A stretch of 64,000 bases of DNA, from assembly GCF_008180155.1 (NCBI RefSeq), contig NZ_VSZS01000056.1:62001-126000 (forward strand), given 5' to 3'. The position numbers and the translations under genes were made by a program. The notes below the pieces were generated by a model. That model did no database searches, was not told where the DNA came from, and saw only the letters and a list, made by a program, of their open reading frames with translations. This DNA comes from Neoaquamicrobium microcysteis (GTDB lineage Bacteria; Pseudomonadota; Alphaproteobacteria; Rhizobiales; Rhizobiaceae). This document shows positions 1 to 64,000 of the stretch, one piece after another; the first letter of the stretch is position 1, and every line of letters starts with the position of its first letter.

Positions 1-280
1 ACCACCCCGATTGCGGAACGGTGAAACGCAGGTCGCCGAGGTTGGGCGAGCCCTGCAGCATCCCGGCCGGGCTCACGCCCACCGACCCGATGAGGTTGAA
101 GAGATGGGCGGTCAGCAGGCTTTCGAAGCCCCGTTCGCTCGCCTGTCTGAACAGTGACGAAATCACGGTCGCGATCACCACCAGCGCAACCACGGCCCAC
201 AGCGTGGAAAACGCCACCACGCGGAAGGTGAGTGAGTTGAGCCGGCGTCTCAGCTTGGCCATCGCGCTTCCGCCCGTCAT
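1..280 (-). CDS. Sensor histidine kinase, N-terminal part only (cut by window edge)
   Basis: Reading the minus strand gives an open frame from position 280 to the edge. An alternative ATG at 262 has a better purine-rich sequence in front of it (GGAAG) and starts MAKLRRRLNSLTFR. A hydrophobic segment of about 20 residues follows (FSTLWAVVALVVIATVIS), then a periplasmic-looking stretch. This is the layout of an OmpR-partner kinase, with a basic N-terminus, first membrane helix and sensor domain; the HisKA and ATPase domains would lie outside the window. It begins 22 bp after the stop of the response regulator, so the two are almost certainly one operon. The sensed signal cannot be inferred. Confidence 0.75.
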   Translation of the reverse strand, partial: MTGGSAMAKLRRRLNSLTFRVVAFSTLWAVVALVVIATVISSLFRQASERGFESLLTAHLFNLIGSVGVSPAGMLQGSPNLGDLRFTVPQSGW

Positions 281-302
281 CGTCGGCGTGGCGGCGCGAG
301 AA

Positions 303-968
303 TCAATCCTGCGCCTCGCGCATGCGATAGCCCATGCCGCGCACGGTTTCGATCATGTCGATGCCCATCTTCTTGCGCAGGCGGCCGACGAACACCTCGA
401 TGGTGTTGGAGTCGCGGTCGAAATCCTGGTCGTACAGATGCTCGACCAGTTCGGTGCGCGACACCACCTCGCCCATGTGGTGCATCAGATAGGCCAGCAG
501 GCGGAACTCGTGCGAGGTCAGCTTCAGCGGCACGCCATTCACGTCGGCCTTCGAGGCCTTCGTGTCCAGCCGCAGGGGCCCGCAGATCAGCTCGGACGAT
601 GCATGGCCCGCGGCGCGGCGGATGAGCGCGCGCACCCTCGCCAGCACCTCTTCGATGTGAAACGGCTTGGTGACGTAGTCGTCCGCGCCCGCGTCGATGC
701 CCGACACCTTGTCGCTCCAGCGGTCGCGCGCAGTGAGGATCAGCACCGGCATCTTGCGGCCGTCCCGCCGCCAGCGCTCGACCACGCTGATGCCGTCCAT
801 CTGCGGCAGGCCGATATCCAGCACCACCGCGTCATAAGGCTCCGTGTCGCCGAGAAAGTGGCCTTCCTCGCCGTCATAGGCGCGGTCCACGACGTAACCC
901 GCATCGGTCAGCGCGTCGCCGATCTGGCGGTTCAGGTCCTTGTCGTCCTCGACCACGAGTATGCGCAT
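303..968 (-). CDS. OmpR/PhoB-family response regulator
   Basis: This 221-aa protein has a receiver domain in residues 1-115 with the acidic pair D8/D9, phosphoacceptor D51 (in VVLDIGLP) and conserved K101 (in DDYVTKPF). A winged-helix DNA-binding domain follows from about residue 125 to the end, with the typical LTSHEFRLLAYL and VFVGRLRKK stretches. The start is the ATG of MRILVVEDD at 968. The same frame is open further upstream, but that stretch is arginine/glycine-rich read-through without homology. It lies just upstream of the kinase gene at 1-280 and downstream of a small secreted protein, forming a three-gene operon. The regulon is unknown. Confidence 0.95.
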   Translation of the reverse strand: MRILVVEDDKDLNRQIGDALTDAGYVVDRAYDGEEGHFLGDTEPYDAVVLDIGLPQMDGISVVERWRRDGRKMPVLILTARDRWSDKVSGIDAGADDYVTKPFHIEEVLARVRALIRRAAGHASSELICGPLRLDTKASKADVNGVPLKLTSHEFRLLAYLMHHMGEVVSRTELVEHLYDQDFDRDSNTIEVFVGRLRKKMGIDMIETVRGMGYRMREAQD

Positions 969-1039
969 GCGTTTTCCTGGCGATGTGATTGCGTTTTGCC
1001 GATTGTGCCGGATTCGGTGCTGGCGGCCAAGCTGGGCCG

Positions 1040-1345
1040 TCAGCCCATCGGCACCACGATCTCCTTGCGGCGGGGCCGTTCGCCGCCCTGTGCTGCCACC
1101 AGCACGACGATGACGCAGACCTGCTGGCCGCCTCTCACCTCCTGCGTCGCACGGGCGAGCTGGCCGCCTTCCTGCGCGGCCGTCTGCATGCCGATGGCGT
1201 AGCAATCGCCCGACTGCGCCAGTTGGATCGGCGCGGTGGGGACCGCTGGTGCCGGCACCGGCGCGGCGATCACCGAGGAGACGAGCATGCCCGCCATCGA
1301 AACGACGATGGTCGCAGTGCGAAGGAGGGTGTGGAGCGTGTTCAT
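1040..1345 (-). CDS. Small exported protein upstream of the two-component system
   Basis: This 101-aa protein has a clear Sec signal peptide (about residues 1-28, hydrophobic core IVVSMAGMLVSSVIA, cleavage plausible after the alanine run). The mature part carries two cysteines (CYAIG and QVCVIVV) that could form a disulfide, and ends in a basic segment. I recognise no named family. Small exported proteins of this size often precede response regulator/kinase pairs in rhizobia, and some resemble PepSY-type proteins; that is context, not proof. It may be a periplasmic partner of the downstream kinase. No convincing Shine-Dalgarno sequence is visible before the ATG. Confidence 0.7.
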   Translation of the reverse strand: MNTLHTLLRTATIVVSMAGMLVSSVIAAPVPAPAVPTAPIQLAQSGDCYAIGMQTAAQEGGQLARATQEVRGGQQVCVIVVLVAAQGGERPRRKEIVVPMG

Positions 1346-1402
1346 GGCAGTGTTTCTAACGCATGGCGGCTGAACACGGAATGAACAATTCCCGCTTGGG
1401 TT

Positions 1403-1609
1403 TCATTCAATTCTCGTCGTCGCCCCAAGCCGGCCCAAAATCGCGATCACGCCGGCCAGCGCAGCGACGGTCTGGAACAGCGCGTCGGCCAGCGCCTCGG
1501 TGTCCGCATCGTCGAGCGCGAAGCCGAAACCGCCCGCAATCGTCGCGCCGACCATCACCAGCGCGGCCCAGATCGTGCGCGACATATACCATGGCTTGGC
1601 ATCTTCCAT
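1403..1609 (-). CDS. Small two-helix membrane protein, holin-like, at the end of the GTA cluster
   Basis: This 68-aa protein starts MEDAKPWYMS behind a strong GAGGAG ribosome-binding site. Two hydrophobic helices are visible, roughly residues 13-31 (IWAALVMVGATIAGGFGF) and 45-62 (FQTVAALAGVIAILGRL), separated by an acidic hairpin (DDADTEALAD). Size and topology fit a class II holin or small phage membrane protein. It starts 17 bp after the g15 stop on the same strand, so it is co-transcribed with the tail genes. Lysis genes of the Rhodobacter GTA are, to my knowledge, encoded elsewhere, so a holin candidate inside the cluster would be notable. Function is inferred from topology and position only. 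Confidence 0.75.
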   Translation of the reverse strand: MEDAKPWYMSRTIWAALVMVGATIAGGFGFALDDADTEALADALFQTVAALAGVIAILGRLGATTRIE

Positions 1610-1626
1610 ATGGGGTCTCCTCGGGT

Positions 1627-4600
1627 TCATGTCAGGTGAAAGCGTTTGGTGGCCGGCAGGCCCGCGCCGACGGTCGCGCTGATCTGGCGGATCGTCACGT
1701 CGATCTGCGCCGGCAGTACGGTCAGATCGGCCGCGATCTGCGTGCTGCCATAGGTCCAGTTCGGCACGCCGGTCTGCACCGTCCGCAACAGGTTGCCGGC
1801 AGAGGAGCGGATTTCGACGCGGTAGCGCTCGAACTCCTCGCCCAGCGGGATGTCCTCGGCCAGCCAGTTGTCGGCATCGACGCGCCCGCGCCTTGTCCAT
1901 GTCAGGCGCGCGGCTCCGTCGGGCTGACGCGCGAGCCGCAGATGCACCGGCGACAGCGGCAGCCGCGAGCGCACGCCTCCCGCCTCGTTGAGCTCGACAT
2001 AGTTCGCCCCGCCGAACTGCTCGCCCTGCGGGCCTACGCGCCAGTTGAGCGTCAGCCCGGCCTGTTCGGGCGAAAGGCCCGCACTGCTGACAGCATCGTC
2101 CAGCAGCACGAAGGCCGTTCCGAGCGAATGTCCGGCTTTCATAGCGTCGCCCGTTCCCTGCTGGCCGCGCAGCAACCGCGTCAGCCGCCAGGTCGATGGC
2201 GCGATCTCCTCCGCGCCTGCAAACTGCACGATCTCCCATTCGCCGTTGTCGGCCCGCATCGCGGCCGTGTTGCCGCCATTGAGAAGCTGGGCGTCGGATA
2301 TGCTCGACAGCTCGCCGTCGTAGAGCGCGACAGTCAGCGCACCATGTGTGTCGAACCGGCCCTCGACCCCCTCGCCGCTCGGATCGACCAGTTCACCCAT
2401 CGTCGCTGGTGCAGCCAGGCCGGCAGTGAAGGCGAAGCCCGTTTCCTCCGGCGACGAATAGGCGACCTGCCCCTTCCACGGGCTGGCATAGGCCGCGACG
2501 CGGAAAGCGTCCTGCGGCGCCGCACTGCCGGGCATGGCGGGCAGGTCCAGCATCAGCACGTAGGGTGCGCCCGCGATGGCCGGTCTCGCGCCCGCCCGGC
2601 CCGTCGCGCCTGCGCGCCACGGCGTGGGCGCTGCACGCGCCGCTCTCGTTGCCGAGACGCGGCGGGCCATGCCCGTCTCCACCGCGGTCACGAGATATTC
2701 GCGGCCATCTGCATCGTTGGGCAGCGTCACCAGCGCGCCCGGCTCCACCTCCACGGCTCCCGGCGGCACCGAAAACGTCACGCTTTCGCGCGCGCTCTGC
2801 GCCCGGCGCAGCCAGTCGTCCACCAGCGCGGCCGCCGCTCCGGATTCCAGGCACCCCGGAAAGCCGAGCGAGCGGCTTCCTCCACCCTCACCGTCGAAGG
2901 GCGCGCTGCGCGCCACCGATGCCTGATAGTCCAGAAAGGGATTGGCGAACGCCAGCTCCGCCTCGTCCGGCAGTTCGTGGCGCGGCAGGCGCGTGCGCTC
3001 CAGCGTCGCGCCGCCTTCCTCCACCACCATCTCCGAGATCGTCAGCGGCTCGCCGGCCACCGTGCCGCGATCCCGAAATGCCAGCGTCCCGTCCTCGTCG
3101 CGCACGGCGATGCCGTGCAGCTCGACCACCGGTTCCAGCGCGGATCGCGCGGTCGTCGGCGCTTCGACCGCATAGCCGGCGACGCTGCCTCCGACATGGT
3201 CGGTATCGGTATCGCCCAGCCCATGGTCGGCCAGGATCGCGCGGATCAGCCCGGCGGTCGATACGCCCGAGAGACGTCCGTTCAGCCAGTGGCCGCGATG
3301 CCAGTTGGCGCTGTCGCTCCACAATTCGCCGTCGGCCGGGAATACCGGAAACGGCCTTGCATCCCACGCCCAGACATAGAGCCTGGACGGATCGACCATC
3401 CGTCCGCCATAGACCGGCGATATGGGGTTGTGGGCTGGCTGAAAATGCCCGCTTGCCGGGCTCCAGCGGTCCATGTGCGCACGCAGGAAATGCGCCTGCG
3501 CGATGTCCGAGCGCCCGCCGGACGAGAAATACGGGACGGCATTTTCCGAAGACAGCGCATCCGGAAACACGTTCGGCTGGTTCGGTCCCTTGTCCACGGC
3601 CGGGCAACCCAGTTCGGTGAACCAGACCGGCTTGGAGCGTGGCGTCCAGGCCGTCGGCGTTGCGGCCTCCACCCCGCCGATACGATCGAAGTGCTGGTTC
3701 TCCCACCACGACCGGATGTCCTTGTAGCGGTAGACCCACGGCTTGCCGTAGGCACCGTCCGCGATCGAGGAGCGGTTTCGCCCCGCCCGGGCGGCATCGC
3801 TGGCATAGTACCAGTCGAACCCCTCGCCCGCGCCGATCTGGGCGCGCAGGCCGGCGAGGTCGTAGGGCCATGCGAACCCGTCCGGGTTGCCGCCGCCATA
3901 GTCTTCGTCGCGCCAGTCCGATAGCGGCATGTAGTTGTCGATGCCGACGGCACTCACCGCCTCATGCGCCCACAGCGCGTCGAGATGGAAATAGACGTCG
4001 CCCGAGCCGTCCGCCGGCTGATGGCCGAAATATTCCGACCAGTCGGCGCCGTAGCTGATCCCAGCCCCCGCGCCCAGCACCCCGCGCACGTCGCCCGCCA
4101 GTTGGCACAGCGCCTCGACGAACGGAAACGCGTTCGCCCCGTCGCGCAGCGTGGTCAGACCGCGCATCTCGGAGCCCAGCAGGAACGTGTCGACCCCGCC
4201 CGCCGCGACCGCCAGATGCGCGTAGTGCAGCACCAGCCTGCGATAGCCCCAGTCGTCGGCTGCCCCTGCATAGGTCACGCGCCCGCCGGCCACAGCGAAG
4301 TCGCCGGCCGACACCGCCCCGCAGAACGCATTGACCTGGCTTCGCGCCGCGCCCGTCCTGTCCGCGCTGCCGCCATGCCCCGGTGCGGGGCTGCAGGTGA
4401 TGCGTCCGCGCCAGGGGAAGGCCGGCTGGCCCGTCCCGCCATAGGGGTTGGGCAGCGCGTTGTCTGGCGGAATGTCCATCATCAAGAAGGGGTAGAGCGC
4501 GACCCGCAGGCCCCTGCGCCTTATCTCGGAAATGCACTCGATCACCGAGCGGTCGGACGGGGTGCCGCCATAGGATGCGTTGTCGCCCACGAAGCTCACC

Positions 4601-5529
4601 GTCGCCGCGGCGGCGCGCGAGACCCCGCAAACCTCCCACGGCTCCGCATGCCCCGACGCGTCGTTGTACATCACCGCCGGGCGCACCGTGCAGGCGCCCG
4701 CCCGCAGGTCGCTGCCGAACCACGTCACGACGACGGCGACTTCCTGAAGGTTCGGGCACAGCGCCTGAAGCTCGTCCAGCGAGGCCATCAAGTCGGACGC
4801 CCCGTGCAGCACGTTGCGGTTCACCTGCACGGTTTCGCCGCGCCTCGGACTGCGCGTCACCGCACGTGGCAGCAGTCCGTATTCCGTCGATCCCGGCAGC
4901 AGCACCACCGATCTTATCTGCTCGTTCAGCCGGTCTACCGGCCGCATCACCTCGAACTGGAACTGCGGCAGGCGGTTGCCGTAATCGTCCAGCGGAAACC
5001 GCTCGAACACGACATAGGCGACGCCGCGATAGGCGGGCGCATTGCCGGTGCCCTGCTTGGCGGCGATCAGCGGGTCCACAGGCTGGCTCTCGCTGCCGCG
5101 ATGGACCCGCACCGTCACCTGTTCCAGGTCGATCTCGCGCCCGTCCGCCCAGATGCGCCTCACGCCCGCGATCTCGCCCTCGCACAGCGCGAACGCCGCG
5201 TTGGCGTAGTAGGAATAGGTCGTCACCTTCGGCCCGCCCTTGGCGCCGCCGCGCCGCGACTGGCTCGCCTCCTCGAACCGCGTCGCCCAGATGACGTTGC
5301 CGCCCACCCGCACCGTGCCATAGAGCCGCGCCAGTGGCGCGCCCTCTTCGGCCAGAAACGGCTTCATCGAGCTGAGACGCGGCCCCTCCACGCGCTGCAG
5401 GCTCTGCAACGCGCTGCGGTCGAGCATGTAGCCGGCCATGGCTCCCGCGGCCCGCCCGATCGCGAACCCGACTGGCCCTAGAAAGCCGCCCAGAAACGCG
5501 CCTGCGGCCTGCAATACGATCGTTGCCAT
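1627..5529 (-). CDS. GTA tail-tip / host-specificity protein (RcGTA g15 homologue)
   Basis: This 1300-aa protein begins with a glycine-rich hydrophobic N-terminus (ATIVLQAAGAFLGGFLGP), the hallmark of the large tail-tip ('megatron') proteins of GTA-type siphovirus tails. The middle third, around residues 400-750, contains the TIM-barrel-like glycoside-hydrolase-type region, recognisable from segments such as FLLGSEMRGLTTLRDG and YGADWSEYFGH and the aromatic-rich DNYMPLSDW. The C-terminal half is beta-rich, baseplate-like, and ends in fibronectin-like segments. In the particle it would form the tip that contacts the recipient envelope. It follows the NlpC/P60 gene g14 by 13 bp. The length matches the family (about 1300 aa) and it appears intact. 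Confidence 0.93.
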   Translation of the reverse strand: MATIVLQAAGAFLGGFLGPVGFAIGRAAGAMAGYMLDRSALQSLQRVEGPRLSSMKPFLAEEGAPLARLYGTVRVGGNVIWATRFEEASQSRRGGAKGGPKVTTYSYYANAAFALCEGEIAGVRRIWADGREIDLEQVTVRVHRGSESQPVDPLIAAKQGTGNAPAYRGVAYVVFERFPLDDYGNRLPQFQFEVMRPVDRLNEQIRSVVLLPGSTEYGLLPRAVTRSPRRGETVQVNRNVLHGASDLMASLDELQALCPNLQEVAVVVTWFGSDLRAGACTVRPAVMYNDASGHAEPWEVCGVSRAAAATVSFVGDNASYGGTPSDRSVIECISEIRRRGLRVALYPFLMMDIPPDNALPNPYGGTGQPAFPWRGRITCSPAPGHGGSADRTGAARSQVNAFCGAVSAGDFAVAGGRVTYAGAADDWGYRRLVLHYAHLAVAAGGVDTFLLGSEMRGLTTLRDGANAFPFVEALCQLAGDVRGVLGAGAGISYGADWSEYFGHQPADGSGDVYFHLDALWAHEAVSAVGIDNYMPLSDWRDEDYGGGNPDGFAWPYDLAGLRAQIGAGEGFDWYYASDAARAGRNRSSIADGAYGKPWVYRYKDIRSWWENQHFDRIGGVEAATPTAWTPRSKPVWFTELGCPAVDKGPNQPNVFPDALSSENAVPYFSSGGRSDIAQAHFLRAHMDRWSPASGHFQPAHNPISPVYGGRMVDPSRLYVWAWDARPFPVFPADGELWSDSANWHRGHWLNGRLSGVSTAGLIRAILADHGLGDTDTDHVGGSVAGYAVEAPTTARSALEPVVELHGIAVRDEDGTLAFRDRGTVAGEPLTISEMVVEEGGATLERTRLPRHELPDEAELAFANPFLDYQASVARSAPFDGEGGGSRSLGFPGCLESGAAAALVDDWLRRAQSARESVTFSVPPGAVEVEPGALVTLPNDADGREYLVTAVETGMARRVSATRAARAAPTPWRAGATGRAGARPAIAGAPYVLMLDLPAMPGSAAPQDAFRVAAYASPWKGQVAYSSPEETGFAFTAGLAAPATMGELVDPSGEGVEGRFDTHGALTVALYDGELSSISDAQLLNGGNTAAMRADNGEWEIVQFAGAEEIAPSTWRLTRLLRGQQGTGDAMKAGHSLGTAFVLLDDAVSSAGLSPEQAGLTLNWRVGPQGEQFGGANYVELNEAGGVRSRLPLSPVHLRLARQPDGAARLTWTRRGRVDADNWLAEDIPLGEEFERYRVEIRSSAGNLLRTVQTGVPNWTYGSTQIAADLTVLPAQIDVTIRQISATVGAGLPATKRFHLT

Positions 5530-5542
5530 TGCGCCTGGCCTT

Positions 5543-5995
5543 TCAGCTCGCGTTGAGGTCGGGGAAGGCGAACACGCCGGCGATCCGGCGTCGCCATTGC
5601 GGCACCAGTGCCGAGATCGTCACGGCGTGGCCTTCATAGGCGTGCACGAAGCGGTCGCCCGGCATCAGCAGGCCCAGATGCTTGGCTGCGTGCTGCAGCC
5701 GCCAGCGAAACACGATCAGGTCGCCGGGCCTCGCCGCGTCCAGCGGCTTTTCTCGGCAGTGTCGGCGCGCGGCCTCCAGCAATCGGTCCTTTCCGCCCGC
5801 CTCGGCCCAGTCGGCGGCGTAGGGGCCGGGCGTTTCGGGTTCGCGCCCGTACACCGCCTTCCAGATGCCGCGCACCAGCCCCAGGCAGTCGCAGCCCAGC
5901 CCCTTCGTCGCGCCCTGATGGCGATACGGCGTGCCGATCCACGTCTCGGCTTCGGCCAGCACGGCCGCCGCCGCATTCCCACTAGACTTGCTCAT
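5543..5995 (-). CDS. NlpC/P60-family peptidase of the GTA tail (g14)
   Basis: This 150-aa protein is a compact NlpC/P60 cysteine peptidase. The probable nucleophile is C37 in GCDCLGLVRG, with H106 (KHLGLL) and H118 (FVHAYEGHA) completing the catalytic histidine region. The proline/glycine motif ARPGDLIVFRW is also typical. In GTA and lambda-type tails this peptidase sits at the tail tip and cuts peptidoglycan cross-links during DNA entry. The start overlaps the stop of g13 by 4 bp, so translation is probably coupled. All catalytic residues are present, so the enzyme should be active. Confidence 0.92.
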   Translation of the reverse strand: MSKSSGNAAAAVLAEAETWIGTPYRHQGATKGLGCDCLGLVRGIWKAVYGREPETPGPYAADWAEAGGKDRLLEAARRHCREKPLDAARPGDLIVFRWRLQHAAKHLGLLMPGDRFVHAYEGHAVTISALVPQWRRRIAGVFAFPDLNAS

Positions 5996-6879
5996 TCGAC
6001 GATAGGCCCTCCGTCGAACTGTCCGCCACCGGTGACGTAGCCATAGGCCGCGTCATTGCCCGGCAGATGCGGAAACCCCCGGAAATTGACGGGATTGGAG
6101 AACTTCGCCTTGCAGGTCGCAAACTGCTTGTCGCAGCCGGCGACGATGCTGAACGTGTCTCCCGGCCCCGGCATCGCCTCGTCGGCCGGCAGCGCGATCA
6201 GCACGCCTTCGCTTGCGATCCGATGGTCCACCACGATGGCGGAGCGGCCCTGCAACGCGCCGCCGGTCCAGGAGATCTCGCCGAACGAGAACCACCCGGC
6301 CGCGAAGCCTCCAAGCCCGCTCACCCGGATGGTCGCGGGTGCGGTCTGCTGCACGACCGCGCCGCGCCCGTTCAACGCGCCGGCGCTCATGTTCACCCCG
6401 CAGCGCGCATCGCCCAGCCGCGCATCACAGGTCCGCCTCAGATACCGGCCATTGGGGCGGTCGAGGCTTGCCGCCACGCTTTCCAGCTCGGCTACGAACC
6501 GCCCATCGGTCCGCACGATCTTTCCGATCACCGCCCTGCGGATCGAGGCGAACTGCGCCGGCGTCTGCCAGTTCACCAGCAGCGTCTGCACGGTCGCGCC
6601 GTCGAACAGGCCGCCCGCGATGTCGTCTTCCGCGATCACGTCGGAAGACAGCGCGCCCTCCACGTCCACCGCATCGGCCGCCATCCCAAGCGATGCGCGC
6701 GCCTCGCTCGTCGCAAATCCGCTCTGGGGTTCGTAGGCGAAGCCATCCACCGTCAGCGCACGGTCATGGTCGGTGAAGCCGAAACTCTGGCCGTCGCGGC
6801 GCGTCACCCGCCAGCAATGGCACAGCGTCGTGCACTCGCTTTCGAGATGCGCGCGGAACGCGGGAGAATAGGCGCTCAA
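5992..6879 (-). CDS. GTA tail hub protein, DUF2163 family (g13)
   Basis: This 295-aa protein is a DUF2163 protein, the hub component of the RcGTA baseplate. The N-terminus carries the family signature of cysteine/histidine ligands and the SFGFTDHDRAL segment. A second cluster (RRTCDARLGDARCGVN) and a third near the C-terminus (GCDKQFATCKAKFSNPVNF, then GFPHLPGN) are the conserved cysteine regions that can bind an iron-sulfur cluster in this family. Both ends overlap neighbouring genes by 4 bp. It is intact and of the usual length. Role from family knowledge: it connects the distal tail protein g12 to the large tip protein g15. Confidence 0.92.
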   Translation of the reverse strand: MSAYSPAFRAHLESECTTLCHCWRVTRRDGQSFGFTDHDRALTVDGFAYEPQSGFATSEARASLGMAADAVDVEGALSSDVIAEDDIAGGLFDGATVQTLLVNWQTPAQFASIRRAVIGKIVRTDGRFVAELESVAASLDRPNGRYLRRTCDARLGDARCGVNMSAGALNGRGAVVQQTAPATIRVSGLGGFAAGWFSFGEISWTGGALQGRSAIVVDHRIASEGVLIALPADEAMPGPGDTFSIVAGCDKQFATCKAKFSNPVNFRGFPHLPGNDAAYGYVTGGGQFDGGPIVE

Positions 6880-7517
6880 GGGTCGATCTCCACGATGGGT
6901 ATGGACGGGATTTGCCCGGCCTTGAAGGCGTTGAGGCTGATGGCGATGCGCTCCGTATCGAAGCGTGCCGGCACGTCGAACTCGTAGCCGGCATGGATGG
7001 TCTGGCCGCTGGCCGGGATCGAGGCGGGCTGAAACGTCACGACGCCGGTCTGGTGGTTCACGGTGAAATGCGTCGGGCTCGTCCGCTCGACACCCGCGAC
7101 CGCCACCCGCACCGTGCCCGAGACCGGCTTGCGGATCGGCCGCAGATAAATGTCCGCGCCGGTGCCGTAGCGTTTGACGAGCTGGAAGCTGGCCGTCGCG
7201 CCGTTGCCGGTACCCACAAGCTGGTCCGTCGGCGCCGGCATCTGGTCCGGCGGGCAGGATTTCATCTCGAACGGATCGCGAAACCGGAATCCGTGAAACG
7301 AACCCCTGCGCGCCTCGAAGAACGCGATGATCTCGTTCAGCTCGGCCAGGGAGCGCACGCCGGTGCCCGCGTCGAAGTGGCGGCGCGACTGCGAGAACCG
7401 CAGGTTGCGGCGCTCGCGTCCCGATGTCAGCGTCACGATTTCGTTGCGCCGTTCCGGCCCGCCCGTCGCTCCGAACGATACCGAGACCGGAAACCGGACT
7501 TCGTGGAAACTCTGCAT
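6876..7517 (-). CDS. GTA distal tail protein, DUF2460 family (g12)
   Basis: This 213-aa protein opens with SFHEVRFPVSVSFGATGGPE, the conserved N-terminal signature of the DUF2460 family. It continues with RNLRFSQSRRHFDAGTGVRS and the FFEARRGSFHGFRFRDP motif. In GTA particles the protein forms the distal tail ring between the tail tube and the hub. The C-terminus overlaps the start of g13 by 4 bp and the gene begins 13 bp after the tape-measure stop. No truncation is seen. Confidence 0.93.
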   Translation of the reverse strand: MQSFHEVRFPVSVSFGATGGPERRNEIVTLTSGRERRNLRFSQSRRHFDAGTGVRSLAELNEIIAFFEARRGSFHGFRFRDPFEMKSCPPDQMPAPTDQLVGTGNGATASFQLVKRYGTGADIYLRPIRKPVSGTVRVAVAGVERTSPTHFTVNHQTGVVTFQPASIPASGQTIHAGYEFDVPARFDTERIAISLNAFKAGQIPSIPIVEIDP

Positions 7518-7530
7518 CAGCCTCTCTGCC

Positions 7531-8067
7531 TCAAAGGGTTCTCGTGCCGCGTGAGACGGCGCGTGCCAGCATCCCCGTCACCTGCGCTTCGGATTTGCGG
7601 AAGGATGCGGCGTCCTGCGTCGTCACGTTGAAGACCACGTTCGTCGGCGCGCCGGCGCGGCTCCCCTCCATTGGCGCGCCTTGCATGTTCTGGCCGATCG
7701 CGGCGGAAACAGCCGCTCCGCCCGCTGCACCTATCGCAGAGGCCGAAGGCAGATAGCTCGGCGCGGCAAACCCTCCTTCGGTGAGGAAAGGCAGCCCGCC
7801 ACCGCCGCCCAGAAAGCCCGGCAACAGCCCCGAAATCAGGCCCGAAAGCGGGCGCAAGCCCATGTTCAGCGCCATGCCGGCTAGGTTGAGGCCGATGCGC
7901 TGAAGCACCTGCTCCAGCGAACGGCCGTTCACGACGGCGTCGCGCAGCGCGCCGGTCAGCTGTCGGCCGAACGCATCCGACAGCGATGCCAGATCGTCCA
8001 GCGCCGCCGTGAATGCCTGCGTATCCACATCGAAGCGCACTTCGATGGGCTCCACGCCGTCGATCAT
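7531..8067 (-). CDS. Short tail tape-measure protein of the GTA (g11)
   Basis: This 178-aa protein starts with an acidic beta-like segment (VEPIEVRFDVDTQAFTAALD). An amphipathic helical part follows, then a glycine-rich hydrophobic stretch around residues 75-125 (GLISGLLPGFLGGGGGLPF) that resembles the membrane-active segment of tape-measure proteins, and finally a tail with VVFNVTTQDAASFRKSE. GTA tape measures are far shorter than phage ones because the tail is short, and this one fits. The start lies 2 bp after the g10.1 stop. By family it determines tail length and may assist DNA passage through the inner membrane. Confidence 0.88.
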   Translation of the reverse strand: MIDGVEPIEVRFDVDTQAFTAALDDLASLSDAFGRQLTGALRDAVVNGRSLEQVLQRIGLNLAGMALNMGLRPLSGLISGLLPGFLGGGGGLPFLTEGGFAAPSYLPSASAIGAAGGAAVSAAIGQNMQGAPMEGSRAGAPTNVVFNVTTQDAASFRKSEAQVTGMLARAVSRGTRTL

Positions 8068-8069
8068 CT

Positions 8070-8285
8070 TCAGCCCCCTTCTCTCGTATCGGGAAACATC
8101 GTCATCAGCCTTTCCAGCACAGGTCGGCGCAGGGGCTGGCCCGCGCCGAACGCGCGCAGCACGTGCGCAAGCTCACGCGGCGTCGTCGCCCAGAAATCGC
8201 GTGGGGAAAGCCGCAGCCGGCCCAGCCCCAGGGCGATCAGCTCGTCCCAGGGAAACTGGCGCGTCGTGCCGGTTGCGGCGTTCAG
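8070..8285 (-). CDS. GTA tail assembly chaperone-type protein (g10.1), non-standard start
   Basis: This 71-residue reading frame contains FPWDELIALGLGRLRLSP followed by FWATTPRELAHVLRAFG, the signature of the small rcc01693-like proteins that follow g10 in GTA clusters. No ATG, GTG or TTG exists at a sensible position. The frame can begin only with a CTG that overlaps the g10 stop as CTGA, or be entered by a -1 slip of the ribosome at CCC-C-TGA, which would give a g10/g10.1 fusion of about 183 residues. The family assignment is good and the mode of translation is open. It ends 2 bp before the tape-measure start. Confidence 0.8.
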   Translation of the reverse strand: MNAATGTTRQFPWDELIALGLGRLRLSPRDFWATTPRELAHVLRAFGAGQPLRRPVLERLMTMFPDTREGG

Positions 8286-8620
8286 GGGTCCGGGCGCGTT
8301 CCGTCGCCTGCGCCGAAGGTCACTTTCAGCAGGTCGACGGCGATGGCGGCAAAGCCCGCGATCCCGCCTTCAGTCGTCATCGTGGCGACGTCGCCGTCAC
8401 TCACCGCAGCGCCGCCGCCGCGCAGGCCGGCGGCCACCACCCGCGTCAGGTCGCGGGCCGACAGCCGCCCCGTCGAGAAGCGCTGCGCCAGCGCCGCGAG
8501 GTCTTCCACCTCGAAGGCGGCTTCCAGTTCGGCCAGCGCGCCCAGCGTCAGGCACAGCACGCGCTCCTGCCCGTCTATCGTTGCGGCGATCTCGCCGCGT
8601 CTCCTGTTGGCCATCGTCAT
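8282..8620 (-). CDS. GTA_gp10 family tail assembly protein (g10)
   Basis: This 112-aa protein has the GTA_gp10 pattern: an N-terminal ANRRRGEIAATIDGQERVLC, then TLGALAELEAAFEVEDLAAL and SARDLTRVVAAGLRGGG. Family proteins sit between the major tail protein and tape measure and probably act in tail assembly, like phage tail assembly chaperones. The start overlaps g9 by 4 bp. The last sense codons read GAC CCC before TGA, and this CCCC run lies at the junction to g10.1. That makes it a candidate for programmed frameshifting as known in many phage assembly-chaperone pairs. Confidence 0.9.
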   Translation of the reverse strand: MTMANRRRGEIAATIDGQERVLCLTLGALAELEAAFEVEDLAALAQRFSTGRLSARDLTRVVAAGLRGGGAAVSDGDVATMTTEGGIAGFAAIAVDLLKVTFGAGDGTRPDP

Positions 8621-9024
8621 GCCGCCGCGAAGCTGATGGAGCCGGCCGATTCCAGCGCGATCTCGAACGTCACCTCGCCATCGTGGTTGCCGGTGTATTC
8701 CAGCGCCGTCACCTGAAACGGCCCTTCCACCGTGCCGAAATCCGGTATCGCCAGCTGCCAGGAAACGATCGTCCCGGCAAAGAAGCCGGTGCGGATGAGC
8801 GCGTCCGACTGCGCATCCTTGAAGATGCCCGCCCCGCTCAGCGAGGCGCGTTGCACGCCGGCTCCCGCCAGCAGTTCGCGCCAGCGCCCCGCAGAATCCG
8901 CGTCGGTCACGTCGACCGTCTCGCTGTTGAACGCCAGCCGCTTGGTGCGCAGCCCCGCCACCGTCACGAAGCTTCCGCCATTGCCGATCTTCAACAGAAG
9001 ATCCCTGCCCTTCTGTGCCACCAC
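8617..9024 (-). CDS. GTA major tail tube protein (g9)
   Basis: This 135-aa protein is of the TP901-1/phi13 major tail protein type. Characteristic parts are GRDLLLKIGNG at the N-terminus, the AFNSETVDVTDADSAGRWRELL motif in the first third, and a beta-rich remainder ending VTFEIALESAGSISF. It starts with GTG at 9024, chosen because a near-perfect AAAGGAGG ribosome-binding site lies at the right distance, one of the strongest in the cluster. That fits a protein needed in many copies. A 53-bp gap separates it from g8, otherwise rare in this tightly packed operon. Confidence 0.92.
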   Translation of the reverse strand: MVAQKGRDLLLKIGNGGSFVTVAGLRTKRLAFNSETVDVTDADSAGRWRELLAGAGVQRASLSGAGIFKDAQSDALIRTGFFAGTIVSWQLAIPDFGTVEGPFQVTALEYTGNHDGEVTFEIALESAGSISFAAA

Positions 9025-9077
9025 AGCGAGCCTCCTTTATGGTTTGATGATCTCGAAAAGCGCCCTGGGCGCCGATG

Positions 9078-9488
9078 TCAGCTTGCGGGCTCGGTCACCG
9101 CGCGAAACCGGAGCAGGCCGTGATAGACGCCGAAATCGTCGTCGAACCTGGCTTCCTCGAACTCGGCGCGCAAATTGACCAGATGGTGCCCGTCCAGCGC
9201 CGGCTCCACATCCGCCAGCGCGGAGCGCACGATGTCCAGCAGTTCCAGGGTCTCGCCCCGTCCCCGCGCCTTCGACCAGACGTGGATGGTCAGGAGATGC
9301 TCCCTGCCCTCCTCGCTGTCGGTGCTCCAGTCGCGCACAGTGCTCCGGCCGAAGGTCAGGTAGGGGAATTCCGCCCTCGCCGGCGCATGGTCGTAGATGC
9401 GCGCCTCGCCCAGCTTGGCGAGCAGCCCGGCGTCGGCGCTCAGCACCGCGAACACCGCTTTCTGCAATTCCATCGCGGCCGATGTCAT
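9078..9488 (-). CDS. GTA tail terminator protein, DUF3168 family (g8)
   Basis: This 136-aa protein has the DUF3168 layout: MELQKAVFAVLSADAGLLA at the start, then VYDHAP-like YDHAPARAEFPYLTFGRS, and the central WSTDSEEGREHLLTIHVWS. In the RcGTA structure the corresponding protein closes the tail tube at the head-proximal end. The ATG at 9488 overlaps the stop of the preceding small gene by 4 bp (ATGA), which decides the start. A longer in-frame extension upstream is shadow sequence. Confidence 0.9.
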   Translation of the reverse strand: MTSAAMELQKAVFAVLSADAGLLAKLGEARIYDHAPARAEFPYLTFGRSTVRDWSTDSEEGREHLLTIHVWSKARGRGETLELLDIVRSALADVEPALDGHHLVNLRAEFEEARFDDDFGVYHGLLRFRAVTEPAS

Positions 9489-9646
9489 GTCGCGCGCTCC
9501 TCCCTTTCTTCGCCGGCGGCGGCGATGCGCGCCTCGCGCCTTGCCTGGACCGCCCTGTCCGCCGCGATCTTCTCGGCGATTTCGCGGGCCCGCGCGTCCA
9601 GCGTGCGCAGCAGCCCGTCGAGCGTAAGCTTCATCGTCGCCTTCAC
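9485..9646 (-). CDS. Small charged protein between g7 and g8
   Basis: This is a 53-residue frame starting with GTG at 9646, which overlaps the g7 stop as GTGA. Its stop overlaps the g8 start as ATGA. The double 4-bp overlap, the same style used throughout the operon, is the main evidence that it is real. An internal ATG would give 49 aa starting MKLTLDGLLRTLDARAREIA. The protein is alpha-helical and very rich in Arg, Glu and Ala. The beginning faintly resembles HK97 gp10-type tail completion proteins, but it is far shorter. I know no counterpart at this place in the reference Rhodobacter cluster. Function unknown. Confidence 0.65.
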   Translation of the reverse strand: MKATMKLTLDGLLRTLDARAREIAEKIAADRAVQARREARIAAAGEEREERAT

Positions 9647-9978
9647 AAGCCCTCCTCCCTGACCCCGCACACAAGGTAGCGGCCGCTCTCGTCGGGATCG
9701 TGAACGGTCATGATGTCGAACACCCGGTCGAGCCGCCTCATCCGCATGCCGCTGCGCAGGTCGCCACGGTGGCGAAGCGTGATGCGGTGCGTCAACGTCT
9801 CGATCGTCTGGTCTGCGCCGAAGCGGCTCCTGGCAGTCACCGGCTCGATACGCGCGAACACCGTGGCGATCTCGCTCCACTGTTCGGCGTGGCCGCCCGC
9901 ATCGTCCGGCAGCAGCGTCGCCGCCTCCAGCGCCAGCTCGTGCCGGAACCGGCCCGGATCGATGAACTCGCCCCTCAT
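9643..9978 (-). CDS. GTA head-tail stopper / head closure protein (g7)
   Basis: This 111-aa protein is of the phage head-tail adaptor type (SPP1 gp16-like). It begins with a beta-strand pair (FRHELALEAATLLPDDAGGH), has the central WSEIATVFARIEPVTARSRF that is highly conserved in the family, and continues with THRITLRHRGDLRSGMRM. The start directly abuts the g6 stop with no gap, and the stop overlaps the next gene. In the particle it seals the DNA-filled head and receives the tail. Confidence 0.9.
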   Translation of the reverse strand: MRGEFIDPGRFRHELALEAATLLPDDAGGHAEQWSEIATVFARIEPVTARSRFGADQTIETLTHRITLRHRGDLRSGMRMRRLDRVFDIMTVHDPDESGRYLVCGVREEGL

Positions 9979-10548
9979 CTAGAGCCTCCGCATGCGCCAC
10001 GGCGCAATCAGCCGGTCGTAGCCCGCAGGCAGCGAGACCGGCTGGTCTGCGGCCGAAAAATGCGCGCGGAACTCGTACCAGTGCGCCACCAGCATCAGCA
10101 TCGCCCGCTTGAGGGCGTCTGGCACGTCGGTGCCTGCCTCGCCGAAGCCGGCCGCAAAATCGACCTCGATCCCGTTCATCGCGACGCCCGGCTCCGGCGT
10201 CGACGAAAAATGCAACCTTGCCGGCCGCGCATTGCGGTCGACGCTGTAGCTCGAAGGGTCAACCAGCGAGGCCTCGCCGTCTTTGCCGTAAACCGTTACC
10301 GACAGGATTTCGCGCACCGGATGCCGGCGCAGCAGCACGCGGCCCGAACGCGGCAGCCTGTCGAGCGAAAGCCGCCACGACTGGTCGATCAGCGCCAGCC
10401 CGCAGGCGGCCTCCACCTCCTCGCGGGCCGCCCGGATCAGCCCGCCCAGCAACTCGTCCTCGCTGTCGTGGCCGATGCGCAAATTGCGCTTCACCTCGAC
10501 CAGCGTCACCGGCTCGGCCTCGGGCGCCACCGTACGGAATTGTGTCAT
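9979..10548 (-). CDS. GTA head-tail adaptor protein (g6, HK97 gp6-like)
   Basis: This 189-aa protein matches phage gp6-like connectors: the N-terminal LVEVKRNLRIGHDSEDELL and LIRAAREEVEAACGLALI helices, then QSWRLSLDRLPRSGRVLLRR and the VHPVREILSV-type strand, and a C-terminal helical segment (ALKRAMLMLVAHWYEFR). It forms the ring under the portal. It is the first gene after the terminator-like hairpin that follows the capsid gene, so its expression depends on read-through unless a promoter hides within g5. Confidence 0.9.
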   Translation of the reverse strand: MTQFRTVAPEAEPVTLVEVKRNLRIGHDSEDELLGGLIRAAREEVEAACGLALIDQSWRLSLDRLPRSGRVLLRRHPVREILSVTVYGKDGEASLVDPSSYSVDRNARPARLHFSSTPEPGVAMNGIEVDFAAGFGEAGTDVPDALKRAMLMLVAHWYEFRAHFSAADQPVSLPAGYDRLIAPWRMRRL

Positions 10549-10571
10549 TCGAACCTCGTCGGACAGGGAAG

Positions 10572-10605
10572 GAAAAACGGCCCCGGCAGGGAGAACCGGG
10601 GCCGT
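10572..10605 (-). terminator. Intrinsic terminator directly after the GTA capsid gene
   Basis: On the minus strand a perfect 10-bp stem (ACGGCCCCGG at 10577-10586 with its complement at 10596-10605) with a 9-nt loop is followed by five T residues. It lies 43 bp after the capsid stop and 24 bp before the g6 start. That leaves no room for a promoter, so it probably works as a partial terminator or as a 3' stabiliser that raises capsid mRNA over tail mRNA. Confidence 0.8.
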
Positions 10606-10648
10606 CGCGGCATGGATCGGGAGGGCGGGAGGGGTGCCCGCCGCGCCC

Positions 10649-11905
10649 CTACGCCACGCCGAACTTGAGCAGCTTGATCGCGTTGAAGTCCTGCACCCCG
10701 CCGCCGACGCGCTTGGTCACGTAGAACAGCACGTAGGGCTTGGCGGAATACGGGTCGCGCAGCACGCGCACGCCCGCCCGGTCGACCACCAGATAGCCGC
10801 GCTGGAAGTCGCCGAAGGCGATCGGCGTGGCGTCGTTGGCGATGTCGGGCATGTCCTCGGCTTCCACCACCGGGAAGCCCATCAGCATGGCCCGGCTGCC
10901 CGCGGTCGCCGGCGGCTGCCACAGATAATTGCCGTCGGCATCCTTCATCTTGCGGATCGCCGCCTGGCTCTTGCGGTTCATCACCCAGCTCGCGTTCTGG
11001 CGATAGCCGGCCTTGAGCGCATAGATCGTGTCGATGAGCCTGTCGGCCGGGTTCTCCGCCGGGAAGGCACCCGCCGCCCCGGTCGCCAGATAGCCGATCC
11101 TGCCCCAGGCCCAGTCGGCCTCCGGCTCCCTGTCGTAGTCGAGGAAGCCGCGCGGCATGTTCACGCCGTCGCCGTCCACGAAGGCCTTGCCCTCCTGCTC
11201 GGCGAACGCCGCTTCCACCTCGCCCACGATCCACTGGTCGAGGTTGACGACCGCGTCCTCCAGCAGAGACGGGGTCGCCGCCGGCATGGCGTAGATTTCG
11301 GCCGCCGGGAACTGCAGCGCGTCGAGCGACGGCGAACCGGTCTTTGGCCGCGCCGCCGTCTCGCCCACCCAGCCCGTCACCGGCCCCGACACCATGAACG
11401 GCTTCTTGAGCACCGCGCTTGACACCTGCGTCACGGATGCGATCGAGCGGATCGGCGAGATCGACGCCAGCCGCCGGCCGATCTCGGCCTCCACCTCGTC
11501 GGGCACCAGATAGCCGCCATCCGGGCCGGAGCCGTAGGACATGTCCTTGGTTTCCAGCGAGCGCAGCGCGCGCTCGTCACCCGACCGCATGTAGCTGTCG
11601 AACGCCTGCTTGCGCTCCACATCGGCCACCGAAAGCGCGTCGTCGCGGCCGCCTAGCGCCGGGCGCACGCGCTTCAGCGCCAGATTGTCCAGCACCTGTT
11701 TCTGGCGGTCGAGCGCATCGGAGATGCGGTCCACCTTCTCGGTGGTCACGACATCGGCGCCCTTGCGGGTCTCGATCTCGCGCAGGCGCCTGTCGTTGCT
11801 GTCGCGAAACTCCGCGAACGTCGTCATGAACTCGTCGAACGTGTCCGCCAGCGCCGCATAGCCGCCGTCGGATTTGGTTTCAGGCGCGACCTGAGATGTC
11901 CTCAT
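10649..11905 (-). CDS. GTA major capsid protein, HK97 family (g5)
   Basis: This 418-aa protein is an HK97-fold major capsid protein. The first roughly 110 residues form the charged, coiled-coil scaffolding region (RREIET- and KVDRISDALDRQKQ-type segments). After it the mature coat begins around MSYGSGPDGGYLVPDEV, a classic HK97-family junction, and continues with TGWVGETAARPKTG and the WVMNRKSQAAIRKMKDADG loop. It ends QDFNAIKLLKFGVA. The start ATG at 11905 overlaps the protease stop by 4 bp. The g4 protease should remove the N-terminal delta region. Intact and of usual length. Confidence 0.95.
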   Translation of the reverse strand: MRTSQVAPETKSDGGYAALADTFDEFMTTFAEFRDSNDRRLREIETRKGADVVTTEKVDRISDALDRQKQVLDNLALKRVRPALGGRDDALSVADVERKQAFDSYMRSGDERALRSLETKDMSYGSGPDGGYLVPDEVEAEIGRRLASISPIRSIASVTQVSSAVLKKPFMVSGPVTGWVGETAARPKTGSPSLDALQFPAAEIYAMPAATPSLLEDAVVNLDQWIVGEVEAAFAEQEGKAFVDGDGVNMPRGFLDYDREPEADWAWGRIGYLATGAAGAFPAENPADRLIDTIYALKAGYRQNASWVMNRKSQAAIRKMKDADGNYLWQPPATAGSRAMLMGFPVVEAEDMPDIANDATPIAFGDFQRGYLVVDRAGVRVLRDPYSAKPYVLFYVTKRVGGGVQDFNAIKLLKFGVA

Positions 11906-12591
11906 GTCCTGTCTTCCTCTTGCTTGATTGTGTCCATGGCCCGGCGAATGCGCTCCGCCAGCCCTTGCGCCGATCCCCGCGCGGCGTCCCGCCCGTCCAC
12001 GAGGCTGGAGAAGCCGCGCGCGATCACCGTGCGCGCCTCCCCGCGTGTCAGCTTCGCGTCCCGCGTCAGCCAACGTTCGAATTCCCGCACCGAGGGCAAC
12101 CGCCTGCCCGCCTTCACGCTGTCGATCCGCGCCTCGGGCAGCATGGGAAACGTCACCACCGAGATTTCCCAAAGGTCCGCCTCGACGATCCGGCGCACGC
12201 CCGCCTTGGCGTCGCGCTTCGCCTTCACGGTGCGGAATCCGATGGAAAGCCCGTCCAGCGCGCCGCTGCGCATCAGCTCCAGCACCTCGGCGGCGCGGCC
12301 GACGCCGCGCGTCAGCCGGCCACGAACGAACAGCCCGCGTGCGTCCTCGCGCAGGTCCAGCCAGGTGCCGATCGGCTGGTTCGGGTCGTGCTGATAGAGC
12401 ATGCGCACGCCGCCCGCCCCGCGCCGCGCCAGCGAGCGCGCGAACGCGCCGGCCTCCACCACGTCACGCGCCAGGTCCGTCCTGCCGAACACGCTGGCGT
12501 AGCCCGAAAACGTGCCGTCGCCATCGACATGGCTTATCGCCGCGTCGGCGAATTTCCGCTCGCGCGCCGCAAGTATCGTCTCATGCCTCAT
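11902..12591 (-). CDS. GTA prohead protease, HK97 family (g4)
   Basis: This 229-aa serine protease of the U35/HK97 prohead type has catalytic H68 in MLYQHDPNQPIG and catalytic S117 in the DGLSIGFR motif. The following EADLWEISVVTFPM segment is highly conserved in the family. It cleaves the capsid scaffold domain during head maturation. It overlaps the capsid start by 4 bp and the upstream g3.5 gene by 11 bp. Complete, and expected to be active. Confidence 0.95.
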   Translation of the reverse strand: MRHETILAARERKFADAAISHVDGDGTFSGYASVFGRTDLARDVVEAGAFARSLARRGAGGVRMLYQHDPNQPIGTWLDLREDARGLFVRGRLTRGVGRAAEVLELMRSGALDGLSIGFRTVKAKRDAKAGVRRIVEADLWEISVVTFPMLPEARIDSVKAGRRLPSVREFERWLTRDAKLTRGEARTVIARGFSSLVDGRDAARGSAQGLAERIRRAMDTIKQEEDRT

Positions 12592-12904
12592 CCGTGCCGC
12601 TCCGGTTTCGTCCGTTTGCCTTGAATGCGCGCATGACGACGCCCAGCGCCCACCAGGCGCACAGGCTTGCGGCCGCCGATCCCATCAGCACCAGCTCGTA
12701 GGGGCCGAGATGCTCCTCGACGCCCAGCTCCACGGCGATCTTCAGGCCCACCGTGCCGCCGAACACCAGTCCGCTCGCCAGCCCGACGCCGAAGCGTATG
12801 CCCGCCTCGCGCCGCTCGACCGGCAGCACATAGGCCAGCGAGATCGCCGACCCCGCCGCCGCGCCGCCCATCTTGGCCCACCAGAGCCAGATCGCATCGT
12901 TCAT
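12581..12904 (-). CDS. Small membrane protein between portal and protease (g3.5 position)
   Basis: This 107-aa protein starts MNDAIWLWWAKMGGAAAGSA at 12904 behind an excellent AGGAGG site; the frame extends further upstream but without a comparable signal. Three hydrophobic stretches are visible (AAAGSAISLAYVLP, FGVGLASGLVFGGTVG, VLMGSAAASLCAWWALGVVM) with a basic C-terminus. Hyphomicrobiales GTA clusters carry a similar short membrane protein (I believe DUF6107) at the g3.5 position. Its role is unknown; a link to lysis or to attachment of assembly to the membrane is possible. Confidence 0.82.
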   Translation of the reverse strand: MNDAIWLWWAKMGGAAAGSAISLAYVLPVERREAGIRFGVGLASGLVFGGTVGLKIAVELGVEEHLGPYELVLMGSAAASLCAWWALGVVMRAFKANGRNRSGTDEA

Positions 12905-12929
12905 CTGTTTCCTGCCTCCTGAAATGGGC

Positions 12930-14099
12930 TCAGAGCCGAGCGCCATAGCCAACCGCCTCCCGCTTTTCGTCATCCGTCAGGAAATCCGCCGCGCCGATGC
13001 GGGCCCACAGCGCCTCGCGCTCGGCCGAAAGCCCGTCGATCCGGTCGGCGTCGAAGCCCAGCTTCAGCCCGTCGCCGAAGCGCGGGCCCAGGAAGGCCGA
13101 GAGCTCCACCGCCGTCTTGGCCACCAGCGGCAGCACCGTCATGCGGTAGAAGGCGCGGTTGGCCTCCTGATAGTTCGCGTAGGTGTTGTCGCCGGGAATG
13201 CCGAGGATCATCGGCGGCACGCCGAAGGCCAGCGCGATGTCGCGGCTGGCCCCGTTGCGCGCCTCCACGAAGTCCATGTCCTTCGGCGTCAGCCCCATCG
13301 CCTTCCAGTCGAGCCCGCCTTCCAGCAGCATCGGCCGCCCAGCCCGCGCCGCGCCGGAATAGCCTTCCTCCAGCTCTTCCTTCAGGCGGGCATACTGGTC
13401 CTCGGTGAGGTTGCCGCCTTCCTTCGGCGCATAGACCAGCGCGCCCGAGGGCCTTGCCGAATTGTCCAGCAGCGCCTTGTTCCAGCGCCCCGCCGCGTTG
13501 TGGATGTCCAGCGCCATCAGTGCCGCCTGCAAGGGCGGGAACCCGTAATGGTCGTCCAGCGGGTGAAACAGCCGCAGATGCAGCGCGCCCCCGCCATCCT
13601 CGCCGCCCAGCGCTACCCGTCGCGCCGTGCCGCCATGGCGATGTTCCAGCGCCACCGGCCATCCGCTTGCGTCGGTCGCAACGGCCACATGGTCGGGCCG
13701 AAGCAGGTGCAGCTCGCGCGCGTCGCCCGCCTCCGCCAGCTCGACATAGGCGTTGCCCGACATCAGCAGATGCCCGTACAGCGTCTCGAAGAAGCTCGTT
13801 CCCGCGCCGCGCTGGTTCGGCCGTTCCAGCAGATCCAGCAGCGGATGCTCCGACAGCTCGGCCGTCCCGTCATAGAGCAGCCAGGGCACCGCTGCGGCCG
13901 CCTCCGCGATCATGCGCACCGCCCGGTGCACCACCGGGTTGCGCATGAAGCCCTCGCGCGCCAGTGCTGCATAATCCCTGCGCGTCCATTGCGCGTCTGC
14001 CTGCGCGTGCAGCGCGACGAAGCCGTAGCCGCCGCTCTTCGTCTGCAGGCGCGCGCCGTCGCGCCGGCCGCGTTTCCATGGCCAGTCCCAACCCATCAT
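12930..14099 (-). CDS. GTA portal protein, HK97 family (g3)
   Basis: This 389-aa phage portal has family hallmarks: FMRNPVVHRAVRMIAEAAAAVPW near residue 55, HPLLDLLERPNQRGAGTSFF, the GNAYVELAEAG wing segment, SRDIALAFGVPPMILGIPGDNTYANYQEA, and the FYRMTVLPLVAKTA helix. A dodecamer of this protein forms the DNA entry vertex and docks the terminase. The start MMGWDWPWKR lies 12 bp after the g2 stop. Complete. Confidence 0.95.
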   Translation of the reverse strand: MMGWDWPWKRGRRDGARLQTKSGGYGFVALHAQADAQWTRRDYAALAREGFMRNPVVHRAVRMIAEAAAAVPWLLYDGTAELSEHPLLDLLERPNQRGAGTSFFETLYGHLLMSGNAYVELAEAGDARELHLLRPDHVAVATDASGWPVALEHRHGGTARRVALGGEDGGGALHLRLFHPLDDHYGFPPLQAALMALDIHNAAGRWNKALLDNSARPSGALVYAPKEGGNLTEDQYARLKEELEEGYSGAARAGRPMLLEGGLDWKAMGLTPKDMDFVEARNGASRDIALAFGVPPMILGIPGDNTYANYQEANRAFYRMTVLPLVAKTAVELSAFLGPRFGDGLKLGFDADRIDGLSAEREALWARIGAADFLTDDEKREAVGYGARL

Positions 14100-14111
14100 G
14101 TCGTCCTGTTT

Positions 14112-15473
14112 TCAGTTCAGATTGCGGATACGCGGCTGCCCGGTCGTGCCGAGCAGCAGTTCGGTGATCGCCCATACGAGCGCGTCGACCCGGTCGGGCG
14201 AGCGCCCGCCCGACAGCCCTTCCGGGCCGAAGTCGCACATCTCGTCTTCCAGTTCGGGAAAGTGCCGCGCATGAATCACCCGTCCCTGCGCATAGAGTGC
14301 GGCCACCGGCTCGGCGCGCAGCCACTTGCCGCGTCGTGCGCGCACCTCGCGCACCGGCACCGTCGCGTCGATCGTGCGCAGCACGGCCGTCACCATCTCG
14401 CCGCCCTGGTTCACTTCGGCGACGATGCAGTCGGCCTCGTGCCGGTTGAAAAGCGCCACCGCGCGCGCTGCCCATTCCTGCGGCCTTGCCGCCGCCAGCG
14501 TCGCGTCTTCCAGCACCACCGCGCGGCCCGCCTCGTCCAGCCCCGCCACCACGATGCCGCAGGCGTCCGACGTGCGCCGCGAGGTCGCCGGCGGGTCCAC
14601 CGCCACGACGATGCGCTGCAGCGTCCCGTGGTCCGCGCCAATCATTTCCAGCCCGGCGCGCGTCCACAGTGCGTCGGCGCGGTCCTCGATCATCTCGCCG
14701 TCGAGTTCCTGCCTTTCCAGACGTGAACCCGCGTAGCGCGCCCTGATCGCGTCGATGAACCCCCCTGCCAGGTTCGTCGCGTTATCCTGCGTGCGCATCC
14801 GCGTCAGCGTGAAGGTCGGGTCGGCCAGCAGCCGCTTCAGCAGCGGCACCGGCTTCGGCGTCGTGGTCACGAGCTGGCGCGGGTTCTCACCCAGCCGCAG
14901 GCCGAACTGCAGCATGTCGAAGCAGTCGTTCGCATTCTTCCATTTCGCCGCCTCGTCGCACCATGCCGCCTCGAATTGCGGGCCTCGCAGGCTTTCGGGG
15001 TCTTCGGACGAAAACGCCTGCGCCACCGCGCCGCTCTCCCACAAAAGCCTGCGCCGCGTCGGCTCATAGCGTGGCCGGTTGGTTCTGGTCACACTCAATA
15101 TGCCCGACGCCCCGTCCACCATCACCTCGCGCACGTCGCCCAGCGTCTCGCCCACCAGCGCGATGCGCATGGTCCTGTGTCCTCGCGAAAACGGCGAAAG
15201 CCCCCGCGCCATCGCGTTGACCCATTCGGCGCCCAGCCGCGTCTTGCCGCAGCCGCGTCCGCCCATCACCAGCCAGTTGACGATTGCCGGAACGCCCAGA
15301 AGCTCCAGCCCCACCGGATACTGCGCCAGCCTGCCGTGGGTCACCCACGTCCCGGCCGCCAGCCGCACATCGTCAGGCGACAGCGCGCCTCGCGACCAGC
15401 TGGCCTGCAAGCTCCTCAGCGAGGGCGACGATACGATCGTCGATGCGTTCGAGAACGGCGGCCAAATCTTCAT
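14112..15473 (-). CDS. GTA large terminase, ATPase/nuclease (g2)
   Basis: This terminase packages host DNA into heads. The Walker A motif VMGGRGCGKTRLG lies at about residues 69-81, the AWCDEAAKW Walker B/DEAD-like motif follows, and the nuclease-domain aspartates appear in VAVDPPATS and further on (VAEVNQGGEMV). With the ATG at 15473 the protein is 453 aa and overlaps g1 by 101 nt in another frame. A shorter start (TTG 15410 or a GTG near 15325) is possible because homology begins only around residue 25. No obvious defect. Confidence 0.93.
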   Translation of the reverse strand: MKIWPPFSNASTIVSSPSLRSLQASWSRGALSPDDVRLAAGTWVTHGRLAQYPVGLELLGVPAIVNWLVMGGRGCGKTRLGAEWVNAMARGLSPFSRGHRTMRIALVGETLGDVREVMVDGASGILSVTRTNRPRYEPTRRRLLWESGAVAQAFSSEDPESLRGPQFEAAWCDEAAKWKNANDCFDMLQFGLRLGENPRQLVTTTPKPVPLLKRLLADPTFTLTRMRTQDNATNLAGGFIDAIRARYAGSRLERQELDGEMIEDRADALWTRAGLEMIGADHGTLQRIVVAVDPPATSRRTSDACGIVVAGLDEAGRAVVLEDATLAAARPQEWAARAVALFNRHEADCIVAEVNQGGEMVTAVLRTIDATVPVREVRARRGKWLRAEPVAALYAQGRVIHARHFPELEDEMCDFGPEGLSGGRSPDRVDALVWAITELLLGTTGQPRIRNLN

Positions 15474-16056
15474 CGCTCTGCGCTTCCGCTTGCTTCGTCC
15501 GTTCGGCAGCGATGGCTTCCCACCGCTCCATCATGCGCATCATCGCGCCGAGCGTGTCGATCTCGGTCTTGGGAATACGCCTGCCGTCGTCGGCCAGCAC
15601 GATGAGGGCGTCCACCCGACGCGCGACGAACGACGCGCACCGCGCCAGCACCGCCACCGGGTCTTCGTCGGCCGCGCTCCCGTCGGCCCCGTCAGCGTCG
15701 GTCCGATCCGCGTAGGTGACGCTCACGCCGTCTGCATCCTGCGCATCGCCATGGGCATCGATGCCAGCCCCGCCAACGCCCGCAGCGCCGCCTTCGGAAG
15801 ACGCTCCGCCGGCCTCGCCACCCCCGTATTCCTCAAGCGCCACCGCGACGAACATCCGGTGCGCCTCCTTCACGTCGTGCCGCCTGAAATCCAGCCGTTT
15901 CCAGCCTTCCAGCGCCGCGCGCTCGTAAAGCGTCGTCTCGTTGCAGCCCAGCACCTGCGCGATCAGCTTGCGCGTCGGCGGCTCGCCCTCGGCGATAGCA
16001 CGCGCGGCAAGCCACTGCGCCACCGGAAGCGGCCGCCTGGCTTTCGTCTTCGTCAT
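15373..16056 (-). CDS. GTA small terminase subunit (g1)
   Basis: This 227-aa protein is at the head of the operon. The N-terminal 60 residues form a helix-turn-helix-like domain (PPTRKLIAQVLGCNETTLYE, then RAALEGWKRL). Residues 75-130 are a low-complexity Gly/Ala/Asp/Glu linker, and the C-terminus is a long helical oligomerisation segment (IDTLGAMMRMMERWEAIAAER, then LAAVLERIDDRIVALAEEL). This HTH-linker-helix order fits small terminases. GTA versions have weak DNA specificity, consistent with random packaging. No strong Shine-Dalgarno sequence precedes the ATG, and a promoter lies about 100 bp upstream. Confidence 0.82.
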   Translation of the reverse strand: MTKTKARRPLPVAQWLAARAIAEGEPPTRKLIAQVLGCNETTLYERAALEGWKRLDFRRHDVKEAHRMFVAVALEEYGGGEAGGASSEGGAAGVGGAGIDAHGDAQDADGVSVTYADRTDADGADGSAADEDPVAVLARCASFVARRVDALIVLADDGRRIPKTEIDTLGAMMRMMERWEAIAAERTKQAEAQSDEDLAAVLERIDDRIVALAEELAGQLVARRAVA

Positions 16057-16159
16057 GTTAGGAAAGCACCCGTGTGTCGCCCACCCGGCGGGGCGAATGT
16101 GATATGGTCGAAATGTCCCGAAACCACCGTCCCAGGCACAATTCTCCGACGATAGCCAG

Positions 16160-16188
16160 AACCTACCAAACCACCGTCACGGTGTCAA
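16160..16188 (-). promoter_or_regulatory. Sigma-70-like promoter of the GTA operon with internal dyad
   Basis: Minus strand: a perfect -35 TTGACA (16183-16188), a 17-bp spacer and a -10 of TAGGTT (16160-16165). Transcription would start near 16153 and leave a leader of about 100 nt before g1. The spacer and the edge of the -35 contain the inverted repeat CACCG-TCA-CGGTG (16172-16184), a plausible repressor or activator site. The flank at 16190-16260 is unusually AT-rich. Regulator unknown; no CtrA-type box was found here. Confidence 0.65.
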
Positions 16189-16320
16189 GGAATTTTTTCC
16201 TAGTAATATACCTGACGTACAAAACATTAGCATATACTAAATTACCCTCGACAGGCCGGCTCTTTTTGTTCGACGGGTACGAGTAGGGCGGGACAGGACG
16301 CGAAGGTTGCGAAAGCAATT

Positions 16321-17076
16321 TCACGGAGCGGCTTGCTCCCGCCCTATTTCTCTCCACGCCATTCGTTGTTGATGGAGGGAGAACGGCAACGCAGGCCAGT
16401 AGGAGACCGCCTGAAAGCCTTTGTAGGGGTGCCGCGCGAAGATCGGCAGAAGATCGGTTATGTACCTTGGCTCAAGGGTGCCATATTCGGAAACCTCAAC
16501 GGCCTTATAGATAGCGCTCGCGATGCAATCTGCGACTTGCAAGCCTCGATATTTCCTATTCGGTTCGATATGGATTTCGTCGTGCTGGAATACGTTCCAA
16601 AGGATTTCGTCGCGCTTGACGAAGGGGCTGGATTTGATGCGGCCGAAGTAAGCCTTTAACTCATCCTTATCTAGCCCTCGGCGCGACGAGAGCATGAGGT
16701 GAATCGGTTCGCGCGCCGTCGTCTCTGCCCATTTCGTGGCGCGTTCTAGAAGGAATTTTAGGGCGTAGAAGTAAAGCCAGTATCGCTGCTTAAAGCGTTC
16801 CGGCTTGTCGATGGACGGCTTATGGATCATTACCGCCATGCCCTGATACGGGGCCTCTCGGATGGCGTGGATAAATCCTATTCGTTCATCGTGGCTGCGC
16901 TTCTGAAAGTGGAAAAACCAGTCGTCATTTTTGCGTGCTGCCTTGAATGTATCATAGCAGCCGACGCACGAGTGGAGGCCGCTATTAGCATGCATCGAGC
17001 CGCCTAGGATGAACCACTCGGAACTCGTTTCCTTGAAGCCTTCTTCACCGGCTTCATCAACGTAGAGAACTGCCAT
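16321..17076 (-). CDS. DUF3800 domain protein
   Basis: This 251-aa protein starts MAVLYVDEAGEEGF, the N-terminal acidic motif (Y-D-E-x-G) of DUF3800. It ends with the second conserved part, RGLQVADCIASAIYKAVE. Basic and acidic residues between them (FHFQKRSHDER, LMLSSRRGLDKDE) fit the family, which is often considered RNase H-like, but no activity is established to my knowledge. Base composition is clearly more AT-rich than the neighbouring GTA genes, suggesting later acquisition. The start at 17076 is chosen for homology; its ATG overlaps the ATG of the divergent small ORF, and an upstream TTG at 17172 is possible. Confidence 0.85.
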   Translation of the reverse strand: MAVLYVDEAGEEGFKETSSEWFILGGSMHANSGLHSCVGCYDTFKAARKNDDWFFHFQKRSHDERIGFIHAIREAPYQGMAVMIHKPSIDKPERFKQRYWLYFYALKFLLERATKWAETTAREPIHLMLSSRRGLDKDELKAYFGRIKSSPFVKRDEILWNVFQHDEIHIEPNRKYRGLQVADCIASAIYKAVEVSEYGTLEPRYITDLLPIFARHPYKGFQAVSYWPALPFSLHQQRMAWREIGREQAAP

Positions 17077-17257
17077 GTCCGAGACCGCGAAAAACAAAGA
17101 CCAGGAAAAGGGCGACGAGTTATTGCGCCGCCTGTTGAAGACCCCTCCCGATCCGAAGGCCGGGAGGGGCAAGGATAGGACCGAAAAAAATGAACATCAG
17201 ACGGATAAGGCTAAGGGCCGCTCTCGGTCTCGCTCGACTTCTTCGAATCCCGATTGA
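17075..17257 (+). CDS. Small hydrophilic protein divergent from DUF3800
   Basis: A 60-residue frame begins MSETAKNKDQEKGDELLRRL and continues LKTPPDPKAGRGKDR. The DELLRR-LL-TPP pattern reminds me of short proteins that accompany DUF3800 genes in other alphaproteobacteria, so I keep it despite a weak ribosome-binding site. The C-terminal half is disordered and basic (RSRSRSTSSN). Its ATG (17075-17077) and the DUF3800 ATG (17074-17076) are interleaved on opposite strands, an odd arrangement that puts each promoter inside the other gene. It might be an antitoxin-like or accessory partner, but this is speculation. Confidence 0.45.
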   Translation: MSETAKNKDQEKGDELLRRLLKTPPDPKAGRGKDRTEKNEHQTDKAKGRSRSRSTSSNPD

Positions 17258-17260
17258 AGT

Positions 17261-17572
17261 TCATTCGAACTTTTGGGCACTGGGTATGAAAGACTCCAGC
17301 ACCTCAGGATGCCGAACTGCTCCAAAGTAGCGAGCTTCATCGTTCGCAATCCGGCGCACCACGACAAGGTCTGTGCCCGGGTCCAGCGGCGCGGTTATCG
17401 CGCCCATAAAGCTATCGATGCCTAAATCTGATTCGACCAGCCAGAAAGACGTGGGTTCGGACCAGAAACCCTTGCGTTTCGCTTCCTTGAGAGCCTCAAC
17501 GAAGCCCTCGTATCGGTCGTCATATGTTGCATCGTTCTTGATGCGGATAGTTACCCAGTAGCTGTATGCCAT
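17261..17572 (-). CDS. Small uncharacterised protein, possibly Cas2/SinR-like fold
   Basis: This 103-aa protein alternates strands and helices in a ferredoxin-like order: strand (SYWVTIRIK), helix (YEGFVEALKEAKRK), strands (SFWLVESD, FMGAITAPLD), strand (TDLVVVRRI), helix. This resembles the small Cas2-like/SinR-type proteins found outside CRISPR loci, with a first strand-helix and a late VVVRR strand, but sequence identity is not certain. It ends 3 bp from the convergent 60-aa ORF and lies in the same AT-richer patch. No CRISPR array is present, so a CRISPR role is not suggested. Function unknown. Confidence 0.6.
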   Translation of the reverse strand: MAYSYWVTIRIKNDATYDDRYEGFVEALKEAKRKGFWSEPTSFWLVESDLGIDSFMGAITAPLDPGTDLVVVRRIANDEARYFGAVRHPEVLESFIPSAQKFE

Positions 17573-17675
17573 TCCGATTTTCCTTGTATGGATGCCTCGG
17601 ATGACTTGACGTGAACCGCGTTACGAGCGACAGATGGGACGTGATCACAAACAAGCCCTCCAACGGCTTGGTTTC

Positions 17676-17717
17676 AACGTAAAGGCGACCGTCTGAACCA
17701 CGGTCGCCTTTTACGTT
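17676..17717. terminator. Long near-perfect hairpin, bidirectional terminator
   Basis: The arms AACGTAAAGGCGACCGT (17676-17692) and ACGGTCGCCTTTTACGTT pair over 17 bp with a single bulged T, around a 6-nt loop. T-rich ends on both strands allow termination in either direction. It separates the small Cas2-like gene from the transposase relic. Confidence 0.65.
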
Positions 17718-17828
17718 TGAGTGACTCGCGCAGTGGCGACAAGCTCTCCTGTCGCCCTCTCCCCGGTTTTCACAGTAACGTCTTCTTGCGTTTTCGAAGA
17801 ATTTTGCGCGATTTCTGCTTAGGTGACC

Positions 17829-17984
17829 GGCTTCACCAATCCGCCGAAAGGTAAGGCGCTCGTCGCTAGCCATGCGAAGCAAGTCTTCGGCGCGTTCTGC
17901 ATCGCTGATATTTAGCGCGGTGCGGCGGTTATAGCGGAAGTCAAATTCGGCAAGGTAGCGGTGAAGATGGGCTTCGCCGAAATG
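17829..17984 (-). pseudogene. C-terminal relic of an IS1595/ISXO2-type transposase
   Basis: On the minus strand about 52 codons read HFGEAHLHRYLAEFDFRYN, then RRTALNISDAERAEDLLRMA and SDERLTFRRIGEA. This is the characteristic end of IS1595-family (ISXO2-like DDE) transposases: the helix with FDFRYN and the following ALN/GISDAERAE stretch. Nothing of the catalytic DDE core remains upstream, where the GFA gene stop lies only 3 bp away. The open frame continues downstream without recognisable homology. It marks a past insertion followed by deletion in this patch. Confidence 0.75.
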
Positions 17985-17986
17985 CC

Positions 17987-18379
17987 CTACCCCTCCGTCC
18001 GTCCCTCGCCTTCCCTGTTGCCCTCATACCGCTTCTTCACCGGAAACGGCGGCAGCCAGCTTTCGCGGCGGACGGTCCAGAGTTCGTATGTCGGGATGAA
18101 CTGATCGATTTCGTCCAGCGCGCCGAGATTGATCTCGACCTCGTCGCCGCTGCGTCCGAATACGGGCGAGCCGCAATTGGGGCAGAAGAATCGGTCCTTG
18201 TAGTCGCGCGTTTCGCCCTCGACCGTCACCGCGTCGGCTGGAAAAATCGCGGAGGCGTGGAAGAGTGCGCCGTGGTGCTTGCGGCAGTCGAGGCAATGGC
18301 ACATGCCGACGCGGTAGGGCTCTCCGGTCGCCACGAAACGCACGCCGCCGCAGCGGCAGCCGCCGGTGTATCGGTCCAT
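17987..18379 (-). CDS. GFA-family zinc protein (CENP-V/GFA domain)
   Basis: This 130-aa protein has the complete cysteine pattern of the GFA family: GGCRCGGVRF near residue 7, MCHCLDCRKHHGALF around residue 32, and FFCPNCGSPVFGR around residue 70. These bind two zinc ions. Family members have been called glutathione-dependent formaldehyde-activating enzymes, but most have no proven reaction. The ATG at 18379 is preceded by AAGGAG at good spacing; a longer frame upstream lacks support. It may be an independent gene downstream of the min operon. Confidence 0.92.
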   Translation of the reverse strand: MDRYTGGCRCGGVRFVATGEPYRVGMCHCLDCRKHHGALFHASAIFPADAVTVEGETRDYKDRFFCPNCGSPVFGRSGDEVEINLGALDEIDQFIPTYELWTVRRESWLPPFPVKKRYEGNREGEGRTEG

Positions 18380-18458
18380 GCCGCGTCTCCTTGCAGTTCG
18401 GGGCAGTTCGGCGCAGTCGGGGCAGTGCAGGACCGGGGCGCAAGCGCCCCGGCAAAGT

Positions 18459-18668
18459 TCAGGCCCGGCCGGCGTGCGCCTGCGTGCCGCCTGCCTTGCC
18501 CGCCGCATCGTGGCGCGGCGGCACGGCTGCCGCCGCCTCGCAAAGCTCGACGTGCTTTGCCAGCGCCGACATCGACAGCATTGCGCTGACGGTTGTGATG
18601 TCGCGGCCCTGATATTTCGGCGTCTGCTGCAGTTCCTTGAGCCGTTCGAGAAGTGCCAGTCGGGTCAT
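18459..18668 (-). CDS. Small protein downstream of minE
   Basis: This 69-residue protein starts MTRLALLERLKELQQTPKY behind AAGGAGA at ideal spacing, 48 bp after the minE stop on the same strand. The N-terminal half is helical; the C-terminus is alanine/histidine-rich (AAAAVPPRHDAAGKAGG). It is probably transcribed with minCDE. I recognise no family. The good ribosome-binding site supports a real gene. Confidence 0.55.
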   Translation of the reverse strand: MTRLALLERLKELQQTPKYQGRDITTVSAMLSMSALAKHVELCEAAAAVPPRHDAAGKAGGTQAHAGRA

Positions 18669-18708
18669 CGAGTTCTCCTTCTTGGGTCCGGCAAAGGTCG
18701 GATGCTGG

Positions 18709-18727
18709 AGGCGGCCTCAGGCCGCCT
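18709..18727 (+). terminator. Hairpin overlapping the minE stop codon
   Basis: AGGCGGCC-TCA-GGCCGCCT forms a perfect 8-bp stem. The three-base loop is exactly the minE stop codon (minus-strand TGA at 18717-18719). On the plus strand it is followed by TTTT, so it could stop antisense transcription. On the minE strand there is no T-tract, and it may protect or attenuate the message. Confidence 0.45.
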
Positions 18728-18986
18728 TTTTCTTCTTGCCCGCGTCGAACGGGATTTCGACGTCGACCGCCAGCGTGGAGACCTGCGCGCCGCGCTCCAT
18801 CTTCACGCTCACCTTGTCCTGGTCGATCTTCATGTGCTTCGAAATGACCGCCATGATCTCGTCGCGCAGCTTGGTGACGAGGTCCGATTCGCCGGCCGAT
18901 ACGCGCTCATGGGCGAGCAGCACCTGCAGGCGCTCGCGCGCGGCGGGCGCCGACGGCGTCTTGGAGAAGTAACGGAAAATGTTCAT
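18717..18986 (-). CDS. minE: Cell division topological specificity factor MinE
   Basis: This 89-aa protein starts [20 protein letters not shown]. The N-terminal membrane-targeting helix and the anti-MinCD region ([11 protein letters not shown]) are followed by the dimerisation domain with [12 protein letters not shown] and a lysine-rich end. The length is typical. It overlaps the minD stop by 4 bp. It displaces MinCD from mid-cell and drives oscillation. Confidence 0.97.
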
Positions 18987-19798
18987 GCCGCCTTCCTTCC
19001 GAAGATCTTGCCGAAGAAGCCCCGCTTCTCGCCCGGGATGGTGACGGGAACCGTCTCGCCCATGAGGCGGCGGGCCGCGTCGAAATAGGCCTTTGAAGGC
19101 GCGCAGTCGCCGTCGGCGAGGGTGACGGGCGATCCGAGGTTGGATGCGCGCAGCACGTCCATGCTTTCGGGGATGATACCCAGCAGCGGGATGGAGAGGA
19201 TTTCGAGAACGTCGTCGACCTTGAGCATGTCGCCGCGCTCGGCGCGCATCGGGTCGTAGCGGGTCAGCAGCAGGTGCTTCTCCATCCGCTCGCCCTTTTC
19301 CGCCTTCAGCGTCTTGGAATCGAGCAGGCCGATGATGCGGTCCGAATCGCGAACCGACGAAACCTCTGGATTCGTTACCACAATCGCCACGTCCGCATGG
19401 CGCATTGCCAGCGTCGCGCCGCGCTCGATGCCGGCCGGGCTGTCGCAGATCACCCAGTCGAACGCCTTCTTCAGCGCGCCGATCACCATCTCCACGCCCT
19501 CGGGCGTCAGGTTATCCTTGTCGCGGGTCTGCGAGGCGGGCAGCAGGTACAGCGTCTCCAGCCGCTTGTCGCGGATCAGCGCCTGCGTCAGCTTGGCCTC
19601 GCCCTGAATGACGTTGACCAGGTCGTAGACGACCCTGCGCTCGGCTCCCATCACGAGGTCGAGGTTGCGCAGGCCGACATCGAAGTCCACCACGACGACC
19701 TTCTCGCCCTTCTGCGCCAGCGCTGCCCCCAGTGCGGCCGAGGAGGTCGTCTTGCCGACGCCGCCCTTGCCAGATGTAACGACGATGACCTTGCCCAT
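18983..19798 (-). CDS. minD: Septum site-determining ATPase MinD
   Basis: This 271-aa protein carries the deviant Walker [12 protein letters not shown] (residues 9-19), the [16 protein letters not shown] segment, the [10 protein letters not shown] switch region and a C-terminal amphipathic membrane-binding helix ([11 protein letters not shown]). The start [10 protein letters not shown] at 19798 is chosen because AAGGAGAGG lies just upstream. It is the peripheral membrane ATPase that recruits MinC and oscillates with MinE. Middle gene of minCDE. Confidence 0.98.
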
Positions 19799-19831
19799 TG
19801 ACCTCTCCTTTTTATCCGGACCCGACATTCT

Positions 19832-20560
19832 TCAGCCCAGTGTTCCCGCCGCTATGGTTTCGCCGTCCAGCCAGATCTGGACCGCGCGTCCCCGCAGGTC
19901 CGGCTCCATGTCCTCGGCCGTCTTGTAGTAGCCGTCGATCGCGATCAGCTCTGCCTCGAGCTTGCGGCAGAAGATGCGCGCCGAGGCGTTGCCCATCGTG
20001 CCCGCCATCGCGCGTCCCCGCAGCGTGCCGTAGATGTGGATCGACCCGCCGGCGACGATCTCTGCGCCCGATGCCACCGAACCGACGATCGTGACGTCGC
20101 CTTCCGGGAAGATCAGGCTCTGGCCCGAGCGCACCGGCTGCGTGACGACCAGCGACGGCACCGCCCTGCCCGGCTCGGCCGACGCGGCGGGGACGACGGG
20201 AACTGCCGCACCACCCTCTTCAGCCTCGGCCTTCTCGGGAGCTTCGAAGTCGGATGCGGGTCGCCCGTCGGCCATGGCCGGCGGCAGGTCGGCAGCCAGC
20301 ATGGAAGGCCGCGCGCCTTCGATGCCCATGACGCGCACGTTTCGCGAGCCGAGCTGCTCGACCAGTTCGCGCAGCTGGTTTCGGTCGATGTCGAGCCCGT
20401 CCACGTCGAGAACCACCGGCCGCCGAAGGAAGAAGCCTGCCGAGCGGGCAGCCAGATCGTCCAGCCGCGCCAGCCAGTCGGCCAGCGGCAGTTCGGGGGT
20501 AAGCGCGAGCGCAAGGAAGGATCGACCCTTGAGGCGGATCGGCCGCGAGTCAGTTAACAC
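19832..20560 (-). CDS. minC: Septum formation inhibitor MinC
   Basis: With the GTG at 20560 the protein is 242 aa and starts (V)LTDSRPIRLKGRSFLALALT, matching the start of rhizobial MinC proteins. The frame is open further upstream, but that stretch contains the promoter region. The N-terminal domain (to about 110) interacts with FtsZ. A Pro/Ala/Glu-rich linker follows, and the C-terminal beta-helix domain (VRSGQSLIFPEGDVTIVGSV, then GGSIHIYGTLRGRAMAG) binds MinD. It is the first gene of minCDE, with a perfect CtrA box about 50 bp upstream. Confidence 0.95.
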   Translation of the reverse strand: MLTDSRPIRLKGRSFLALALTPELPLADWLARLDDLAARSAGFFLRRPVVLDVDGLDIDRNQLRELVEQLGSRNVRVMGIEGARPSMLAADLPPAMADGRPASDFEAPEKAEAEEGGAAVPVVPAASAEPGRAVPSLVVTQPVRSGQSLIFPEGDVTIVGSVASGAEIVAGGSIHIYGTLRGRAMAGTMGNASARIFCRKLEAELIAIDGYYKTAEDMEPDLRGRAVQIWLDGETIAAGTLG

Positions 20561-20610
20561 TTGAGTGATCTTCGTTAATTTTCCGTCACTTGGGTGTATC
20601 GGCGGAATGG

Positions 20611-20625
20611 TTAACAAAAGGTTAA
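20611..20625. promoter_or_regulatory. Perfect CtrA box upstream of minC
   Basis: TTAA-CAAAAGG-TTAA matches the full CtrA consensus TTAA-N7-TTAA, 51 bp before the minC start codon. A second TTAAC half-site lies at 20554-20558. CtrA is the alphaproteobacterial cell-cycle regulator; control of minCDE by it has, to my recollection, been described in Sinorhizobium. Confidence 0.75.
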
Positions 20626-20787
20626 CGCCACCCCTCGGGGAGCCGTCTGAAACACAATGTGAACTCCCGATCGGCGTGAACCAACGAAGCGTCAAAAACG
20701 CGCATGGGCGCTCTTCCGGCGCAAAACCGGCCCGTCGCTATTCTCAACGCGATCTTCCGCTGTTAAGCACGGCTTGGAGGCAGTTTA

Positions 20788-21180
20788 TTGGCAAACACTC
20801 GGCGGAAAACGGGCAATCTTGGCGTCGCGCTTGCCGCGGCCGCAATGCTCGTGCTGCAGGGCTTCCTCGGCGCCTTCGCCGTCGGCACGGCCAATGCCTC
20901 GCCCATGCTCGACGCATTCGGCAATCCGCTCTGCATCACCAGCGTCGAAAGCCACCAATCGGATACCGGCCACGTCGACCATACGGCCATGCCGGATTGC
21001 TGCACGGTTGCATGCAGCATGTTTGCCCCGGCTGCCAGCGACGGAGGGTCCGGCCATTCGCTGGAAAACCCACTCTCCACCAAAGCCGTGCGCCTGCAAA
21101 CGCCTGAGGCCGTTTCCGGGTATACGGATGCGCTGCACCGTGGTCCCGGCAGTCCGCGATCTCCTCCCCTGACGATGTGA
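20788..21180 (+). CDS. DUF2946-like exported cysteine/histidine protein
   Basis: This 130-aa protein starts with TTG at 20788 behind GGAGG at good distance ([20 protein letters not shown]). A signal peptide or membrane anchor spans about residues 10-37. The mature part contains [20 protein letters not shown], a Cys-Cys-x3-Cys group with nearby histidines and methionines, a typical soft-metal ligand set as in DUF2946-type proteins next to copper chaperones. It is the first gene of an operon with a PCu(A)C protein and a PepSY membrane protein. A role in periplasmic copper handling is inferred. Confidence 0.7.
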
Positions 21181-21269
21181 TCCCGCTGCCGCGCCAGCGC
21201 GCGGCTGTTTCATATTGTCTGCGTCTTTCGAGCCCGGAGTGGCCGAACATGACGCTCAGGAGATTTCCA

Positions 21270-21791
21270 ATGCACCAGTCTTTCCGCGCCGCCGCTCGCG
21301 CCGCTTCCTTTGCCATCGCCATGCTGTTCGTCGCGAACCAGTCCGCCCTCGCCCACGGGTTCGAGGTCGGTGAACTTGAGATCGACCACCCGTGGTCGCG
21401 CGAAACGCCGGAGGGCGCGCGCGTCGCCGCCGGCTACGTCAAGATCGTCAACCACGGTTCGGAAGCCGACCGTCTCGTCGCCGTTACGGGTGACATCGCC
21501 GGCCGCACCGAAATCCACGAGATGGCCGTCGACGACAAGGGCGTCATGACCATGCGTCCGATCGAAGGCGTCGAAATACCCGCCGGCGGAGAGGTCGAGC
21601 TCAAGCCGGGGGGCTACCACGTCATGTTCCTCGAACTGACCGGCAGGCCGAAGCAAGGCGAAAAGTTCGCGGGCACGATGACCTTCGAGAAGGCGGGCAC
21701 CGTCGAGGTCGAGTTCGCCGTCGAGGCGATGGGCGGGGCGCAGAGCCACGGCGGTGGCGGGCACGATCACGGTGACCATTCCTCGCATTGA
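21270..21791 (+). CDS. Periplasmic copper chaperone, PCu(A)C family
   Basis: This 173-aa protein starts [20 protein letters not shown] at 21270, chosen because AGGAGA lies 7 bp upstream. The signal peptide ends near ALAHG. The domain shows the PCu(A)C pattern: [34 protein letters not shown] with the first His/Met ligands, and [12 protein letters not shown] with the second His-x-Met. The C-terminal tail ([14 protein letters not shown]) adds a histidine-rich metal-binding extension. It delivers Cu(I) to cytochrome oxidase or other periplasmic targets. Second gene of the operon. Confidence 0.92.
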
Positions 21792-21871
21792 TCCCGGAGG
21801 ATGAGCGGCGCGGCCCGACCGCGCCCGCATTCCTCCGACCCTCCACTCCTTCTCGACACCTCGAGGTCACC

Positions 21872-23272
21872 ATGACTGACATAACCGGCGGAGCCGAAGC
21901 TCCGCAGGCGGCTGCGGCTGCCAACAAATTCTATTTCATCGCCTGGCGATGGCACTTCTATGCCGGCCTGTACGTGATCCCCTTCCTCGTCATGCTGGCC
22001 ACGACGGGCCTCGTCATGCTGTGGATTTCATGGGGCGCAGGCATCGGCGGCGAACGCACCGCCGTCGCTCCGCAAGCCGAGTTTGCTGCGGTCAGTGCCT
22101 TGCAGACCGCGGCCGAGAGCGCCGTTTCGGGCGGACAGGCCGTGCAATATATCGAGCCGCTCGCAGCCGACCGCGCGGCGGTCTTCGCGGTTGCGTCCGA
22201 CGCCGGCAGAACCGGGGTGGTGGTCGATCCCTACACGGCGGAAGTGCTGCAGACTTTTGCGTGGCGCGCCGGCTGGTACGATTTCGCTAACAAAATCCAC
22301 GGCACGCTGCTGCTCGGCTCCTTCGGCGACCGGATGATCGAGATCGCCGCCAGCCTCGCCATCGTCATGGTGGTCACCGGCCTCTATCTCCACTGGCCGC
22401 GAAACGGCGCGACATGGCGCGAAACGCTCCTGCCGCGACTGACGGCCAGAGGCCGCACCTTCTGGAAATCCCTGCACGGCGTCCTGGGTTTCTGGATTTC
22501 GGCAGTCCTCGTCGTCTTCCTGATCTCGGGCCTCAGCTGGGCCGGCATCTGGGGCGAGCGGATGGTGCAAGCGTGGAACACCTTCCCCGCCGAAAAATGG
22601 GGCGCGCCGCTGTCCGACGTGACCCATGCCAGCATGAACCACGACGGCGCGCACGAAGTGCCGTGGGGGCTGGAGCAGACGCCGCTTCCGGCTTCCGGCT
22701 CTCTTGCGGGCACGGATGCCATCGAGGGCGACGTCACCATCGACAGTGTGGCGCAGTTTGCCCGCGGTCTAGGTTTCGTCGGGCGGTTCCAGATCAACAT
22801 TCCCGGCGATGAGACCGGCGTGTGGACGGTGAGCCATGACAGCATGTCGAATGACGGCCCGAACCCGGCCGCCGACCGCACGATCCACATCGACCAGTAC
22901 AGCGGCAACGTGCTGGCCGACGTGCGCTACGCAGACTATTCGCCTTATGCCAAGGCGATGGCGTGGGGCATCGCGTTCCACGAAGGCGATCTCGGCGTCT
23001 GGAACCTCGTCTTCAACACGCTCTTCTGCCTGTCGGTGATCGGGGTGTCAGTGTCGGGCCTGGTCATGTGGTGGAAGCGTCGACCCGCAGGCGCCGCCCG
23101 GCTCGCCGCGCCGCCGCGGCCGCGCGATCTGCCGCTGTGGAAAGGCGCTGCCGCGCTGGTGGTTGTGCTGGGCATAGCTTTTCCCCTCGCCGGTGCCGCG
23201 ATCGTCGCCGTGCTGCTGCTGGATGCAACCCTGCTGCGCGTCGTTCCACGGTTGAGGCACGCACTGTCCTGA
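21872..23272 (+). CDS. PepSY-associated membrane protein
   Basis: This 466-aa protein starts MTDITGGAEAPQAAAAANKF behind GAGGT. Four membrane helices are visible: about 25-50 (HFYAGLYVIPFLVMLATTGL), about 165-185 (IEIAASLAIVMVVTGLYL), about 215-235 (ISAVLVVFLISGLSWAGI) and about 385-405, with a final hydrophobic pair at the end. Two periplasmic PepSY-like domains lie between them. This architecture is the PepSY-TM family, often linked to siderophore reduction or metal uptake. It follows PCu(A)C, suggesting copper or iron redox chemistry at the inner membrane. Exact substrate unknown. Confidence 0.88.
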   Translation: MTDITGGAEAPQAAAAANKFYFIAWRWHFYAGLYVIPFLVMLATTGLVMLWISWGAGIGGERTAVAPQAEFAAVSALQTAAESAVSGGQAVQYIEPLAADRAAVFAVASDAGRTGVVVDPYTAEVLQTFAWRAGWYDFANKIHGTLLLGSFGDRMIEIAASLAIVMVVTGLYLHWPRNGATWRETLLPRLTARGRTFWKSLHGVLGFWISAVLVVFLISGLSWAGIWGERMVQAWNTFPAEKWGAPLSDVTHASMNHDGAHEVPWGLEQTPLPASGSLAGTDAIEGDVTIDSVAQFARGLGFVGRFQINIPGDETGVWTVSHDSMSNDGPNPAADRTIHIDQYSGNVLADVRYADYSPYAKAMAWGIAFHEGDLGVWNLVFNTLFCLSVIGVSVSGLVMWWKRRPAGAARLAAPPRPRDLPLWKGAAALVVVLGIAFPLAGAAIVAVLLLDATLLRVVPRLRHALS

Positions 23273-23282
23273 CCTTCCGGAA

Positions 23283-23333
23283 CAGCGGCGGTTCTTGCCG
23301 GTTCATTCCGAAACCGCTAAAGAACCGCCGCTG
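23283..23333. repeat. Perfect 14-bp inverted repeat with inner stem
   Basis: CAGCGGCGGTTCTT (23283-23296) pairs perfectly with AAGAACCGCCGCTG (23320-23333). The loop carries a second 5-bp stem (CGGTT/AACCG). There is no T-tract, so it is not a classic terminator. It sits between the PepSY gene and the following small membrane protein and could be an mRNA-stabilising or REP-like element. Confidence 0.6.
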
Positions 23334-23365
23334 ATCGCGAGACGCGACCGCCAGAGGACATTTTC

Positions 23366-23638
23366 ATGTTTCAGATTGCTGCTGCCATCCTTGCCGGCCT
23401 CATGATCGTGTGGACCGCCGTCAGGGGCCTGCGTCCGCGTGCGGGTATTTTCGAGCGTCTCTATTCGCTGACGGCTGGCGGGTGGTCGGCCTTCGGTGCG
23501 GCCATCTACTACCCTGCCCTGCTTGGCCGCTTTGCCCCGGCCGGCCTCATTCACAGCCACCTCGCCGTCACCGTGTTCGGCTTCGGGCTCATCGCTCTTG
23601 GCGTATGCGGCGCGACCATCATGCTGGGCGACAAGTAG
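23366..23638 (+). CDS. Small three-helix membrane protein
   Basis: This 90-aa protein starts MFQIAAAILAGLMIVWTAV behind AGAGGA. Hydrophobic helices lie at about 2-18, 38-54 and 62-85 (HLAVTVFGFGLIALGVCGA). A conserved-looking HSH motif occurs in LIHSHLAVT. It lies 93 bp after the PepSY gene, beyond the large inverted repeat, and is probably the last gene of the copper/PepSY operon. No known family is recognised. Confidence 0.7.
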   Translation: MFQIAAAILAGLMIVWTAVRGLRPRAGIFERLYSLTAGGWSAFGAAIYYPALLGRFAPAGLIHSHLAVTVFGFGLIALGVCGATIMLGDK

Positions 23639-23668
23639 CTGCGATTCGCGTGGCGTGCCGGCAACACG

Positions 23669-23683
23669 TTAAACCAACCCTAA
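23669..23683. promoter_or_regulatory. CtrA-like box upstream of the PBP gene
   Basis: TTAA-ACCAACC-CTAA differs in one position from the TTAA-N7-TTAA consensus and is followed by C, as in the extended motif. It lies 160 bp before the class A PBP start, in a 205-bp gap with no other feature that I can support. Confidence 0.4.
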
Positions 23684-23843
23684 CGCGAACATTTACGATC
23701 ACTCGCCTTTTACCGTGACGGCCTATGCGCCTCGCGGTATGATCGGTGAAATTCGTGGGCGCTGACCCGGCGTCGCCAGCCTTGAATATGCCGTAATTCG
23801 GGATCGGGCTGGCTTTGGGGTTTGATGGCGTGGGCGTGGTGTA

Positions 23844-25997
23844 ATGGACGATCCCCAGAAAATGCGCAAACGGCGCATTCCGCGTGCGACGAGGCTGCTC
23901 GCCGTCGACGCCTGGATCGATTCAAGCCTTTACGAAGCCGGCTTCAAGGCCCGTGAGGCTTGGGAAAACATCACCATCTTCTTCCGCCGCTTCCGCGTAT
24001 CCGGCTGGCGGCGGGGCGTCGTCGAGCTTGGCAGCGAGGCGTTCACGCTCGGCACGGTCGGCGTCATCGGCATGCTGGCGCTGGCCATTCCCGCTTTCGA
24101 GGAGACGGCCAAGGACTGGCGCAGCCAGGGCGACTACGCCGTTACCTTCCTCGACCGCTACGGCAACGAGATCGGCCAGCGCGGCATCATCCAGCGCGAT
24201 TCGGTGCCGGTGGACGAGATCCCCGACCATGTCATCAAGGCGGTTCTTGCAACCGAGGATCGGCGTTTCTTCGAGCATTTCGGCATCGACTTCATCGGTC
24301 TGGCGCGCGCCATGAGCGAGAACGTGCGCGCCAACTCCGTCGTGCAGGGCGGCTCCACCATCACGCAGCAGCTGGCCAAGAACCTGTTCCTGACCAACGA
24401 GCGCTCGATGGAGCGCAAGATCAAGGAAGCCTATCTGGCGCTCTGGCTGGAATGGAACCTGTCGAAGAAGGAAATCCTCCAGCTCTATCTCGACCGCGCC
24501 TATATGGGCGGCGGGACGTTCGGCATCACCGCGGCTGCCGATTTCTACTTCGACAAGGGCATCAAGGAGGTCAATCTGGCCGAGGCCGCGATGCTTGCGG
24601 GCCTGTTCAAAGCCCCCGGCAACTATGCGCCGCACATCAACCTTCCTGCCGCGCGCGGCCGCGCCAACGTGGTGCTGTCCAATCTCGTGGATGGCGGGTT
24701 CATGACCGAAGGCCAGGTGCTTTCGGCGCGCCTGCATCCCGCCACGGCAATCGACCGGGGCGGCATGGACAGCCCCGACTATTTCCTCGACTGGGCATTC
24801 GAGGAGGTCAAGAAGATCGCGCCGCGCAACGGCCCGCGCTCGCTGGTGGCGCGCACCACCATCGACCTCAACCTCCAGAAGGCCGCCGAAGAGGCGATGG
24901 AATTCAACCTGCGCCAGCACGGCCAGGCCTATCGCGTTTCCGAAGGCGCGATGGTGATGATCGAGAACAGCACCGGCGCCGTCCGAGCCATCGTCGGCGG
25001 GCGCGACTATGCCCGCAGCCAGTTCAACCGCGCGACGCGGGCTCTGCGCCAGACGGGCTCGTCGTTCAAGACCTACGTCTACACCGCTGCGATGGAAGCG
25101 GGCTTCACGCCCGATTCGGTCGTGCCGGACGGCCCCATCACCTGGGCCGGCTGGTCGCCGCGCAACTATACCCGCGGCTATGCCGGCCGCGTGCCGCTGT
25201 CGAGCGCCCTCATCCGCTCGCTCAACACCGTGCCGGTGCGGCTGGCCAAGGACCATCTGGGCATTCCCGCCATCATCGAGAAGACGATGGCGATGGGCGT
25301 GGAATCGGAACTCAACGGCCATCGCACGATGGTTCTGGGCACGTCGGGCATGACGGTGATGGATCAGGCCACCGGCTATCTCACGCTTGCCAATGGCGGC
25401 TTCACCGGCTCGCGCCACGGCGTGACGCAGCTGGTCACCCATGCCGGCGAGATCGTCTACGACCACGGCCGCGACGCGCCCGAGCCGCGACGAACCGTGT
25501 CGGAACAGGCGGTCGCCTCCATGAACTCGATCATGGTGCAGATACCTGAGACCGGCACGGCCCGCCGCGCCGCCCTGCAGGGTATCCGCTCCGCAGGCAA
25601 GACGGGCACGACGCAGGCTTATCGCGACGCCTGGTATGTCGGCTACACCGGCAACTACACGGCTGCCGTATGGCTCGGCAATGACGACTACACCTCGACG
25701 CGCGACATGACCGGCGGCTCGGTGCCGGCGATGGTCTGGCAGCGCCTGATGCAGTATGCGCACCAGAACGTGGAGCTGCGGCCGATACCGGGCATCGACA
25801 AGCCGTTCCTCGACGCCAAGCCTGAAGCCGCAGTGGCCGATGCTTCGGAAGCGCTCGACGGTGAGCGGCCGGACATCGAGCGGCCGTCGGTCCTTTCCGG
25901 CCGCACGACGCGGCTTCTGGTGGACATGTCGCGCCAGTTCCGCGACGCGCCCAACCTCGACGTGCCGCCCGAGCCGGAGGCGCTGTCTTCGCTGTGA
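23844..25997 (+). CDS. Class A penicillin-binding protein (PBP1A-type)
   Basis: This 717-aa bifunctional peptidoglycan synthase has a cytoplasmic N-terminus, then a membrane helix at about 66-85. The GT51 transglycosylase domain has catalytic E138 in ATEDRRFFEHFG and the QGGSTITQQLAKNLF motif at about 168-183. The transpeptidase domain has S406-x-x-K409 (GSSFK), S459-L-N461 and K586-T-G (SAGKTGTT). All catalytic motifs are intact. The first ATG at 23844 is used. It polymerises and cross-links cell wall. A CtrA-like box upstream suggests cell-cycle timing. Confidence 0.95.
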   Translation: MDDPQKMRKRRIPRATRLLAVDAWIDSSLYEAGFKAREAWENITIFFRRFRVSGWRRGVVELGSEAFTLGTVGVIGMLALAIPAFEETAKDWRSQGDYAVTFLDRYGNEIGQRGIIQRDSVPVDEIPDHVIKAVLATEDRRFFEHFGIDFIGLARAMSENVRANSVVQGGSTITQQLAKNLFLTNERSMERKIKEAYLALWLEWNLSKKEILQLYLDRAYMGGGTFGITAAADFYFDKGIKEVNLAEAAMLAGLFKAPGNYAPHINLPAARGRANVVLSNLVDGGFMTEGQVLSARLHPATAIDRGGMDSPDYFLDWAFEEVKKIAPRNGPRSLVARTTIDLNLQKAAEEAMEFNLRQHGQAYRVSEGAMVMIENSTGAVRAIVGGRDYARSQFNRATRALRQTGSSFKTYVYTAAMEAGFTPDSVVPDGPITWAGWSPRNYTRGYAGRVPLSSALIRSLNTVPVRLAKDHLGIPAIIEKTMAMGVESELNGHRTMVLGTSGMTVMDQATGYLTLANGGFTGSRHGVTQLVTHAGEIVYDHGRDAPEPRRTVSEQAVASMNSIMVQIPETGTARRAALQGIRSAGKTGTTQAYRDAWYVGYTGNYTAAVWLGNDDYTSTRDMTGGSVPAMVWQRLMQYAHQNVELRPIPGIDKPFLDAKPEAAVADASEALDGERPDIERPSVLSGRTTRLLVDMSRQFRDAPNLDVPPEPEALSSL

Positions 25998-26137
25998 CCA
26001 TGCTTCCCACGCGGCCGCAAGCCATCGAAACGGCTTGACTTTCCGCGCCAAGACGGCGACCGCTTGGGCCTCCGAAAACCTCTCTTTGACGCTCCCGCCA
26101 GCGGCGACAGCTTCGCGGCGGAAACCGATCCGGGCCC

Positions 26138-26722
26138 ATGCTCAAGACCATCTTCCTGACAGCCCTGACACTTGCGATCGCGCTCGGCGCGGGGGCAGGC
26201 AGCGTCTGGCTGGCTCTGGACGGCGACTTCGAGTTCGACACGGTCGAGATCGGCAACTGGACGGCCTACCCGCAACGCGGAACGCCTCAGGCCGACCCCT
26301 ACTCCAAGGCCCGCTTCTCGCGCGAGGCCGACCTGGCGCTGGGCCATGCCGAGGGGCTGGTCTTCATCGCCACCCGCGACGACGCTGGCGAGCCGCTGAG
26401 GCTGGAGTGCGACTACCGCATCGAAGGCAGCCTGCCGCCGGCGCGGTTCTGGACCCTTTATGCGCGCGACGCGGACGGGCAACTGATCGCGCCTGAAGGC
26501 AACCGCGCCGCAGCGCTGCATTCCTACGCCATGCTGCGCCAGACCGACGATACCGTCTCGGCCGTCGTTTCCCGCATGCCCTCTCCGGGCAACTGGCTCG
26601 CGGTGCGCGGCACCGGAGAGTTCCGGCTGATCCTGACGCTCTACGACACCGCCGTCGCCTCGAGCGCGCGGGTCGCGGAGGTGGAGCTGCCGCCGGTACG
26701 GCGGGAGGCTTGCGATGGCTAG
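26138..26722 (+). CDS. DUF1214 domain membrane-anchored protein
   Basis: This 194-aa protein starts with an uncleaved or signal-anchor helix (LKTIFLTALTLAIALGAGAG). The DUF1214 core has LECDYRIEGSLPPARFWTLYA, DADGQLIAPEGNRAAALHSY and PSPGNWLAVRGTGEFRLIL. It overlaps the following DUF1254 gene by 8 bp. The two domains often occur fused in one protein; here they are split between two adjacent genes, typical for rhizobia. The biochemical function is unknown. Confidence 0.9.
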   Translation: MLKTIFLTALTLAIALGAGAGSVWLALDGDFEFDTVEIGNWTAYPQRGTPQADPYSKARFSREADLALGHAEGLVFIATRDDAGEPLRLECDYRIEGSLPPARFWTLYARDADGQLIAPEGNRAAALHSYAMLRQTDDTVSAVVSRMPSPGNWLAVRGTGEFRLILTLYDTAVASSARVAEVELPPVRREACDG

Positions 26723-27293
26723 AGGCCACAGAACGCCCTACTCGCGCCCGCTATGGGCCGCCCTGCTGCATGCGCTGCTGCTGGGCCTCGTCGGCGCCGG
26801 CATCGTCCACATCGCCATCCTGCTCATGGTGCCGTCTTATTCGCAGCGCGACGCATGGTCGATCCTGTCGCAACAGGCGAACTACTACACGCTCGCAAGG
26901 CTCGATCCGCCCGGCGCCGCGCCGCTCATCGGCTCGATGGACCCGCTGTTCAACGCGGTCGCCTGCCGGGTCGATCTCGAGGAGGGGACGGTCCGGGTTC
27001 ACGGAAGCGGCAATGCGCCCTACTGGTCGATTTCCGTCTACGACCGGGCCGGGCAGAACGTCTTCAGCCTCAACGACCGCTCTTCCGCGGACGGGCAGGT
27101 GGATTTCGTCATCGCCACGCCTGCGCAGATGATCGACCTGCGCAACGCGCTTCCGGCGGCATACGACCGCTCGGTGTTCATCGAAGCCGATATCGGGGAA
27201 GGCATGGTGGTCGTCAGGGCGTTCGTGCCCGACGAGAGCTGGGAGCCGACGATCTCGCGCTATCTGGACGGCATCGCCTGCACGCCCGGCTAG
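26715..27293 (+). CDS. DUF1254 domain membrane protein
   Basis: This 192-aa protein has an N-terminal membrane helix (about 14-36, ALLHALLLGLVGAGIVHIAI) followed by a DUF1254-type domain with GNAPYWSISVYDRAGQNVFS and AYDRSVFIEADIGEGMVVVR. It partners with the DUF1214 gene just upstream; the overlapping arrangement implies equimolar expression. Probably located on the periplasmic face. No enzymatic role is known. Confidence 0.88.
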   Translation: MARGHRTPYSRPLWAALLHALLLGLVGAGIVHIAILLMVPSYSQRDAWSILSQQANYYTLARLDPPGAAPLIGSMDPLFNAVACRVDLEEGTVRVHGSGNAPYWSISVYDRAGQNVFSLNDRSSADGQVDFVIATPAQMIDLRNALPAAYDRSVFIEADIGEGMVVVRAFVPDESWEPTISRYLDGIACTPG

Positions 27294-27306
27294 CCGGTCT
27301 GAGCGT

Positions 27307-27498
27307 TCAGGCGGTTTTGCCCTTGCGCTTGCGGCGCGGGCTGTCGCCGGTACGTCCTTCACTGCCGCCGGCCTGATGGTCGTCGCGGCGCGCCTCGTAG
27401 CGGACGCCGGGAAATATGACGATGGCGGCGACACTATCGGCTGGTCGCCTGGTTGACGGCGTCCGCGGGCGGACGACGAAGGGAAGTATGGTAGCCAT
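27307..27498 (-). CDS. Small conserved-looking protein with IIFPGVRYE-type motif
   Basis: This is a 63-residue frame: MATILPFVVRPRTPSTRRPA, then AAIVIFPGVRYEARRDD and a lysine/arginine-rich tail. The combination of an N-terminal LPF-V-R-P segment and a central IVIFPGVRYE motif recurs in short rhizobial proteins I have seen, so it is kept although no clear ribosome-binding site precedes the ATG. It is convergent with the DUF1254 gene 13 bp away. Function unknown. Confidence 0.55.
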   Translation of the reverse strand: MATILPFVVRPRTPSTRRPADSVAAIVIFPGVRYEARRDDHQAGGSEGRTGDSPRRKRKGKTA

Positions 27499-27569
27499 GG
27501 ATATGCTCGTTTCTCGGTTAGACCGGAGCAGAACGCTACGCCTCCGTCCCGACTACGCGCAGGAGAGGG

Positions 27570-27584
27570 TTAACACGACGCTAA
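27570..27584. promoter_or_regulatory. CtrA-like box upstream of the DUF2336 gene
   Basis: TTAA-CACGACG-CTAA followed by CG is the same near-consensus variant seen upstream of the PBP gene. It lies about 100 bp before the DUF2336 start and 72 bp upstream of the divergent 63-aa ORF. Confidence 0.4.
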
Positions 27585-27681
27585 CGAATACGGTCTAAAT
27601 TGAGCGAACAGGCCGCATATTCGCCGTTTTCCGGCTTTGCGTGCCTTCACAGTGTCAGTTTGCGTATCAGGCGTTTCCTTC

Positions 27682-28575
27682 GTGCACCGCTCGGCTTCCC
27701 TTCCGTTCAACTCCCATCGCGCCGCCGGCCGGTCCGAACGGCTCCTGCGTGCGTCCGTCACCGCCTTCTGCTCGCTTACCCGCCCTACCCGCCGCGAAAT
27801 CGTCCAGCTGGACGATCTGGCGGTGCCGCTGCTTTCCGGCGTCTCGGAAGAAGCGCTACGCTTCGTGGCGGCAGCCCTGTGCGAATCGCCCTACGCTCCG
27901 CCCGTTCTCGTTCGCAGGCTGGCCGACCGGCCCATCGAGATCGCCGCGCCGCTGCTGATGTCATCGCCGGTGCTGACCAATATCGACCTCGTTGCGCTCA
28001 TCGGCCGTCACGGCCTGCCTCATGCGCGCGCCATCTCCATGCGTGCCGAGCTCGACGAGCGCATCCTGCGCCTCATCCGCTCGCTCGGCGCGCTGGATGC
28101 CGAGGCAACGCCGGACAAGGCGGAAGAAACCCGCGCCCGCCTGCTGACGATGATGCGCCCTGCGGCACCGGACAAGGCTGCCGCATCGCCCGTTAGCCTG
28201 CGTTGGGACGGCGAGCCCGGGGCTTATCGCAAGCTGCGCTCGACAGCGCTTGCGGGCGTTTCGGCCCTCTTCCACACCGCGCTGGCGGACGTGCTGGGCA
28301 TCGATCTGGCGAGAGCCGAGGCGATCACCGACGACCAGGACATCGCCGGTTTCATCGTGGCGTTGCGTTCGCTTTCGCTTTCCGACGAGCAGGCGCTGCT
28401 GCTGGTGCAGTGCGTAAGGCCGATGAGGTCTGGCGACACGCGCGCGATCGCCGCGTTCCTCGACGCATACGCGGCCGTGACGCCCGACACCGCGGCAAGG
28501 CTGATGGGGGAATGGCGTAACGCGCCGCTGGCGGCCAACCGGTCATCGCAGACGGGCAAGCTCAAGGCGTCGTAA
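27682..28575 (+). CDS. DUF2336 domain protein
   Basis: With a GTG start at 27682 the protein has 297 residues; TTG at 27637 or GTG at 27652 would lengthen it, and none has a strong ribosome-binding site. It is all-alpha with HEAT-like repeats: DDLAVPLLSGVSEEALRFVA, PPVLVRRLADRPIEIAAPLL and LTNIDLVALIGRHGLPHARA match DUF2336, a family common in alphaproteobacteria and sometimes tied to regulatory or scaffolding roles. The 3' end overlaps the convergent DUF1491 gene by 14 bp. Function unknown. Confidence 0.82.
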   Translation: MHRSASLPFNSHRAAGRSERLLRASVTAFCSLTRPTRREIVQLDDLAVPLLSGVSEEALRFVAAALCESPYAPPVLVRRLADRPIEIAAPLLMSSPVLTNIDLVALIGRHGLPHARAISMRAELDERILRLIRSLGALDAEATPDKAEETRARLLTMMRPAAPDKAAASPVSLRWDGEPGAYRKLRSTALAGVSALFHTALADVLGIDLARAEAITDDQDIAGFIVALRSLSLSDEQALLLVQCVRPMRSGDTRAIAAFLDAYAAVTPDTAARLMGEWRNAPLAANRSSQTGKLKAS

Positions 28576-28909
28576 GCGGCACCAGCTCGGCGAAGGTCGC
28601 GTCGTCCACTTCCAGTTCCACCACCCAGATGTCGGGGTCGAAGCGAAGCTCGCGGTCGATCCTCTTGCGGATTTCCTCGTCGTCGACAGAGCGCAGCAGC
28701 TCCGAAAACAGCCGCTCGTCGGGACGCGCCTCGTCGTAGCTCGTCTGCGGGGCTGGGCCGTAAAGCCGGATTTCACCGAGACGGTCGCGCTGGGTCACCA
28801 TCACCGCGCCGGCCTCGGTCGCACCCCGCCGCACGACGGCAGCGAACCCGCCGGTGGCGAAAGCCCTTCGCACGATGGCGGAAACCCAGAAATCGGTGGT
28901 GAGCCGCAT
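28562..28909 (-). CDS. DUF1491 family protein
   Basis: This 115-aa protein opens MRLTTDFWVSAIVRRAFATG and contains GAVMVTQRDRLGEIRLYGPA, then RIDRELRFDPDIWVVELE near the end; these are the signature blocks of DUF1491, a family confined mostly to alphaproteobacteria. It lies 7 bp downstream of the peptidoglycan-binding gene, forming a three-gene operon with it and the PAS kinase. No function is known. Confidence 0.92.
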   Translation of the reverse strand: MRLTTDFWVSAIVRRAFATGGFAAVVRRGATEAGAVMVTQRDRLGEIRLYGPAPQTSYDEARPDERLFSELLRSVDDEEIRKRIDRELRFDPDIWVVELEVDDATFAELVPLTTP

Positions 28910-28916
28910 CGGGCGA

Positions 28917-29748
28917 TCAGTCCGTCAGCCCGATCTCGCGCATCTTGGCGTAGACCGACTGGTCGGGTTCTCCGGTTTCCGGCAGCCCGAACAGCGACTG
29001 GAACTCCAGTATCGCGGACTTGGTCCTCGAGCCGACCTGGCCGTCGATGTCGATGCCGTCATTACCGAATGCCTTGAGGCCAGCCTGAATGCGCATCACG
29101 AGCCCGTTGTCGTGCGAAACGGCCGACGACGTTTCGATCATATCCGTACCGGGCGAACCGGTCGGCAGCGGCGAAGCGCTGCTTGTGGCGCGCGGCTGCG
29201 CGCCCAGTTGCGCCAGAAGCTGATCGTCTATGTCGGCCGAAGCGCTCAGCCCTACCATCTTGCGATAGCCTTCGATCGCGCTTCGGGTCTTGGGACCGGT
29301 CAGGCCATCGACGTCGCCATCATAGAGGTTCAGTTCGGCCAGAATCCGCTGAACGTCCTCCACCACCGGGTCGCCTCGCGGCGATATCATCGGCGTGGGT
29401 GCCGCCGGCAGCGGGGTTGGCGCGGGTGCTGCGATGATCGTCTCGATGCTCGGGCCGGCAGGCGGCGTCTGCTGCGCGCCTTCGGGTTCCCGCTCCAGCC
29501 TGATGACCGTCTCGAACTCGCCCGGCATCGCCTCGTCCTGCGCGACCGACGCGGCTGCGGGCGCCGTCAGCGGTCTCGTGGCGAAGAATGCGCCGCCATG
29601 GGCGTGCGGCTGATACCAGACCGCGTTGGCTCCGACATAGGAAAACGCGACGGCAAAGGCGGTCAGCCCGCCCAGAACCCGCCGGTGGCGTATCAGGAAT
29701 GCGCCCACGCCACTTTCATCGTCGAACTCTTCGACCTGCCTGCGCCCT

Positions 29749-29777
<29 letters not shown>
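28917..29777 (-). CDS. Membrane-anchored peptidoglycan-binding protein
   Basis: This 286-aa protein has a basic cytoplasmic N-terminus, a membrane helix at about 35-52 (RVLGGLTAFAVAFSYVGA), a proline/alanine-rich periplasmic linker, and two PG_binding_1 domains (VQRILAELNLYDGDVDGLTG near 160 and IQAGLKAFGNDGIDIDGQVG near 230). Start MASRSARPPRG at 29777. It overlaps the kinase gene upstream by 29 nt, so translation may be coupled. It probably docks to the cell wall, perhaps as a sensor or anchor for the neighbouring kinase; that link is inference. Confidence 0.9.
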
Positions 29778-31512
<1,735 letters not shown>

Positions 31513-31589
31513 TGCACTCAACTCAACGCACTCGCACAACGTCCGCTTTGCGGATCGAACTCTTTGAAGCCGACCCTCGCACCCGCGGT

Positions 31590-31604
31590 TTAAGGAATGA
31601 ATAA
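31590..31604. promoter_or_regulatory. CtrA-like box upstream of the PAS kinase
   Basis: TTAA-GGAATGA-ATAA is one base off the TTAA-N7-TTAA consensus, 78 bp upstream of the chosen kinase start. Together with the boxes before minC, PBP and DUF2336 it suggests a set of CtrA targets. Confidence 0.35.
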
Positions 31605-31977
31605 ACGACGCCCCGAGACGACCGCCGGCACCCCCCTTTCCACCGGTTTAGGGGGTGCTCCCGGCCAACAATTCTCCCCATGGTAAACAGAGGGTAAGGG
31701 CAAAACCGGCACGAAAGCCGTGCACCCCCAGGATCATCATCGACAATCGCGCGTATTTTTGCACAATAATTTCAATTGGTTGAAAGAACGCAACTTCGCC
31801 CAAATCCACCTTCATCTTGCGTCGACGTTTAATCGAACCCGAAAAGATAAAATTGGAATCAAATTTGAGGCGAATGCGACTCAGCTCTTCAAGCCGTCCT
31901 TTGCGTCCCGTGCGTAGGGTGGCCACATTCGCGGACTTGGGGAAAGTTTGTCCGCAACGGGTATCGAGGGTGTGGAA
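31605..31977. other. Intergenic region between divergent kinase and DUF5330 genes
   Basis: This stretch has no credible coding frame. It is markedly AT-rich between 31740 and 31880 and contains a short dyad TTTCAA-TTGG-TTGAAA (31770-31785), a candidate operator. It must hold the promoters of both divergent genes, but I cannot identify -35/-10 pairs with confidence. Confidence 0.5.
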
Positions 31978-32328
31978 ATGGGTTTCCTGATTAAATCCGC
32001 GTTCTGGTTGTCGCTGGTGCTGCTGGTCATCCCGTTCGGCGGAACGGACGAAAATGGCAGCAAGCCCACCATCGGCGCAGTCGAGGCGTTCTTCGCGGCA
32101 CGCGCCGTCATCGGCGATTTCGCCGGCCTGTGCGAGCGGCGTCCGGACGCATGCGAGGTCGGGCGCTCGGCCATGCACACGATAGGTGTCCGCGCCAGGG
32201 AAGGTGCACGCATCGCCTATGGCATGCTCGACGAGCATTTCGGCGAACAGCCGGCCATGCCGCACGAGCCGCTGCACACCGGGTCCGTTCCTGTGCCGTC
32301 CGAGCCGGTATCCGCCGCGCAGGAGTGA
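31978..32328 (+). CDS. DUF5330 domain protein
   Basis: This 116-aa protein starts MGFLIKSAFWLSLVLLVIPF, an N-terminal membrane helix or signal anchor. The conserved block AFFAARAVIGDFAGLCERRP and DACEVGRSAMHTIGVRAREGA contains two cysteines. This is the DUF5330 pattern typical of Hyphomicrobiales. The start at 31978 has GTGGAA upstream. It is followed by SufE 34 bp downstream. Function unknown. Confidence 0.85.
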   Translation: MGFLIKSAFWLSLVLLVIPFGGTDENGSKPTIGAVEAFFAARAVIGDFAGLCERRPDACEVGRSAMHTIGVRAREGARIAYGMLDEHFGEQPAMPHEPLHTGSVPVPSEPVSAAQE

Positions 32329-32362
32329 CAGCGCCGCCCGCACGCACTATATGCGGTCCACG

Positions 32363-32797
32363 ATGACCGCAACGCTCGACACCATCCGCGACGACTTCGC
32401 CTTCCTGGACGACTGGGAGGAGCGCTACCGCTATGTGATCGAGCTTGGCGGCGACCTCGCGCCCTATCCCGAACACGCGCGCGACGACGCACACAAGGTT
32501 CAGGGCTGCGTAAGCCAGGTCTGGCTACAAACCACGCGCGGCGAAGGCGATGACCCGGTCCTGACCTTTCTCGGCGATTCCGACGCCCATATCGTGCGCG
32601 GGCTGGTGGCAATCGTTCTTGCCATCTTCTCGGGGCGCAGAGCCTCCGAGATTCTCGCGACCGAGGCGGAAGACACGCTCCGCGCGCTCGGGCTCGACGA
32701 GCACCTGACGCCGCAGCGCGCCAACGGCCTGCGGTCCATGGTCCAGCGCATCCGCCGCGAAGCCCAGAACGCGCTGTCCGCACCAGCCGTCTCCTGA
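32363..32797 (+). CDS. sufE: SufE-family cysteine desulfuration protein
   Basis: This 144-aa protein matches SufE: DDFAFLDDWEERYRYVIELG at the start, then KVQGCVSQVWLQTT with the sulfur-accepting cysteine, and later VRGLVAIVLAIFSGRRASEI. SufE takes persulfide sulfur from the SufS desulfurase and passes it to Fe-S assembly. Catalytic cysteine present, length usual. ATG at 32363; another in-frame ATG at 32351 is possible. The suf operon itself is not in this window. Confidence 0.95.
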   Translation: MTATLDTIRDDFAFLDDWEERYRYVIELGGDLAPYPEHARDDAHKVQGCVSQVWLQTTRGEGDDPVLTFLGDSDAHIVRGLVAIVLAIFSGRRASEILATEAEDTLRALGLDEHLTPQRANGLRSMVQRIRREAQNALSAPAVS

Positions 32798-32804
32798 CCG
32801 CGCA

Positions 32805-33614
32805 TCACCGCAGCATCGGGCGGTAGTCCTCCGTTCCCCAGTGAAGAACCGGCCTGTCGCGGTTTCCACCACCCGACGAGGCTGGTTCGTAGTGACGCGC
32901 CAGCGCGCCCAGTCCCGACTTCAGCACCACCTTGGCGGAGCGAGCCGGCCACTGCCGCTCGATCTCCACCTGCTCGAGCCCCTTGAGAAAGCAGCATACG
33001 TCGATCAGCACGCCCGAGAGTTCTGGCCCGACGGCCTGCACCGCCTTTTCCACGCGCAGCCGCGCGGCCAGCGCCGCGTCTGTAAATTCGGCCACGCCGT
33101 TGGCATCGCCCAGTCTTCGTCCGCCCCCGACGCCGCCCCAGTTGATGCCCATTCGCGGCATGAGCCTGCCGCGCGTGTAGTCGCTGCGCAGCCGCTCGCC
33201 CGCACGAAACTCACGCGCCTCAAGAAAGCGCGCGCCCGCCCGGGTCCGGCGTCGCCACAGCAGGCCCAGCGGCGATTCGGCATGGTCGATGGTCACTTCG
33301 TCCGTGCGTGCGGGCGTCGCGATCACCGCCTCCTCCAGCACCTGATGCTGTGCACGGTAGGGCTCGGCGGCAACCTCCGCCCGCTTCATGGCATTGCGGC
33401 CGAGGGTCGTGAGGCTGACGGCGCCGGCCGCCATCTCGATCAATCCGCGGCGCGCCGCATCGACCAGCACGTTTTCCGCCACGCCCACGACCCCGCGCTC
33501 ACCCGCGTTCAGCAGCAACCTGCCCGCTGCCGCCGCGTCGCGCAGGGTCGCGTCGCCTTTCGCCAAAAACCGTATGACGCGCAAAAGCGCGCGCTCGTTC
33601 GCCGCCTTGTCCAT
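32805..33614 (-). CDS. DUF6456 domain protein
   Basis: This 269-aa protein has an N-terminal winged-helix-like part (LLRVIRFLAKGDATLRDAAA, LLNAGERGVVGVAENVLVDA). The C-terminal region has ESPLGLLWRRRTRAGARFLE and ERLRSDYTRGRLMPRMGINW, then DVCCFLKGLEQVEIERQWPA, which is the DUF6456 domain of rhizobial proteins. The C-terminal LIDVCCFLKGLE segment looks like a DNA-related helix-turn-helix, so a DNA-binding role is possible. It follows the DnaA-like gene on the same strand by 9 bp. Confidence 0.85.
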   Translation of the reverse strand: MDKAANERALLRVIRFLAKGDATLRDAAAAGRLLLNAGERGVVGVAENVLVDAARRGLIEMAAGAVSLTTLGRNAMKRAEVAAEPYRAQHQVLEEAVIATPARTDEVTIDHAESPLGLLWRRRTRAGARFLEAREFRAGERLRSDYTRGRLMPRMGINWGGVGGGRRLGDANGVAEFTDAALAARLRVEKAVQAVGPELSGVLIDVCCFLKGLEQVEIERQWPARSAKVVLKSGLGALARHYEPASSGGGNRDRPVLHWGTEDYRPMLR

Positions 33615-33623
33615 CCTGCGAAG

Positions 33624-34034
33624 TTACTCCTGCCCCTGTCGCCCGAATGCGGCGGTGACCACGCGCTCCACCATCGCGACGATGCCGTCGAACTCCTCGT
33701 CGTCTCGCATGTCCTCGATCAGGTGGCACGCATGCAGAACAGTCGTCCGGTCGCGCCCGAAGCCCAGTCCGACGTCGCGCATGCTCATCTCGAGCGCTAC
33801 ATGGGTGACATACATCGCGATCTGCCGCACGCGGCTCACGCCAAGCGTCGAGCGTCCCGGCTCGCGCAGTTCCTTGCCACTGACGTTGAACAAGGCTGCC
33901 GCAATGTCGATGACCGCATCGCAGATCACCGGCACGCGCTCGGACGCCGAGAGCTTCGTCAGCGACGGCAGCGCCGCGATCTCGGGGTCTGTGTCGTCCG
34001 ATAGTGTTTTGCGTTTCAGCGCCGACATCTGCAC
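33624..34034 (-). CDS. Stand-alone DnaA domain IV (helix-turn-helix) protein
   Basis: This 136-aa protein consists of a short N-terminal extension and a domain closely resembling DnaA domain IV. It has VSRVRQIAMYVTHVALEMSM and the signature FGRDRTTVLHACHLIEDMRD, equivalent to the DnaA-box-recognising GRDHTTVLHA helix. It has no AAA+ part, so it cannot open origins. It could bind DnaA boxes as a regulator or competitor. It is the upstream partner of the DUF6456 gene in a two-gene operon. Confidence 0.85.
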   Translation of the reverse strand: MQMSALKRKTLSDDTDPEIAALPSLTKLSASERVPVICDAVIDIAAALFNVSGKELREPGRSTLGVSRVRQIAMYVTHVALEMSMRDVGLGFGRDRTTVLHACHLIEDMRDDEEFDGIVAMVERVVTAAFGRQGQE

Positions 34035-34245
34035 GTAATCACCCCTCCCGCATTATAGGAATGATTTCTTATATCGGCAGATATTCAGGGTGTGAACAAA
34101 CCACGAACAAGTTTTGCGAAATCGGCGACTAACCCGCTGGTTCAAATCGGCTTTTTCTCGGATTGCCGGAAATGACGACGGCTTCTGTCCACGCGGTCCG
34201 GCCGACGCGGGAATATCGGGGCACTCAGACGAAGGAGATTTCCCC

Positions 34246-34584
34246 GTGGCCGCTCTCGATGCCGACATACGCGCCTTCACCGACAGGAAGAGACAGGAGC
34301 ACCGCCAGGCCGGACAGACGGCGGCATTCTTCCTTGCGTGCGGCGTGGATCTGGCCGAAGCGCTCGCATCGACCGGCGAACAGCGCATGCGATTTGCAGC
34401 CCGGCTGGAGCGCCTTATCGAGCGGGAGCGTCTGCGCGGCGCGCGCCGCCACTGGAGCTACGATCTCAACCGCCACATCGCGTTAAAACAATCGCTGGAC
34501 CGGCTCCGCGCGCCCGAGGAACCGGCCCAAGCTTCGACAAACGAAAAGGCGGCCTCGATGAAGCCGCCTTTCAGAAACCTTTGA
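34246..34584 (+). CDS. Small conserved helical protein
   Basis: This 112-residue protein starts with GTG at 34246, chosen because AAGGAG lies at ideal spacing; the open frame extends upstream to 34114 but without such a signal. It is strongly helical and charged (LDADIRAFTDRKRQEHRQAG, MRFAARLERLIERERLRGA, YDLNRHIALKQSLDRLR). No family recognised. Its last codons are also the stem of the terminator shared with the convergent mucR gene. Confidence 0.72.
   Translation: MAALDADIRAFTDRKRQEHRQAGQTAAFFLACGVDLAEALASTGEQRMRFAARLERLIERERLRGARRHWSYDLNRHIALKQSLDRLRAPEEPAQASTNEKAASMKPPFRNL
34544..34571 (-). terminator. Terminator of mucR, embedded in the end of the convergent gene
   Basis: AAAGGCGGC and GCCGCCTTT form a 9-bp stem with a 9-nt loop. 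On the minus strand the hairpin is followed by TTTTCGTTT, and it lies 27 bp after the mucR stop. It is inside the last codons of the plus-strand 112-aa gene and may serve both directions. Confidence 0.7.
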
Positions 34585-34597
34585 TGGAGGGGAAGCG

Positions 34598-35017
34598 CTA
34601 TTTGCGCTTGCGTCCCAGGCCCATCTTCTTTGCAAGCTGCGAACGCGCGGCCGCATAGTTCGGCGCGACCATCGGGTAGCTTGCGTCCAGGCCCCACTTC
34701 TCACGGTACTGGTCAGGCGTGAGACCGTAGTGGGTCATCAGGTGGCGCTTGAGCGACTTGAACTTCTTGCCGTCCTCGAGACAGACGATGTAATCGTCGA
34801 ACACGGACTTCTTCGGGTTGACCGCTGGCTTCTGCTTGTCCGCAGGTGCGATCTCCGGTGCGCCGCCCACGCGCCCAAGGGCGGCATGCACGTCAGCGAT
34901 CAGGTTTGGCAGTTCCCCGACGGGAACAGGATTGTTGCTGACATAGGCGGCCACAACATCTGCGGTCAGCTCGATCAGCATCTCGTCATTTTTCGAGGAA
35001 GTTTCGGTTATATCCAT
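34598..35017 (-). CDS. mucR: Ros/MucR zinc-finger transcriptional regulator
   Basis: This 139-aa protein starts [20 protein letters not shown]. The N-terminal oligomerisation part ([20 protein letters not shown]) is followed by a linker and the C2H2 zinc finger [20 protein letters not shown], then [12 protein letters not shown] and a basic tail. The finger has the Ros/MucR spacing. Members are H-NS-like silencers of AT-rich promoters that control exopolysaccharide, motility and virulence, and they repress their own genes. The 394-bp AT-rich region upstream is a plausible self-binding target. Confidence 0.96.
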
Positions 35018-35410
35018 TCTTTTGGCCCCAGTATGGTGATTAGTTGCTAGTTCCAAGGCGCGTAAATCCCTGGAATATAACGCATGGGCGCTTATCTGCC
35101 GCACCTTCCGATTCGCGTTATCCCGCATACATGGGCCCGTGACTACAACAAGTCAATGCAACATTAGCCGTAGCCCAAAAATCTACGTGAATAACCAGTA
35201 TAGACTGGCCGGTTTTTCTTTGTTCGGGCCTAGAATTAAATCGATTGCACAACCGATGATTTAATCGGATCGCAAGTCTCCCGCCGCGTCTCATCGATTG
35301 GGCCGTTGTGCGCGGCGCAATGCACGGGTCGATTCGGCACGCTCTTGCGTAATGCCAGCCAACACCGATATTCGCCTCTCGACAAGATAATGACGAGGAA
35401 TCCGCACAGC
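35018..35410. other. AT-rich intergenic region between mucR and oligopeptidase gene
   Basis: No coding frame is credible here. It contains an inverted repeat ATTAAATC (35235-35242) and GATTTAAT (35258-35265) and several TA-steps between 35140 and 35270, the kind of DNA MucR proteins bind. It should hold the promoters of both divergent genes. Confidence 0.5.
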
Positions 35411-37507
35411 ATGTCCCGCCTTGGTAAATTTCCGGCCACCACCGCCCCGATCGCCGAGCTCCGTCCGCAGACCGATATGCGCCATGGCATCGAGCGGACC
35501 GACGAATATGCCTGGCTCCGTGCCGGAAACTGGCAGGAGATGTTCAAGGATCCGAAGAAACTCGACCCCGCCATAAGGATGCACCTCGAAGCGGAGAACG
35601 CCTATCAGGCCGAGCTGATGGCGGACACGTCGGAGCTTCAGAAGACGCTGTTTGCGGAGATGAAGGGGCGCATCAAGGAAGATGATTCCAGCGTGCCGAT
35701 GAAGGACGGGCCGTTCGCCTACGGCACCTCCTACAAGACCGGCGGGCAACATCCACGCTTCTTCCGCACCGCGCGTGAGGGCGGCGCGGAGTCGATCCTG
35801 CTCGACGGCGACAAAGAGGCGGAGGGCTCAGCCTATTTCCGTATCGGCGGCGTCGATCATTCGGGCGATCATGCGCGTCTGCTTTGGGGCTACGACGACA
35901 AGGGTTCCGAGTTCTACACACTTCGGGTGCGAGATGTGGCGAGCGGCACCGATATTGCCGATGTCGTTGCCGATACTGGCGGAGGTGGTGTGTGGGACGC
36001 GCCGGGCACCGGCTTCTTCTACACACGGCTCGACGAAAACCATCGTCCCTCGCAAATCTTCCATCACCGGATCGGGGACGACGGGTCGGACAGGCTCGTC
36101 TACGAAGAGACGGACCCGGGCTTCTTCATGAACGTGGGCGGAACGCGCCTCAACGACTGGATCATGATCTCGATCAGCGATCACGAGACGTCAGAGTACC
36201 GGATCATGCCCGCCGACCGGCCGGATGCGGAACCCCTGCTCGTCAAGGCGCGGGAGACCGGTATCCAGTACGACCTTGAGGAGGGCGGCGACATCTTCTT
36301 CGTCCTGACCAATTCCGGCGGCGCGAAAGACTTTCGCATCATGACCGCCCCGGTCTCCGATCCGCGCGAGGAAAACTGGACCGAACTCGTCCCGCACGAG
36401 CCCGGCCGCCTCATCCTGTCCGCGATGGGCTTTCGCGGCTACCTCGTCCGCCTGGAGCGCAAGGACGGGCTGCCGCGCATCGTCGTGCGCGACCGCGCGA
36501 GCGGTGACGAGCACATCGTCGCCTTCGAGGAGGAGGCCTATTCGCTCGGCCTGTCGGGCTCCTACGAATACGACACCGACATCATCCGCTTCACCTACTC
36601 GTCGATGACGACGCCGGCGCAGGTCTACGACTACGACATGCGCACGAGGCAGCGCGTGCTTCTGAAGACGCAGGAAGTTCCCTCCGGCCATGATCCGGAG
36701 AACTACGTCACCCGCCGCCTCATGGCGCCTGCGGCCGACGGCGAACTCGTGCCGGTGTCCCTGCTCTACCGCAAGGATACGCCGCTCGACGGCAGCGCGC
36801 CGTGCCTGCTCTACGGCTACGGCTCCTACGGCATCTCGATCCCGGCCTCCTTCAACACCAACTGTCTGTCGCTGGTGGATCGCGGCTTCGTCTACGCCAT
36901 CGCACACATACGCGGCGGCAAGGACAAGGGCTACGCCTGGTACGACGACGGCAAGCGCGACAAGAAGGCAAATACCTTCACCGACTTCATCGCGGCGGCG
37001 CGCCATCTGGTGGCCGAGGGCCTCACCAGCCACGACCGCATCGTGGCGCAGGGCGGCTCGGCCGGCGGCATGCTGATGGGCGCCGTCGCCAACATGGCGC
37101 CGTCCGATTTCGCAGGCATCATAGCCGAGGTGCCGTTCGTCGATGTGCTCAACACGATGCTGGATGCCAGCCTGCCGCTGACGCCGCCGGAGTGGCCCGA
37201 ATGGGGCAACCCGATCGAGTCGGAGGCCGACTACCGCACCATCGCGTCGTACTCGCCCTACGACAACGTCTCGGCTCAGGCCTATCCGCCCATCCTCGCC
37301 GTTGCCGGCCTTACCGACCCGCGCGTCACCTATTGGGAGCCAGCGAAGTGGGTGGCGAGGCTGCGCGCGTGCAAGACGGACGACAACCCGATCCTGTTCC
37401 GCATCAACATGGATGCCGGCCATGCCGGCGCGTCAGGCCGCTTTTCGAGGCTGGAGGAAATCGCCTACGGCTACGCCTTCGCGCTGAAGGTCGTCGGCAA
37501 GGCCTGA
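35411..37507 (+). CDS. Oligopeptidase B-like serine peptidase (S9A)
   Basis: This 698-aa protein has an N-terminal beta-propeller (to about residue 410) with EYAWLRAGNWQEMFKDPK near the start. The catalytic alpha/beta-hydrolase domain has nucleophile Ser in AQGGSAGGMLMG, the Asp in AGLTDPRVTYWEP, and His in DAGHAGASGR near the end. The order and length match oligopeptidase B, which cleaves peptides after basic residues in the cytoplasm or periplasm. ATG 35411 or 35390 could be the start; neither has an ideal site. No partner genes. Confidence 0.93.
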   Translation: MSRLGKFPATTAPIAELRPQTDMRHGIERTDEYAWLRAGNWQEMFKDPKKLDPAIRMHLEAENAYQAELMADTSELQKTLFAEMKGRIKEDDSSVPMKDGPFAYGTSYKTGGQHPRFFRTAREGGAESILLDGDKEAEGSAYFRIGGVDHSGDHARLLWGYDDKGSEFYTLRVRDVASGTDIADVVADTGGGGVWDAPGTGFFYTRLDENHRPSQIFHHRIGDDGSDRLVYEETDPGFFMNVGGTRLNDWIMISISDHETSEYRIMPADRPDAEPLLVKARETGIQYDLEEGGDIFFVLTNSGGAKDFRIMTAPVSDPREENWTELVPHEPGRLILSAMGFRGYLVRLERKDGLPRIVVRDRASGDEHIVAFEEEAYSLGLSGSYEYDTDIIRFTYSSMTTPAQVYDYDMRTRQRVLLKTQEVPSGHDPENYVTRRLMAPAADGELVPVSLLYRKDTPLDGSAPCLLYGYGSYGISIPASFNTNCLSLVDRGFVYAIAHIRGGKDKGYAWYDDGKRDKKANTFTDFIAAARHLVAEGLTSHDRIVAQGGSAGGMLMGAVANMAPSDFAGIIAEVPFVDVLNTMLDASLPLTPPEWPEWGNPIESEADYRTIASYSPYDNVSAQAYPPILAVAGLTDPRVTYWEPAKWVARLRACKTDDNPILFRINMDAGHAGASGRFSRLEEIAYGYAFALKVVGKA

Positions 37508-37514
37508 GGCAGGC

Positions 37515-38438
37515 TCAATAGCCGTTCGGATGACCGGGGATGGCCTTCAGGTAGGCGGCCACCGCCTCGCGGTCCGATTGCGGCAGTTCGGCCATGTTGC
37601 GCACCACCGACGCCATGGCTCCACCAACCGAGTCGAAGTCGGGCGTGAAGCCGCTTTCCAGCAGCGCGACGATGTCGGCTTCGCTCCAATCGCCGATGCC
37701 GCCTTCGCCCGTCGTGATGTTGGGAACGTTGCCCGTGCCTTCCGCCGCCGCCGCGCCAGCCAGCCATTGCGCGGTATCGGTGCCGCCAATCGCGTTGCGC
37801 GGGGTGTGACACTCGCCGCAATGGCCCGGCCCCTCGACCAGATATTGCCCGCGCGCGATCTGGTCGGACGGATTGTCGAGCGCCACGGCCGGCGCTCCAT
37901 CCAGATAGAGCCGTTTCCACAGCCCCAGGCCCCGCCGCATGTTGAACGGGAAGGCCAGTTCATGGCCCGCCGCGGCGCCCTCGACCTGCGGCAGCGTCGT
38001 CATGAAGGCGTGGAGGTCGGCGATATCCGACGGCTCCATGCGCACATATGACGTATAGGGAAACGCCGGATAGTAGTGGCTGCCGTCCGGCGAGACGCCG
38101 CGCATCATGGCGTTGGCGAGGTTCTGCGCCGACCATCCCCCTATCCCGTCGCGCGGGTGCTGCGAGATGTTCGGCGCGACGAACGTGCCGAACGGCGTTT
38201 CCAGCCGCACCCCGCCCGCGAGCGAAAGCCGGTCATCCCCCGTCGCGCCCGGCGCTGCATGGCAGGAGGCGCAGCCCGATGCCCAGAACACCTGTTCGCC
38301 TCGCCCCGCGTCGCCCGGGCCGAGCGCGGCGAGCGCTGCACCGTCGAGCGTCTGCGGCGCGCTGAGGAACCATAACGCCGCACCGCCGGCGATGGCGATG
38401 CCCGCGCCGGTCAGCAGCAGCTTGCGGATGATGGACAC
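37515..38438 (-). CDS. Membrane-anchored di-haem cytochrome c
   Basis: This 307-aa protein has an N-terminal signal anchor (KLLLTGAGIAIAGGAALWFL) and two haem c sites: CASCHAAPG near residue 56 and CGECHTPRN near residue 205. Between them are methionine-rich segments (YVRMEPSDIADLHAFM) that can supply axial ligands. It resembles the cytochrome subunits that accept electrons from periplasmic PQQ or flavin dehydrogenases. The cytochrome c' gene lies directly upstream on the same strand (19 bp), suggesting one operon. Electron donor unknown. Confidence 0.9.
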   Translation of the reverse strand: MSIIRKLLLTGAGIAIAGGAALWFLSAPQTLDGAALAALGPGDAGRGEQVFWASGCASCHAAPGATGDDRLSLAGGVRLETPFGTFVAPNISQHPRDGIGGWSAQNLANAMMRGVSPDGSHYYPAFPYTSYVRMEPSDIADLHAFMTTLPQVEGAAAGHELAFPFNMRRGLGLWKRLYLDGAPAVALDNPSDQIARGQYLVEGPGHCGECHTPRNAIGGTDTAQWLAGAAAAEGTGNVPNITTGEGGIGDWSEADIVALLESGFTPDFDSVGGAMASVVRNMAELPQSDREAVAAYLKAIPGHPNGY

Positions 38439-38457
38439 GGTACGCCGCCCTCAGCAG

Positions 38458-38889
38458 CTACAGACGGTAACCTTCATGGCAGGTTCCGCAATTCGCCGCC
38501 ACCGGCCCGAACACGGCGCGATAGGCGTCGATATCCTGCGGCGCGGCCTCGACGGCCGCGGCCGTGTCGGCGGCGAACTTGTCGCTGGCGGCCTGGTAGC
38601 CTGCCCGATCCTCCCAGATGCGCGGCGACGACTTCGTATCGCCGCTCTCCGTGCCTGCCGGCCACAGCGCGTCGATGTCGGTCGCCGCCTCGGCGTTGGC
38701 GCTCAGCTTCTCCAGCGCGTCCAGAACGGTCGCCGCGTCGAAGGGCTGCTGGCCCTGGGCCACCGGAGCCAGAATGCGCATCAGGGCTCCGCGCTCCTTC
38801 ATGTTCTCCTTGCGGTCAGCAATGGGATCGGCCGAGGCGCCCGCAACCATGATGCTGAAGGCGACTGTAGCAAGGGCGAATAATTTCAT
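38458..38889 (-). CDS. Cytochrome c' (c-prime)
   Basis: This 143-aa protein starts MKLFALATVAFSIMVAGASA (signal peptide) behind CGGAG. The mature protein is a four-helix bundle with RKENMKERGALMRILAPVAQ at the start and the haem site NCGTCHEGYRL at the very C-terminus, the defining layout of cytochromes c'. They bind NO and can protect against nitrosative stress. It is the first gene of the pair with the di-haem cytochrome. Confidence 0.92.
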   Translation of the reverse strand: MKLFALATVAFSIMVAGASADPIADRKENMKERGALMRILAPVAQGQQPFDAATVLDALEKLSANAEAATDIDALWPAGTESGDTKSSPRIWEDRAGYQAASDKFAADTAAAVEAAPQDIDAYRAVFGPVAANCGTCHEGYRL

Positions 38890-39030
38890 GAAAACACTCC
38901 GGATTTGGCAGCGGCTGGCGCGGAACACGCGGCCGCGATCTTGGCTCATTCCTGCCCCTTCGGAAGTCAAAACAGGCGTTGTGCATTTCACGGTTGCGTG
39001 ATCGGGCCGGTGCCGGTGGCGCACTAAAAG

Positions 39031-39057
39031 AAAAGCCCCGACCAAGCGGGGCTTTTC
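39031..39057 (-). terminator. Terminator downstream of superoxide dismutase
   Basis: AAAAGCCCCG and CGGGGCTTTT form a perfect 10-bp stem with a 6-nt loop. On the minus strand it is followed by CTTTTAG, 22 bp after the sod stop codon. Confidence 0.85.
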
Positions 39058-39078
39058 GAGAAACGCTGGCGCGCGGGC

Positions 39079-39681
39079 TTACTTTGCAGCCGCCTCGTAC
39101 ATTTCCAGCACGTAATCCCAGTTGATGAGGCTGTCGACGAACGCCTCGAGATATTTCGGCCGGGCGTTGCGATAGTCGATGTAGTAGGAGTGCTCCCACA
39201 CATCGACGCCCAGGATCGGCGAGCCGCCATGCACGAGCGGGTTTTCGCCGTTCGGCGTCTTGGTGATCTCGAGCTTGCCGTTCTTCACCGAAAGCCATGC
39301 CCAGCCCGAGCCGAACTGCGTCGTGCCGGCGTTGATGAAATCGGCGCGGAACTTGTCGTAGCCGCCAAGGTCGCTGTCGACGGCCTTCTGCAGCGCGCCC
39401 GGCAGGCTCTTGCCGCCGCCGCCCTTCTTCATCCACTTCCAGAAATGGATGTGGTTGTAGTGCTGGCCGGCATTGTTGAAGAGGCCCTGATTCTTGCCGT
39501 AGGACTGCTTGACGATCTCTTCCAGCGAAAGGCCGTCCATGCCGGCTTCCGCCGCCAGCTTGTTGCCGTTGTCGACATAGGCCTTGTGATGCTTGTCGTG
39601 GTGATACTCCAGCGTCTCCTTGGACATGTAGGGCTGCAGCGCCTCGTAATCGTAAGGCAGTTCGGGCAGTTCAAAGGCCAT
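39079..39681 (-). CDS. sodB: Iron/manganese superoxide dismutase
   Basis: This 200-aa protein has all the metal-ligand regions of Fe/Mn SODs: the N-terminal LEYHHDKHHKAYVDN (His), QHYNHIHFWKWM (His) and GVDVWEHSYYIDYRN (Asp and His). The LFNNAGQHYNH and GSGWAWLS segments are usual for Fe-type or cambialistic enzymes of alphaproteobacteria. ATG at 39681 follows GGGAGA. It dismutates superoxide in the cytoplasm. Monocistronic with its own terminator. Confidence 0.97.
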   Translation of the reverse strand: MAFELPELPYDYEALQPYMSKETLEYHHDKHHKAYVDNGNKLAAEAGMDGLSLEEIVKQSYGKNQGLFNNAGQHYNHIHFWKWMKKGGGGKSLPGALQKAVDSDLGGYDKFRADFINAGTTQFGSGWAWLSVKNGKLEITKTPNGENPLVHGGSPILGVDVWEHSYYIDYRNARPKYLEAFVDSLINWDYVLEMYEAAAK

Positions 39682-39780
39682 GACAAATTCTCCCTTGCTC
39701 AAATCAATGGGTGGATGTTCCAGCTTCTACATAGGCTTCATCCACGACGACGCAACACCGTCGTGCCGGAATGTTTGCCC

Positions 39781-40659
39781 TCAGGAAGCGGGCTTGGAAT
39801 GCGCCCATTCCCAGTAGAGTTCACGTGCGCGCTTGGCGACCGGCCCGGGCTGGAGGTCGCGCTGCTCGATGCGGGTGATGGGCACCACCTTGGAATGGTT
39901 GCCGGTTGAAAAGATTTCATCGGCCTCGAGGAAGTCGCGCACGCTCAGCGTCTTTTCCGTCACCTTGTGGCCGGCGTCCTTCAGCAGGCCCAGGGTGCGC
40001 GACCGCGTGATGCCGGACAGGAAGGTGCCGTTCGGAGCGGGCGTGAACACTTCGCCGTCCTTGACCATGAAGATGTTGGAAGACCCCGTCTCCGCGACGT
40101 TGCCGAGCATGTCGAGCACCAGCGCATTGTCGAAGCCGCGCGACTTGGCTTCCAGTATGGCCCGGCCGTTGTTGGGATAGAGGCAGCCCGCCTTGGCGTT
40201 GGTCGGCATTGTTTCGAAGGTCGGCCGGCGAAACGGCGAGACCGAGATCGAGAAGCCGGACGGCGCGATCATCGGCGCTTCGTAAAGGCACAGGCAGAAC
40301 CGCGTGGACGCCGGGTCGGCCGGCACGCCCATGTAGCCGCCATGCTCGGCCCAGTACATCGGCCTTATGTAGACAGCGGTCTTGCCGTCGAATTTCTTCA
40401 GCCCTTCCCACGTCAGCGCGACCATTTCGTCGGGGGTGACGGTCGGCTTGAGACCCAGGGAGATGGCGGACGCGTTCACGCGGGCGCAGTGAAGGTCGAG
40501 GTCGGGCGCTACCCCCTCGAACCAGCGCGCGCCGTCGAACACGCTGGAGCCGAGCCACATGACATGGCTGCGCGGGCCTACGATCGCGACGTTGCCTTCA
40601 TGCCAGTCGCCATCGACGAAGGTCCAGGTAATCGTCTGCGCCGGGGTAGACAGGGTCAT
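39781..40659 (-). CDS. ilvE: Branched-chain amino acid aminotransferase (class IV PLP)
   Basis: This roughly 292-aa fold-type IV aminotransferase starts MTLSTPAQTITWTFVDGDWH. Signatures: GSSVFDGARWFEGVAPDLDL at the N-terminus, KTAVYIRPMYWAEHGG, the PLP lysine region TNAKAGCLYPNNGRAI, and AETGSSNIFMVKDGEVFTPA followed by FLSGITRSRTL. It exchanges amino groups between Leu/Ile/Val and 2-oxoglutarate. A start 9 bp upstream is possible. It is divergent from the haloacid dehalogenase gene. Confidence 0.93.
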   Translation of the reverse strand: MTLSTPAQTITWTFVDGDWHEGNVAIVGPRSHVMWLGSSVFDGARWFEGVAPDLDLHCARVNASAISLGLKPTVTPDEMVALTWEGLKKFDGKTAVYIRPMYWAEHGGYMGVPADPASTRFCLCLYEAPMIAPSGFSISVSPFRRPTFETMPTNAKAGCLYPNNGRAILEAKSRGFDNALVLDMLGNVAETGSSNIFMVKDGEVFTPAPNGTFLSGITRSRTLGLLKDAGHKVTEKTLSVRDFLEADEIFSTGNHSKVVPITRIEQRDLQPGPVAKRARELYWEWAHSKPAS

Positions 40660-40763
40660 GACAGGCAATCCTTCCTTTTCTGCGGGGCGCCATCGAAAGG
40701 CGTTTGTCCTTTCGCGTCAACCGACAGCGCGCCCCGTTCGTTCGGTCCAGAACGTTGCGGCTG

Positions 40764-40792
40764 CTTGACCGCAATCGAGCCTTGCGGTCAAG
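40764..40792. repeat. Perfect 11-bp inverted repeat upstream of the dehalogenase gene
   Basis: CTTGACCGCAA (40764-40774) and TTGCGGTCAAG (40782-40792) are perfectly complementary with a 7-bp spacer. The element lies 22 bp before the dehalogenase start and 105 bp before ilvE. It could be an operator shared by the divergent genes or an RNA hairpin in the leader. No T-tract follows. Confidence 0.6.
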
Positions 40793-40814
40793 TCGCGCGC
40801 GAAAGGTCGCCCTC

Positions 40815-41471
40815 ATGAACCACACCGCCTATGTGTTCGACGCCTACGGCACGCTCTTCGACGTGCATGCGGCCGTGCGCCGTCATGCCGGAGAGATCGG
40901 ACCCGACGGCCAGGTGCTTTCGGAGATATGGCGCGCCAAGCAGTTGGAGTATTCGTGGGTGCTGACCCTGATGGGCAGCTACCGCGACTTCTGGGAACTC
41001 ACCGAGCGCGCGCTGGACTTCGCTTTCGCCAGGGTGCCATCGGTCGATCCCGCCCTGCGGCAGAAGCTGCTCGACGCATACTGGAAGCTTGACTGCTTTC
41101 CCGAAGTGCCGGGGATGCTTGCGTCGCTGAAGGCATCGGGCGCACGCATTGCGATTCTCTCCAACGGCTCGCCGGCGATGCTCGAGGCGGCGGTTCGGTC
41201 GGCTGCGCTCGACAAGGTTGTGGACGAAATCTTCTCGGTCGACGCGGTGAAGCGCTTCAAGACCGACCCGCAGGTCTACGACCTCGTCACGACGGCATGG
41301 CGGCTCTATCCGCAGTCGGTCTCGTTTCAGTCGTCGAACAGGTGGGACATCGCAGGCGCCCGGCAATTCGGGTTCCGCACCGTCTGGATCAACCGCTTCT
41401 CCCAGCCGGACGAGTATCAGGACCATGCTCCCGACCTCATCCTGCCATCCCTTCAGGGCCTCGTCGCGTAA
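40815..41471 (+). CDS. Haloacid dehalogenase, type II
   Basis: This 218-aa HAD-superfamily protein starts MNHTAYVFDAYGTLFDVHAA, which carries motif I with the nucleophilic Asp. Motif II is ILSNGSP, the conserved lysine lies in KRFKTDPQVYDLV, and the acidic motif in SFQSSNRWDIAGARQFGF. The N of SSN/D and the RW fit L-2-haloacid dehalogenases, which hydrolyse 2-chloro- or 2-bromoalkanoates; many homologues act on other substrates. AAAGGT lies before the ATG. Confidence 0.92.
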   Translation: MNHTAYVFDAYGTLFDVHAAVRRHAGEIGPDGQVLSEIWRAKQLEYSWVLTLMGSYRDFWELTERALDFAFARVPSVDPALRQKLLDAYWKLDCFPEVPGMLASLKASGARIAILSNGSPAMLEAAVRSAALDKVVDEIFSVDAVKRFKTDPQVYDLVTTAWRLYPQSVSFQSSNRWDIAGARQFGFRTVWINRFSQPDEYQDHAPDLILPSLQGLVA

Positions 41472-41640
41472 GGTTGGAGCACTCGCATACCCTACACGAC
41501 AACGTCATTTGCCGCCTTTGTTGCGGCGCGGCAACACTGCTTCTTCGCTGGCCGTGTTAGGCATTTGTTATCCATGTTTCTGACAAATTCAGGATAGCTT
41601 GTGCCCGCTGCCGGATGGGGATTGGTTTCAGGGGGAAACC

Positions 41641-42450
41641 GTGAGTGATGTCCGGCTGCCGTTTCTTTCCAATGTTAGAACCTTCCACGGAGCCGACGTG
41701 TCCGCCGCCCTCAGCAAATCCATGATTTCCCGTCGCTCGCTGCTCACGGTCGTGACAGCGTCGGCCGCGTCCGCCGCTCTCGCAGGTTGCACCACCAGCG
41801 GCCCGCCGCGCCGCGACCGCGTCGTGACCGAAGCGCCTCCTCCGGTCGAGGAGCTTGGCGCGCCGGTGATGATGTACGCCGCCGTCAACGATGGCGGCCA
41901 CGCGGTTCCAGCCGTTCCGATCGAGCGTATCGACAGGCGCTATCATCGTCAGGTGGTGCCCGATCCGACTGGCGAGCGCCCCGGGACCGTCGTTGTCGAT
42001 ACCGGCAACCATTTTCTCTACGTCGTACAGCGCTTCGGCCGAGCGATGCGTTATGGCGTCGGGCTCGGCCGTCAGGGCTTCGAGTGGTCCGGCGATGGCG
42101 TGATCGAGTGGAAGCAGGCATGGCCCCGCTGGCATCCGCCGGAAGAGATGATCGAGCGCCAGCCGGAGCTCAAGAAGTACAGCACCACCTACGATCCCGT
42201 GACGCGCGAGTGGAAGGGCGGCATGGAGCCGGGCATCAGCAATCCGCTCGGCGCGCGTGCGCTCTACATCTACCAGGGTGGCAAGGACACGCTCTATCGC
42301 CTGCACGGCTCGCCCGAGTGGTGGTCGATCGGCAAGTCGGTCTCGTCAGGCTGCGTGAGACTCATCAACCAGGACGTCATCGACCTCTACGACCGCGTAG
42401 CCGAGAAGTCGCCGATCGTCGTCACGTCGGGCCTGCGCGTCACGGCCTGA
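41641..42450 (+). CDS. L,D-transpeptidase, Tat/lipoprotein type (YkuD/ErfK)
   Basis: With GTG 41641 (strong GGGGGA before it) the protein has 269 residues. A twin-arginine lipoprotein signal follows the N-terminal extension (ISRRSLLTVVTASAASAA, lipobox LAGC). The YkuD domain contains VVDTGNHFLYVVQRFGRAMR and the active site YRLHGSPEWWSIGKSVSSGC with the catalytic Ser-Gly-Cys. It forms 3-3 cross-links or attaches proteins to peptidoglycan. An ATG at 41722 would start right before the signal. Confidence 0.93.
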   Translation: MSDVRLPFLSNVRTFHGADVSAALSKSMISRRSLLTVVTASAASAALAGCTTSGPPRRDRVVTEAPPPVEELGAPVMMYAAVNDGGHAVPAVPIERIDRRYHRQVVPDPTGERPGTVVVDTGNHFLYVVQRFGRAMRYGVGLGRQGFEWSGDGVIEWKQAWPRWHPPEEMIERQPELKKYSTTYDPVTREWKGGMEPGISNPLGARALYIYQGGKDTLYRLHGSPEWWSIGKSVSSGCVRLINQDVIDLYDRVAEKSPIVVTSGLRVTA

Positions 42451-42474
42451 CCGGCTCAGCTCCCATAAAATCTC

Positions 42475-42510
42475 AAGCGGCGGGTGCCTTGGCCCCGCCG
42501 CTTTATCTTT
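42475..42510 (+). terminator. Terminator of the L,D-transpeptidase gene
   Basis: AAGCGGCGGG (42475-42484) pairs with CCCGCCGCTT (42494-42503) and is followed by TATCTTT, 24 bp after the stop. It may also act for the convergent ATPase gene. Confidence 0.75.
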
Positions 42511-42514
42511 GCGG

Positions 42515-44095
42515 CTATCGCTTGCGCAGGCTGCCCAGAATGCCCCGGACGAGTTCGCGGCCGAGCGTCGAGCCCACCGTGCGCACGACCGACTTGATGG
42601 CGGCCTCCGTCACGGTCTGCCGCTGGTAGCCGCTGCGCCCCGAAGTCTTGCGCGGGGCGGGCTGCCCCCCATTGCCGGATGAGCCGCCGCCGAAATCCGG
42701 CAAAGTCCATCCGCCGCCATCGCCCCGCCCCTGTTCGGCAGGTTGCTGGGCACGGCGGTCATCCTCCTCCTTTGCGCGCGCCGCATCTTCGGCCCGCTTC
42801 TGCAGGATTTCATAGGCGGATTCGCGGTCCACGGCCTGATCGTACTGGCCTGCAACCGGGCTCATGCCCATCAGCTTCTTGCGCTCGTCGGGCGTGATAG
42901 GCCCCATGCGCGCTGCCGGCGGACGGATCAGCGTCCGCTGCACCATCGAGGGGATGCCCTTTTCCTCCAGCGTGGACACCAGCGCCTCGCCTGTTCCAAG
43001 CTTGGTGATGGCTTCGAAGCAGTCGAAATCGGGATTGGGGCGGAAGGTGTCGGCAGCCGTCTTCACGGCCTTCTGCTCGCGCGGCGTGTAGGCGCGCAGC
43101 GCGTGCTGGATGCGATTGCCGAGTTGGGCGAGCACGGTTTCAGGCACGTCGAGCGGGTTCTGCGTGACGAAATAGACGCCGACGCCCTTGGAGCGGATGA
43201 GCCGCACCACCTGCTCCACTCTTTCGACGAGCGCCCGGGGCGCCTCGTTGAAGAGCAGGTGCGCCTCGTCGAAGAAGAAGACGAGCTTGGGCTTTGCCGG
43301 GTCGCCTACTTCCGGCAACTCCTCGAAAAGCTCGGATAGCAGCCACAGCAGGAACGTCGCGTAGAGGCGCGGGTTCATCATCAGCTTGTCGGCGGCAAGC
43401 ACGTTGATCGCGCCGCGGCCGTCGCGCGTCGTGCGCATGAGGTCGGCGATCTTGAGCGCAGGCTCGCCGAAGAAGTAGTTGCCGCCCTGCTGTTCCAGCA
43501 CCAGCAGCTGGCGCTGGATCGCGCCGACCGACTGGCGCGTCACGTTGCCGTAGCGCGCGCCGATCTCGGCCGCCCGCTCCGCCATGTTGGCGAGGATCGC
43601 CTGCAGATCCTTCATGTCGAGCAGCAGCATTCCCTCTTCGTCCGCGATGCGGAAGGCGATGTTCATCACGCCCTCCTGCGCGTCCGACAGGTTCATCAGG
43701 CGCGAAAGAAGCAGCGGTCCCATCTCGGAGACGGTCGCGCGGATCGGGTGCCCCTGCTCGCCGAACAGATCCCAGAAGATGACGGGAAATTCGCCGAACT
43801 CGTAAGGATCGAGCTTGATCGCCTCGGCGCGCTTGAGCAGGAAATCCTTGGCTTCGCCCATCATGGCGATGCCGGAAAGGTCACCCTTGATATCGGCGCA
43901 GAACACGGGAACGCCTGCGCTCGAAAAGCCCTCGGCGAGGATCTGGAGCGTCACCGTCTTGCCGGTGCCCGTCGCACCCGTCACTATTCCGTGCCGGTTG
44001 GCGTATTTCAGCAGCAGTTCCTCGGCCTTCTGGTAGCTGTCGTCGGGGGTTCGGCTGGCGCCAAGGAAAATGCCCGTCTGCTGCTCTTCCCACAT
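42515..44095 (-). CDS. HerA-like ATPase, DUF853 family
   Basis: This 526-aa protein starts MWEEQQTGIFLGASRTPDDS at 44095 (GGAGAGGG upstream). Walker A is TGATGTGKTVTLQ near residue 40, Walker B is KLVFFFDEAHLLF near 270, and the arginine finger region lies around YFVTQNPLDVPETVLAQLGN. The C-terminus is glycine-rich and basic (GGGWTLPDFGGGSSGNGGQP). Members of this YjgR/DUF853 group are hexameric translocases of unknown role, possibly in DNA processing or export. No partner gene is adjacent. Confidence 0.93.
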   Translation of the reverse strand: MWEEQQTGIFLGASRTPDDSYQKAEELLLKYANRHGIVTGATGTGKTVTLQILAEGFSSAGVPVFCADIKGDLSGIAMMGEAKDFLLKRAEAIKLDPYEFGEFPVIFWDLFGEQGHPIRATVSEMGPLLLSRLMNLSDAQEGVMNIAFRIADEEGMLLLDMKDLQAILANMAERAAEIGARYGNVTRQSVGAIQRQLLVLEQQGGNYFFGEPALKIADLMRTTRDGRGAINVLAADKLMMNPRLYATFLLWLLSELFEELPEVGDPAKPKLVFFFDEAHLLFNEAPRALVERVEQVVRLIRSKGVGVYFVTQNPLDVPETVLAQLGNRIQHALRAYTPREQKAVKTAADTFRPNPDFDCFEAITKLGTGEALVSTLEEKGIPSMVQRTLIRPPAARMGPITPDERKKLMGMSPVAGQYDQAVDRESAYEILQKRAEDAARAKEEDDRRAQQPAEQGRGDGGGWTLPDFGGGSSGNGGQPAPRKTSGRSGYQRQTVTEAAIKSVVRTVGSTLGRELVRGILGSLRKR

Positions 44096-44330
44096 ATGCC
44101 CTCTCCAATGCCCTCTTGCCGGCGGCTCTAAGCCTTTATGCCGGTATAGCCAGCCCGGCGAGACCTGCCAATCGCGTTGATGCGCGCCGTTGCCGATTGA
44201 ACACACGGCTTCATGAAATGCAGTCATGCGTCGTGATAATGGGATGGGCGACCGGCCTTCGCATTGCAGCAGCGTCGCGTGCATCCTAAACTTGGCGCTG
44301 GTTACCGCCACCGGGCGGATGTGGAGCGAC

Positions 44331-45743
44331 ATGGAAGCGGCGATCATCAATACCGGCACCTTTCCGCCGATCAGCCGTGCCCAATGGCTGGAGACGCTGC
44401 GTGCCGGCGGTGCCGCCCTGCGGCGCGGCGATGCCCCGCCCCCCTTGTCCTATTCCGACCTCCAGTTCGAGAACCTCAGGCAGAACGGTTCGCAGCCGGG
44501 CGCCGTCGCGCCGGGATGGACCATCGTCCAGCGCGTGGACGATTCGGATGCCAAGCGCGCCAACCATCAGGCACAGGACGACATCGCGGGCGGCGCGACA
44601 GGCCTGGCCATCGTCTTCGAGGGCGCGCCCAACGCGTTCGGTTACGGTCTGCCCGCGCGACCGGAAGCGCTGGCCGCAGCGCTCCACAACGTCCAGCTCA
44701 ACCGCATCTATCTGCGTATCGACGTGCACCCTTCCAGCCGTGCGTCGGTCGACTGGATCGTCGAGCTCATGCGCCGCAAGAAGGTCGATCCCGCGCGCCT
44801 CAGCCTCTCCTTCGGCATAGACCCGGCCGCGATCTTCGCCGGAAACGGCAGCCTGCGCATGTCGATCGAGGCGCTGAAGGCGTCGATGCCGCCGTCCCTC
44901 GCGCATTTCTTCGCCATGGGCATTCCCGCCGTGCTGCTGGAAGCCGATGGCCGCGTCATGCACAATGCCGGCGCAACCGAGGCGCAGGAGCTGGGCGTGA
45001 TGCTCGCCAGCGCCGTGTCGCATCTCCGCATGTTCCAGGAGGCGCGGCAGCCGCTCGTCTATGCGGCCCCGCATATCGGCTTCGCGCTTTGCGCCGATCA
45101 GGACCAGCTTCTGTCCATCGCCAAGATCAGGGCGCTGCGGCGGCTGTGGGCGCAGTTGCAGGAAGCCTGTGCGATACCGCCCTCGCCCGCCAAGGTCCAT
45201 GTCGAGACGTCCTACCGGATGTTGAGCGCGCGCGGCGTGGAAACCAATATCCTGCGCAACACGCTGGCGGCGTTCTCGGCTGCGGCGGGCGGCGCCGACA
45301 CCATCAGCGTTCTGCCGCACACCGCGCCCCTCGGGCTGGCGGAGAGCAAGGCGAGAGAGCTTGCCCGCAACGCGCAGCTCGTGCTGGCCGGCGAGACGCA
45401 TCTCAGCCTCTTCGCCGACCCGCAAGGCAGCTCCGAGGACCTCGAGATCCTCACGGCATCGCTATGCGAGGCTGCATGGGAAGAATTCCGTCAGATCGAA
45501 GCGGAAGGCGGTCTGCTGACCAGCCTCGCCGCCGGCAAGGTGCAAATACGCGTCATCGCCGCGCGAGACAGCAGGCTCCAGAAACTGCGCGAGCATGGGT
45601 CGGGCGTGGTCGGTGCGTCCGGCACCGCCGCCGACGACAGCATAGCCATGCTGAAGGCGGACCGCCGGGAAGCGCCGTCGGACGGCGTCGTCTTTTGCGA
45701 AAGCCTGCCGCCCGTCAGGCTGGAAGAACTTCTGCGCGGCTGA
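44331..45743 (+). CDS. Methylmalonyl-CoA mutase small-subunit-like protein (orphan)
   Basis: This roughly 470-aa protein starts MEAAIINTGTFPPISRAQWL at 44331 (GGAG before it; 44319 possible). Segments VETSYRMLSARGVETNILRN, AAGGADTISVLPHTAPLGLA and AQLVLAGETHLSLFADPQGS are those of the methylmalonyl-CoA mutase TIM barrel, small (beta, non-catalytic) subunit type. The C-terminal B12-binding domain is missing or very short, and no large-subunit gene is next to it. It may assist a mutase encoded elsewhere or be non-enzymatic. Confidence 0.88.
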   Translation: MEAAIINTGTFPPISRAQWLETLRAGGAALRRGDAPPPLSYSDLQFENLRQNGSQPGAVAPGWTIVQRVDDSDAKRANHQAQDDIAGGATGLAIVFEGAPNAFGYGLPARPEALAAALHNVQLNRIYLRIDVHPSSRASVDWIVELMRRKKVDPARLSLSFGIDPAAIFAGNGSLRMSIEALKASMPPSLAHFFAMGIPAVLLEADGRVMHNAGATEAQELGVMLASAVSHLRMFQEARQPLVYAAPHIGFALCADQDQLLSIAKIRALRRLWAQLQEACAIPPSPAKVHVETSYRMLSARGVETNILRNTLAAFSAAAGGADTISVLPHTAPLGLAESKARELARNAQLVLAGETHLSLFADPQGSSEDLEILTASLCEAAWEEFRQIEAEGGLLTSLAAGKVQIRVIAARDSRLQKLREHGSGVVGASGTAADDSIAMLKADRREAPSDGVVFCESLPPVRLEELLRG

Positions 45744-45755
45744 TAGCCGCCGAAA

Positions 45756-46229
45756 TCAGCGCGTCGCGATCGACACGATCTCCCAGTTCTTGCCGCTGAC
45801 GGTCGCGACATCGCCGACCTTCTTGCCGAAAAGCGCCTGCGCCATCGGCGACACGTGCGAAATCTTGCCCTGCGACACGTCCGTCTCGTCTTCGCCGACG
45901 ATCTTCCACGTGCGCTCTTCCTCGTCGTCGTTGACGATGGTGACGCGCATGCCGAACCGCACGACATCGTCTTTAGGGTCGGGCTCGGAAAGCTCGGCCG
46001 ACTCGCGGCGCGCGGTCCAGTAGCGCAGGTCGCGCGCAACGAGGGCGATGCGTTCGCGCACGCCTTCGGCCTCCGCGCGGCCAAGCTCCTCGCGCAGGCG
46101 GGCGACTTCCGCGTCGATCATCGCCAGCCCCTCGGGCGTGACGAGGTTGCGATGGGTGCTCACGGGCCGCTCGCCGATGTCGGCAAGGGCGGCTTCGCTG
46201 TCTTCTTCTCTTGTGAAAGCTCTGCTCAT
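45756..46229 (-). CDS. GreA/GreB-family transcription factor (GreB-like)
   Basis: This 157-aa protein starts MSRAFTREEDSEAALADIGE, the SRAF start common in GreB-like proteins. A coiled-coil N-terminal domain follows (LAMIDAEVARLREELGRAEA), then the globular C-terminal domain with VTIVNDDEEERTWKIVGEDE, KISHVSPMAQALFGKKVGD. It can rescue stalled RNA polymerase through the secondary channel. Convergent with the mutase-like gene. Confidence 0.92.
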   Translation of the reverse strand: MSRAFTREEDSEAALADIGERPVSTHRNLVTPEGLAMIDAEVARLREELGRAEAEGVRERIALVARDLRYWTARRESAELSEPDPKDDVVRFGMRVTIVNDDEEERTWKIVGEDETDVSQGKISHVSPMAQALFGKKVGDVATVSGKNWEIVSIATR

Positions 46230-46295
46230 GGAACAAATCTAGGTTACGGGAGCATGGTCGGCAAGTTGCTACGACCATTGAGGGTGGCACGCATC

Positions 46296-47711
46296 ATGCA
46301 AACCCCCTTTGGCATGGTGGTTACAACTGTCCCGAAAATAAACAGGCGAAAGCTTCTCGCCGGCGCGCTGGGCCTCGCCGGCAGCGCCATTGCGGCGCGT
46401 GCGGCCGCGGCCCCGCTGGCCGACATGACCGTCACGTCGGCGATCCGCGGCTCCATCAATGCCGAGGAATTCGGCGTCTGGCCGGGAGCGCTGGACGACC
46501 AGAGCCGCGCGTTTGCGAAGATGCTGGCCAAGGCCGCCGAGAGCCGCGCGCCGGTCTTCCTGCCACCTGGCGACTACAGGGTGTCCAACATCCGCCTTCC
46601 CCGCGAGACGCGGCTTGTCGGGGTCCCGGGCGCGACGCGCATCGTCTACGGCGGCGACGGCTATCTTTTCGCCGCCGAGGATGCCGGCTTCATCGAACTG
46701 ACCGGGCTGTCGATCGACGGCGCCAACCGGCCGCTGGGCCGCGAGGCGCAGGCCTTGGTCGAGATGCGCCGCGTGGCAAATCTGGCGATGGACCGCTGCG
46801 AGATACTGGGCAGCGCCGGGTCCGCCATCGCGCTGGAGCGCGTCTCGGGCTCGGTCGAGCGCTCCACGATCAGCGGCGCGGCCGCATACGCGCTCTACAG
46901 CGTGGAGGCCGGCCGCATGCGCATCGCCTCAAACGTCGTGTCGGATTGCGGCGACGGCGGCATTCTCGTCCATCGCTGGCAGCCGGCGGCCGACGGCTCC
47001 ATGGTCACCGGCAACCGCATCGAACGCATCGGCGCGCGCAGCGGCGGCACGGGCCAGAACGGCAACGGCATCAACGTCTTCCGCGCCGACAACGTGATCG
47101 TGGCGGACAACCACGTCGCCGACTGCGCATTTTCGGCGATTCGCGCCAACAGCGCCGGCAACGTCCAGATCACCGGCAACCAGTGCCTGCGCTCCGGCGA
47201 GACCGCGATCTACTCGGAGTTCTCCTTCGAGGGCGCGGTCATCGGCTCGAACGTGGTCGATGGGGCCGCCATCGGCATATCCATCGCCAACTTCAACGAG
47301 GGCGGCCGGATGGCCGTCTGCAACGGCAACATCGTTCGCAATCTGGTCGACAAGGCTCCCTACGAAGCCTTCGAGGCCGTGGGTTTCGGCATCGGCATCA
47401 GCGTGGAAGCCGACACCGCCGTCAGCGGCAACGTGGTCGAGAACGCACCGCGCTTCGGCATGATGCTCGGCTGGGGCGAGTTTCTGCGCAACGTGACGGC
47501 AACCGGAAACGTCGTTCGCAACGCGCGGGAAGGCTTTGCCGTCTCAGTCGTGGAGGGCGCCGGGTCGGCGATCGTCGCCGACAACATCGTCGACGGCTCC
47601 GAACGCGCGGTTGTCGGCTACCGCTGGGCGGATGCCGCCACCGGCGATCTCGCTGGGGGCGACGAAACCCGCTTCGGCCATCTGCGGGTCGAGCGCAACC
47701 TCGTCAGCTAG
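46296..47711 (+). CDS. Tat-exported right-handed beta-helix protein (TIGR03808 type)
   Basis: This 471-aa protein has a twin-arginine signal (INRRKLLAGALGLAGSAIAA) and a long parallel beta-helix built of short repeats such as GNRIERIGARSGGTGQNGN, ADNHVADCAFSAIRANSAG and GNVVENAPRFGMMLGWGEFL. The pattern is that of TIGR03808, a Tat-translocated repeat protein of rhizobia. Start at 46296 with GAGGGTGG upstream. Probably a periplasmic polysaccharide-binding or lyase-like protein; no catalytic residues can be assigned. It overlaps the convergent asparaginase gene by 8 bp. Confidence 0.9.
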   Translation: MQTPFGMVVTTVPKINRRKLLAGALGLAGSAIAARAAAAPLADMTVTSAIRGSINAEEFGVWPGALDDQSRAFAKMLAKAAESRAPVFLPPGDYRVSNIRLPRETRLVGVPGATRIVYGGDGYLFAAEDAGFIELTGLSIDGANRPLGREAQALVEMRRVANLAMDRCEILGSAGSAIALERVSGSVERSTISGAAAYALYSVEAGRMRIASNVVSDCGDGGILVHRWQPAADGSMVTGNRIERIGARSGGTGQNGNGINVFRADNVIVADNHVADCAFSAIRANSAGNVQITGNQCLRSGETAIYSEFSFEGAVIGSNVVDGAAIGISIANFNEGGRMAVCNGNIVRNLVDKAPYEAFEAVGFGIGISVEADTAVSGNVVENAPRFGMMLGWGEFLRNVTATGNVVRNAREGFAVSVVEGAGSAIVADNIVDGSERAVVGYRWADAATGDLAGGDETRFGHLRVERNLVS

Positions 47712-48711
47712 CCAACGCGCCGGCGGGTCTCACCCGGCCGACCTCGATGCCGTTCCAGTTCTTCATCACCGGGTTGGCAAGTTCGCGCATCGCGCCAGAC
47801 AGTTCCGCATCGCCCGACAGAAGCCTGCCGAGCACGGCCGCGACCATGGTCTCCGCCGCCCTGCCCGCCCCGTCGTCGCATTTGATGGCGAGGCCGAGCC
47901 CGAGTTCCGGCACCGCGCCGCAATAGACGCCCTCGGCACCCGTCTTGACCATGATCCGGCCTCCGGCGGCTTGCATCAGGCGCGTGTCCATGCGCTCGGT
48001 GCCCGCCACGAAGAACGGCTCTGCCATGCACGCCGCAAAGATGCGCCGTGCCGCCTTTGCCCGCTCCGCGCCCAGCCCGACGCCGGTAGCCATGCGCGCG
48101 AAGCCGAGCGCCAGGTTCTTCAGCGGAACCGCATAGGTGGGTATGGAGCAGCCGTCCGTTCCGCAGATGTCGGCTTCATGCGCGGCTCCCGTCACCGTCT
48201 CCATCGCCTCGCGCACCATCTGCTGCGAGCGATGCCCGGCGTTCACGTAGCCGCTGTAGTTCAATCCCATATGCGCGCAGGTGCAGACGAAACCGGCATG
48301 CTTGCCCGAGCAGTTGTTGTGCAGCGCGCTCGGCGCAGCCCCGCCGCGCGCGAGTTCGAGCGCCGCCTCCTGCCGCATCGGCCAGTGCGCCCCACATTCC
48401 AGCGCGGTGTGATCCAGCCCTGCCCTTCCAAGCATGGAGGCTGCCAGCCCGGCGTGTTCCGGCTCACCCGAATGCGAAGCGCAGGCAAGCGCGATCTCCC
48501 GATCCCCGAAGCTATAGGCGTCTGCCGCACCCGATTCCACCAGCGGCAGCGCCTGTATGGCCTTGACCGCCGAGCGGGGAAATGTCGGGCGCCCGACATC
48601 GCCCAGTTCCAGCACCACCTTGCCGTCGCCATCGACCACGCAGACCGCTCCCCGGTGCCGGCTCTCGACGATGTTACCGCGCGTGACTTCAACCAGAATG
48701 GGATTTGACAT
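47704..48711 (-). CDS. L-asparaginase II, rhizobial (thermolabile) type
   Basis: This 335-aa protein is unrelated to classical asparaginases. The signatures VEVTRGNIVESRHRGAVCVV, ALACASHSGEPEHAGLAASM with the SHSGE motif, LHNNCSGKHAGFVCTCAHMG and DICGTDGCSIPTYAVPL match the Rhizobium etli-type asparaginase II family, which uses a serine-lysine catalytic set and a cysteine-rich zinc site. It hydrolyses asparagine to aspartate and ammonia. Complete. Confidence 0.93.
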   Translation of the reverse strand: MSNPILVEVTRGNIVESRHRGAVCVVDGDGKVVLELGDVGRPTFPRSAVKAIQALPLVESGAADAYSFGDREIALACASHSGEPEHAGLAASMLGRAGLDHTALECGAHWPMRQEAALELARGGAAPSALHNNCSGKHAGFVCTCAHMGLNYSGYVNAGHRSQQMVREAMETVTGAAHEADICGTDGCSIPTYAVPLKNLALGFARMATGVGLGAERAKAARRIFAACMAEPFFVAGTERMDTRLMQAAGGRIMVKTGAEGVYCGAVPELGLGLAIKCDDGAGRAAETMVAAVLGRLLSGDAELSGAMRELANPVMKNWNGIEVGRVRPAGALAS

Positions 48712-48777
48712 TATTTCACCAGAGTTGCGAGTTTCGAGGCCATAATCCGCCAGATCGCCAGACGCAAAGGGTTTCGC

Positions 48778-49533
48778 TTGCTCCAGTTCAGCTTCCTGCG
48801 CCTGCTGCGCCGCGCCGCCATCGCCTTCTTTCTGGTCTTCCTGCTCCCCGTTGCAGGCACTGTCGCGTGGTGGTCGCTGCAGGACAGGCCCACGTCATGG
48901 CGCGGGGCAAGCTGGGCGGCAAGCGGCGTCCTTCCGGCCGCAGGCGACAATTCCGATGCCGCCATCCACGTCATGGCGGCGCGAACCGGCGGGCTCAAGG
49001 GCGCGATCTCCCTTCACAGCTGGATCGTGGTCAAGAAGCCGGGCAGCGCCGAATACGAACGCTACGACAAGGTCGGCTGGGGCATGCCGGTGCGGCGCAA
49101 CGCCTATCCCGCCGACGCGCTCTGGTATTCCAATCTGCCATGGTCGGTCCATTCCGTCACCGGGGCGGAGGCCGAGCGGTTGATCCCGCAGGTAGAGGCC
49201 GCCATCGCCGCCTACCCCTATGCCGGCAATGGCGGCTACCGCATCTGGCCCGGCCCGAACTCCAACAGCTTCGTCGCTCACGTTGTGGCAACGGTGCCGG
49301 AACTGGGCGCCCAGATGCCGCCCAACGCCACCGGACGCGACTATGCGCCCGGCTTTGCATCGCTGCGCATCTCGCCCGACTGGCGCGAACTGCACGCAAC
49401 GTTGGGCGGGTTGGCCGGTGTGTCCATCGGCATGCGCAGCGGCTTCGAGGTCCATCTGCTGGGCGTCGTCGCGGGGGTCGATTTTCTTCGCCCCGCGCTC
49501 AAGATCCCGGCGCTCGGCCGCGTCGGCTGGTAG
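48778..49533 (+). CDS. DUF3750 domain membrane-anchored protein
   Basis: This 251-aa protein starts with TTG at 48778 behind AAAGGG. A membrane anchor spans about residues 10-31 (RRAAIAFFLVFLLPVAGTVA). The domain has AIHVMAARTGGLKGAISLHS, WIVVKKPGSAEYERYDKVGW and YRIWPGPNSNSFVAHVVATV, the DUF3750 pattern. The conserved His, Asn and Ser residues could be catalytic, but no reaction is known. Divergent from the asparaginase gene. Confidence 0.88.
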   Translation: MLQFSFLRLLRRAAIAFFLVFLLPVAGTVAWWSLQDRPTSWRGASWAASGVLPAAGDNSDAAIHVMAARTGGLKGAISLHSWIVVKKPGSAEYERYDKVGWGMPVRRNAYPADALWYSNLPWSVHSVTGAEAERLIPQVEAAIAAYPYAGNGGYRIWPGPNSNSFVAHVVATVPELGAQMPPNATGRDYAPGFASLRISPDWRELHATLGGLAGVSIGMRSGFEVHLLGVVAGVDFLRPALKIPALGRVGW

Positions 49534-49539
49534 AGGCGG

Positions 49540-50283
49540 TCAGTCGAAGCGGATGATGCCCGCCGCCATGAAGCCGCCATCCACGGCGATCGTCTGGCCG
49601 GTGATGTAGCTCGCCTCCGGCGAAAGCAGGAAAGCGATAGCGGCCGCAACCTCGTCCGGTTCGCCATAACGGCGCTGCGGCAGGCGATCGAGCCAGTGCC
49701 GGCGCACCTCGTCGCCGTGCAGCCTTGCCACCATCGGCGTGTCCACCGGGCCGGGCGCGACGCAGTTTACCCGCACTTCGCGCTGGGCGAGTTCGACCGC
49801 CATCACCTCCGACATCAGCTTCACGCCTGCCTTCGATGCGCCGTAGGCCGCACGGCCGTGATTGCCGCGAAGGCCGGAAACCGAAGCGATGTTGACGATG
49901 GCCAGCGTCTCGGCCATGCGCTCGACCGCTGCCTTCGCCGCGATGAACGAGCCGACGAGATTGATGTCGAGGATCTGGCGAAACTGCTCGGCAGTGGTCT
50001 CCATCACCGGCGTGTCGCGTGCGACACCGGCGGAATTGACCAGCCCGCCGATGGGGCCCAGAACGTCAACCGCCTGATCGAAAGCTTCCGAGACCATCTC
50101 CTCGTCGCTCACGTCCACGGAGATGAACACCGCGCTCTCGCCGGAGAACATGTCTTCGGCAGCCGCAAGCGCCACCGGATCGGCGTCGAGCACGGCCACC
50201 GGCCATCCATCGTCAAGGAGCCATTCGACAGTGGCGAGGCCAATGCCGGATGCGCCCCCGGTGACGATGGCGGATGGTTTCAT
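49540..50283 (-). CDS. Short-chain dehydrogenase/reductase
   Basis: This 247-aa classical SDR has the cofactor motif [15 protein letters not shown] (residues 8-15), VNSAGVARD, catalytic Ser in [10 protein letters not shown], and Y-x3-K in [15 protein letters not shown]. The C-terminal [16 protein letters not shown] is typical of FabG-like enzymes. It overlaps the thiolase gene by 4 bp, so both probably act on one acyl-CoA pathway (ketoacyl reduction after or before thiolysis). Substrate unknown. Confidence 0.93.
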
Positions 50284-51446
50284 TTGATCCTTTCGAGGAT
50301 GGATACGTAGTTGGCGACGGCCGCGCCGCCCATGTTGAAGATGCCGCCCAGCTTGGCGCCCTCGACCTGGATGCCGCCGGCCTCGCCGGTCAGTTGCATC
50401 GCGGTCAGCGCGTGCATGGAAACGCCCGTCGCGCCGATGGGATGGCCCTTGGCCTTGAGCCCGCCCGACGGGTTCACCGGCAGGCGGCCGCCCTTTTCGG
50501 TCTGGCCTTCCAGCGCGATCCTGCCGCCCTCGCCTCGCTTCGCAAGGCCCATGGCTTCGTATTCGATCAGTTCCGCGATGGTGAAGCAGTCATGCGTTTC
50601 GACGAAGGAGAGATCGTCCAGCGACACGCCGGCATTCTTCAGCGCGCGCTCCCAGGCGGCCTCGCAGCCCTCGAAAAGCAGGATGTCGCGCTTCGACATG
50701 GGCAGGAAATCCTGCACGTGCTCGTTGGCGCGGAAGGCCACCGCGCGGCGCATCGAAAGCGCGGTGGTCGCATCGGAAAGCACAATCGCGGCAGCACCGT
50801 CAGACACCAGCGAGCAGTCGGTACGCTTCAGCGGCCCGGCGACGAAGGGATTGCGCTCGCTCTCGGTGCGGCAGAACTCGTAGCCGAAATCCTTGCGCAT
50901 GTGCGCATACGGGTTCTCGACACCGTTCTTGTGGTTCTTGGCTGCAATGCGCGCCAGCGCGTCGGACTGGTCGCCGTGGCGCTGGAAATAGGCGGCTGCG
51001 ATCTTGCCGAACTGGCCTGCGAAACCGGCGGGCGTGTCGCCCTCTTCCGCGATATAGGACGCCTTGAGCAGGTTCTTGCCGACTTCCGCTCCCGGCGTCG
51101 TGGTCATCTGCTCCACGCCGACGACGAGCACGACACGTGCGGCGCGCGCCTCGATGGCGCGGATGCCCTGACGCACGGCAGCCGACCCGGTCGCGCAGGC
51201 GTTCTCGACGCGGGTGGCCGGCTTGAAGCGCAGCCGGTCATCGGCCTGAAGAACGAGGCTGGCGGTGAAATCCTGAGCCGAGAACCCGGCGTTGAAATGA
51301 CCCAGCACGATCTCGTCGACGTCGTCGGGACCGATGCCCGCATGGTCGAGCGCGTCCTTCGTTACTTTGACGATGAGGCTTTCAACGGTCTCGTCGGCAA
51401 GCTTGCCGAACTGCGAATGGGCCCAGCCCACGATACAAGCGGTCAT
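50280..51446 (-). CDS. Acetyl-CoA acyltransferase / thiolase-like protein
   Basis: This 388-aa protein resembles SCP-x-type thiolases: the nucleophilic Cys in [40 protein letters not shown] (second conserved cysteine/histidine region), and [20 protein letters not shown] with the catalytic His. It probably cleaves or condenses 3-ketoacyl-CoA. It is upstream of the SDR and divergent from betI, sharing a 173-bp control region. Confidence 0.93.
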
Positions 51447-51507
51447 CTATCTCTCCCTAGGTTGTGAGCATAGCACGCCGAAAACGTTCGGCGAGCCACT
51501 ATATTTT

Positions 51508-51521
51508 GTTCAACGATGAAC
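51508..51521. promoter_or_regulatory. Short dyad in the betI / thiolase control region
   Basis: GTTCA-ACGA-TGAAC is an inverted repeat with 5-bp arms containing the GTTCA core also found in BetI sites. It lies 54 bp upstream of the stronger 20-bp dyad and 62 bp before the thiolase start. Confidence 0.35.
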
Positions 51522-51574
51522 GAATTGTGCGCTGCCGTAAAGAGCATATCGCAACCGCGAAATGGGAATTGTTC

Positions 51575-51594
51575 TTGATTGATGGCTCAATCAA
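51575..51594. promoter_or_regulatory. Probable BetI operator
   Basis: TTGATTGA-TGGC-TCAATCAA is a perfect 8+4+8 dyad, 25 bp before the betI start codon. The outer TTGATTGA/TCAATCAA arms correspond to BetI boxes as I recall them from enteric and rhizobial bet genes. BetI should release it when choline is present. Confidence 0.75.
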
Positions 51595-51619
51595 AAATAG
51601 ACCGTGAGCAGGAGTCGTC

Positions 51620-52213
51620 ATGCCCAAGATCGGAATGGAGCCGTTGCGCCGCAAGGCGCTCATAGACGCAGCCATCCTCGCAATCGGCGAGAGGGGTTCG
51701 CTCGACGTCACCATGTCCGAGATCGCCGGCAAGGCGGGCGTTTCGCCTGCACTCGCGCACCATTATTTCGGCGCGAAGGACGATCTGCTTCAGGCCACCA
51801 TGCGCCATATCCTTCGGGCGCTGGGGCGCGACACTGTTGCCGCGCTGGAGAAGCTGACCGAGCCGCGCGCGAGGATAAGCGCCGTCATCGCCGTCAACTT
51901 CGCCCATGCGCAGTTCCGCCCGGAGATCATCGCTGCGTGGCTCGCCTTCTATGTGGAGGCCCAGCGCTCGCAACCCGTGCGGCGGCTTCTGCGGATCTAC
52001 GCGCGGCGGTTGCATTCCAACCTGATGAGCGGCCTTCGCCCCCTGCTTCCGGCAGACGAGGCGGAGCGCACGGCGGAAGGCATCGCGGCGCTGATCGACG
52101 GGCTCTACATCCGCCACGCGCTGAAGGACGGCGCGCCGGATGCCGCACGCGCCGTCGCACTCGTGGAAGACTATCTCGAAACCCGGCTGGCGAGGGAGAC
52201 AGCACACTTATGA
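51620..52213 (+). CDS. betI: TetR-family choline-responsive repressor BetI
   Basis: This 197-aa protein has the helix-turn-helix [20 protein letters not shown] (about residues 30-50) followed by [20 protein letters not shown], both typical for BetI. The ligand-binding part ([20 protein letters not shown]) is rich in aromatic residues for choline binding. It overlaps betC by 4 bp (ATGA) and leads the operon. It represses the bet genes without choline. Confidence 0.95.
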
Positions 52214-53736
52214 GCAGCAAGCCGAACATCCTCATCGTGATGGTGGACCAGCTTACCGGCACGCTGTTCCCCGACGGCCCGGCGGATTTTCTCCACGCCC
52301 CGCATCTCAAGGCGCTGGCGGCGCGTTCGGCGCGTTTCGTCAACAATTACACCGCCTCGCCGCTCTGTGCGCCGGCCCGCGCGTCCTTCATGAGCGGCAT
52401 GCTGCCGTCCCGCACCGGGGTCTACGACAACGCGGCCGAATTCGGCTCGTCGATCCCCACCTTCGCGCATCATTTGCGGGCTGCGGGCTACTACACCTGC
52501 CTGTCGGGCAAGATGCACTTCGTCGGGCCGGACCAGCTCCACGGCTTCGAGGAAAGGCTGACGACCGACATCTACCCGGCCGATTTCGGCTGGACGCCGG
52601 ACTGGCGCAAGCCGGGCGAGCGGATCGACTGGTGGTATCACAATCTGGGCTCGGTCACCGGCGCAGGCGTTGCCGAGATCACCAACCAGCTCGAATATGA
52701 CGACGAAGTCGCGCACAACGCGGTCCAGAAGCTCTACCAGCTTTCCCGCACCTCGCAGGACGAGGACCGCCGGCCGTGGTGCCTGACGGTTTCCTTCACC
52801 CATCCGCACGACCCGTTCGTCGCGCGGCGCAAGTATTGGGATCTCTACGAAGACTGCGCACATCTGGAGCCTGAAATCCCGTTTATCCCGCTGGAACAAC
52901 AGGATGCGCATTCGCAGCGGCTCTACAAGGCGAGCGATTACGCCTCGTTCGACATCACCAAAGAGGACATTCGCAGGTCGCGGCAGGGCTATTTCGCCAA
53001 CATCTCCTACATAGACGACAAGGTCGGCGAGCTGCTGGGCGTGCTGGCAGACACCCGCATGGCGGACGACACGGTCGTCGTTTTCTGCTCCGACCACGGC
53101 GAAATGCTGGGCGAGCGCGGCCTCTGGTTCAAGATGAGCTTCTTCGAGGGCTCGTCGCGGGTGCCGCTTATGATCGCGCATCCCATCATCCCCAGAAGCT
53201 CGATTCGTCGTCCCACATCCAACCTCGACCTCGGACCCACGCTCTGCGCTCTGGCCGGCATCGATCTGGAGCCCATCGCTGCATGGCTGGACGGCGAATC
53301 CCTCTTGCCCTTGATCGACGGAAACCCGCGCAAAACCCCGGTGTGCATGGAATATGTGGCGGAAGGCTCCATCGCTCCGATGGTGGCGATCCGGACGGAA
53401 ACCCACAAATTCGTCCACTGCCCCGCCGATCCGCCGCAACTCTTTGATCTTGCTGCAGATCCGCGCGAGCAGACCAACCTCGCCTCAAACCCCGCCCATG
53501 CGGACCTCGTCCGCTGGTTCCAGGCCGAGGTGGAAAAGCGCTGGGACATCGCCCGTTTCGACGCCGACGTACGCGAGAGCCAGGCCCGCCGCTGGGTGGT
53601 TTATCCGGCGCTGCGAAACGGCGCGTACTACCCCTGGGACTTCCAGCCGCTGCAGAAAGCGTCGGAGCGCTACATGCGCAACCACATGGACCTCAACGTG
53701 CTCGAAGAGCGCCAACGTTTCCCGAGAGGCGAATGA
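52210..53736 (+). CDS. betC: Choline-sulfatase BetC
   Basis: This 508-aa alkaline-phosphatase-superfamily sulfatase has the formylglycine motif C53-A-P-A-R57 in [14 protein letters not shown], metal ligands in [10 protein letters not shown] and [13 protein letters not shown], and a C-terminal extension ([20 protein letters not shown]) typical of choline sulfatases. It releases choline from choline-O-sulfate. A rhizobial betI-betC-betA-betB arrangement is known; here another gene lies between betC and betA. Starts by ATGA overlap with betI. Confidence 0.96.
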
Positions 53737-54740
53737 TGAGTGAACCCCGCATCCCCGATCTCGACCACCTGCGCCGCGCCTATGACGCCACCTCGAAGGC
53801 AACGCAGGTCACCCCGCTGCTGGAAGCTCGCGCACTGGCCAAGCTGACCGGCGCGGAGCGCGTATTCGTCAAGCCGGAATCGCTGCAATGGGCCGGCTCG
53901 TTCAAGGTGCGCGGGGCGTACTGGCGGCTGAAATGCCTGACCGCCGAAGAGGCCCGCAAGGGAGTCGTCGCCTATTCGTCGGGCAATTTCGCGCAGGGGC
54001 TGGCGGCTGCGGGCCAGGCGCTTGACATTCCGGTCACGATCGTCATGCCGATCGACGCGCCAAAGGCAAAGAGCGACGCCACGCGCGGCTATGGCGCCCG
54101 CGTGATCCAGACCGAGCACGGCAGCCGCGCCCGCGAGGAAGTGGCGCTGGAACGCGCGAAGGAGATTTCGGAAGCGGAGAAGCTGACGCTGCTGCACCCG
54201 TTCGACGACCCGGAAGTGGTTGCCGGACAGGCAGGCGTCGGGCTGGAGGCGCTGGACCAGCTGGCTGCCAAAGGCGTCTCCGCCAACACGCTGTTCTGTC
54301 CCGTCGGCGGCGGGGGGCTGATCGGCGGCGTCTCGCTGGCCTTCCACTACCTTTCGCCGCGCACGGAGATCGTCGCCGTCGAGCCCGAGCGCTTCAACGG
54401 GATGGGAAAGTCGCTGGCGCATGGCGGCATCGAGACGGTGCCGCTGACCACCCCGCCCTCGATCTGCGACGGGCTGATGGCGCGCCGGCCGGGTGTGGCG
54501 CCTTTCGCGGCGATGGAGCGGGTGGGCGCGCGCCCGGTGACGGTTGCAGACGCCGACGTGCGCCGCGCGATGAAGCTCGCCTTCGAGCGGCTGAAGCTGG
54601 TTCTGGAGCCTTCGGGTGCGGCATCGCTGGCGGCACTTCTCTCGGGCACCGTGGACGTGACCGGCGACACCGTGCTTGTCGTCTGCTCGGGCGGCAACGT
54701 CTCGCTGGCGGATTTCATGAGGCATGTCGCCGATGCTTGA
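53733..54740 (+). CDS. Threonine/serine dehydratase-like PLP enzyme in the bet operon
   Basis: This 335-aa fold-type II PLP enzyme has the Schiff-base lysine K58 in [15 protein letters not shown], the substrate loop [14 protein letters not shown], the phosphate-binding GGGGLIGG, and SGGNVS near the end. It resembles biosynthetic/catabolic threonine dehydratases and ectoine-utilisation EutB-like proteins. It overlaps betC by 4 bp and betA by 8 bp, so it is truly part of the operon. Its link to betaine metabolism is unclear; serine or threonine breakdown is the direct prediction. Confidence 0.9.
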
Positions 54741-56385
54741 GGCCGACTACGTCATCGTCGGCTCGGGCTCGGCGGGGGCGGCGTTGGCCTACCGCCTGTC
54801 GGAGGACGGCAGGCATTCGGTCATCGTCATCGAATATGGCGGGTCGGATTTCGGCCCGTTCATCCAGATGCCGGCGGCCCTCTCCTTCCCCATGAACATG
54901 AGCATGTACGACTGGGGCTTCCAGAGCGAGCCGGAGCCGCATCTGGGCGGGCGCGTGCTGGCCACGCCGCGAGGGAAGGTCATCGGCGGTTCCTCGTCCA
55001 TCAACGGCATGGTCTATGTGCGCGGCCATGCGCGCGACTTCGACCATTGGGCGGAGGAAGGTGCTGCCGGCTGGTCGTATGCGGACGTGCTGCCCTATTT
55101 CAAGCGCATGGAGAACTCCGACGGCGGCGAGGATGGCTGGCGCGGCACCGACGGGCCGATGCACGTGCGGCGCGGCCCGCAGGAAAATCCGCTCTACGCA
55201 GCCTTCATCGAGGCGGGGCGGCAGGCGGGTTTCGAGCTGACTCAGGACTACAACGGATCGAAGCAGGAAGGCTTCGGGCCGATGGAGCAGACGATCCACA
55301 AGGGCCGCCGCTGGTCGACCGCAAACGCCTATCTGCGCCCCGCGCTGAAGCGGCAAAACGTGAGTCTCGTCAACGGCTTCGCGCGGCGCGTGGTGATGGA
55401 GAATCAACGCGCCGTCGGCGTCGAGATCGAAGTTCGCAAACAGATTCAGGTCGTTAAAGCACGACGTGAAGTCGTCATCGCCGCCTCCTCGATCAACTCG
55501 CCCAAGCTGCTGATGCTGTCGGGCATCGGACCGGCCGGACACCTGCGGGAAAACGGCATCGAAGTGGTGGCCGACAGGCCGGGCGTGGGCCAGAACCTTC
55601 AGGACCACATGGAGCTCTACATCCAGCAGGAATCGCTCCAGCCGATCACGCTCTATTCCAAGCTGAACCTGTTTTCGAAAGCGCTGATCGGGGCGCAGTG
55701 GCTGTTCTTCAAATCCGGCCTCGGGGCGAGCAACCACTTCGAGGCGGCAGCCTTCCTTCGCTCCGCGCCGGGCGTGGACTACCCCGACATCCAGTATCAT
55801 TTCATCCCGGTCGCCATCCGCTATGACGGCAAGGCCGCGGCGAAGGCGCACGGCTTCCAGGCGCATGTCGGCCCGATGCGGTCCAAGTCGCGCGGCTCCG
55901 TCACCCTGCGCTCCGCCGATCCGCGCGAGAAGCCGGTAATCCGCTTCAACTACATGTCCCACCCCCACGACTGGTTGGACTTCCGCCACTGCATCAGGCT
56001 GACCAGGGAGCTTTTCGGCCAGCAGGCGTTCGATCTTTACCGGGGCCGCGAGATAGCGCCGGGCGACGACGTCCAGAGCGACGAGCAGCTCGACGCCTTC
56101 ATCCGCGAACATGCCGAGAGCGCCTACCACCCGTGCGGCACATGCAGGATGGGTCGCGCGGACGACGCGATGTCGGTCGTCGATCCCGAGTGCCGCGTGA
56201 TCGGCGTAGAGGGGCTGCGGGTCGCCGACTCCTCGATCTTCCCGCGCATCACCAACGGCAACCTCAACGCGCCGTCCATCATGACGGGCGAGAAGGCGGC
56301 GGACCATATTCTCGGCCGCCAGCCGCTCAGCCCGTCCAATCAGGAACCATGGATCAACCCGCGCTGGCGGGAATCCGACCGCTAG
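54733..56385 (+). CDS. betA: Choline dehydrogenase BetA (GMC oxidoreductase)
   Basis: This 550-aa protein starts [20 protein letters not shown], containing the FAD-binding GxGxxG. GMC signatures: [20 protein letters not shown] (about residues 80-95) and the active-site histidine region near the C-terminus ([12 protein letters not shown] and [19 protein letters not shown]). It oxidises choline to betaine aldehyde at the membrane. Followed by betB after 9 bp. ATG 54733 fits BetA better than ATG 54724. Confidence 0.96.
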
Positions 56386-56394
56386 GAGAAACCC

Positions 56395-57861
56395 ATGCTG
56401 GCCCAGCCGAAAGCATCCCACTACATCGATGGCCGCTTCGTGGAGGACACCAACGGCGCACCGCTGGAGGTCATCTATCCGGCCACAGGCGAAGTGATCG
56501 CGCGGCTGCACGCCGCAACCCCGGAGATCGTTGAACGGGCGATCCAGTCTGCCGCTGCCGCGCAAGCCAAGTGGGCGCGGATGCGCCCGGCCGATCGCGG
56601 CCGCATCCTGCGCCGGGCCGCCGACCTTCTGCGTGAACGCAACGATGAGATCGCGCGCGTCGAGACGCTCGACACCGGCAAGCCGATACAGGAAACGACC
56701 GTTGCCGATCCGGCTTCGGCGGCGGAAGCCATCGAGTTCTTCGGCGGGGTCGTCGCAGGCTATCACGGCGAATATATCGACCTTGGCGGCGGCCCCTTTG
56801 CCTATACGAGACGCGAGCCGCTGGGCGTATGCGTCGGCATCGGCGCGTGGAACTACCCGATACAGGGCGCAAGCTGGAAATCGGCCCCCGCGCTCGCCAT
56901 GGGCAACGCGATGATCTTCAAGCCGTCGGAGAACACGCCGCTGACGGCGCTGATGCTGGCCGAAATCTACACCGAGGCCGGGCTGCCCGACGGCCTGTTC
57001 AACGTCGTGCAGGGGTTCGGCGATGTGGGCGGCGCGCTTGCGGGCCACGCGCTCGTCGCCAAGGTGTCGCTGACCGGATCGGTGCCGACCGGCCGGAAGG
57101 TGCTGGCGCTGGCGGGCTCGCAGATGAAGCACGCGACGATGGAGCTCGGCGGAAAGTCGCCGCTCATCATCTTCGACGATGCCGACGTGGAGAACGCCGT
57201 AGGCGGCGCGATGCTCGCAAACTTCTATTCGACCGGGCAGGTCTGCTCGAACGGCACCCGCGTCTTCGTGCAGGACGGCGTCTACGACCGGTTCCTCGAC
57301 CGTCTCACCGCGCGCACCAAAAAGATCAGGATCGGCGACCCGCTCGATCCGGAGACGCAGATGGGGCCGCTCATCAACAAGGCGCAGCACGAGAAGGTGA
57401 CGGGCTACATCGACATCGGCAAGGCGGAAGGCGCGACGCTGCACTGTGGCGGCGGCGTGCCGCAGCTTCAGGGGTTCGAGGGCGGCTTCTATGTCGAGCC
57501 GACGATCTTCACCGGCGTGAAGGACGACATGCGCATCGCGCGCGAGGAGATCTTCGGACCGGTGATGAGCGTGCTTTCGTTCTCGCGGGAAGACGAGGTG
57601 ATCGAGCGGGCGAACGATACGGAGTTCGGCCTCTCTGCAGGCGTGTTCACCCGCGACCTGCCGCGCGCGCACCGGGTGATCGCCGAGATCAAGGCCGGGA
57701 GCTGCTGGATCAACCACTACAACCTCGCGCCGGCCGAACTGCCTTTCGGCGGCTTCAAGCAGTCCGGCGTGGGGCGTGAGAACTCGCTGGCAGCACTCTC
57801 CCACTATTCGCAGCTGAAATCCGTCTACGTCGAAACGGGCGACGTGGAGAGCCCGTACTGA
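56395..57861 (+). CDS. betB: Betaine aldehyde dehydrogenase BetB
   Basis: This 488-aa NAD(P)-dependent aldehyde dehydrogenase has [19 protein letters not shown], the catalytic Glu in [16 protein letters not shown], the catalytic Cys in [16 protein letters not shown], and the conserved [13 protein letters not shown]. It converts betaine aldehyde to glycine betaine. Last gene of the operon, with AGGAGA before the ATG. Confidence 0.97.
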
Positions 57862-57879
57862 ACGAGCGTCATATTTCTC

Positions 57880-57900
57880 GCGCGAAGGGCCCGTTCGCGC
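57880..57900 (+). terminator. Weak hairpin after the bet operon
   Basis: GCGCGAA and TTCGCGC form a perfect 7-bp stem with a 7-nt loop, 18 bp after the betB stop. Only a short T-stretch follows, so termination efficiency is doubtful. Confidence 0.4.
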
Positions 57901-57945
57901 TTGCAGGCGATGCGGCCGGACGCTATAAGCCCGGCCTGCCGGTCA

Positions 57946-58022
57946 CGGAGTGTAGCGCAGCCTGGTAGCGCACCTCGTTCGGGACGAGGGGGTCGCAGGT
58001 TCAAATCCTGCCACTCCGACCA
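57946..58022 (+). tRNA. tRNA-Pro (anticodon CGG)
   Basis: A 77-nt cloverleaf: acceptor stem CGGAGTG/CACTCCG, discriminator A and encoded CCA. D-arm GCGC-AGCCTGGTA-GCGC. The anticodon stem CCTCG/CGAGG encloses loop TTCGGGA with anticodon CGG, and the T-arm GCAGG-TTCAAAT-CCTGC is canonical. It reads the proline codon CCG, abundant in this GC-rich genome. Confidence 0.97.
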
Positions 58023-58134
58023 TCCGGCTCAAAGGGTTTCCCGGCCCTTCCCGCCTGTGGCGCCATCATCGCGACATGAAAAACTGCGCCAATGCCCCTT
58101 CGCGCAATTGCGCCGACGGCCATTAGCCTCGGGG

Positions 58135-58340
58135 AAAAAAGCCCCGCCAACCGAAGCCGGCGGGGTCACCAAAGGGCATTGACGTGCGCAGCCTGCACCC
58201 GGCGTCACAACGCCGCATCCCCCGTTCGGGGGATAAAACGCGACGACGTGGAACTTAATGCTTGAACCAACGTTGCAGGGCAGGCCAAACGCTATCGCAC
58301 GGTAGTTTCGCCTTTGCACCGACGTGTGTACGGAAGCGTC
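58135..58340 (-). ncRNA. Candidate small RNA or long 3' UTR with intrinsic terminator
   Basis: On the minus strand three hairpins follow each other: ATCCCCC-GTTC-GGGGGAT (about 58217-58234), GGCGT/ACGCC (58201-58214) and CCCCGCC/GGCGGGG (58142-58165), the last followed by six T residues as a proper intrinsic terminator. It lies about 350 nt beyond the dehydrogenase stop at 58513, which is far for a simple terminator. A TTGACG -35-like element at 58337-58342 hints at an own promoter, but the -10 is poor. No known RNA family recognised. Confidence 0.35.
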
Positions 58341-58357
58341 AAAACAGGAACGGACCC

Positions 58358-58441
58358 GTGATTACCAGATACGCCAATCACGCCATTCTCATCGTGCTGA
58401 TGTGCTTGGCCGTCGCATTCTTCCTGACCGCCCCCGTTTGA
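58358..58441 (+). CDS. Very small membrane peptide
   Basis: This 27-residue frame starts with GTG behind AGGAACGGA and reads (V)ITRYANHAILIVLMCLAV followed by AFFLTAPV. A single membrane helix fills most of the peptide. Ribosome-binding site and composition suggest a genuine small protein, but there is no independent proof. It sits alone between tRNA-Pro and the spermidine genes. Confidence 0.4.
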   Translation: MITRYANHAILIVLMCLAVAFFLTAPV

Positions 58442-58512
58442 GGCGGCGAGGGCGAAGGCGCGCCCGAACCACAGACATGATCCGGACTGCCCCCGCGTCC
58501 TGACAAATTCAG

Positions 58513-59754
58513 TCAGGCGAAGTCCAGCGCGCGGTCGTCCTCGCCTTCCCTGATACGGGTCGGCAGGCCGAGGCGGTCGAGCACGGCGAGGAACGGCCGG
58601 GGCGCCAGATCCTCGACATTGGCCATCTTCTTCACATCCCACTCGCCGGTGGCGATCAGCATGGCGGCAGCGACGGCGGGAACACCGGCCGTGTAGGAGA
58701 TGCCCTGGCTGCCGACTTCGTTGTAGGCGTCCTTGTGGTCGGCGACGTTGTAGATGAAGACCTCGCGCTCCCTGCCGTCCTTCACGCCCTTCACCAGATC
58801 GCCGATGCAGGTCTTGCCGGTGTAGTCGGGTGCGAGCGATGACGGGTCCGGCAGGACCGCCTTCACCACCTTGAGCGGCACGACTTCCAGCCCCTCGGCG
58901 GTCGTCACCGGCTGTTCGGACAGGAGACCCAGATTCTTGAGGACGGTGAACACGTTGACGTAGTGGTCGCCGAAGCCCATCCAGAACCGCACCGTCGGCA
59001 CGCCGAGATTCTGCGACAGCGAGTGAATCTCGTCGTGTCCGGTCATGTAGGTGGTGCTGGTGCCGACCACCGGCAAATCCCACTCCTTGCGGATTTCGAA
59101 CATGCTGTTCGACACCCACGCATTGTCCTGCCACGACCAGACCTGACCGGTGAACTCGCGGAAATTGATCTCCGGGTCGAAGTTGGTCGAGAAATAGCGG
59201 CCGTGGCTGCCGGCATTCACGTCGATGATGTCGATCGTGTCGATGCGGTCGAAATACTCGTCATGGGCGAGCTTCGCATAGGCGTTGACGACGCCGGGGT
59301 CGAAGCCCGCGCCCAGGATGGCCGTGACGCCGGCCTTCTCGCACTCCTCGCGGCGCTTCCACTCGTAATTGGCATACCAGGGCGGCGTCTCGCAAATCTT
59401 CAGCGGGTCCTCGTGGATTGCGGTGTCGATATAGGCCGCGCCCGTCTCGATGCACGCCGACAGCACCGACATGTTGATGAAGGAGGAGCCGACATTGAGG
59501 ACGATCTGTGCGCCGGTCTTCTCGATCAGCGCCTTGGTGGCGGCGACATCCATCGCATCGAGCGCGTGGGCCTCGAGCCTGCCCTCCACCTTCAGGCTTC
59601 CCTTCTCGCGAACGGAAGCAACGATGGCCTCGCATTTCTCAACGGTGCGGGAGGCGACGTGGATATCGCCGAGGACATCGTTGTTGCGGGCGCATTTGTG
59701 CGCCACGACCTGCGACACGCCACCGGCGCCGATGATGAGGACATTCTTCTTCAT
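58513..59754 (-). CDS. Carboxynorspermidine dehydrogenase-type saccharopine dehydrogenase
   Basis: This 413-aa protein has an N-terminal Rossmann fold (NVLIIGAGGVSQVVAHKCAR) and the saccharopine dehydrogenase-like body (GVTAILGAGFDPGVVNAYAK, NAGSHGRYFSTNFDPEINFR). The gene next to it encodes carboxynorspermidine decarboxylase, and together they form the alternative spermidine route: condensation of aspartate semialdehyde with putrescine, then decarboxylation. Length usual. Forms a two-gene operon, 43 bp after the decarboxylase. Confidence 0.93.
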   Translation of the reverse strand: MKKNVLIIGAGGVSQVVAHKCARNNDVLGDIHVASRTVEKCEAIVASVREKGSLKVEGRLEAHALDAMDVAATKALIEKTGAQIVLNVGSSFINMSVLSACIETGAAYIDTAIHEDPLKICETPPWYANYEWKRREECEKAGVTAILGAGFDPGVVNAYAKLAHDEYFDRIDTIDIIDVNAGSHGRYFSTNFDPEINFREFTGQVWSWQDNAWVSNSMFEIRKEWDLPVVGTSTTYMTGHDEIHSLSQNLGVPTVRFWMGFGDHYVNVFTVLKNLGLLSEQPVTTAEGLEVVPLKVVKAVLPDPSSLAPDYTGKTCIGDLVKGVKDGREREVFIYNVADHKDAYNEVGSQGISYTAGVPAVAAAMLIATGEWDVKKMANVEDLAPRPFLAVLDRLGLPTRIREGEDDRALDFA

Positions 59755-59797
59755 TTCTGGGGTCTGTCTCCTTCAAGACTGCTTGAACGGGACGGGC

Positions 59798-60901
59798 CTA
59801 CGAAAGGCTCGCTGCATAATCGTCGAACCCGAACTCGCGCACGACTTTGACGGTGCCGTCCAGTTCACGGACGGCGATGGACGGCATCTTCACGCCGTTG
59901 AACCAGTTCTTCTTGACCATGGTGTAGCCGGCGGCGTCCTGGATGGAGACGCGGTCGCCGACCTTCAGCTCTTCGGGGAAGCGGAACTCGCCGAAGATGT
60001 CGCCGGCCAGGCACGACTTGCCGCACACCATGTAGCTGTGGTCGCCCTCGTTGGGCGCGACCTTGGCGCTCTCGCGGTAGATCAGCAGGTCGAGCATGTG
60101 CGCCTCGATCGACGAATCGACGATGGCGAGGTTCTTGCCGTTGAACAGCGTGTCGAGAACCGTGACCTCCAGCGTCGTGCTTCGGGTGATCGAGGCCTCG
60201 CCGGGCTCCAGATAGACCTGCACGCCGAAGCGCTGCGCGAACGCCTTGAGGCGGGCGCAGAAGGCGTCGAGCGGGTAGTCGTCGCCGGTGAAGTGGATGC
60301 CGCCGCCGAGGCTGACCCATTCCACGCGCGACAGAAGTGCGCCGAAACGCTCCTCGATCTGGCCGAGCATGCGGTCGAACAGGGCGAAATCGGCGTTCTC
60401 GCAGTTGTTGTGGATCATGAAGCCGCTGATGCGGTCCATCACCGTCTCGATGCGCGCAACGTCCCATTCGCCAAGGCGGCTGAACGGACGCGCAGGATCG
60501 GCGAGATCGAAGGTGGAGGACGAGACCTGCGGGTTGAGGCGCAGGCCGCGCGCGATATGCCCTGCCCTGCCGGCGAACCGCTCCAGCTGGCCGATGGAGT
60601 TGAAGATGATCTTGTCGGCGTTCGAGATCACCTCGTCGATCTCGTGATCGGCGTAGGCGACCGAATAGGCATGGGTTTCGCCGCCGAATTTCTCGCGACC
60701 GAGCTTCACCTCGTTGAGCGAGGACGAGGTGGTGCCGTCCATGTACTGGCGCATCAGGTCGAACACCGACCACGTGGCGAAGCACTTCAGCGCCAGCAGC
60801 GCCTTCGCGCCCGAAGCCTCACGCACATGGGCGATCTTCTCCATGTTGCGCAGAAGCTTCTGCTTGTCGATGAGGTAATAGGGCGTGGCTATCGTCGTCA
60901 T
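59798..60901 (-). CDS. nspC: Carboxynorspermidine decarboxylase
   Basis: This 367-aa fold-type III PLP decarboxylase starts MTTIATPYYLIDKQKLLRNM. The PLP lysine is in GAKALLALKCFATWSVFDLM, the glycine-rich cofactor motif in EWVSLGGGIHFTGDDYPLDA, and the active-site CGKSCLAGDIFGEF contributes the conserved cysteine. It removes CO2 from carboxy(nor)spermidine to give spermidine. First gene of the pair. A TTG 9 bp upstream is a less likely start. Confidence 0.94.
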   Translation of the reverse strand: MTTIATPYYLIDKQKLLRNMEKIAHVREASGAKALLALKCFATWSVFDLMRQYMDGTTSSSLNEVKLGREKFGGETHAYSVAYADHEIDEVISNADKIIFNSIGQLERFAGRAGHIARGLRLNPQVSSSTFDLADPARPFSRLGEWDVARIETVMDRISGFMIHNNCENADFALFDRMLGQIEERFGALLSRVEWVSLGGGIHFTGDDYPLDAFCARLKAFAQRFGVQVYLEPGEASITRSTTLEVTVLDTLFNGKNLAIVDSSIEAHMLDLLIYRESAKVAPNEGDHSYMVCGKSCLAGDIFGEFRFPEELKVGDRVSIQDAAGYTMVKKNWFNGVKMPSIAVRELDGTVKVVREFGFDDYAASLS

Positions 60902-61232
60902 GGTCGGCAATTGCTCGTTGGGGGTCGAGCCGCGTTATAGGGATGCTGAGCCGAATGGCAAACCCGCAGCGGCCTCCATAGCGCCCGTTTGCCACAGCGC
61001 CTTGACAAAGACGGCCATTGCGACAAGCTGAATGGCATGAACACGCGCTTCGCATTCGCCATTTTCAGGGTGGTCCCCATCGCGGGATCCTGACCCCGGC
61101 TCGGGCTTCCCCGGGACCGGGGAGCCGCGTTTCGCATTTTTCCAATCACCGCCCCCGAACAGCCTGCCTGAGGCGGGCATGACCGTGACGCGATGCGCGC
61201 CACGGGGCAGTACATCTTTTCAGACGAGAGAC
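60902..61232. other. Intergenic region between nspC and rnk-like gene
   Basis: No credible coding frame. One inverted repeat, GGCTTCCCCGG / CCGGGGAGCC at 61104-61126 with a 2-nt loop and one bulged base, could be a hairpin in the leader of the rnk-like gene. Promoters of both divergent genes must lie here, but I cannot define them. Confidence 0.5.
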
Positions 61233-61628
61233 ATGACCATGAACAAACCCGAGATCGTCATCAGCAAGGTCGACCACGGACGCCTGACGCAACTCGCCAA
61301 CGGGCTGCTCGACAGCAAGCCGGACATGGCGGACGGACTGCTCAGCGAGTTGGAACGCGCCAGTGTGGTGGCCGACGACGCGGTGCCTGCCGATACGGTT
61401 CAGATGGGCACGACGCTCGAATACACCTCGAACGACGGCAACGGGCGACGCGTGACGCTGGTCTATCCCGGTGAGGCAGACATTGCGGAGGGCAAGATTT
61501 CCATCCTGACACCCATCGGCACGGCGCTGCTGGGGCTGGGCGTCGGCCAGTCGATCGAGTGGGTCGCCAATGACGGCAAGGCCCACGTCCTGACCGTCAA
61601 CAAGGTGGAACGGGCACCATCGACCTGA
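61233..61628 (+). CDS. rnk: Rnk-type nucleoside diphosphate kinase regulator
   Basis: This 131-aa protein starts MTMNKPEIVISKVDHGRLTQ behind GAGAGAC. The short N-terminal coiled coil is followed by a GreA/GreB-type C-terminal domain: VQMGTTLEYTSNDGNGRRVT, ISILTPIGTALLGLGVGQSI. This is the layout of Rnk proteins, which bind RNA polymerase but lack the long Gre coiled coil. Convergent with cysQ, 7 bp apart. Confidence 0.88.
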   Translation: MTMNKPEIVISKVDHGRLTQLANGLLDSKPDMADGLLSELERASVVADDAVPADTVQMGTTLEYTSNDGNGRRVTLVYPGEADIAEGKISILTPIGTALLGLGVGQSIEWVANDGKAHVLTVNKVERAPST

Positions 61629-61635
61629 TGGCGGC

Positions 61636-62448
61636 TCAGCCGCGCGGCACGCGTCCTTCGGCAACGAAGAACGGGTTGGCGAAGGGGGCGTCGTCCGCGC
61701 AGGTGCCGTGCCCGTAGCGGAACGGCTCGCCGTCGAGCGTCCGCGTCATGCCGCCGGCCGCACGCAGGACGGCGTCGCCCGCAGCGGTATCCCACTGCAT
61801 GGTGCGACCGAAGCGGGGATACAGATCCGCCTCGCCCGACGCGACCAGACAGAACTTCAGCGACGACCCGATGGTGACGCGGTCGGCCGGTTCGTAGCGG
61901 CCGATGAAGGCGTCGGTTTCGGGCGTGTTGTGCGAGCGGCTGGCGACGATGGTGAGCGGGGCGCTGCCTTCGCGCACGCCGATCGCCCGACGATCAACGG
62001 GCTGGTGCGCGCCATCGGTACGCACCATCTCGGCGATGCCCGGCGCGCCGGAATACATTGCATTGGCGGCGGGGGCATAGACGACGCCGACCACCGGCTC
62101 GCAGGCGCGCACCAGCGCGATGTTGACGGTGAAGTCGGTGCCGCCCTTGACGAATTCCTTGGTGCCGTCGAGCGGGTCGATCAGGAAGAACACGTCACCC
62201 ACGGTTTCGGGCGACAGGCCGATTGAGGCTTCCTCCTCGGCGATGATCGCCACGCCGGGAAACCGCTCTCGAAGACCGGCGAGGATGATCGCCTCGGCGT
62301 CGCGGTCGGCCTGCGTTACCGGCGAGGAGTCAGCCTTGGCTTCGGCCTCGAAGCCCCGGGCGCGGATTTCCATGATGCGGCTGCCGGCGGCAAGCGCGAG
62401 GGGTTCGAGGACGCCAAGGATCGTCCGGTCATCGGGCAGAGTGTGCAT
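61636..62448 (-). CDS. cysQ: 3'(2'),5'-bisphosphate nucleotidase CysQ
   Basis: This 270-aa inositol-monophosphatase-fold enzyme has metal-binding motifs VAIIAEEEAS, FFLIDPLDGTKEFVKGGTDF and QWDTAAGDAVLRAAGG. CysQ hydrolyses PAP formed in sulfate reduction. It stands just downstream of cysN/C (29 bp), an operon for sulfate activation. ATG 62448 is used; the frame upstream is shadow sequence. Confidence 0.95.
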   Translation of the reverse strand: MHTLPDDRTILGVLEPLALAAGSRIMEIRARGFEAEAKADSSPVTQADRDAEAIILAGLRERFPGVAIIAEEEASIGLSPETVGDVFFLIDPLDGTKEFVKGGTDFTVNIALVRACEPVVGVVYAPAANAMYSGAPGIAEMVRTDGAHQPVDRRAIGVREGSAPLTIVASRSHNTPETDAFIGRYEPADRVTIGSSLKFCLVASGEADLYPRFGRTMQWDTAAGDAVLRAAGGMTRTLDGEPFRYGHGTCADDAPFANPFFVAEGRVPRG

Positions 62449-62477
62449 GGCAGGCGCGATACTACCCCTCGCCGCCC

Positions 62478-64000
62478 TTAGCAATAACCATTGCGCTTGA
62501 GCGTGTCGTAGACCTCCTGAACCGCATCCTGCGGGGTGGTCTCGGTGGTCCGGATATGGATTTCGGCGTTCTCCGGAGCTTCGTACGGCGAATCGAGACC
62601 GGTGAAGTTCTTGATCTGGCCGTCGAGCGCGCGCTTGTAGAGACCCTTGGGGTCGCGGCGGGCGCATTCCTCGAAGGGCGTATCCACGAACACCTCGACG
62701 AACTCGCCCTCCCCCATCAGCTCGCGCGCCATGCGCCGCTCGGCCCGGAAGGGCGAGATGAACGAGACCAGCACCAGCAGCCCGGCATCAGCCATCAGCC
62801 GGGCCACCTCGGCGACGCGGCGAATGTTCTCCACCCGGTCTTCCTCGGTGAAGCCCAGATCGCGGTTGAGCCCATGGCGCACATTGTCGCCATCGAGGAT
62901 GTAGGTGTGACGGCCTTCGGCGTGGAGCCTCTTTTCCAGAAGGTTGGCGATGGTCGACTTGCCGGAGCCCGAGAGCCCGGTAAACCAGAGCACCGCCGGC
63001 TTCTGGTGCTTCAGCTCGGCGCGCGCATCCCGGTTCACGTCCAGCGCCTGCCAGTGGATGTTGGCCGCGCGGCGAAGCGGATGCAGGATCATGCCCGCCC
63101 CGACGGTCGCGTTGGTGAGCCGGTCGATCAGGATGAACGCGCCGGTCGCGCGGTCGTCGGCAAAGCTGTCGAAGGCGATGGGCGCCTGCAGCGAGATATT
63201 GCACACGCCGATCTCGTTGAGCTCGAGCGACTTGGCGGCCTCTTGCGAGAAATTGTCGACGTTGATGCGGTGCTTCAGCTCCGTCACCGTCGCGGCGGCC
63301 TGGTCGGTCTCGGTGCGCAGGACATAGGCGCGGCCCGGCATCAACGCATGGGCATCGAACCACACGACGCGCGCGGTGAACTGGTCGGCCACCTGCGGAC
63401 GCGCATCGGGCGTCACCAGCATGTTGCCGCGCGAAACCTCGATCTCGTCCTCCAGCACCAGCGTCACGGCCTGTCCCTCACGGGCGCTGGCGAGATCGCC
63501 GCCTGCGGTCACGATGCGGGCTATGCGCGAGGCGCGGCCGGTCTTGGCCTCCACCACCTCGTCGCCGGCCGCGATGGTGCCGGACGCGACGGTGCCGGCA
63601 AAGCCGCGAAAGTCGAGATTGGGGCGGTTGACGTACTGAACCGGGAAGCGGAACGGCTGGTCGACCTTGTCTTCCTCGACCTCGACGTTTTCCAGATGCT
63701 CGATCATCGTCGGCCCGTCGTGCCATGGCGTATGGGGCGAGCGGCCGACGATGTTTTCGCCATAGCGCGCGGAGACAGGCACTGGGACGATCGAGGCGAA
63801 CCCCAGATCGGTGGCGAATGCGCGATAGTCCGCGACGATGCGGTCGAAGACCGACTGGTCGTAGTCCACCAGATCGATCTTGTTGACCGCCAGCAGGATG
63901 TGGCGGATGCCGAGCGCGGACGCGATGAAGGAATGGCGGCGCGTCTGCGGGAGAACGCCCTTGCGCGCGTCGATCAGCACCACGGCAAGATCGGCCGTGG
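62478..64000 (-). CDS. cysNC: Bifunctional sulfate adenylyltransferase subunit 1 / APS kinase (CysN/C), N-terminus beyond window
   Basis: About 507 residues are visible; the frame continues past the edge ([20 protein letters not shown]). The GTPase part shows the G4 motif [15 protein letters not shown], followed by the EF-Tu-like beta barrels. The C-terminal APS kinase has [20 protein letters not shown] and [20 protein letters not shown]. With CysD it makes APS from sulfate and ATP, then PAPS. Fusion of CysN and CysC is usual in rhizobia (NodQ-like). cysD should lie further right. Confidence 0.96.

Follow-up and report, generated by a model that had tools for sequence, protein, structure and literature searches.

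The tail chaperone genes of the window and their junction

We analysed a 64,000-nt stretch of the Neoaquamicrobium microcysteis genome (contig NZ_VSZS01000056.1, positions 62,001 to 126,000; hereafter, the window), the minus strand of which carries a gene transfer agent (GTA) head-tail cluster. In the gene order, PF06199, PF11836, PF09550, and g11, the tail tube and the tape measure are separated by two small genes. The first of them, g10 (8282..8620, minus strand, 0 frame), encodes a tail assembly chaperone of 112 aa and scored 105.8 bits against PF11836, Phage_TAC_11 (cut-off, 27.8). The second, g10.1 (8070..8285, minus strand), contains the second tail assembly chaperone domain and would be read after a slip from the CTG at 8285 as 71 codons plus a stop; these 71 codons matched PF09550 with 65.5 bits (cut-off, 23.4), and g10.1 matched TIGR02216 (rcc01693 family) with 56.0 bits, just under the cut-off of 56.1. 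Two nucleotides after the g10.1 stop begins g11 (7531..8067, minus strand), which encodes a short tape measure protein of 178 aa; its score with NF058675, the model of the RcGTA tape measure, was 58.1 bits, under the cut-off of 220, and the g12 homologue scored 283.4 bits against TIGR02217 (cut-off, 136.65). The cluster is of the RcGTA type, with g10, g10.1, and g12 homologues all over Pfam/NCBI cut-offs; it is a diverged relative of RcGTA, and by its NF058675 score g11 is no equivalog of the RcGTA tape measure. RcGTA itself carries homologous genes in the same order, g10 and a second tail chaperone, named tail chaperones 1 and 2 in the relevant passages of PMC11409702.

At the junction, g10 ends with GAC (8290-8288), CCC (8287-8285), and TGA (8284-8282) on the minus strand, as the preliminary description of this DNA had read it. 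The g10.1 frame is -1 relative to g10 and is open from stop to stop over 99 codons (8369 to 8070). No ATG, GTG, or TTG occurs in this frame ahead of the conserved domain, which bears out the earlier remark that such codons are missing near its beginning, and the sole near-start is the CTG at 8285-8283, overlapping the g10 TGA. A slip back by one base at CCC into CTG would join 112 and 71 residues into a fusion of 183, the length estimated earlier. The putative slippery heptamer is G_GAC_CCC (8285..8291, minus strand; A_AAC_CCU/C in its family form), on which tRNA-Pro can re-pair with CCC after a -1 slip. The g10 TGA (8282..8284) falls within a 5-nt spacer (8284-8280), and the 5' arm of a stem, GCCGCAACCGGC (8268..8279, minus strand), begins exactly 5 nt past the heptamer. 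The 3' arm, GCCGGCTGCGGC (8210..8221, minus strand), lies where g10.1 encodes its GLGRLRL motif and forms 11 of 12 pairs, with one A.C mismatch. The shift point is inside the interval 8270-8300 first assigned to the feature, and the signal extends 60 nt further, to 8210. Folding of the window strand gave -43.4 kcal/mol (z -2.93), an energy that 3 of 200 shuffles reached, and an Rfam search of positions 7900-8700 returned no match at E up to 1.

Candidate slip site, stem, and upstream match in related clusters

Of the genomes sampled, 104 of 151 in the same family, 186 of 297 in the order, and 45 of 385 in the class contained PF09550; these draws overlap in part. Family loci were read in 101 of the 104 genomes (three with only weak hits, and second weak hits, were left out); class hits provided 29 new loci, and order hits provided 29 new loci plus 80 picked for family spread. 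A scan of named genomes contributed the best 80 loci of 370 relatives, and viral contigs 80 of at least 470. With 24 loci retrieved by an RNA model excluded (L291, L321-L343), 399 loci were analysed; one (L289) lacked a nearby g10, and removal of junctions more than 90% identical reduced the remaining 398 to 349 unique loci. The g10.1 frame was -1 relative to g10 in 313 of these, +1 in 24 (including L090, which was counted as +1 and is probably mis-framed through an upstream indel), the same frame after the stop in 11, and fused in 1. In the viral contig locus L258, g10 and g10.1 form one continuous frame; the fusion may be natural, or a single base near CCCCCTTTAG may be wrong. The -1 offset was present in 94 of the 101 loci of the window's family, and the same-genus locus L094 also reads GGACCCC-TGA with CTG; because of this identity and the shared offset, a sequencing error in the C run, which the preliminary description had considered, is unlikely.

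The usual g10 end in the family is A_AAC_CCT_TGA. An in-frame X_XXY_YYZ heptamer near the g10 end was found in 114 of the 191 unique -1 loci that have no ATG/GTG at or after the stop, compared with 25.2 in codon-order shuffles (sd 4.6; maximum over 300 shuffles, 37) and with 8 of 191 in a control region of equal size further up g10. Most of the occurrences were AAACCCT (56), CCCTTTN (25), GGGAAAG (13), or AAACCCC (11). Where ATG/GTG does stand at or after the stop, 29 of 122 loci had a heptamer (shuffled 8.0, sd 2.7). Elsewhere in g10 of the AAACCCY loci, A, required before AAC, occupied the third codon position in only 459 of 6059 codons, and CCT accounted for 4 of 42 other proline codons. 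The family heptamer was retained with TAG or TAA stops, where no UUG is formed, and also where the stop lies several codons downstream. We considered the adjacent stop as a component of the mechanism and rejected it: CCY followed by a stop is common, yet 17 of 60 AAACCCY loci with the stem have no adjacent stop. The preliminary description had asked whether relatives conserve CCC-C-TGA along with the missing start codon: start-codon absence and CCC-C/T recur, CCC-C-TGA is a local variant of A_AAC_CCU, and the stop need not follow directly.

Only the CCC half of the window's own heptamer re-pairs perfectly, and tRNA-Asp on GGA would form one G.U pair and one mismatch. The host genome has a tRNA-Pro(GGG) gene, the product of which would read CCC. 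G_GAC_CCC is common to the window and L094. Of the near relatives, Mesorhizobium sediminum (L103) has GGACCCT and the Aquamicrobium MAG locus L102 has CCGCCCT; the invariant core is C-CC-C/T. An AT-richer relative (L101) carries AAAAAAG, a highly slippery heptamer in E. coli, immediately before the g10 stop. Transcriptional slippage was set aside as improbable, since four consecutive C residues are generally too few for it.

The stem of the relatives has up to 12 bp and begins exactly 5 nt past the heptamer with GCCGCAG or a variant, and its 3' arm mostly falls in the codons of the GLxLRL motif of g10.1; certain loci use a nearer inverted copy with the same 5' start. When the stem was searched first and no heptamer was required, 93 of 254 unique loci had at least 11 of 12 pairs, and of these 85 were in the g10 frame and 82 had CCC-C/T exactly 5 nt upstream. 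Conversely, at least 10 of 12 pairs formed in 96 of the 136 unique slip-site loci among the 254 unique loci at that stage, and at least 11 pairs in 84 of the 136, compared with 6 of 91 start-codon loci, for which the best upstream complement was taken. Mean pairing was 9.86 at a spacer of 5 and at most 6.62 at every other spacer from 0 to 15. An 8-nt arm with every base paired stood at offset 5 in 79% of 90 AAACCCY loci (2-11% at offsets 12-20) and in 62% of 26 non-canonical NNNCCCY-stop loci, but in only 19% of 26 CCCTTTN loci, and in GGGAAAG loci the arm peaked at offset 9 (55% of 11), not 5.

Pairing was specific to each locus's own arms, the inner seven pairs averaging 5.49 with their own arms and 4.50 (sd 0.068) with swapped arms, and none of 2000 swaps was as high, although the 3' arm lies within conserved codons and the pairing is thus partly non-independent. 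Compensatory arm pairs included GCCGCAGATGCA/TGCATCTGCGGC, GCCGCATCCGTG/CGCGGATGCGGC, and GCCGCAGGACGC/GCGTCCTGCGGC. Covariation was measured on 43 gapless-aligned loci, all selected to share a single loop length and to form 9 or more of the 12 pairs. Of the cells, 92.2% were paired (shuffled, 87.6; 0 of 500 reach it), and covariation was 0.174 (shuffled, 0.106; 0 of 500 reach it; slid controls, at most 0.098). The four pairs changed on both sides in this set were not outstanding, as 26 of 500 shuffles reached that number and a slide by -2 equalled it (5 pairs and 15 cells versus 14). An unguided consensus fold recovered the outer seven pairs, to which covariation itself contributed little (-0.19 kcal/mol), and for single stem positions the supported pairs were too few for a relatedness-controlled test to decide. 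Our own RNA model, R1, matched its own genome once at E up to 1, where 150 out of 11137 first-look candidates had been scored; within the window, a second, weak match was the opposite strand of the same stem. At E 0.01, R1 matched 23 of the 297 genomes from the order and 4 of the 385 from the class, far below the number of stem loci found by the direct test, and these counts are unfit as a census because the model holds one loop length and few candidates were scored per genome.

A third element lies upstream. Within the 3-15 nt that precede the heptamer, we took the strongest pairing with the 16S tail and compared it with codon shuffles. This anti-SD match exceeded the shuffles at AAACCCY (68 loci; -6.99 vs -4.87, sd 0.24), CCCTTTN (24 loci; -9.40 vs -5.90, sd 0.52), and GGGAAAG (11 loci; -8.41 vs -4.87, sd 0.69), with a peak 8-10 nt upstream of the heptamer in all three groups. 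Other heptamers (11 loci) were not clearly above the shuffles (-5.80 vs -4.71, sd 0.89), and the 87 start-type loci showed no excess (-3.17 vs -3.40). The match in the window is weak, at best -3.5 kcal/mol at 4-7 nt upstream.

From these comparisons, the two genes are very probably a tail assembly chaperone pair of the lambda type whose junction is a programmed -1 frameshift signal. The preliminary description had proposed this reading, which gains strong support from the conserved slippery site, the covarying stem at a fixed 5-nt spacing, and the average upstream anti-SD match in relatives. Its statement that such a junction is unusual for a GTA does not hold, since 72 of 101 loci of the window's taxonomic family have the stem plus a slip site or the A_AAC_CCY heptamer. 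The window's heptamer and upstream match are below the family norm, as would be expected if the gene had decayed or been misassembled, its start lost and its protein not made; however, the g10.1 domain still scores well above its cut-off, 11 of 12 stem pairs are intact, L094 combines the identical heptamer with 12 of 12 pairs, and the -1 offset is held almost throughout the family, so that we give decay next to no credence. The window copy is a weaker version of the signal, which we judge to be active, though perhaps with lower efficiency.

Start codons and further probable slip sites

Under the rules used, the 349 unique loci comprised 144 with a signal only, 112 with an ATG/GTG start only, 35 with both, and 58 with neither; 112 of the 170 unique loci without a recognised signal thus have ATG/GTG starts, and in 78 of the 112 the start overlaps the stop as RTGA. 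The two genes of the pair are thus separately initiated in some lineages, which gives some weight to termination-reinitiation, in which ribosomes would restart at the CTG overlapping the TGA in the window, or at UUG in many relatives, and make g10.1 as a separate protein. CCCTTGA does provide a UUG as the first -1 codon past the heptamer in 31 of 114 loci, and the anti-SD energy at this would-be UUG (-4.23) is not weaker than that at the starts of start-type loci (-4.42), a value that by itself does not separate the frameshift and start readings. However, 88 of the 144 signal-only loci have no ATG, GTG, or TTG in the interval that opens 30 nt upstream of the g10 stop and closes at the domain; the first -1 codon past the heptamer is elsewhere TTA, TCC, GCC, CGG, or others; and heptamer and stem are kept in the 17 of 60 loci without an adjacent stop. 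Moreover, with its peak 8 nt ahead of the heptamer, the anti-SD match precedes the would-be UUG by about 14 nt, a spacing poor for initiation. A CTG start coupled to the g10 stop, the alternative offered in the preliminary description, is accordingly disfavoured; we consider reinitiation improbable here, and a start-codon reading was rejected as the general mechanism on the basis of start-codon inventories and upstream anti-SD energies.

Both products might also be made, a frameshift fusion together with minor free g10.1 from coupled initiation. The 35 loci with a signal and a nearby ATG/GTG would suit this arrangement, but the window has no ATG, GTG, or TTG ahead of the domain, and we regard it as less probable still than reinitiation alone. 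The loci with a signal and an ATG/GTG near the stop (L029, L037, L145, L150, and 31 more unique loci) perhaps reflect dual expression, a transition state, or chance.

Lineages differed in which state they carry. Start-type examples were named in Afipia, Rhodopseudomonas, Devosia, and Kaistia, and signal-type examples in Aurantimonas endophytica, Aminobacter niigataensis, Tianweitania populi, a Nitratireductor, Mesorhizobium soli, and M. sediminum; two further Mesorhizobium-labelled loci (L108 and L160) were start-type. The gene tree required at least 31 changes between signal and start states, although it is poorly resolved and the true number may be lower. When relatedness was controlled on supported branches, the trade-off between start and signal had one direction in 4.8 of 19 pairs and the opposite direction in 0.2 (median p 0.06), which agrees in direction only, phylogenetic controls being weak on such short proteins.

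Among the 58 loci with neither state, g10 ends inside the g10.1 domain in 31, and 22 of these carry CCCTTT just past the limit used. In these 31 loci, which have no start or upstream heptamer, the Pro-Phe codons of g10.1 read CCCTTT in 22 of the 24 having Pro-Phe, whereas start-type loci did so in just 6 of 63. The same geometry showed an anti-SD match of -9.70 compared with -6.09 in shuffles (sd 0.44), with its peak 12 nt upstream. CCCTTT at these two codons is probably a second -1 site type, and it occurs also outside the order. The g10 stop lies 19-43 nt beyond the beginning of CCCTTT in the 22 loci, which include L265, L266, L269, L281, L288, L299, L306, and L414-L416. Other g10 genes end with GGGAAAG (L352-L354, L371, L372, L386, L272, and L344), which we take to be the heptamer of phage lambda; in loci of this group the upstream anti-SD match is strong, and the stem at offset 5 is absent.

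Proposed mechanism and known systems

We propose that most ribosomes would stop at the g10 TGA and release the 112-residue protein, and that the GC-rich stem, 5 nt downstream, would stand at the mRNA entrance while CCC is decoded. A fraction of ribosomes would slip by -1, with tRNA-Pro re-pairing on CCC, and continue through CTG into g10.1 to make the fusion of 183 residues. If the pair works as lambda gpG/gpGT does, coating of the tape measure would fall to the short form, and recruitment of the tail tube protein to the g10.1 part of the rarer fusion; with these two roles, the slip rate would set the ratio of the proteins. We infer the occurrence of slippage, its rate, the role of the fusion, and the activity of the window's weaker copy. 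On balance, we lean somewhat toward a broader view, in which a conserved cis-acting RNA with no Rfam match controls the ratio of the two chaperones in GTAs over much of the Alphaproteobacteria. In this view, selection has maintained the RNA in a domesticated virus, where it would have been rebuilt on three or more different heptamers and repeatedly swapped for a separate start, so that the pair would alternate between a fusion at a set ratio and two free proteins.

The -1 frameshift of the lambda gpG/gpGT-type tail assembly chaperones was reportedly described by Xu, Hendrix and Duda in 2004. The locus resembles that system in having a pair of small genes between tail tube and tape measure, in a second gene that is -1 and startless, in a putative slippery heptamer at the end of the first (in the window, one with perfect re-pairing only in its CCC half), and in the GGGAAAG heptamer of certain relatives of the window. 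It differs from lambda in the relatives' main heptamer, A_AAC_CCU/C; in the covarying stem with its fixed 5-nt spacing and a 3' arm in a conserved coding motif; in the average upstream anti-SD match; in its location in a GTA; and in the existence of other lineages with ATG/GTG starts instead. The dnaX-type bacterial -1 signal has three parts, namely an anti-SD match about 10 nt upstream, a heptamer, and a stem about 5 nt downstream; the heptamer and the stem have counterparts here, and so, on average in the relatives, has the anti-SD match. Unlike dnaX, however, the gene and the heptamer are different, the stem of 12 bp encloses a large loop (mostly 46 nt) rather than forming a small hairpin, the shift would yield a longer and not a shorter product, and the window has little upstream match. 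Although its stem does lie 5 nt downstream, we did not class the window copy as dnaX type because its upstream anti-SD match is only -3.5 kcal/mol.

Tail-chaperone frameshifts are well known, and passages of PMC5009743 describe the lambda gpG/gpGT type. A tail chaperone frameshift at AAAAAAC is given for phiCbK in part of PMC3556154, and the portion of PMC8601537 on R. capsulatus phages implies that most of them show the usual signal. The nearest precedent is in passages of PMC10299305, which suggest that a GTA may be among the Wolbachia WO particles and name gpGT and gpG as tail chaperones of that phage; the frameshift reported there is a +1 shift in a hydrolase. A term look-up in PMC11409702 on RcGTA found no mention of frameshifting, and frameshift terms had no match by look-up in PMC7296036; PMC9765227, PMC3711429, and PMC10783043 were also covered and gave no RcGTA report. 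Within the literature searched, mostly titles and abstracts, no report of a tail-chaperone frameshift in RcGTA-type agents was found, and an earlier mention is possible. Frameshifted tail chaperones are already known, then, and it is the RcGTA-type instance that was not found reported in these sources.

The signal would explain a gene that has no start codon and is truncated to an internal ATG in two annotated phage records. It points to translational control kept in a domesticated virus, as evidence that such agents are still built under selection, and the lineages with a signal and those with a plain start offer natural pairs for testing the need of a fixed chaperone ratio. The two phage records, MW091529 (L424:1105-1263) and MW462191 (L425:949-1128), contain AAACCCTTGA and the arms GCCGCAG/CTGCGGC, and in both g10.1 is annotated from an internal ATG that cuts off the conserved FPW start of the domain.
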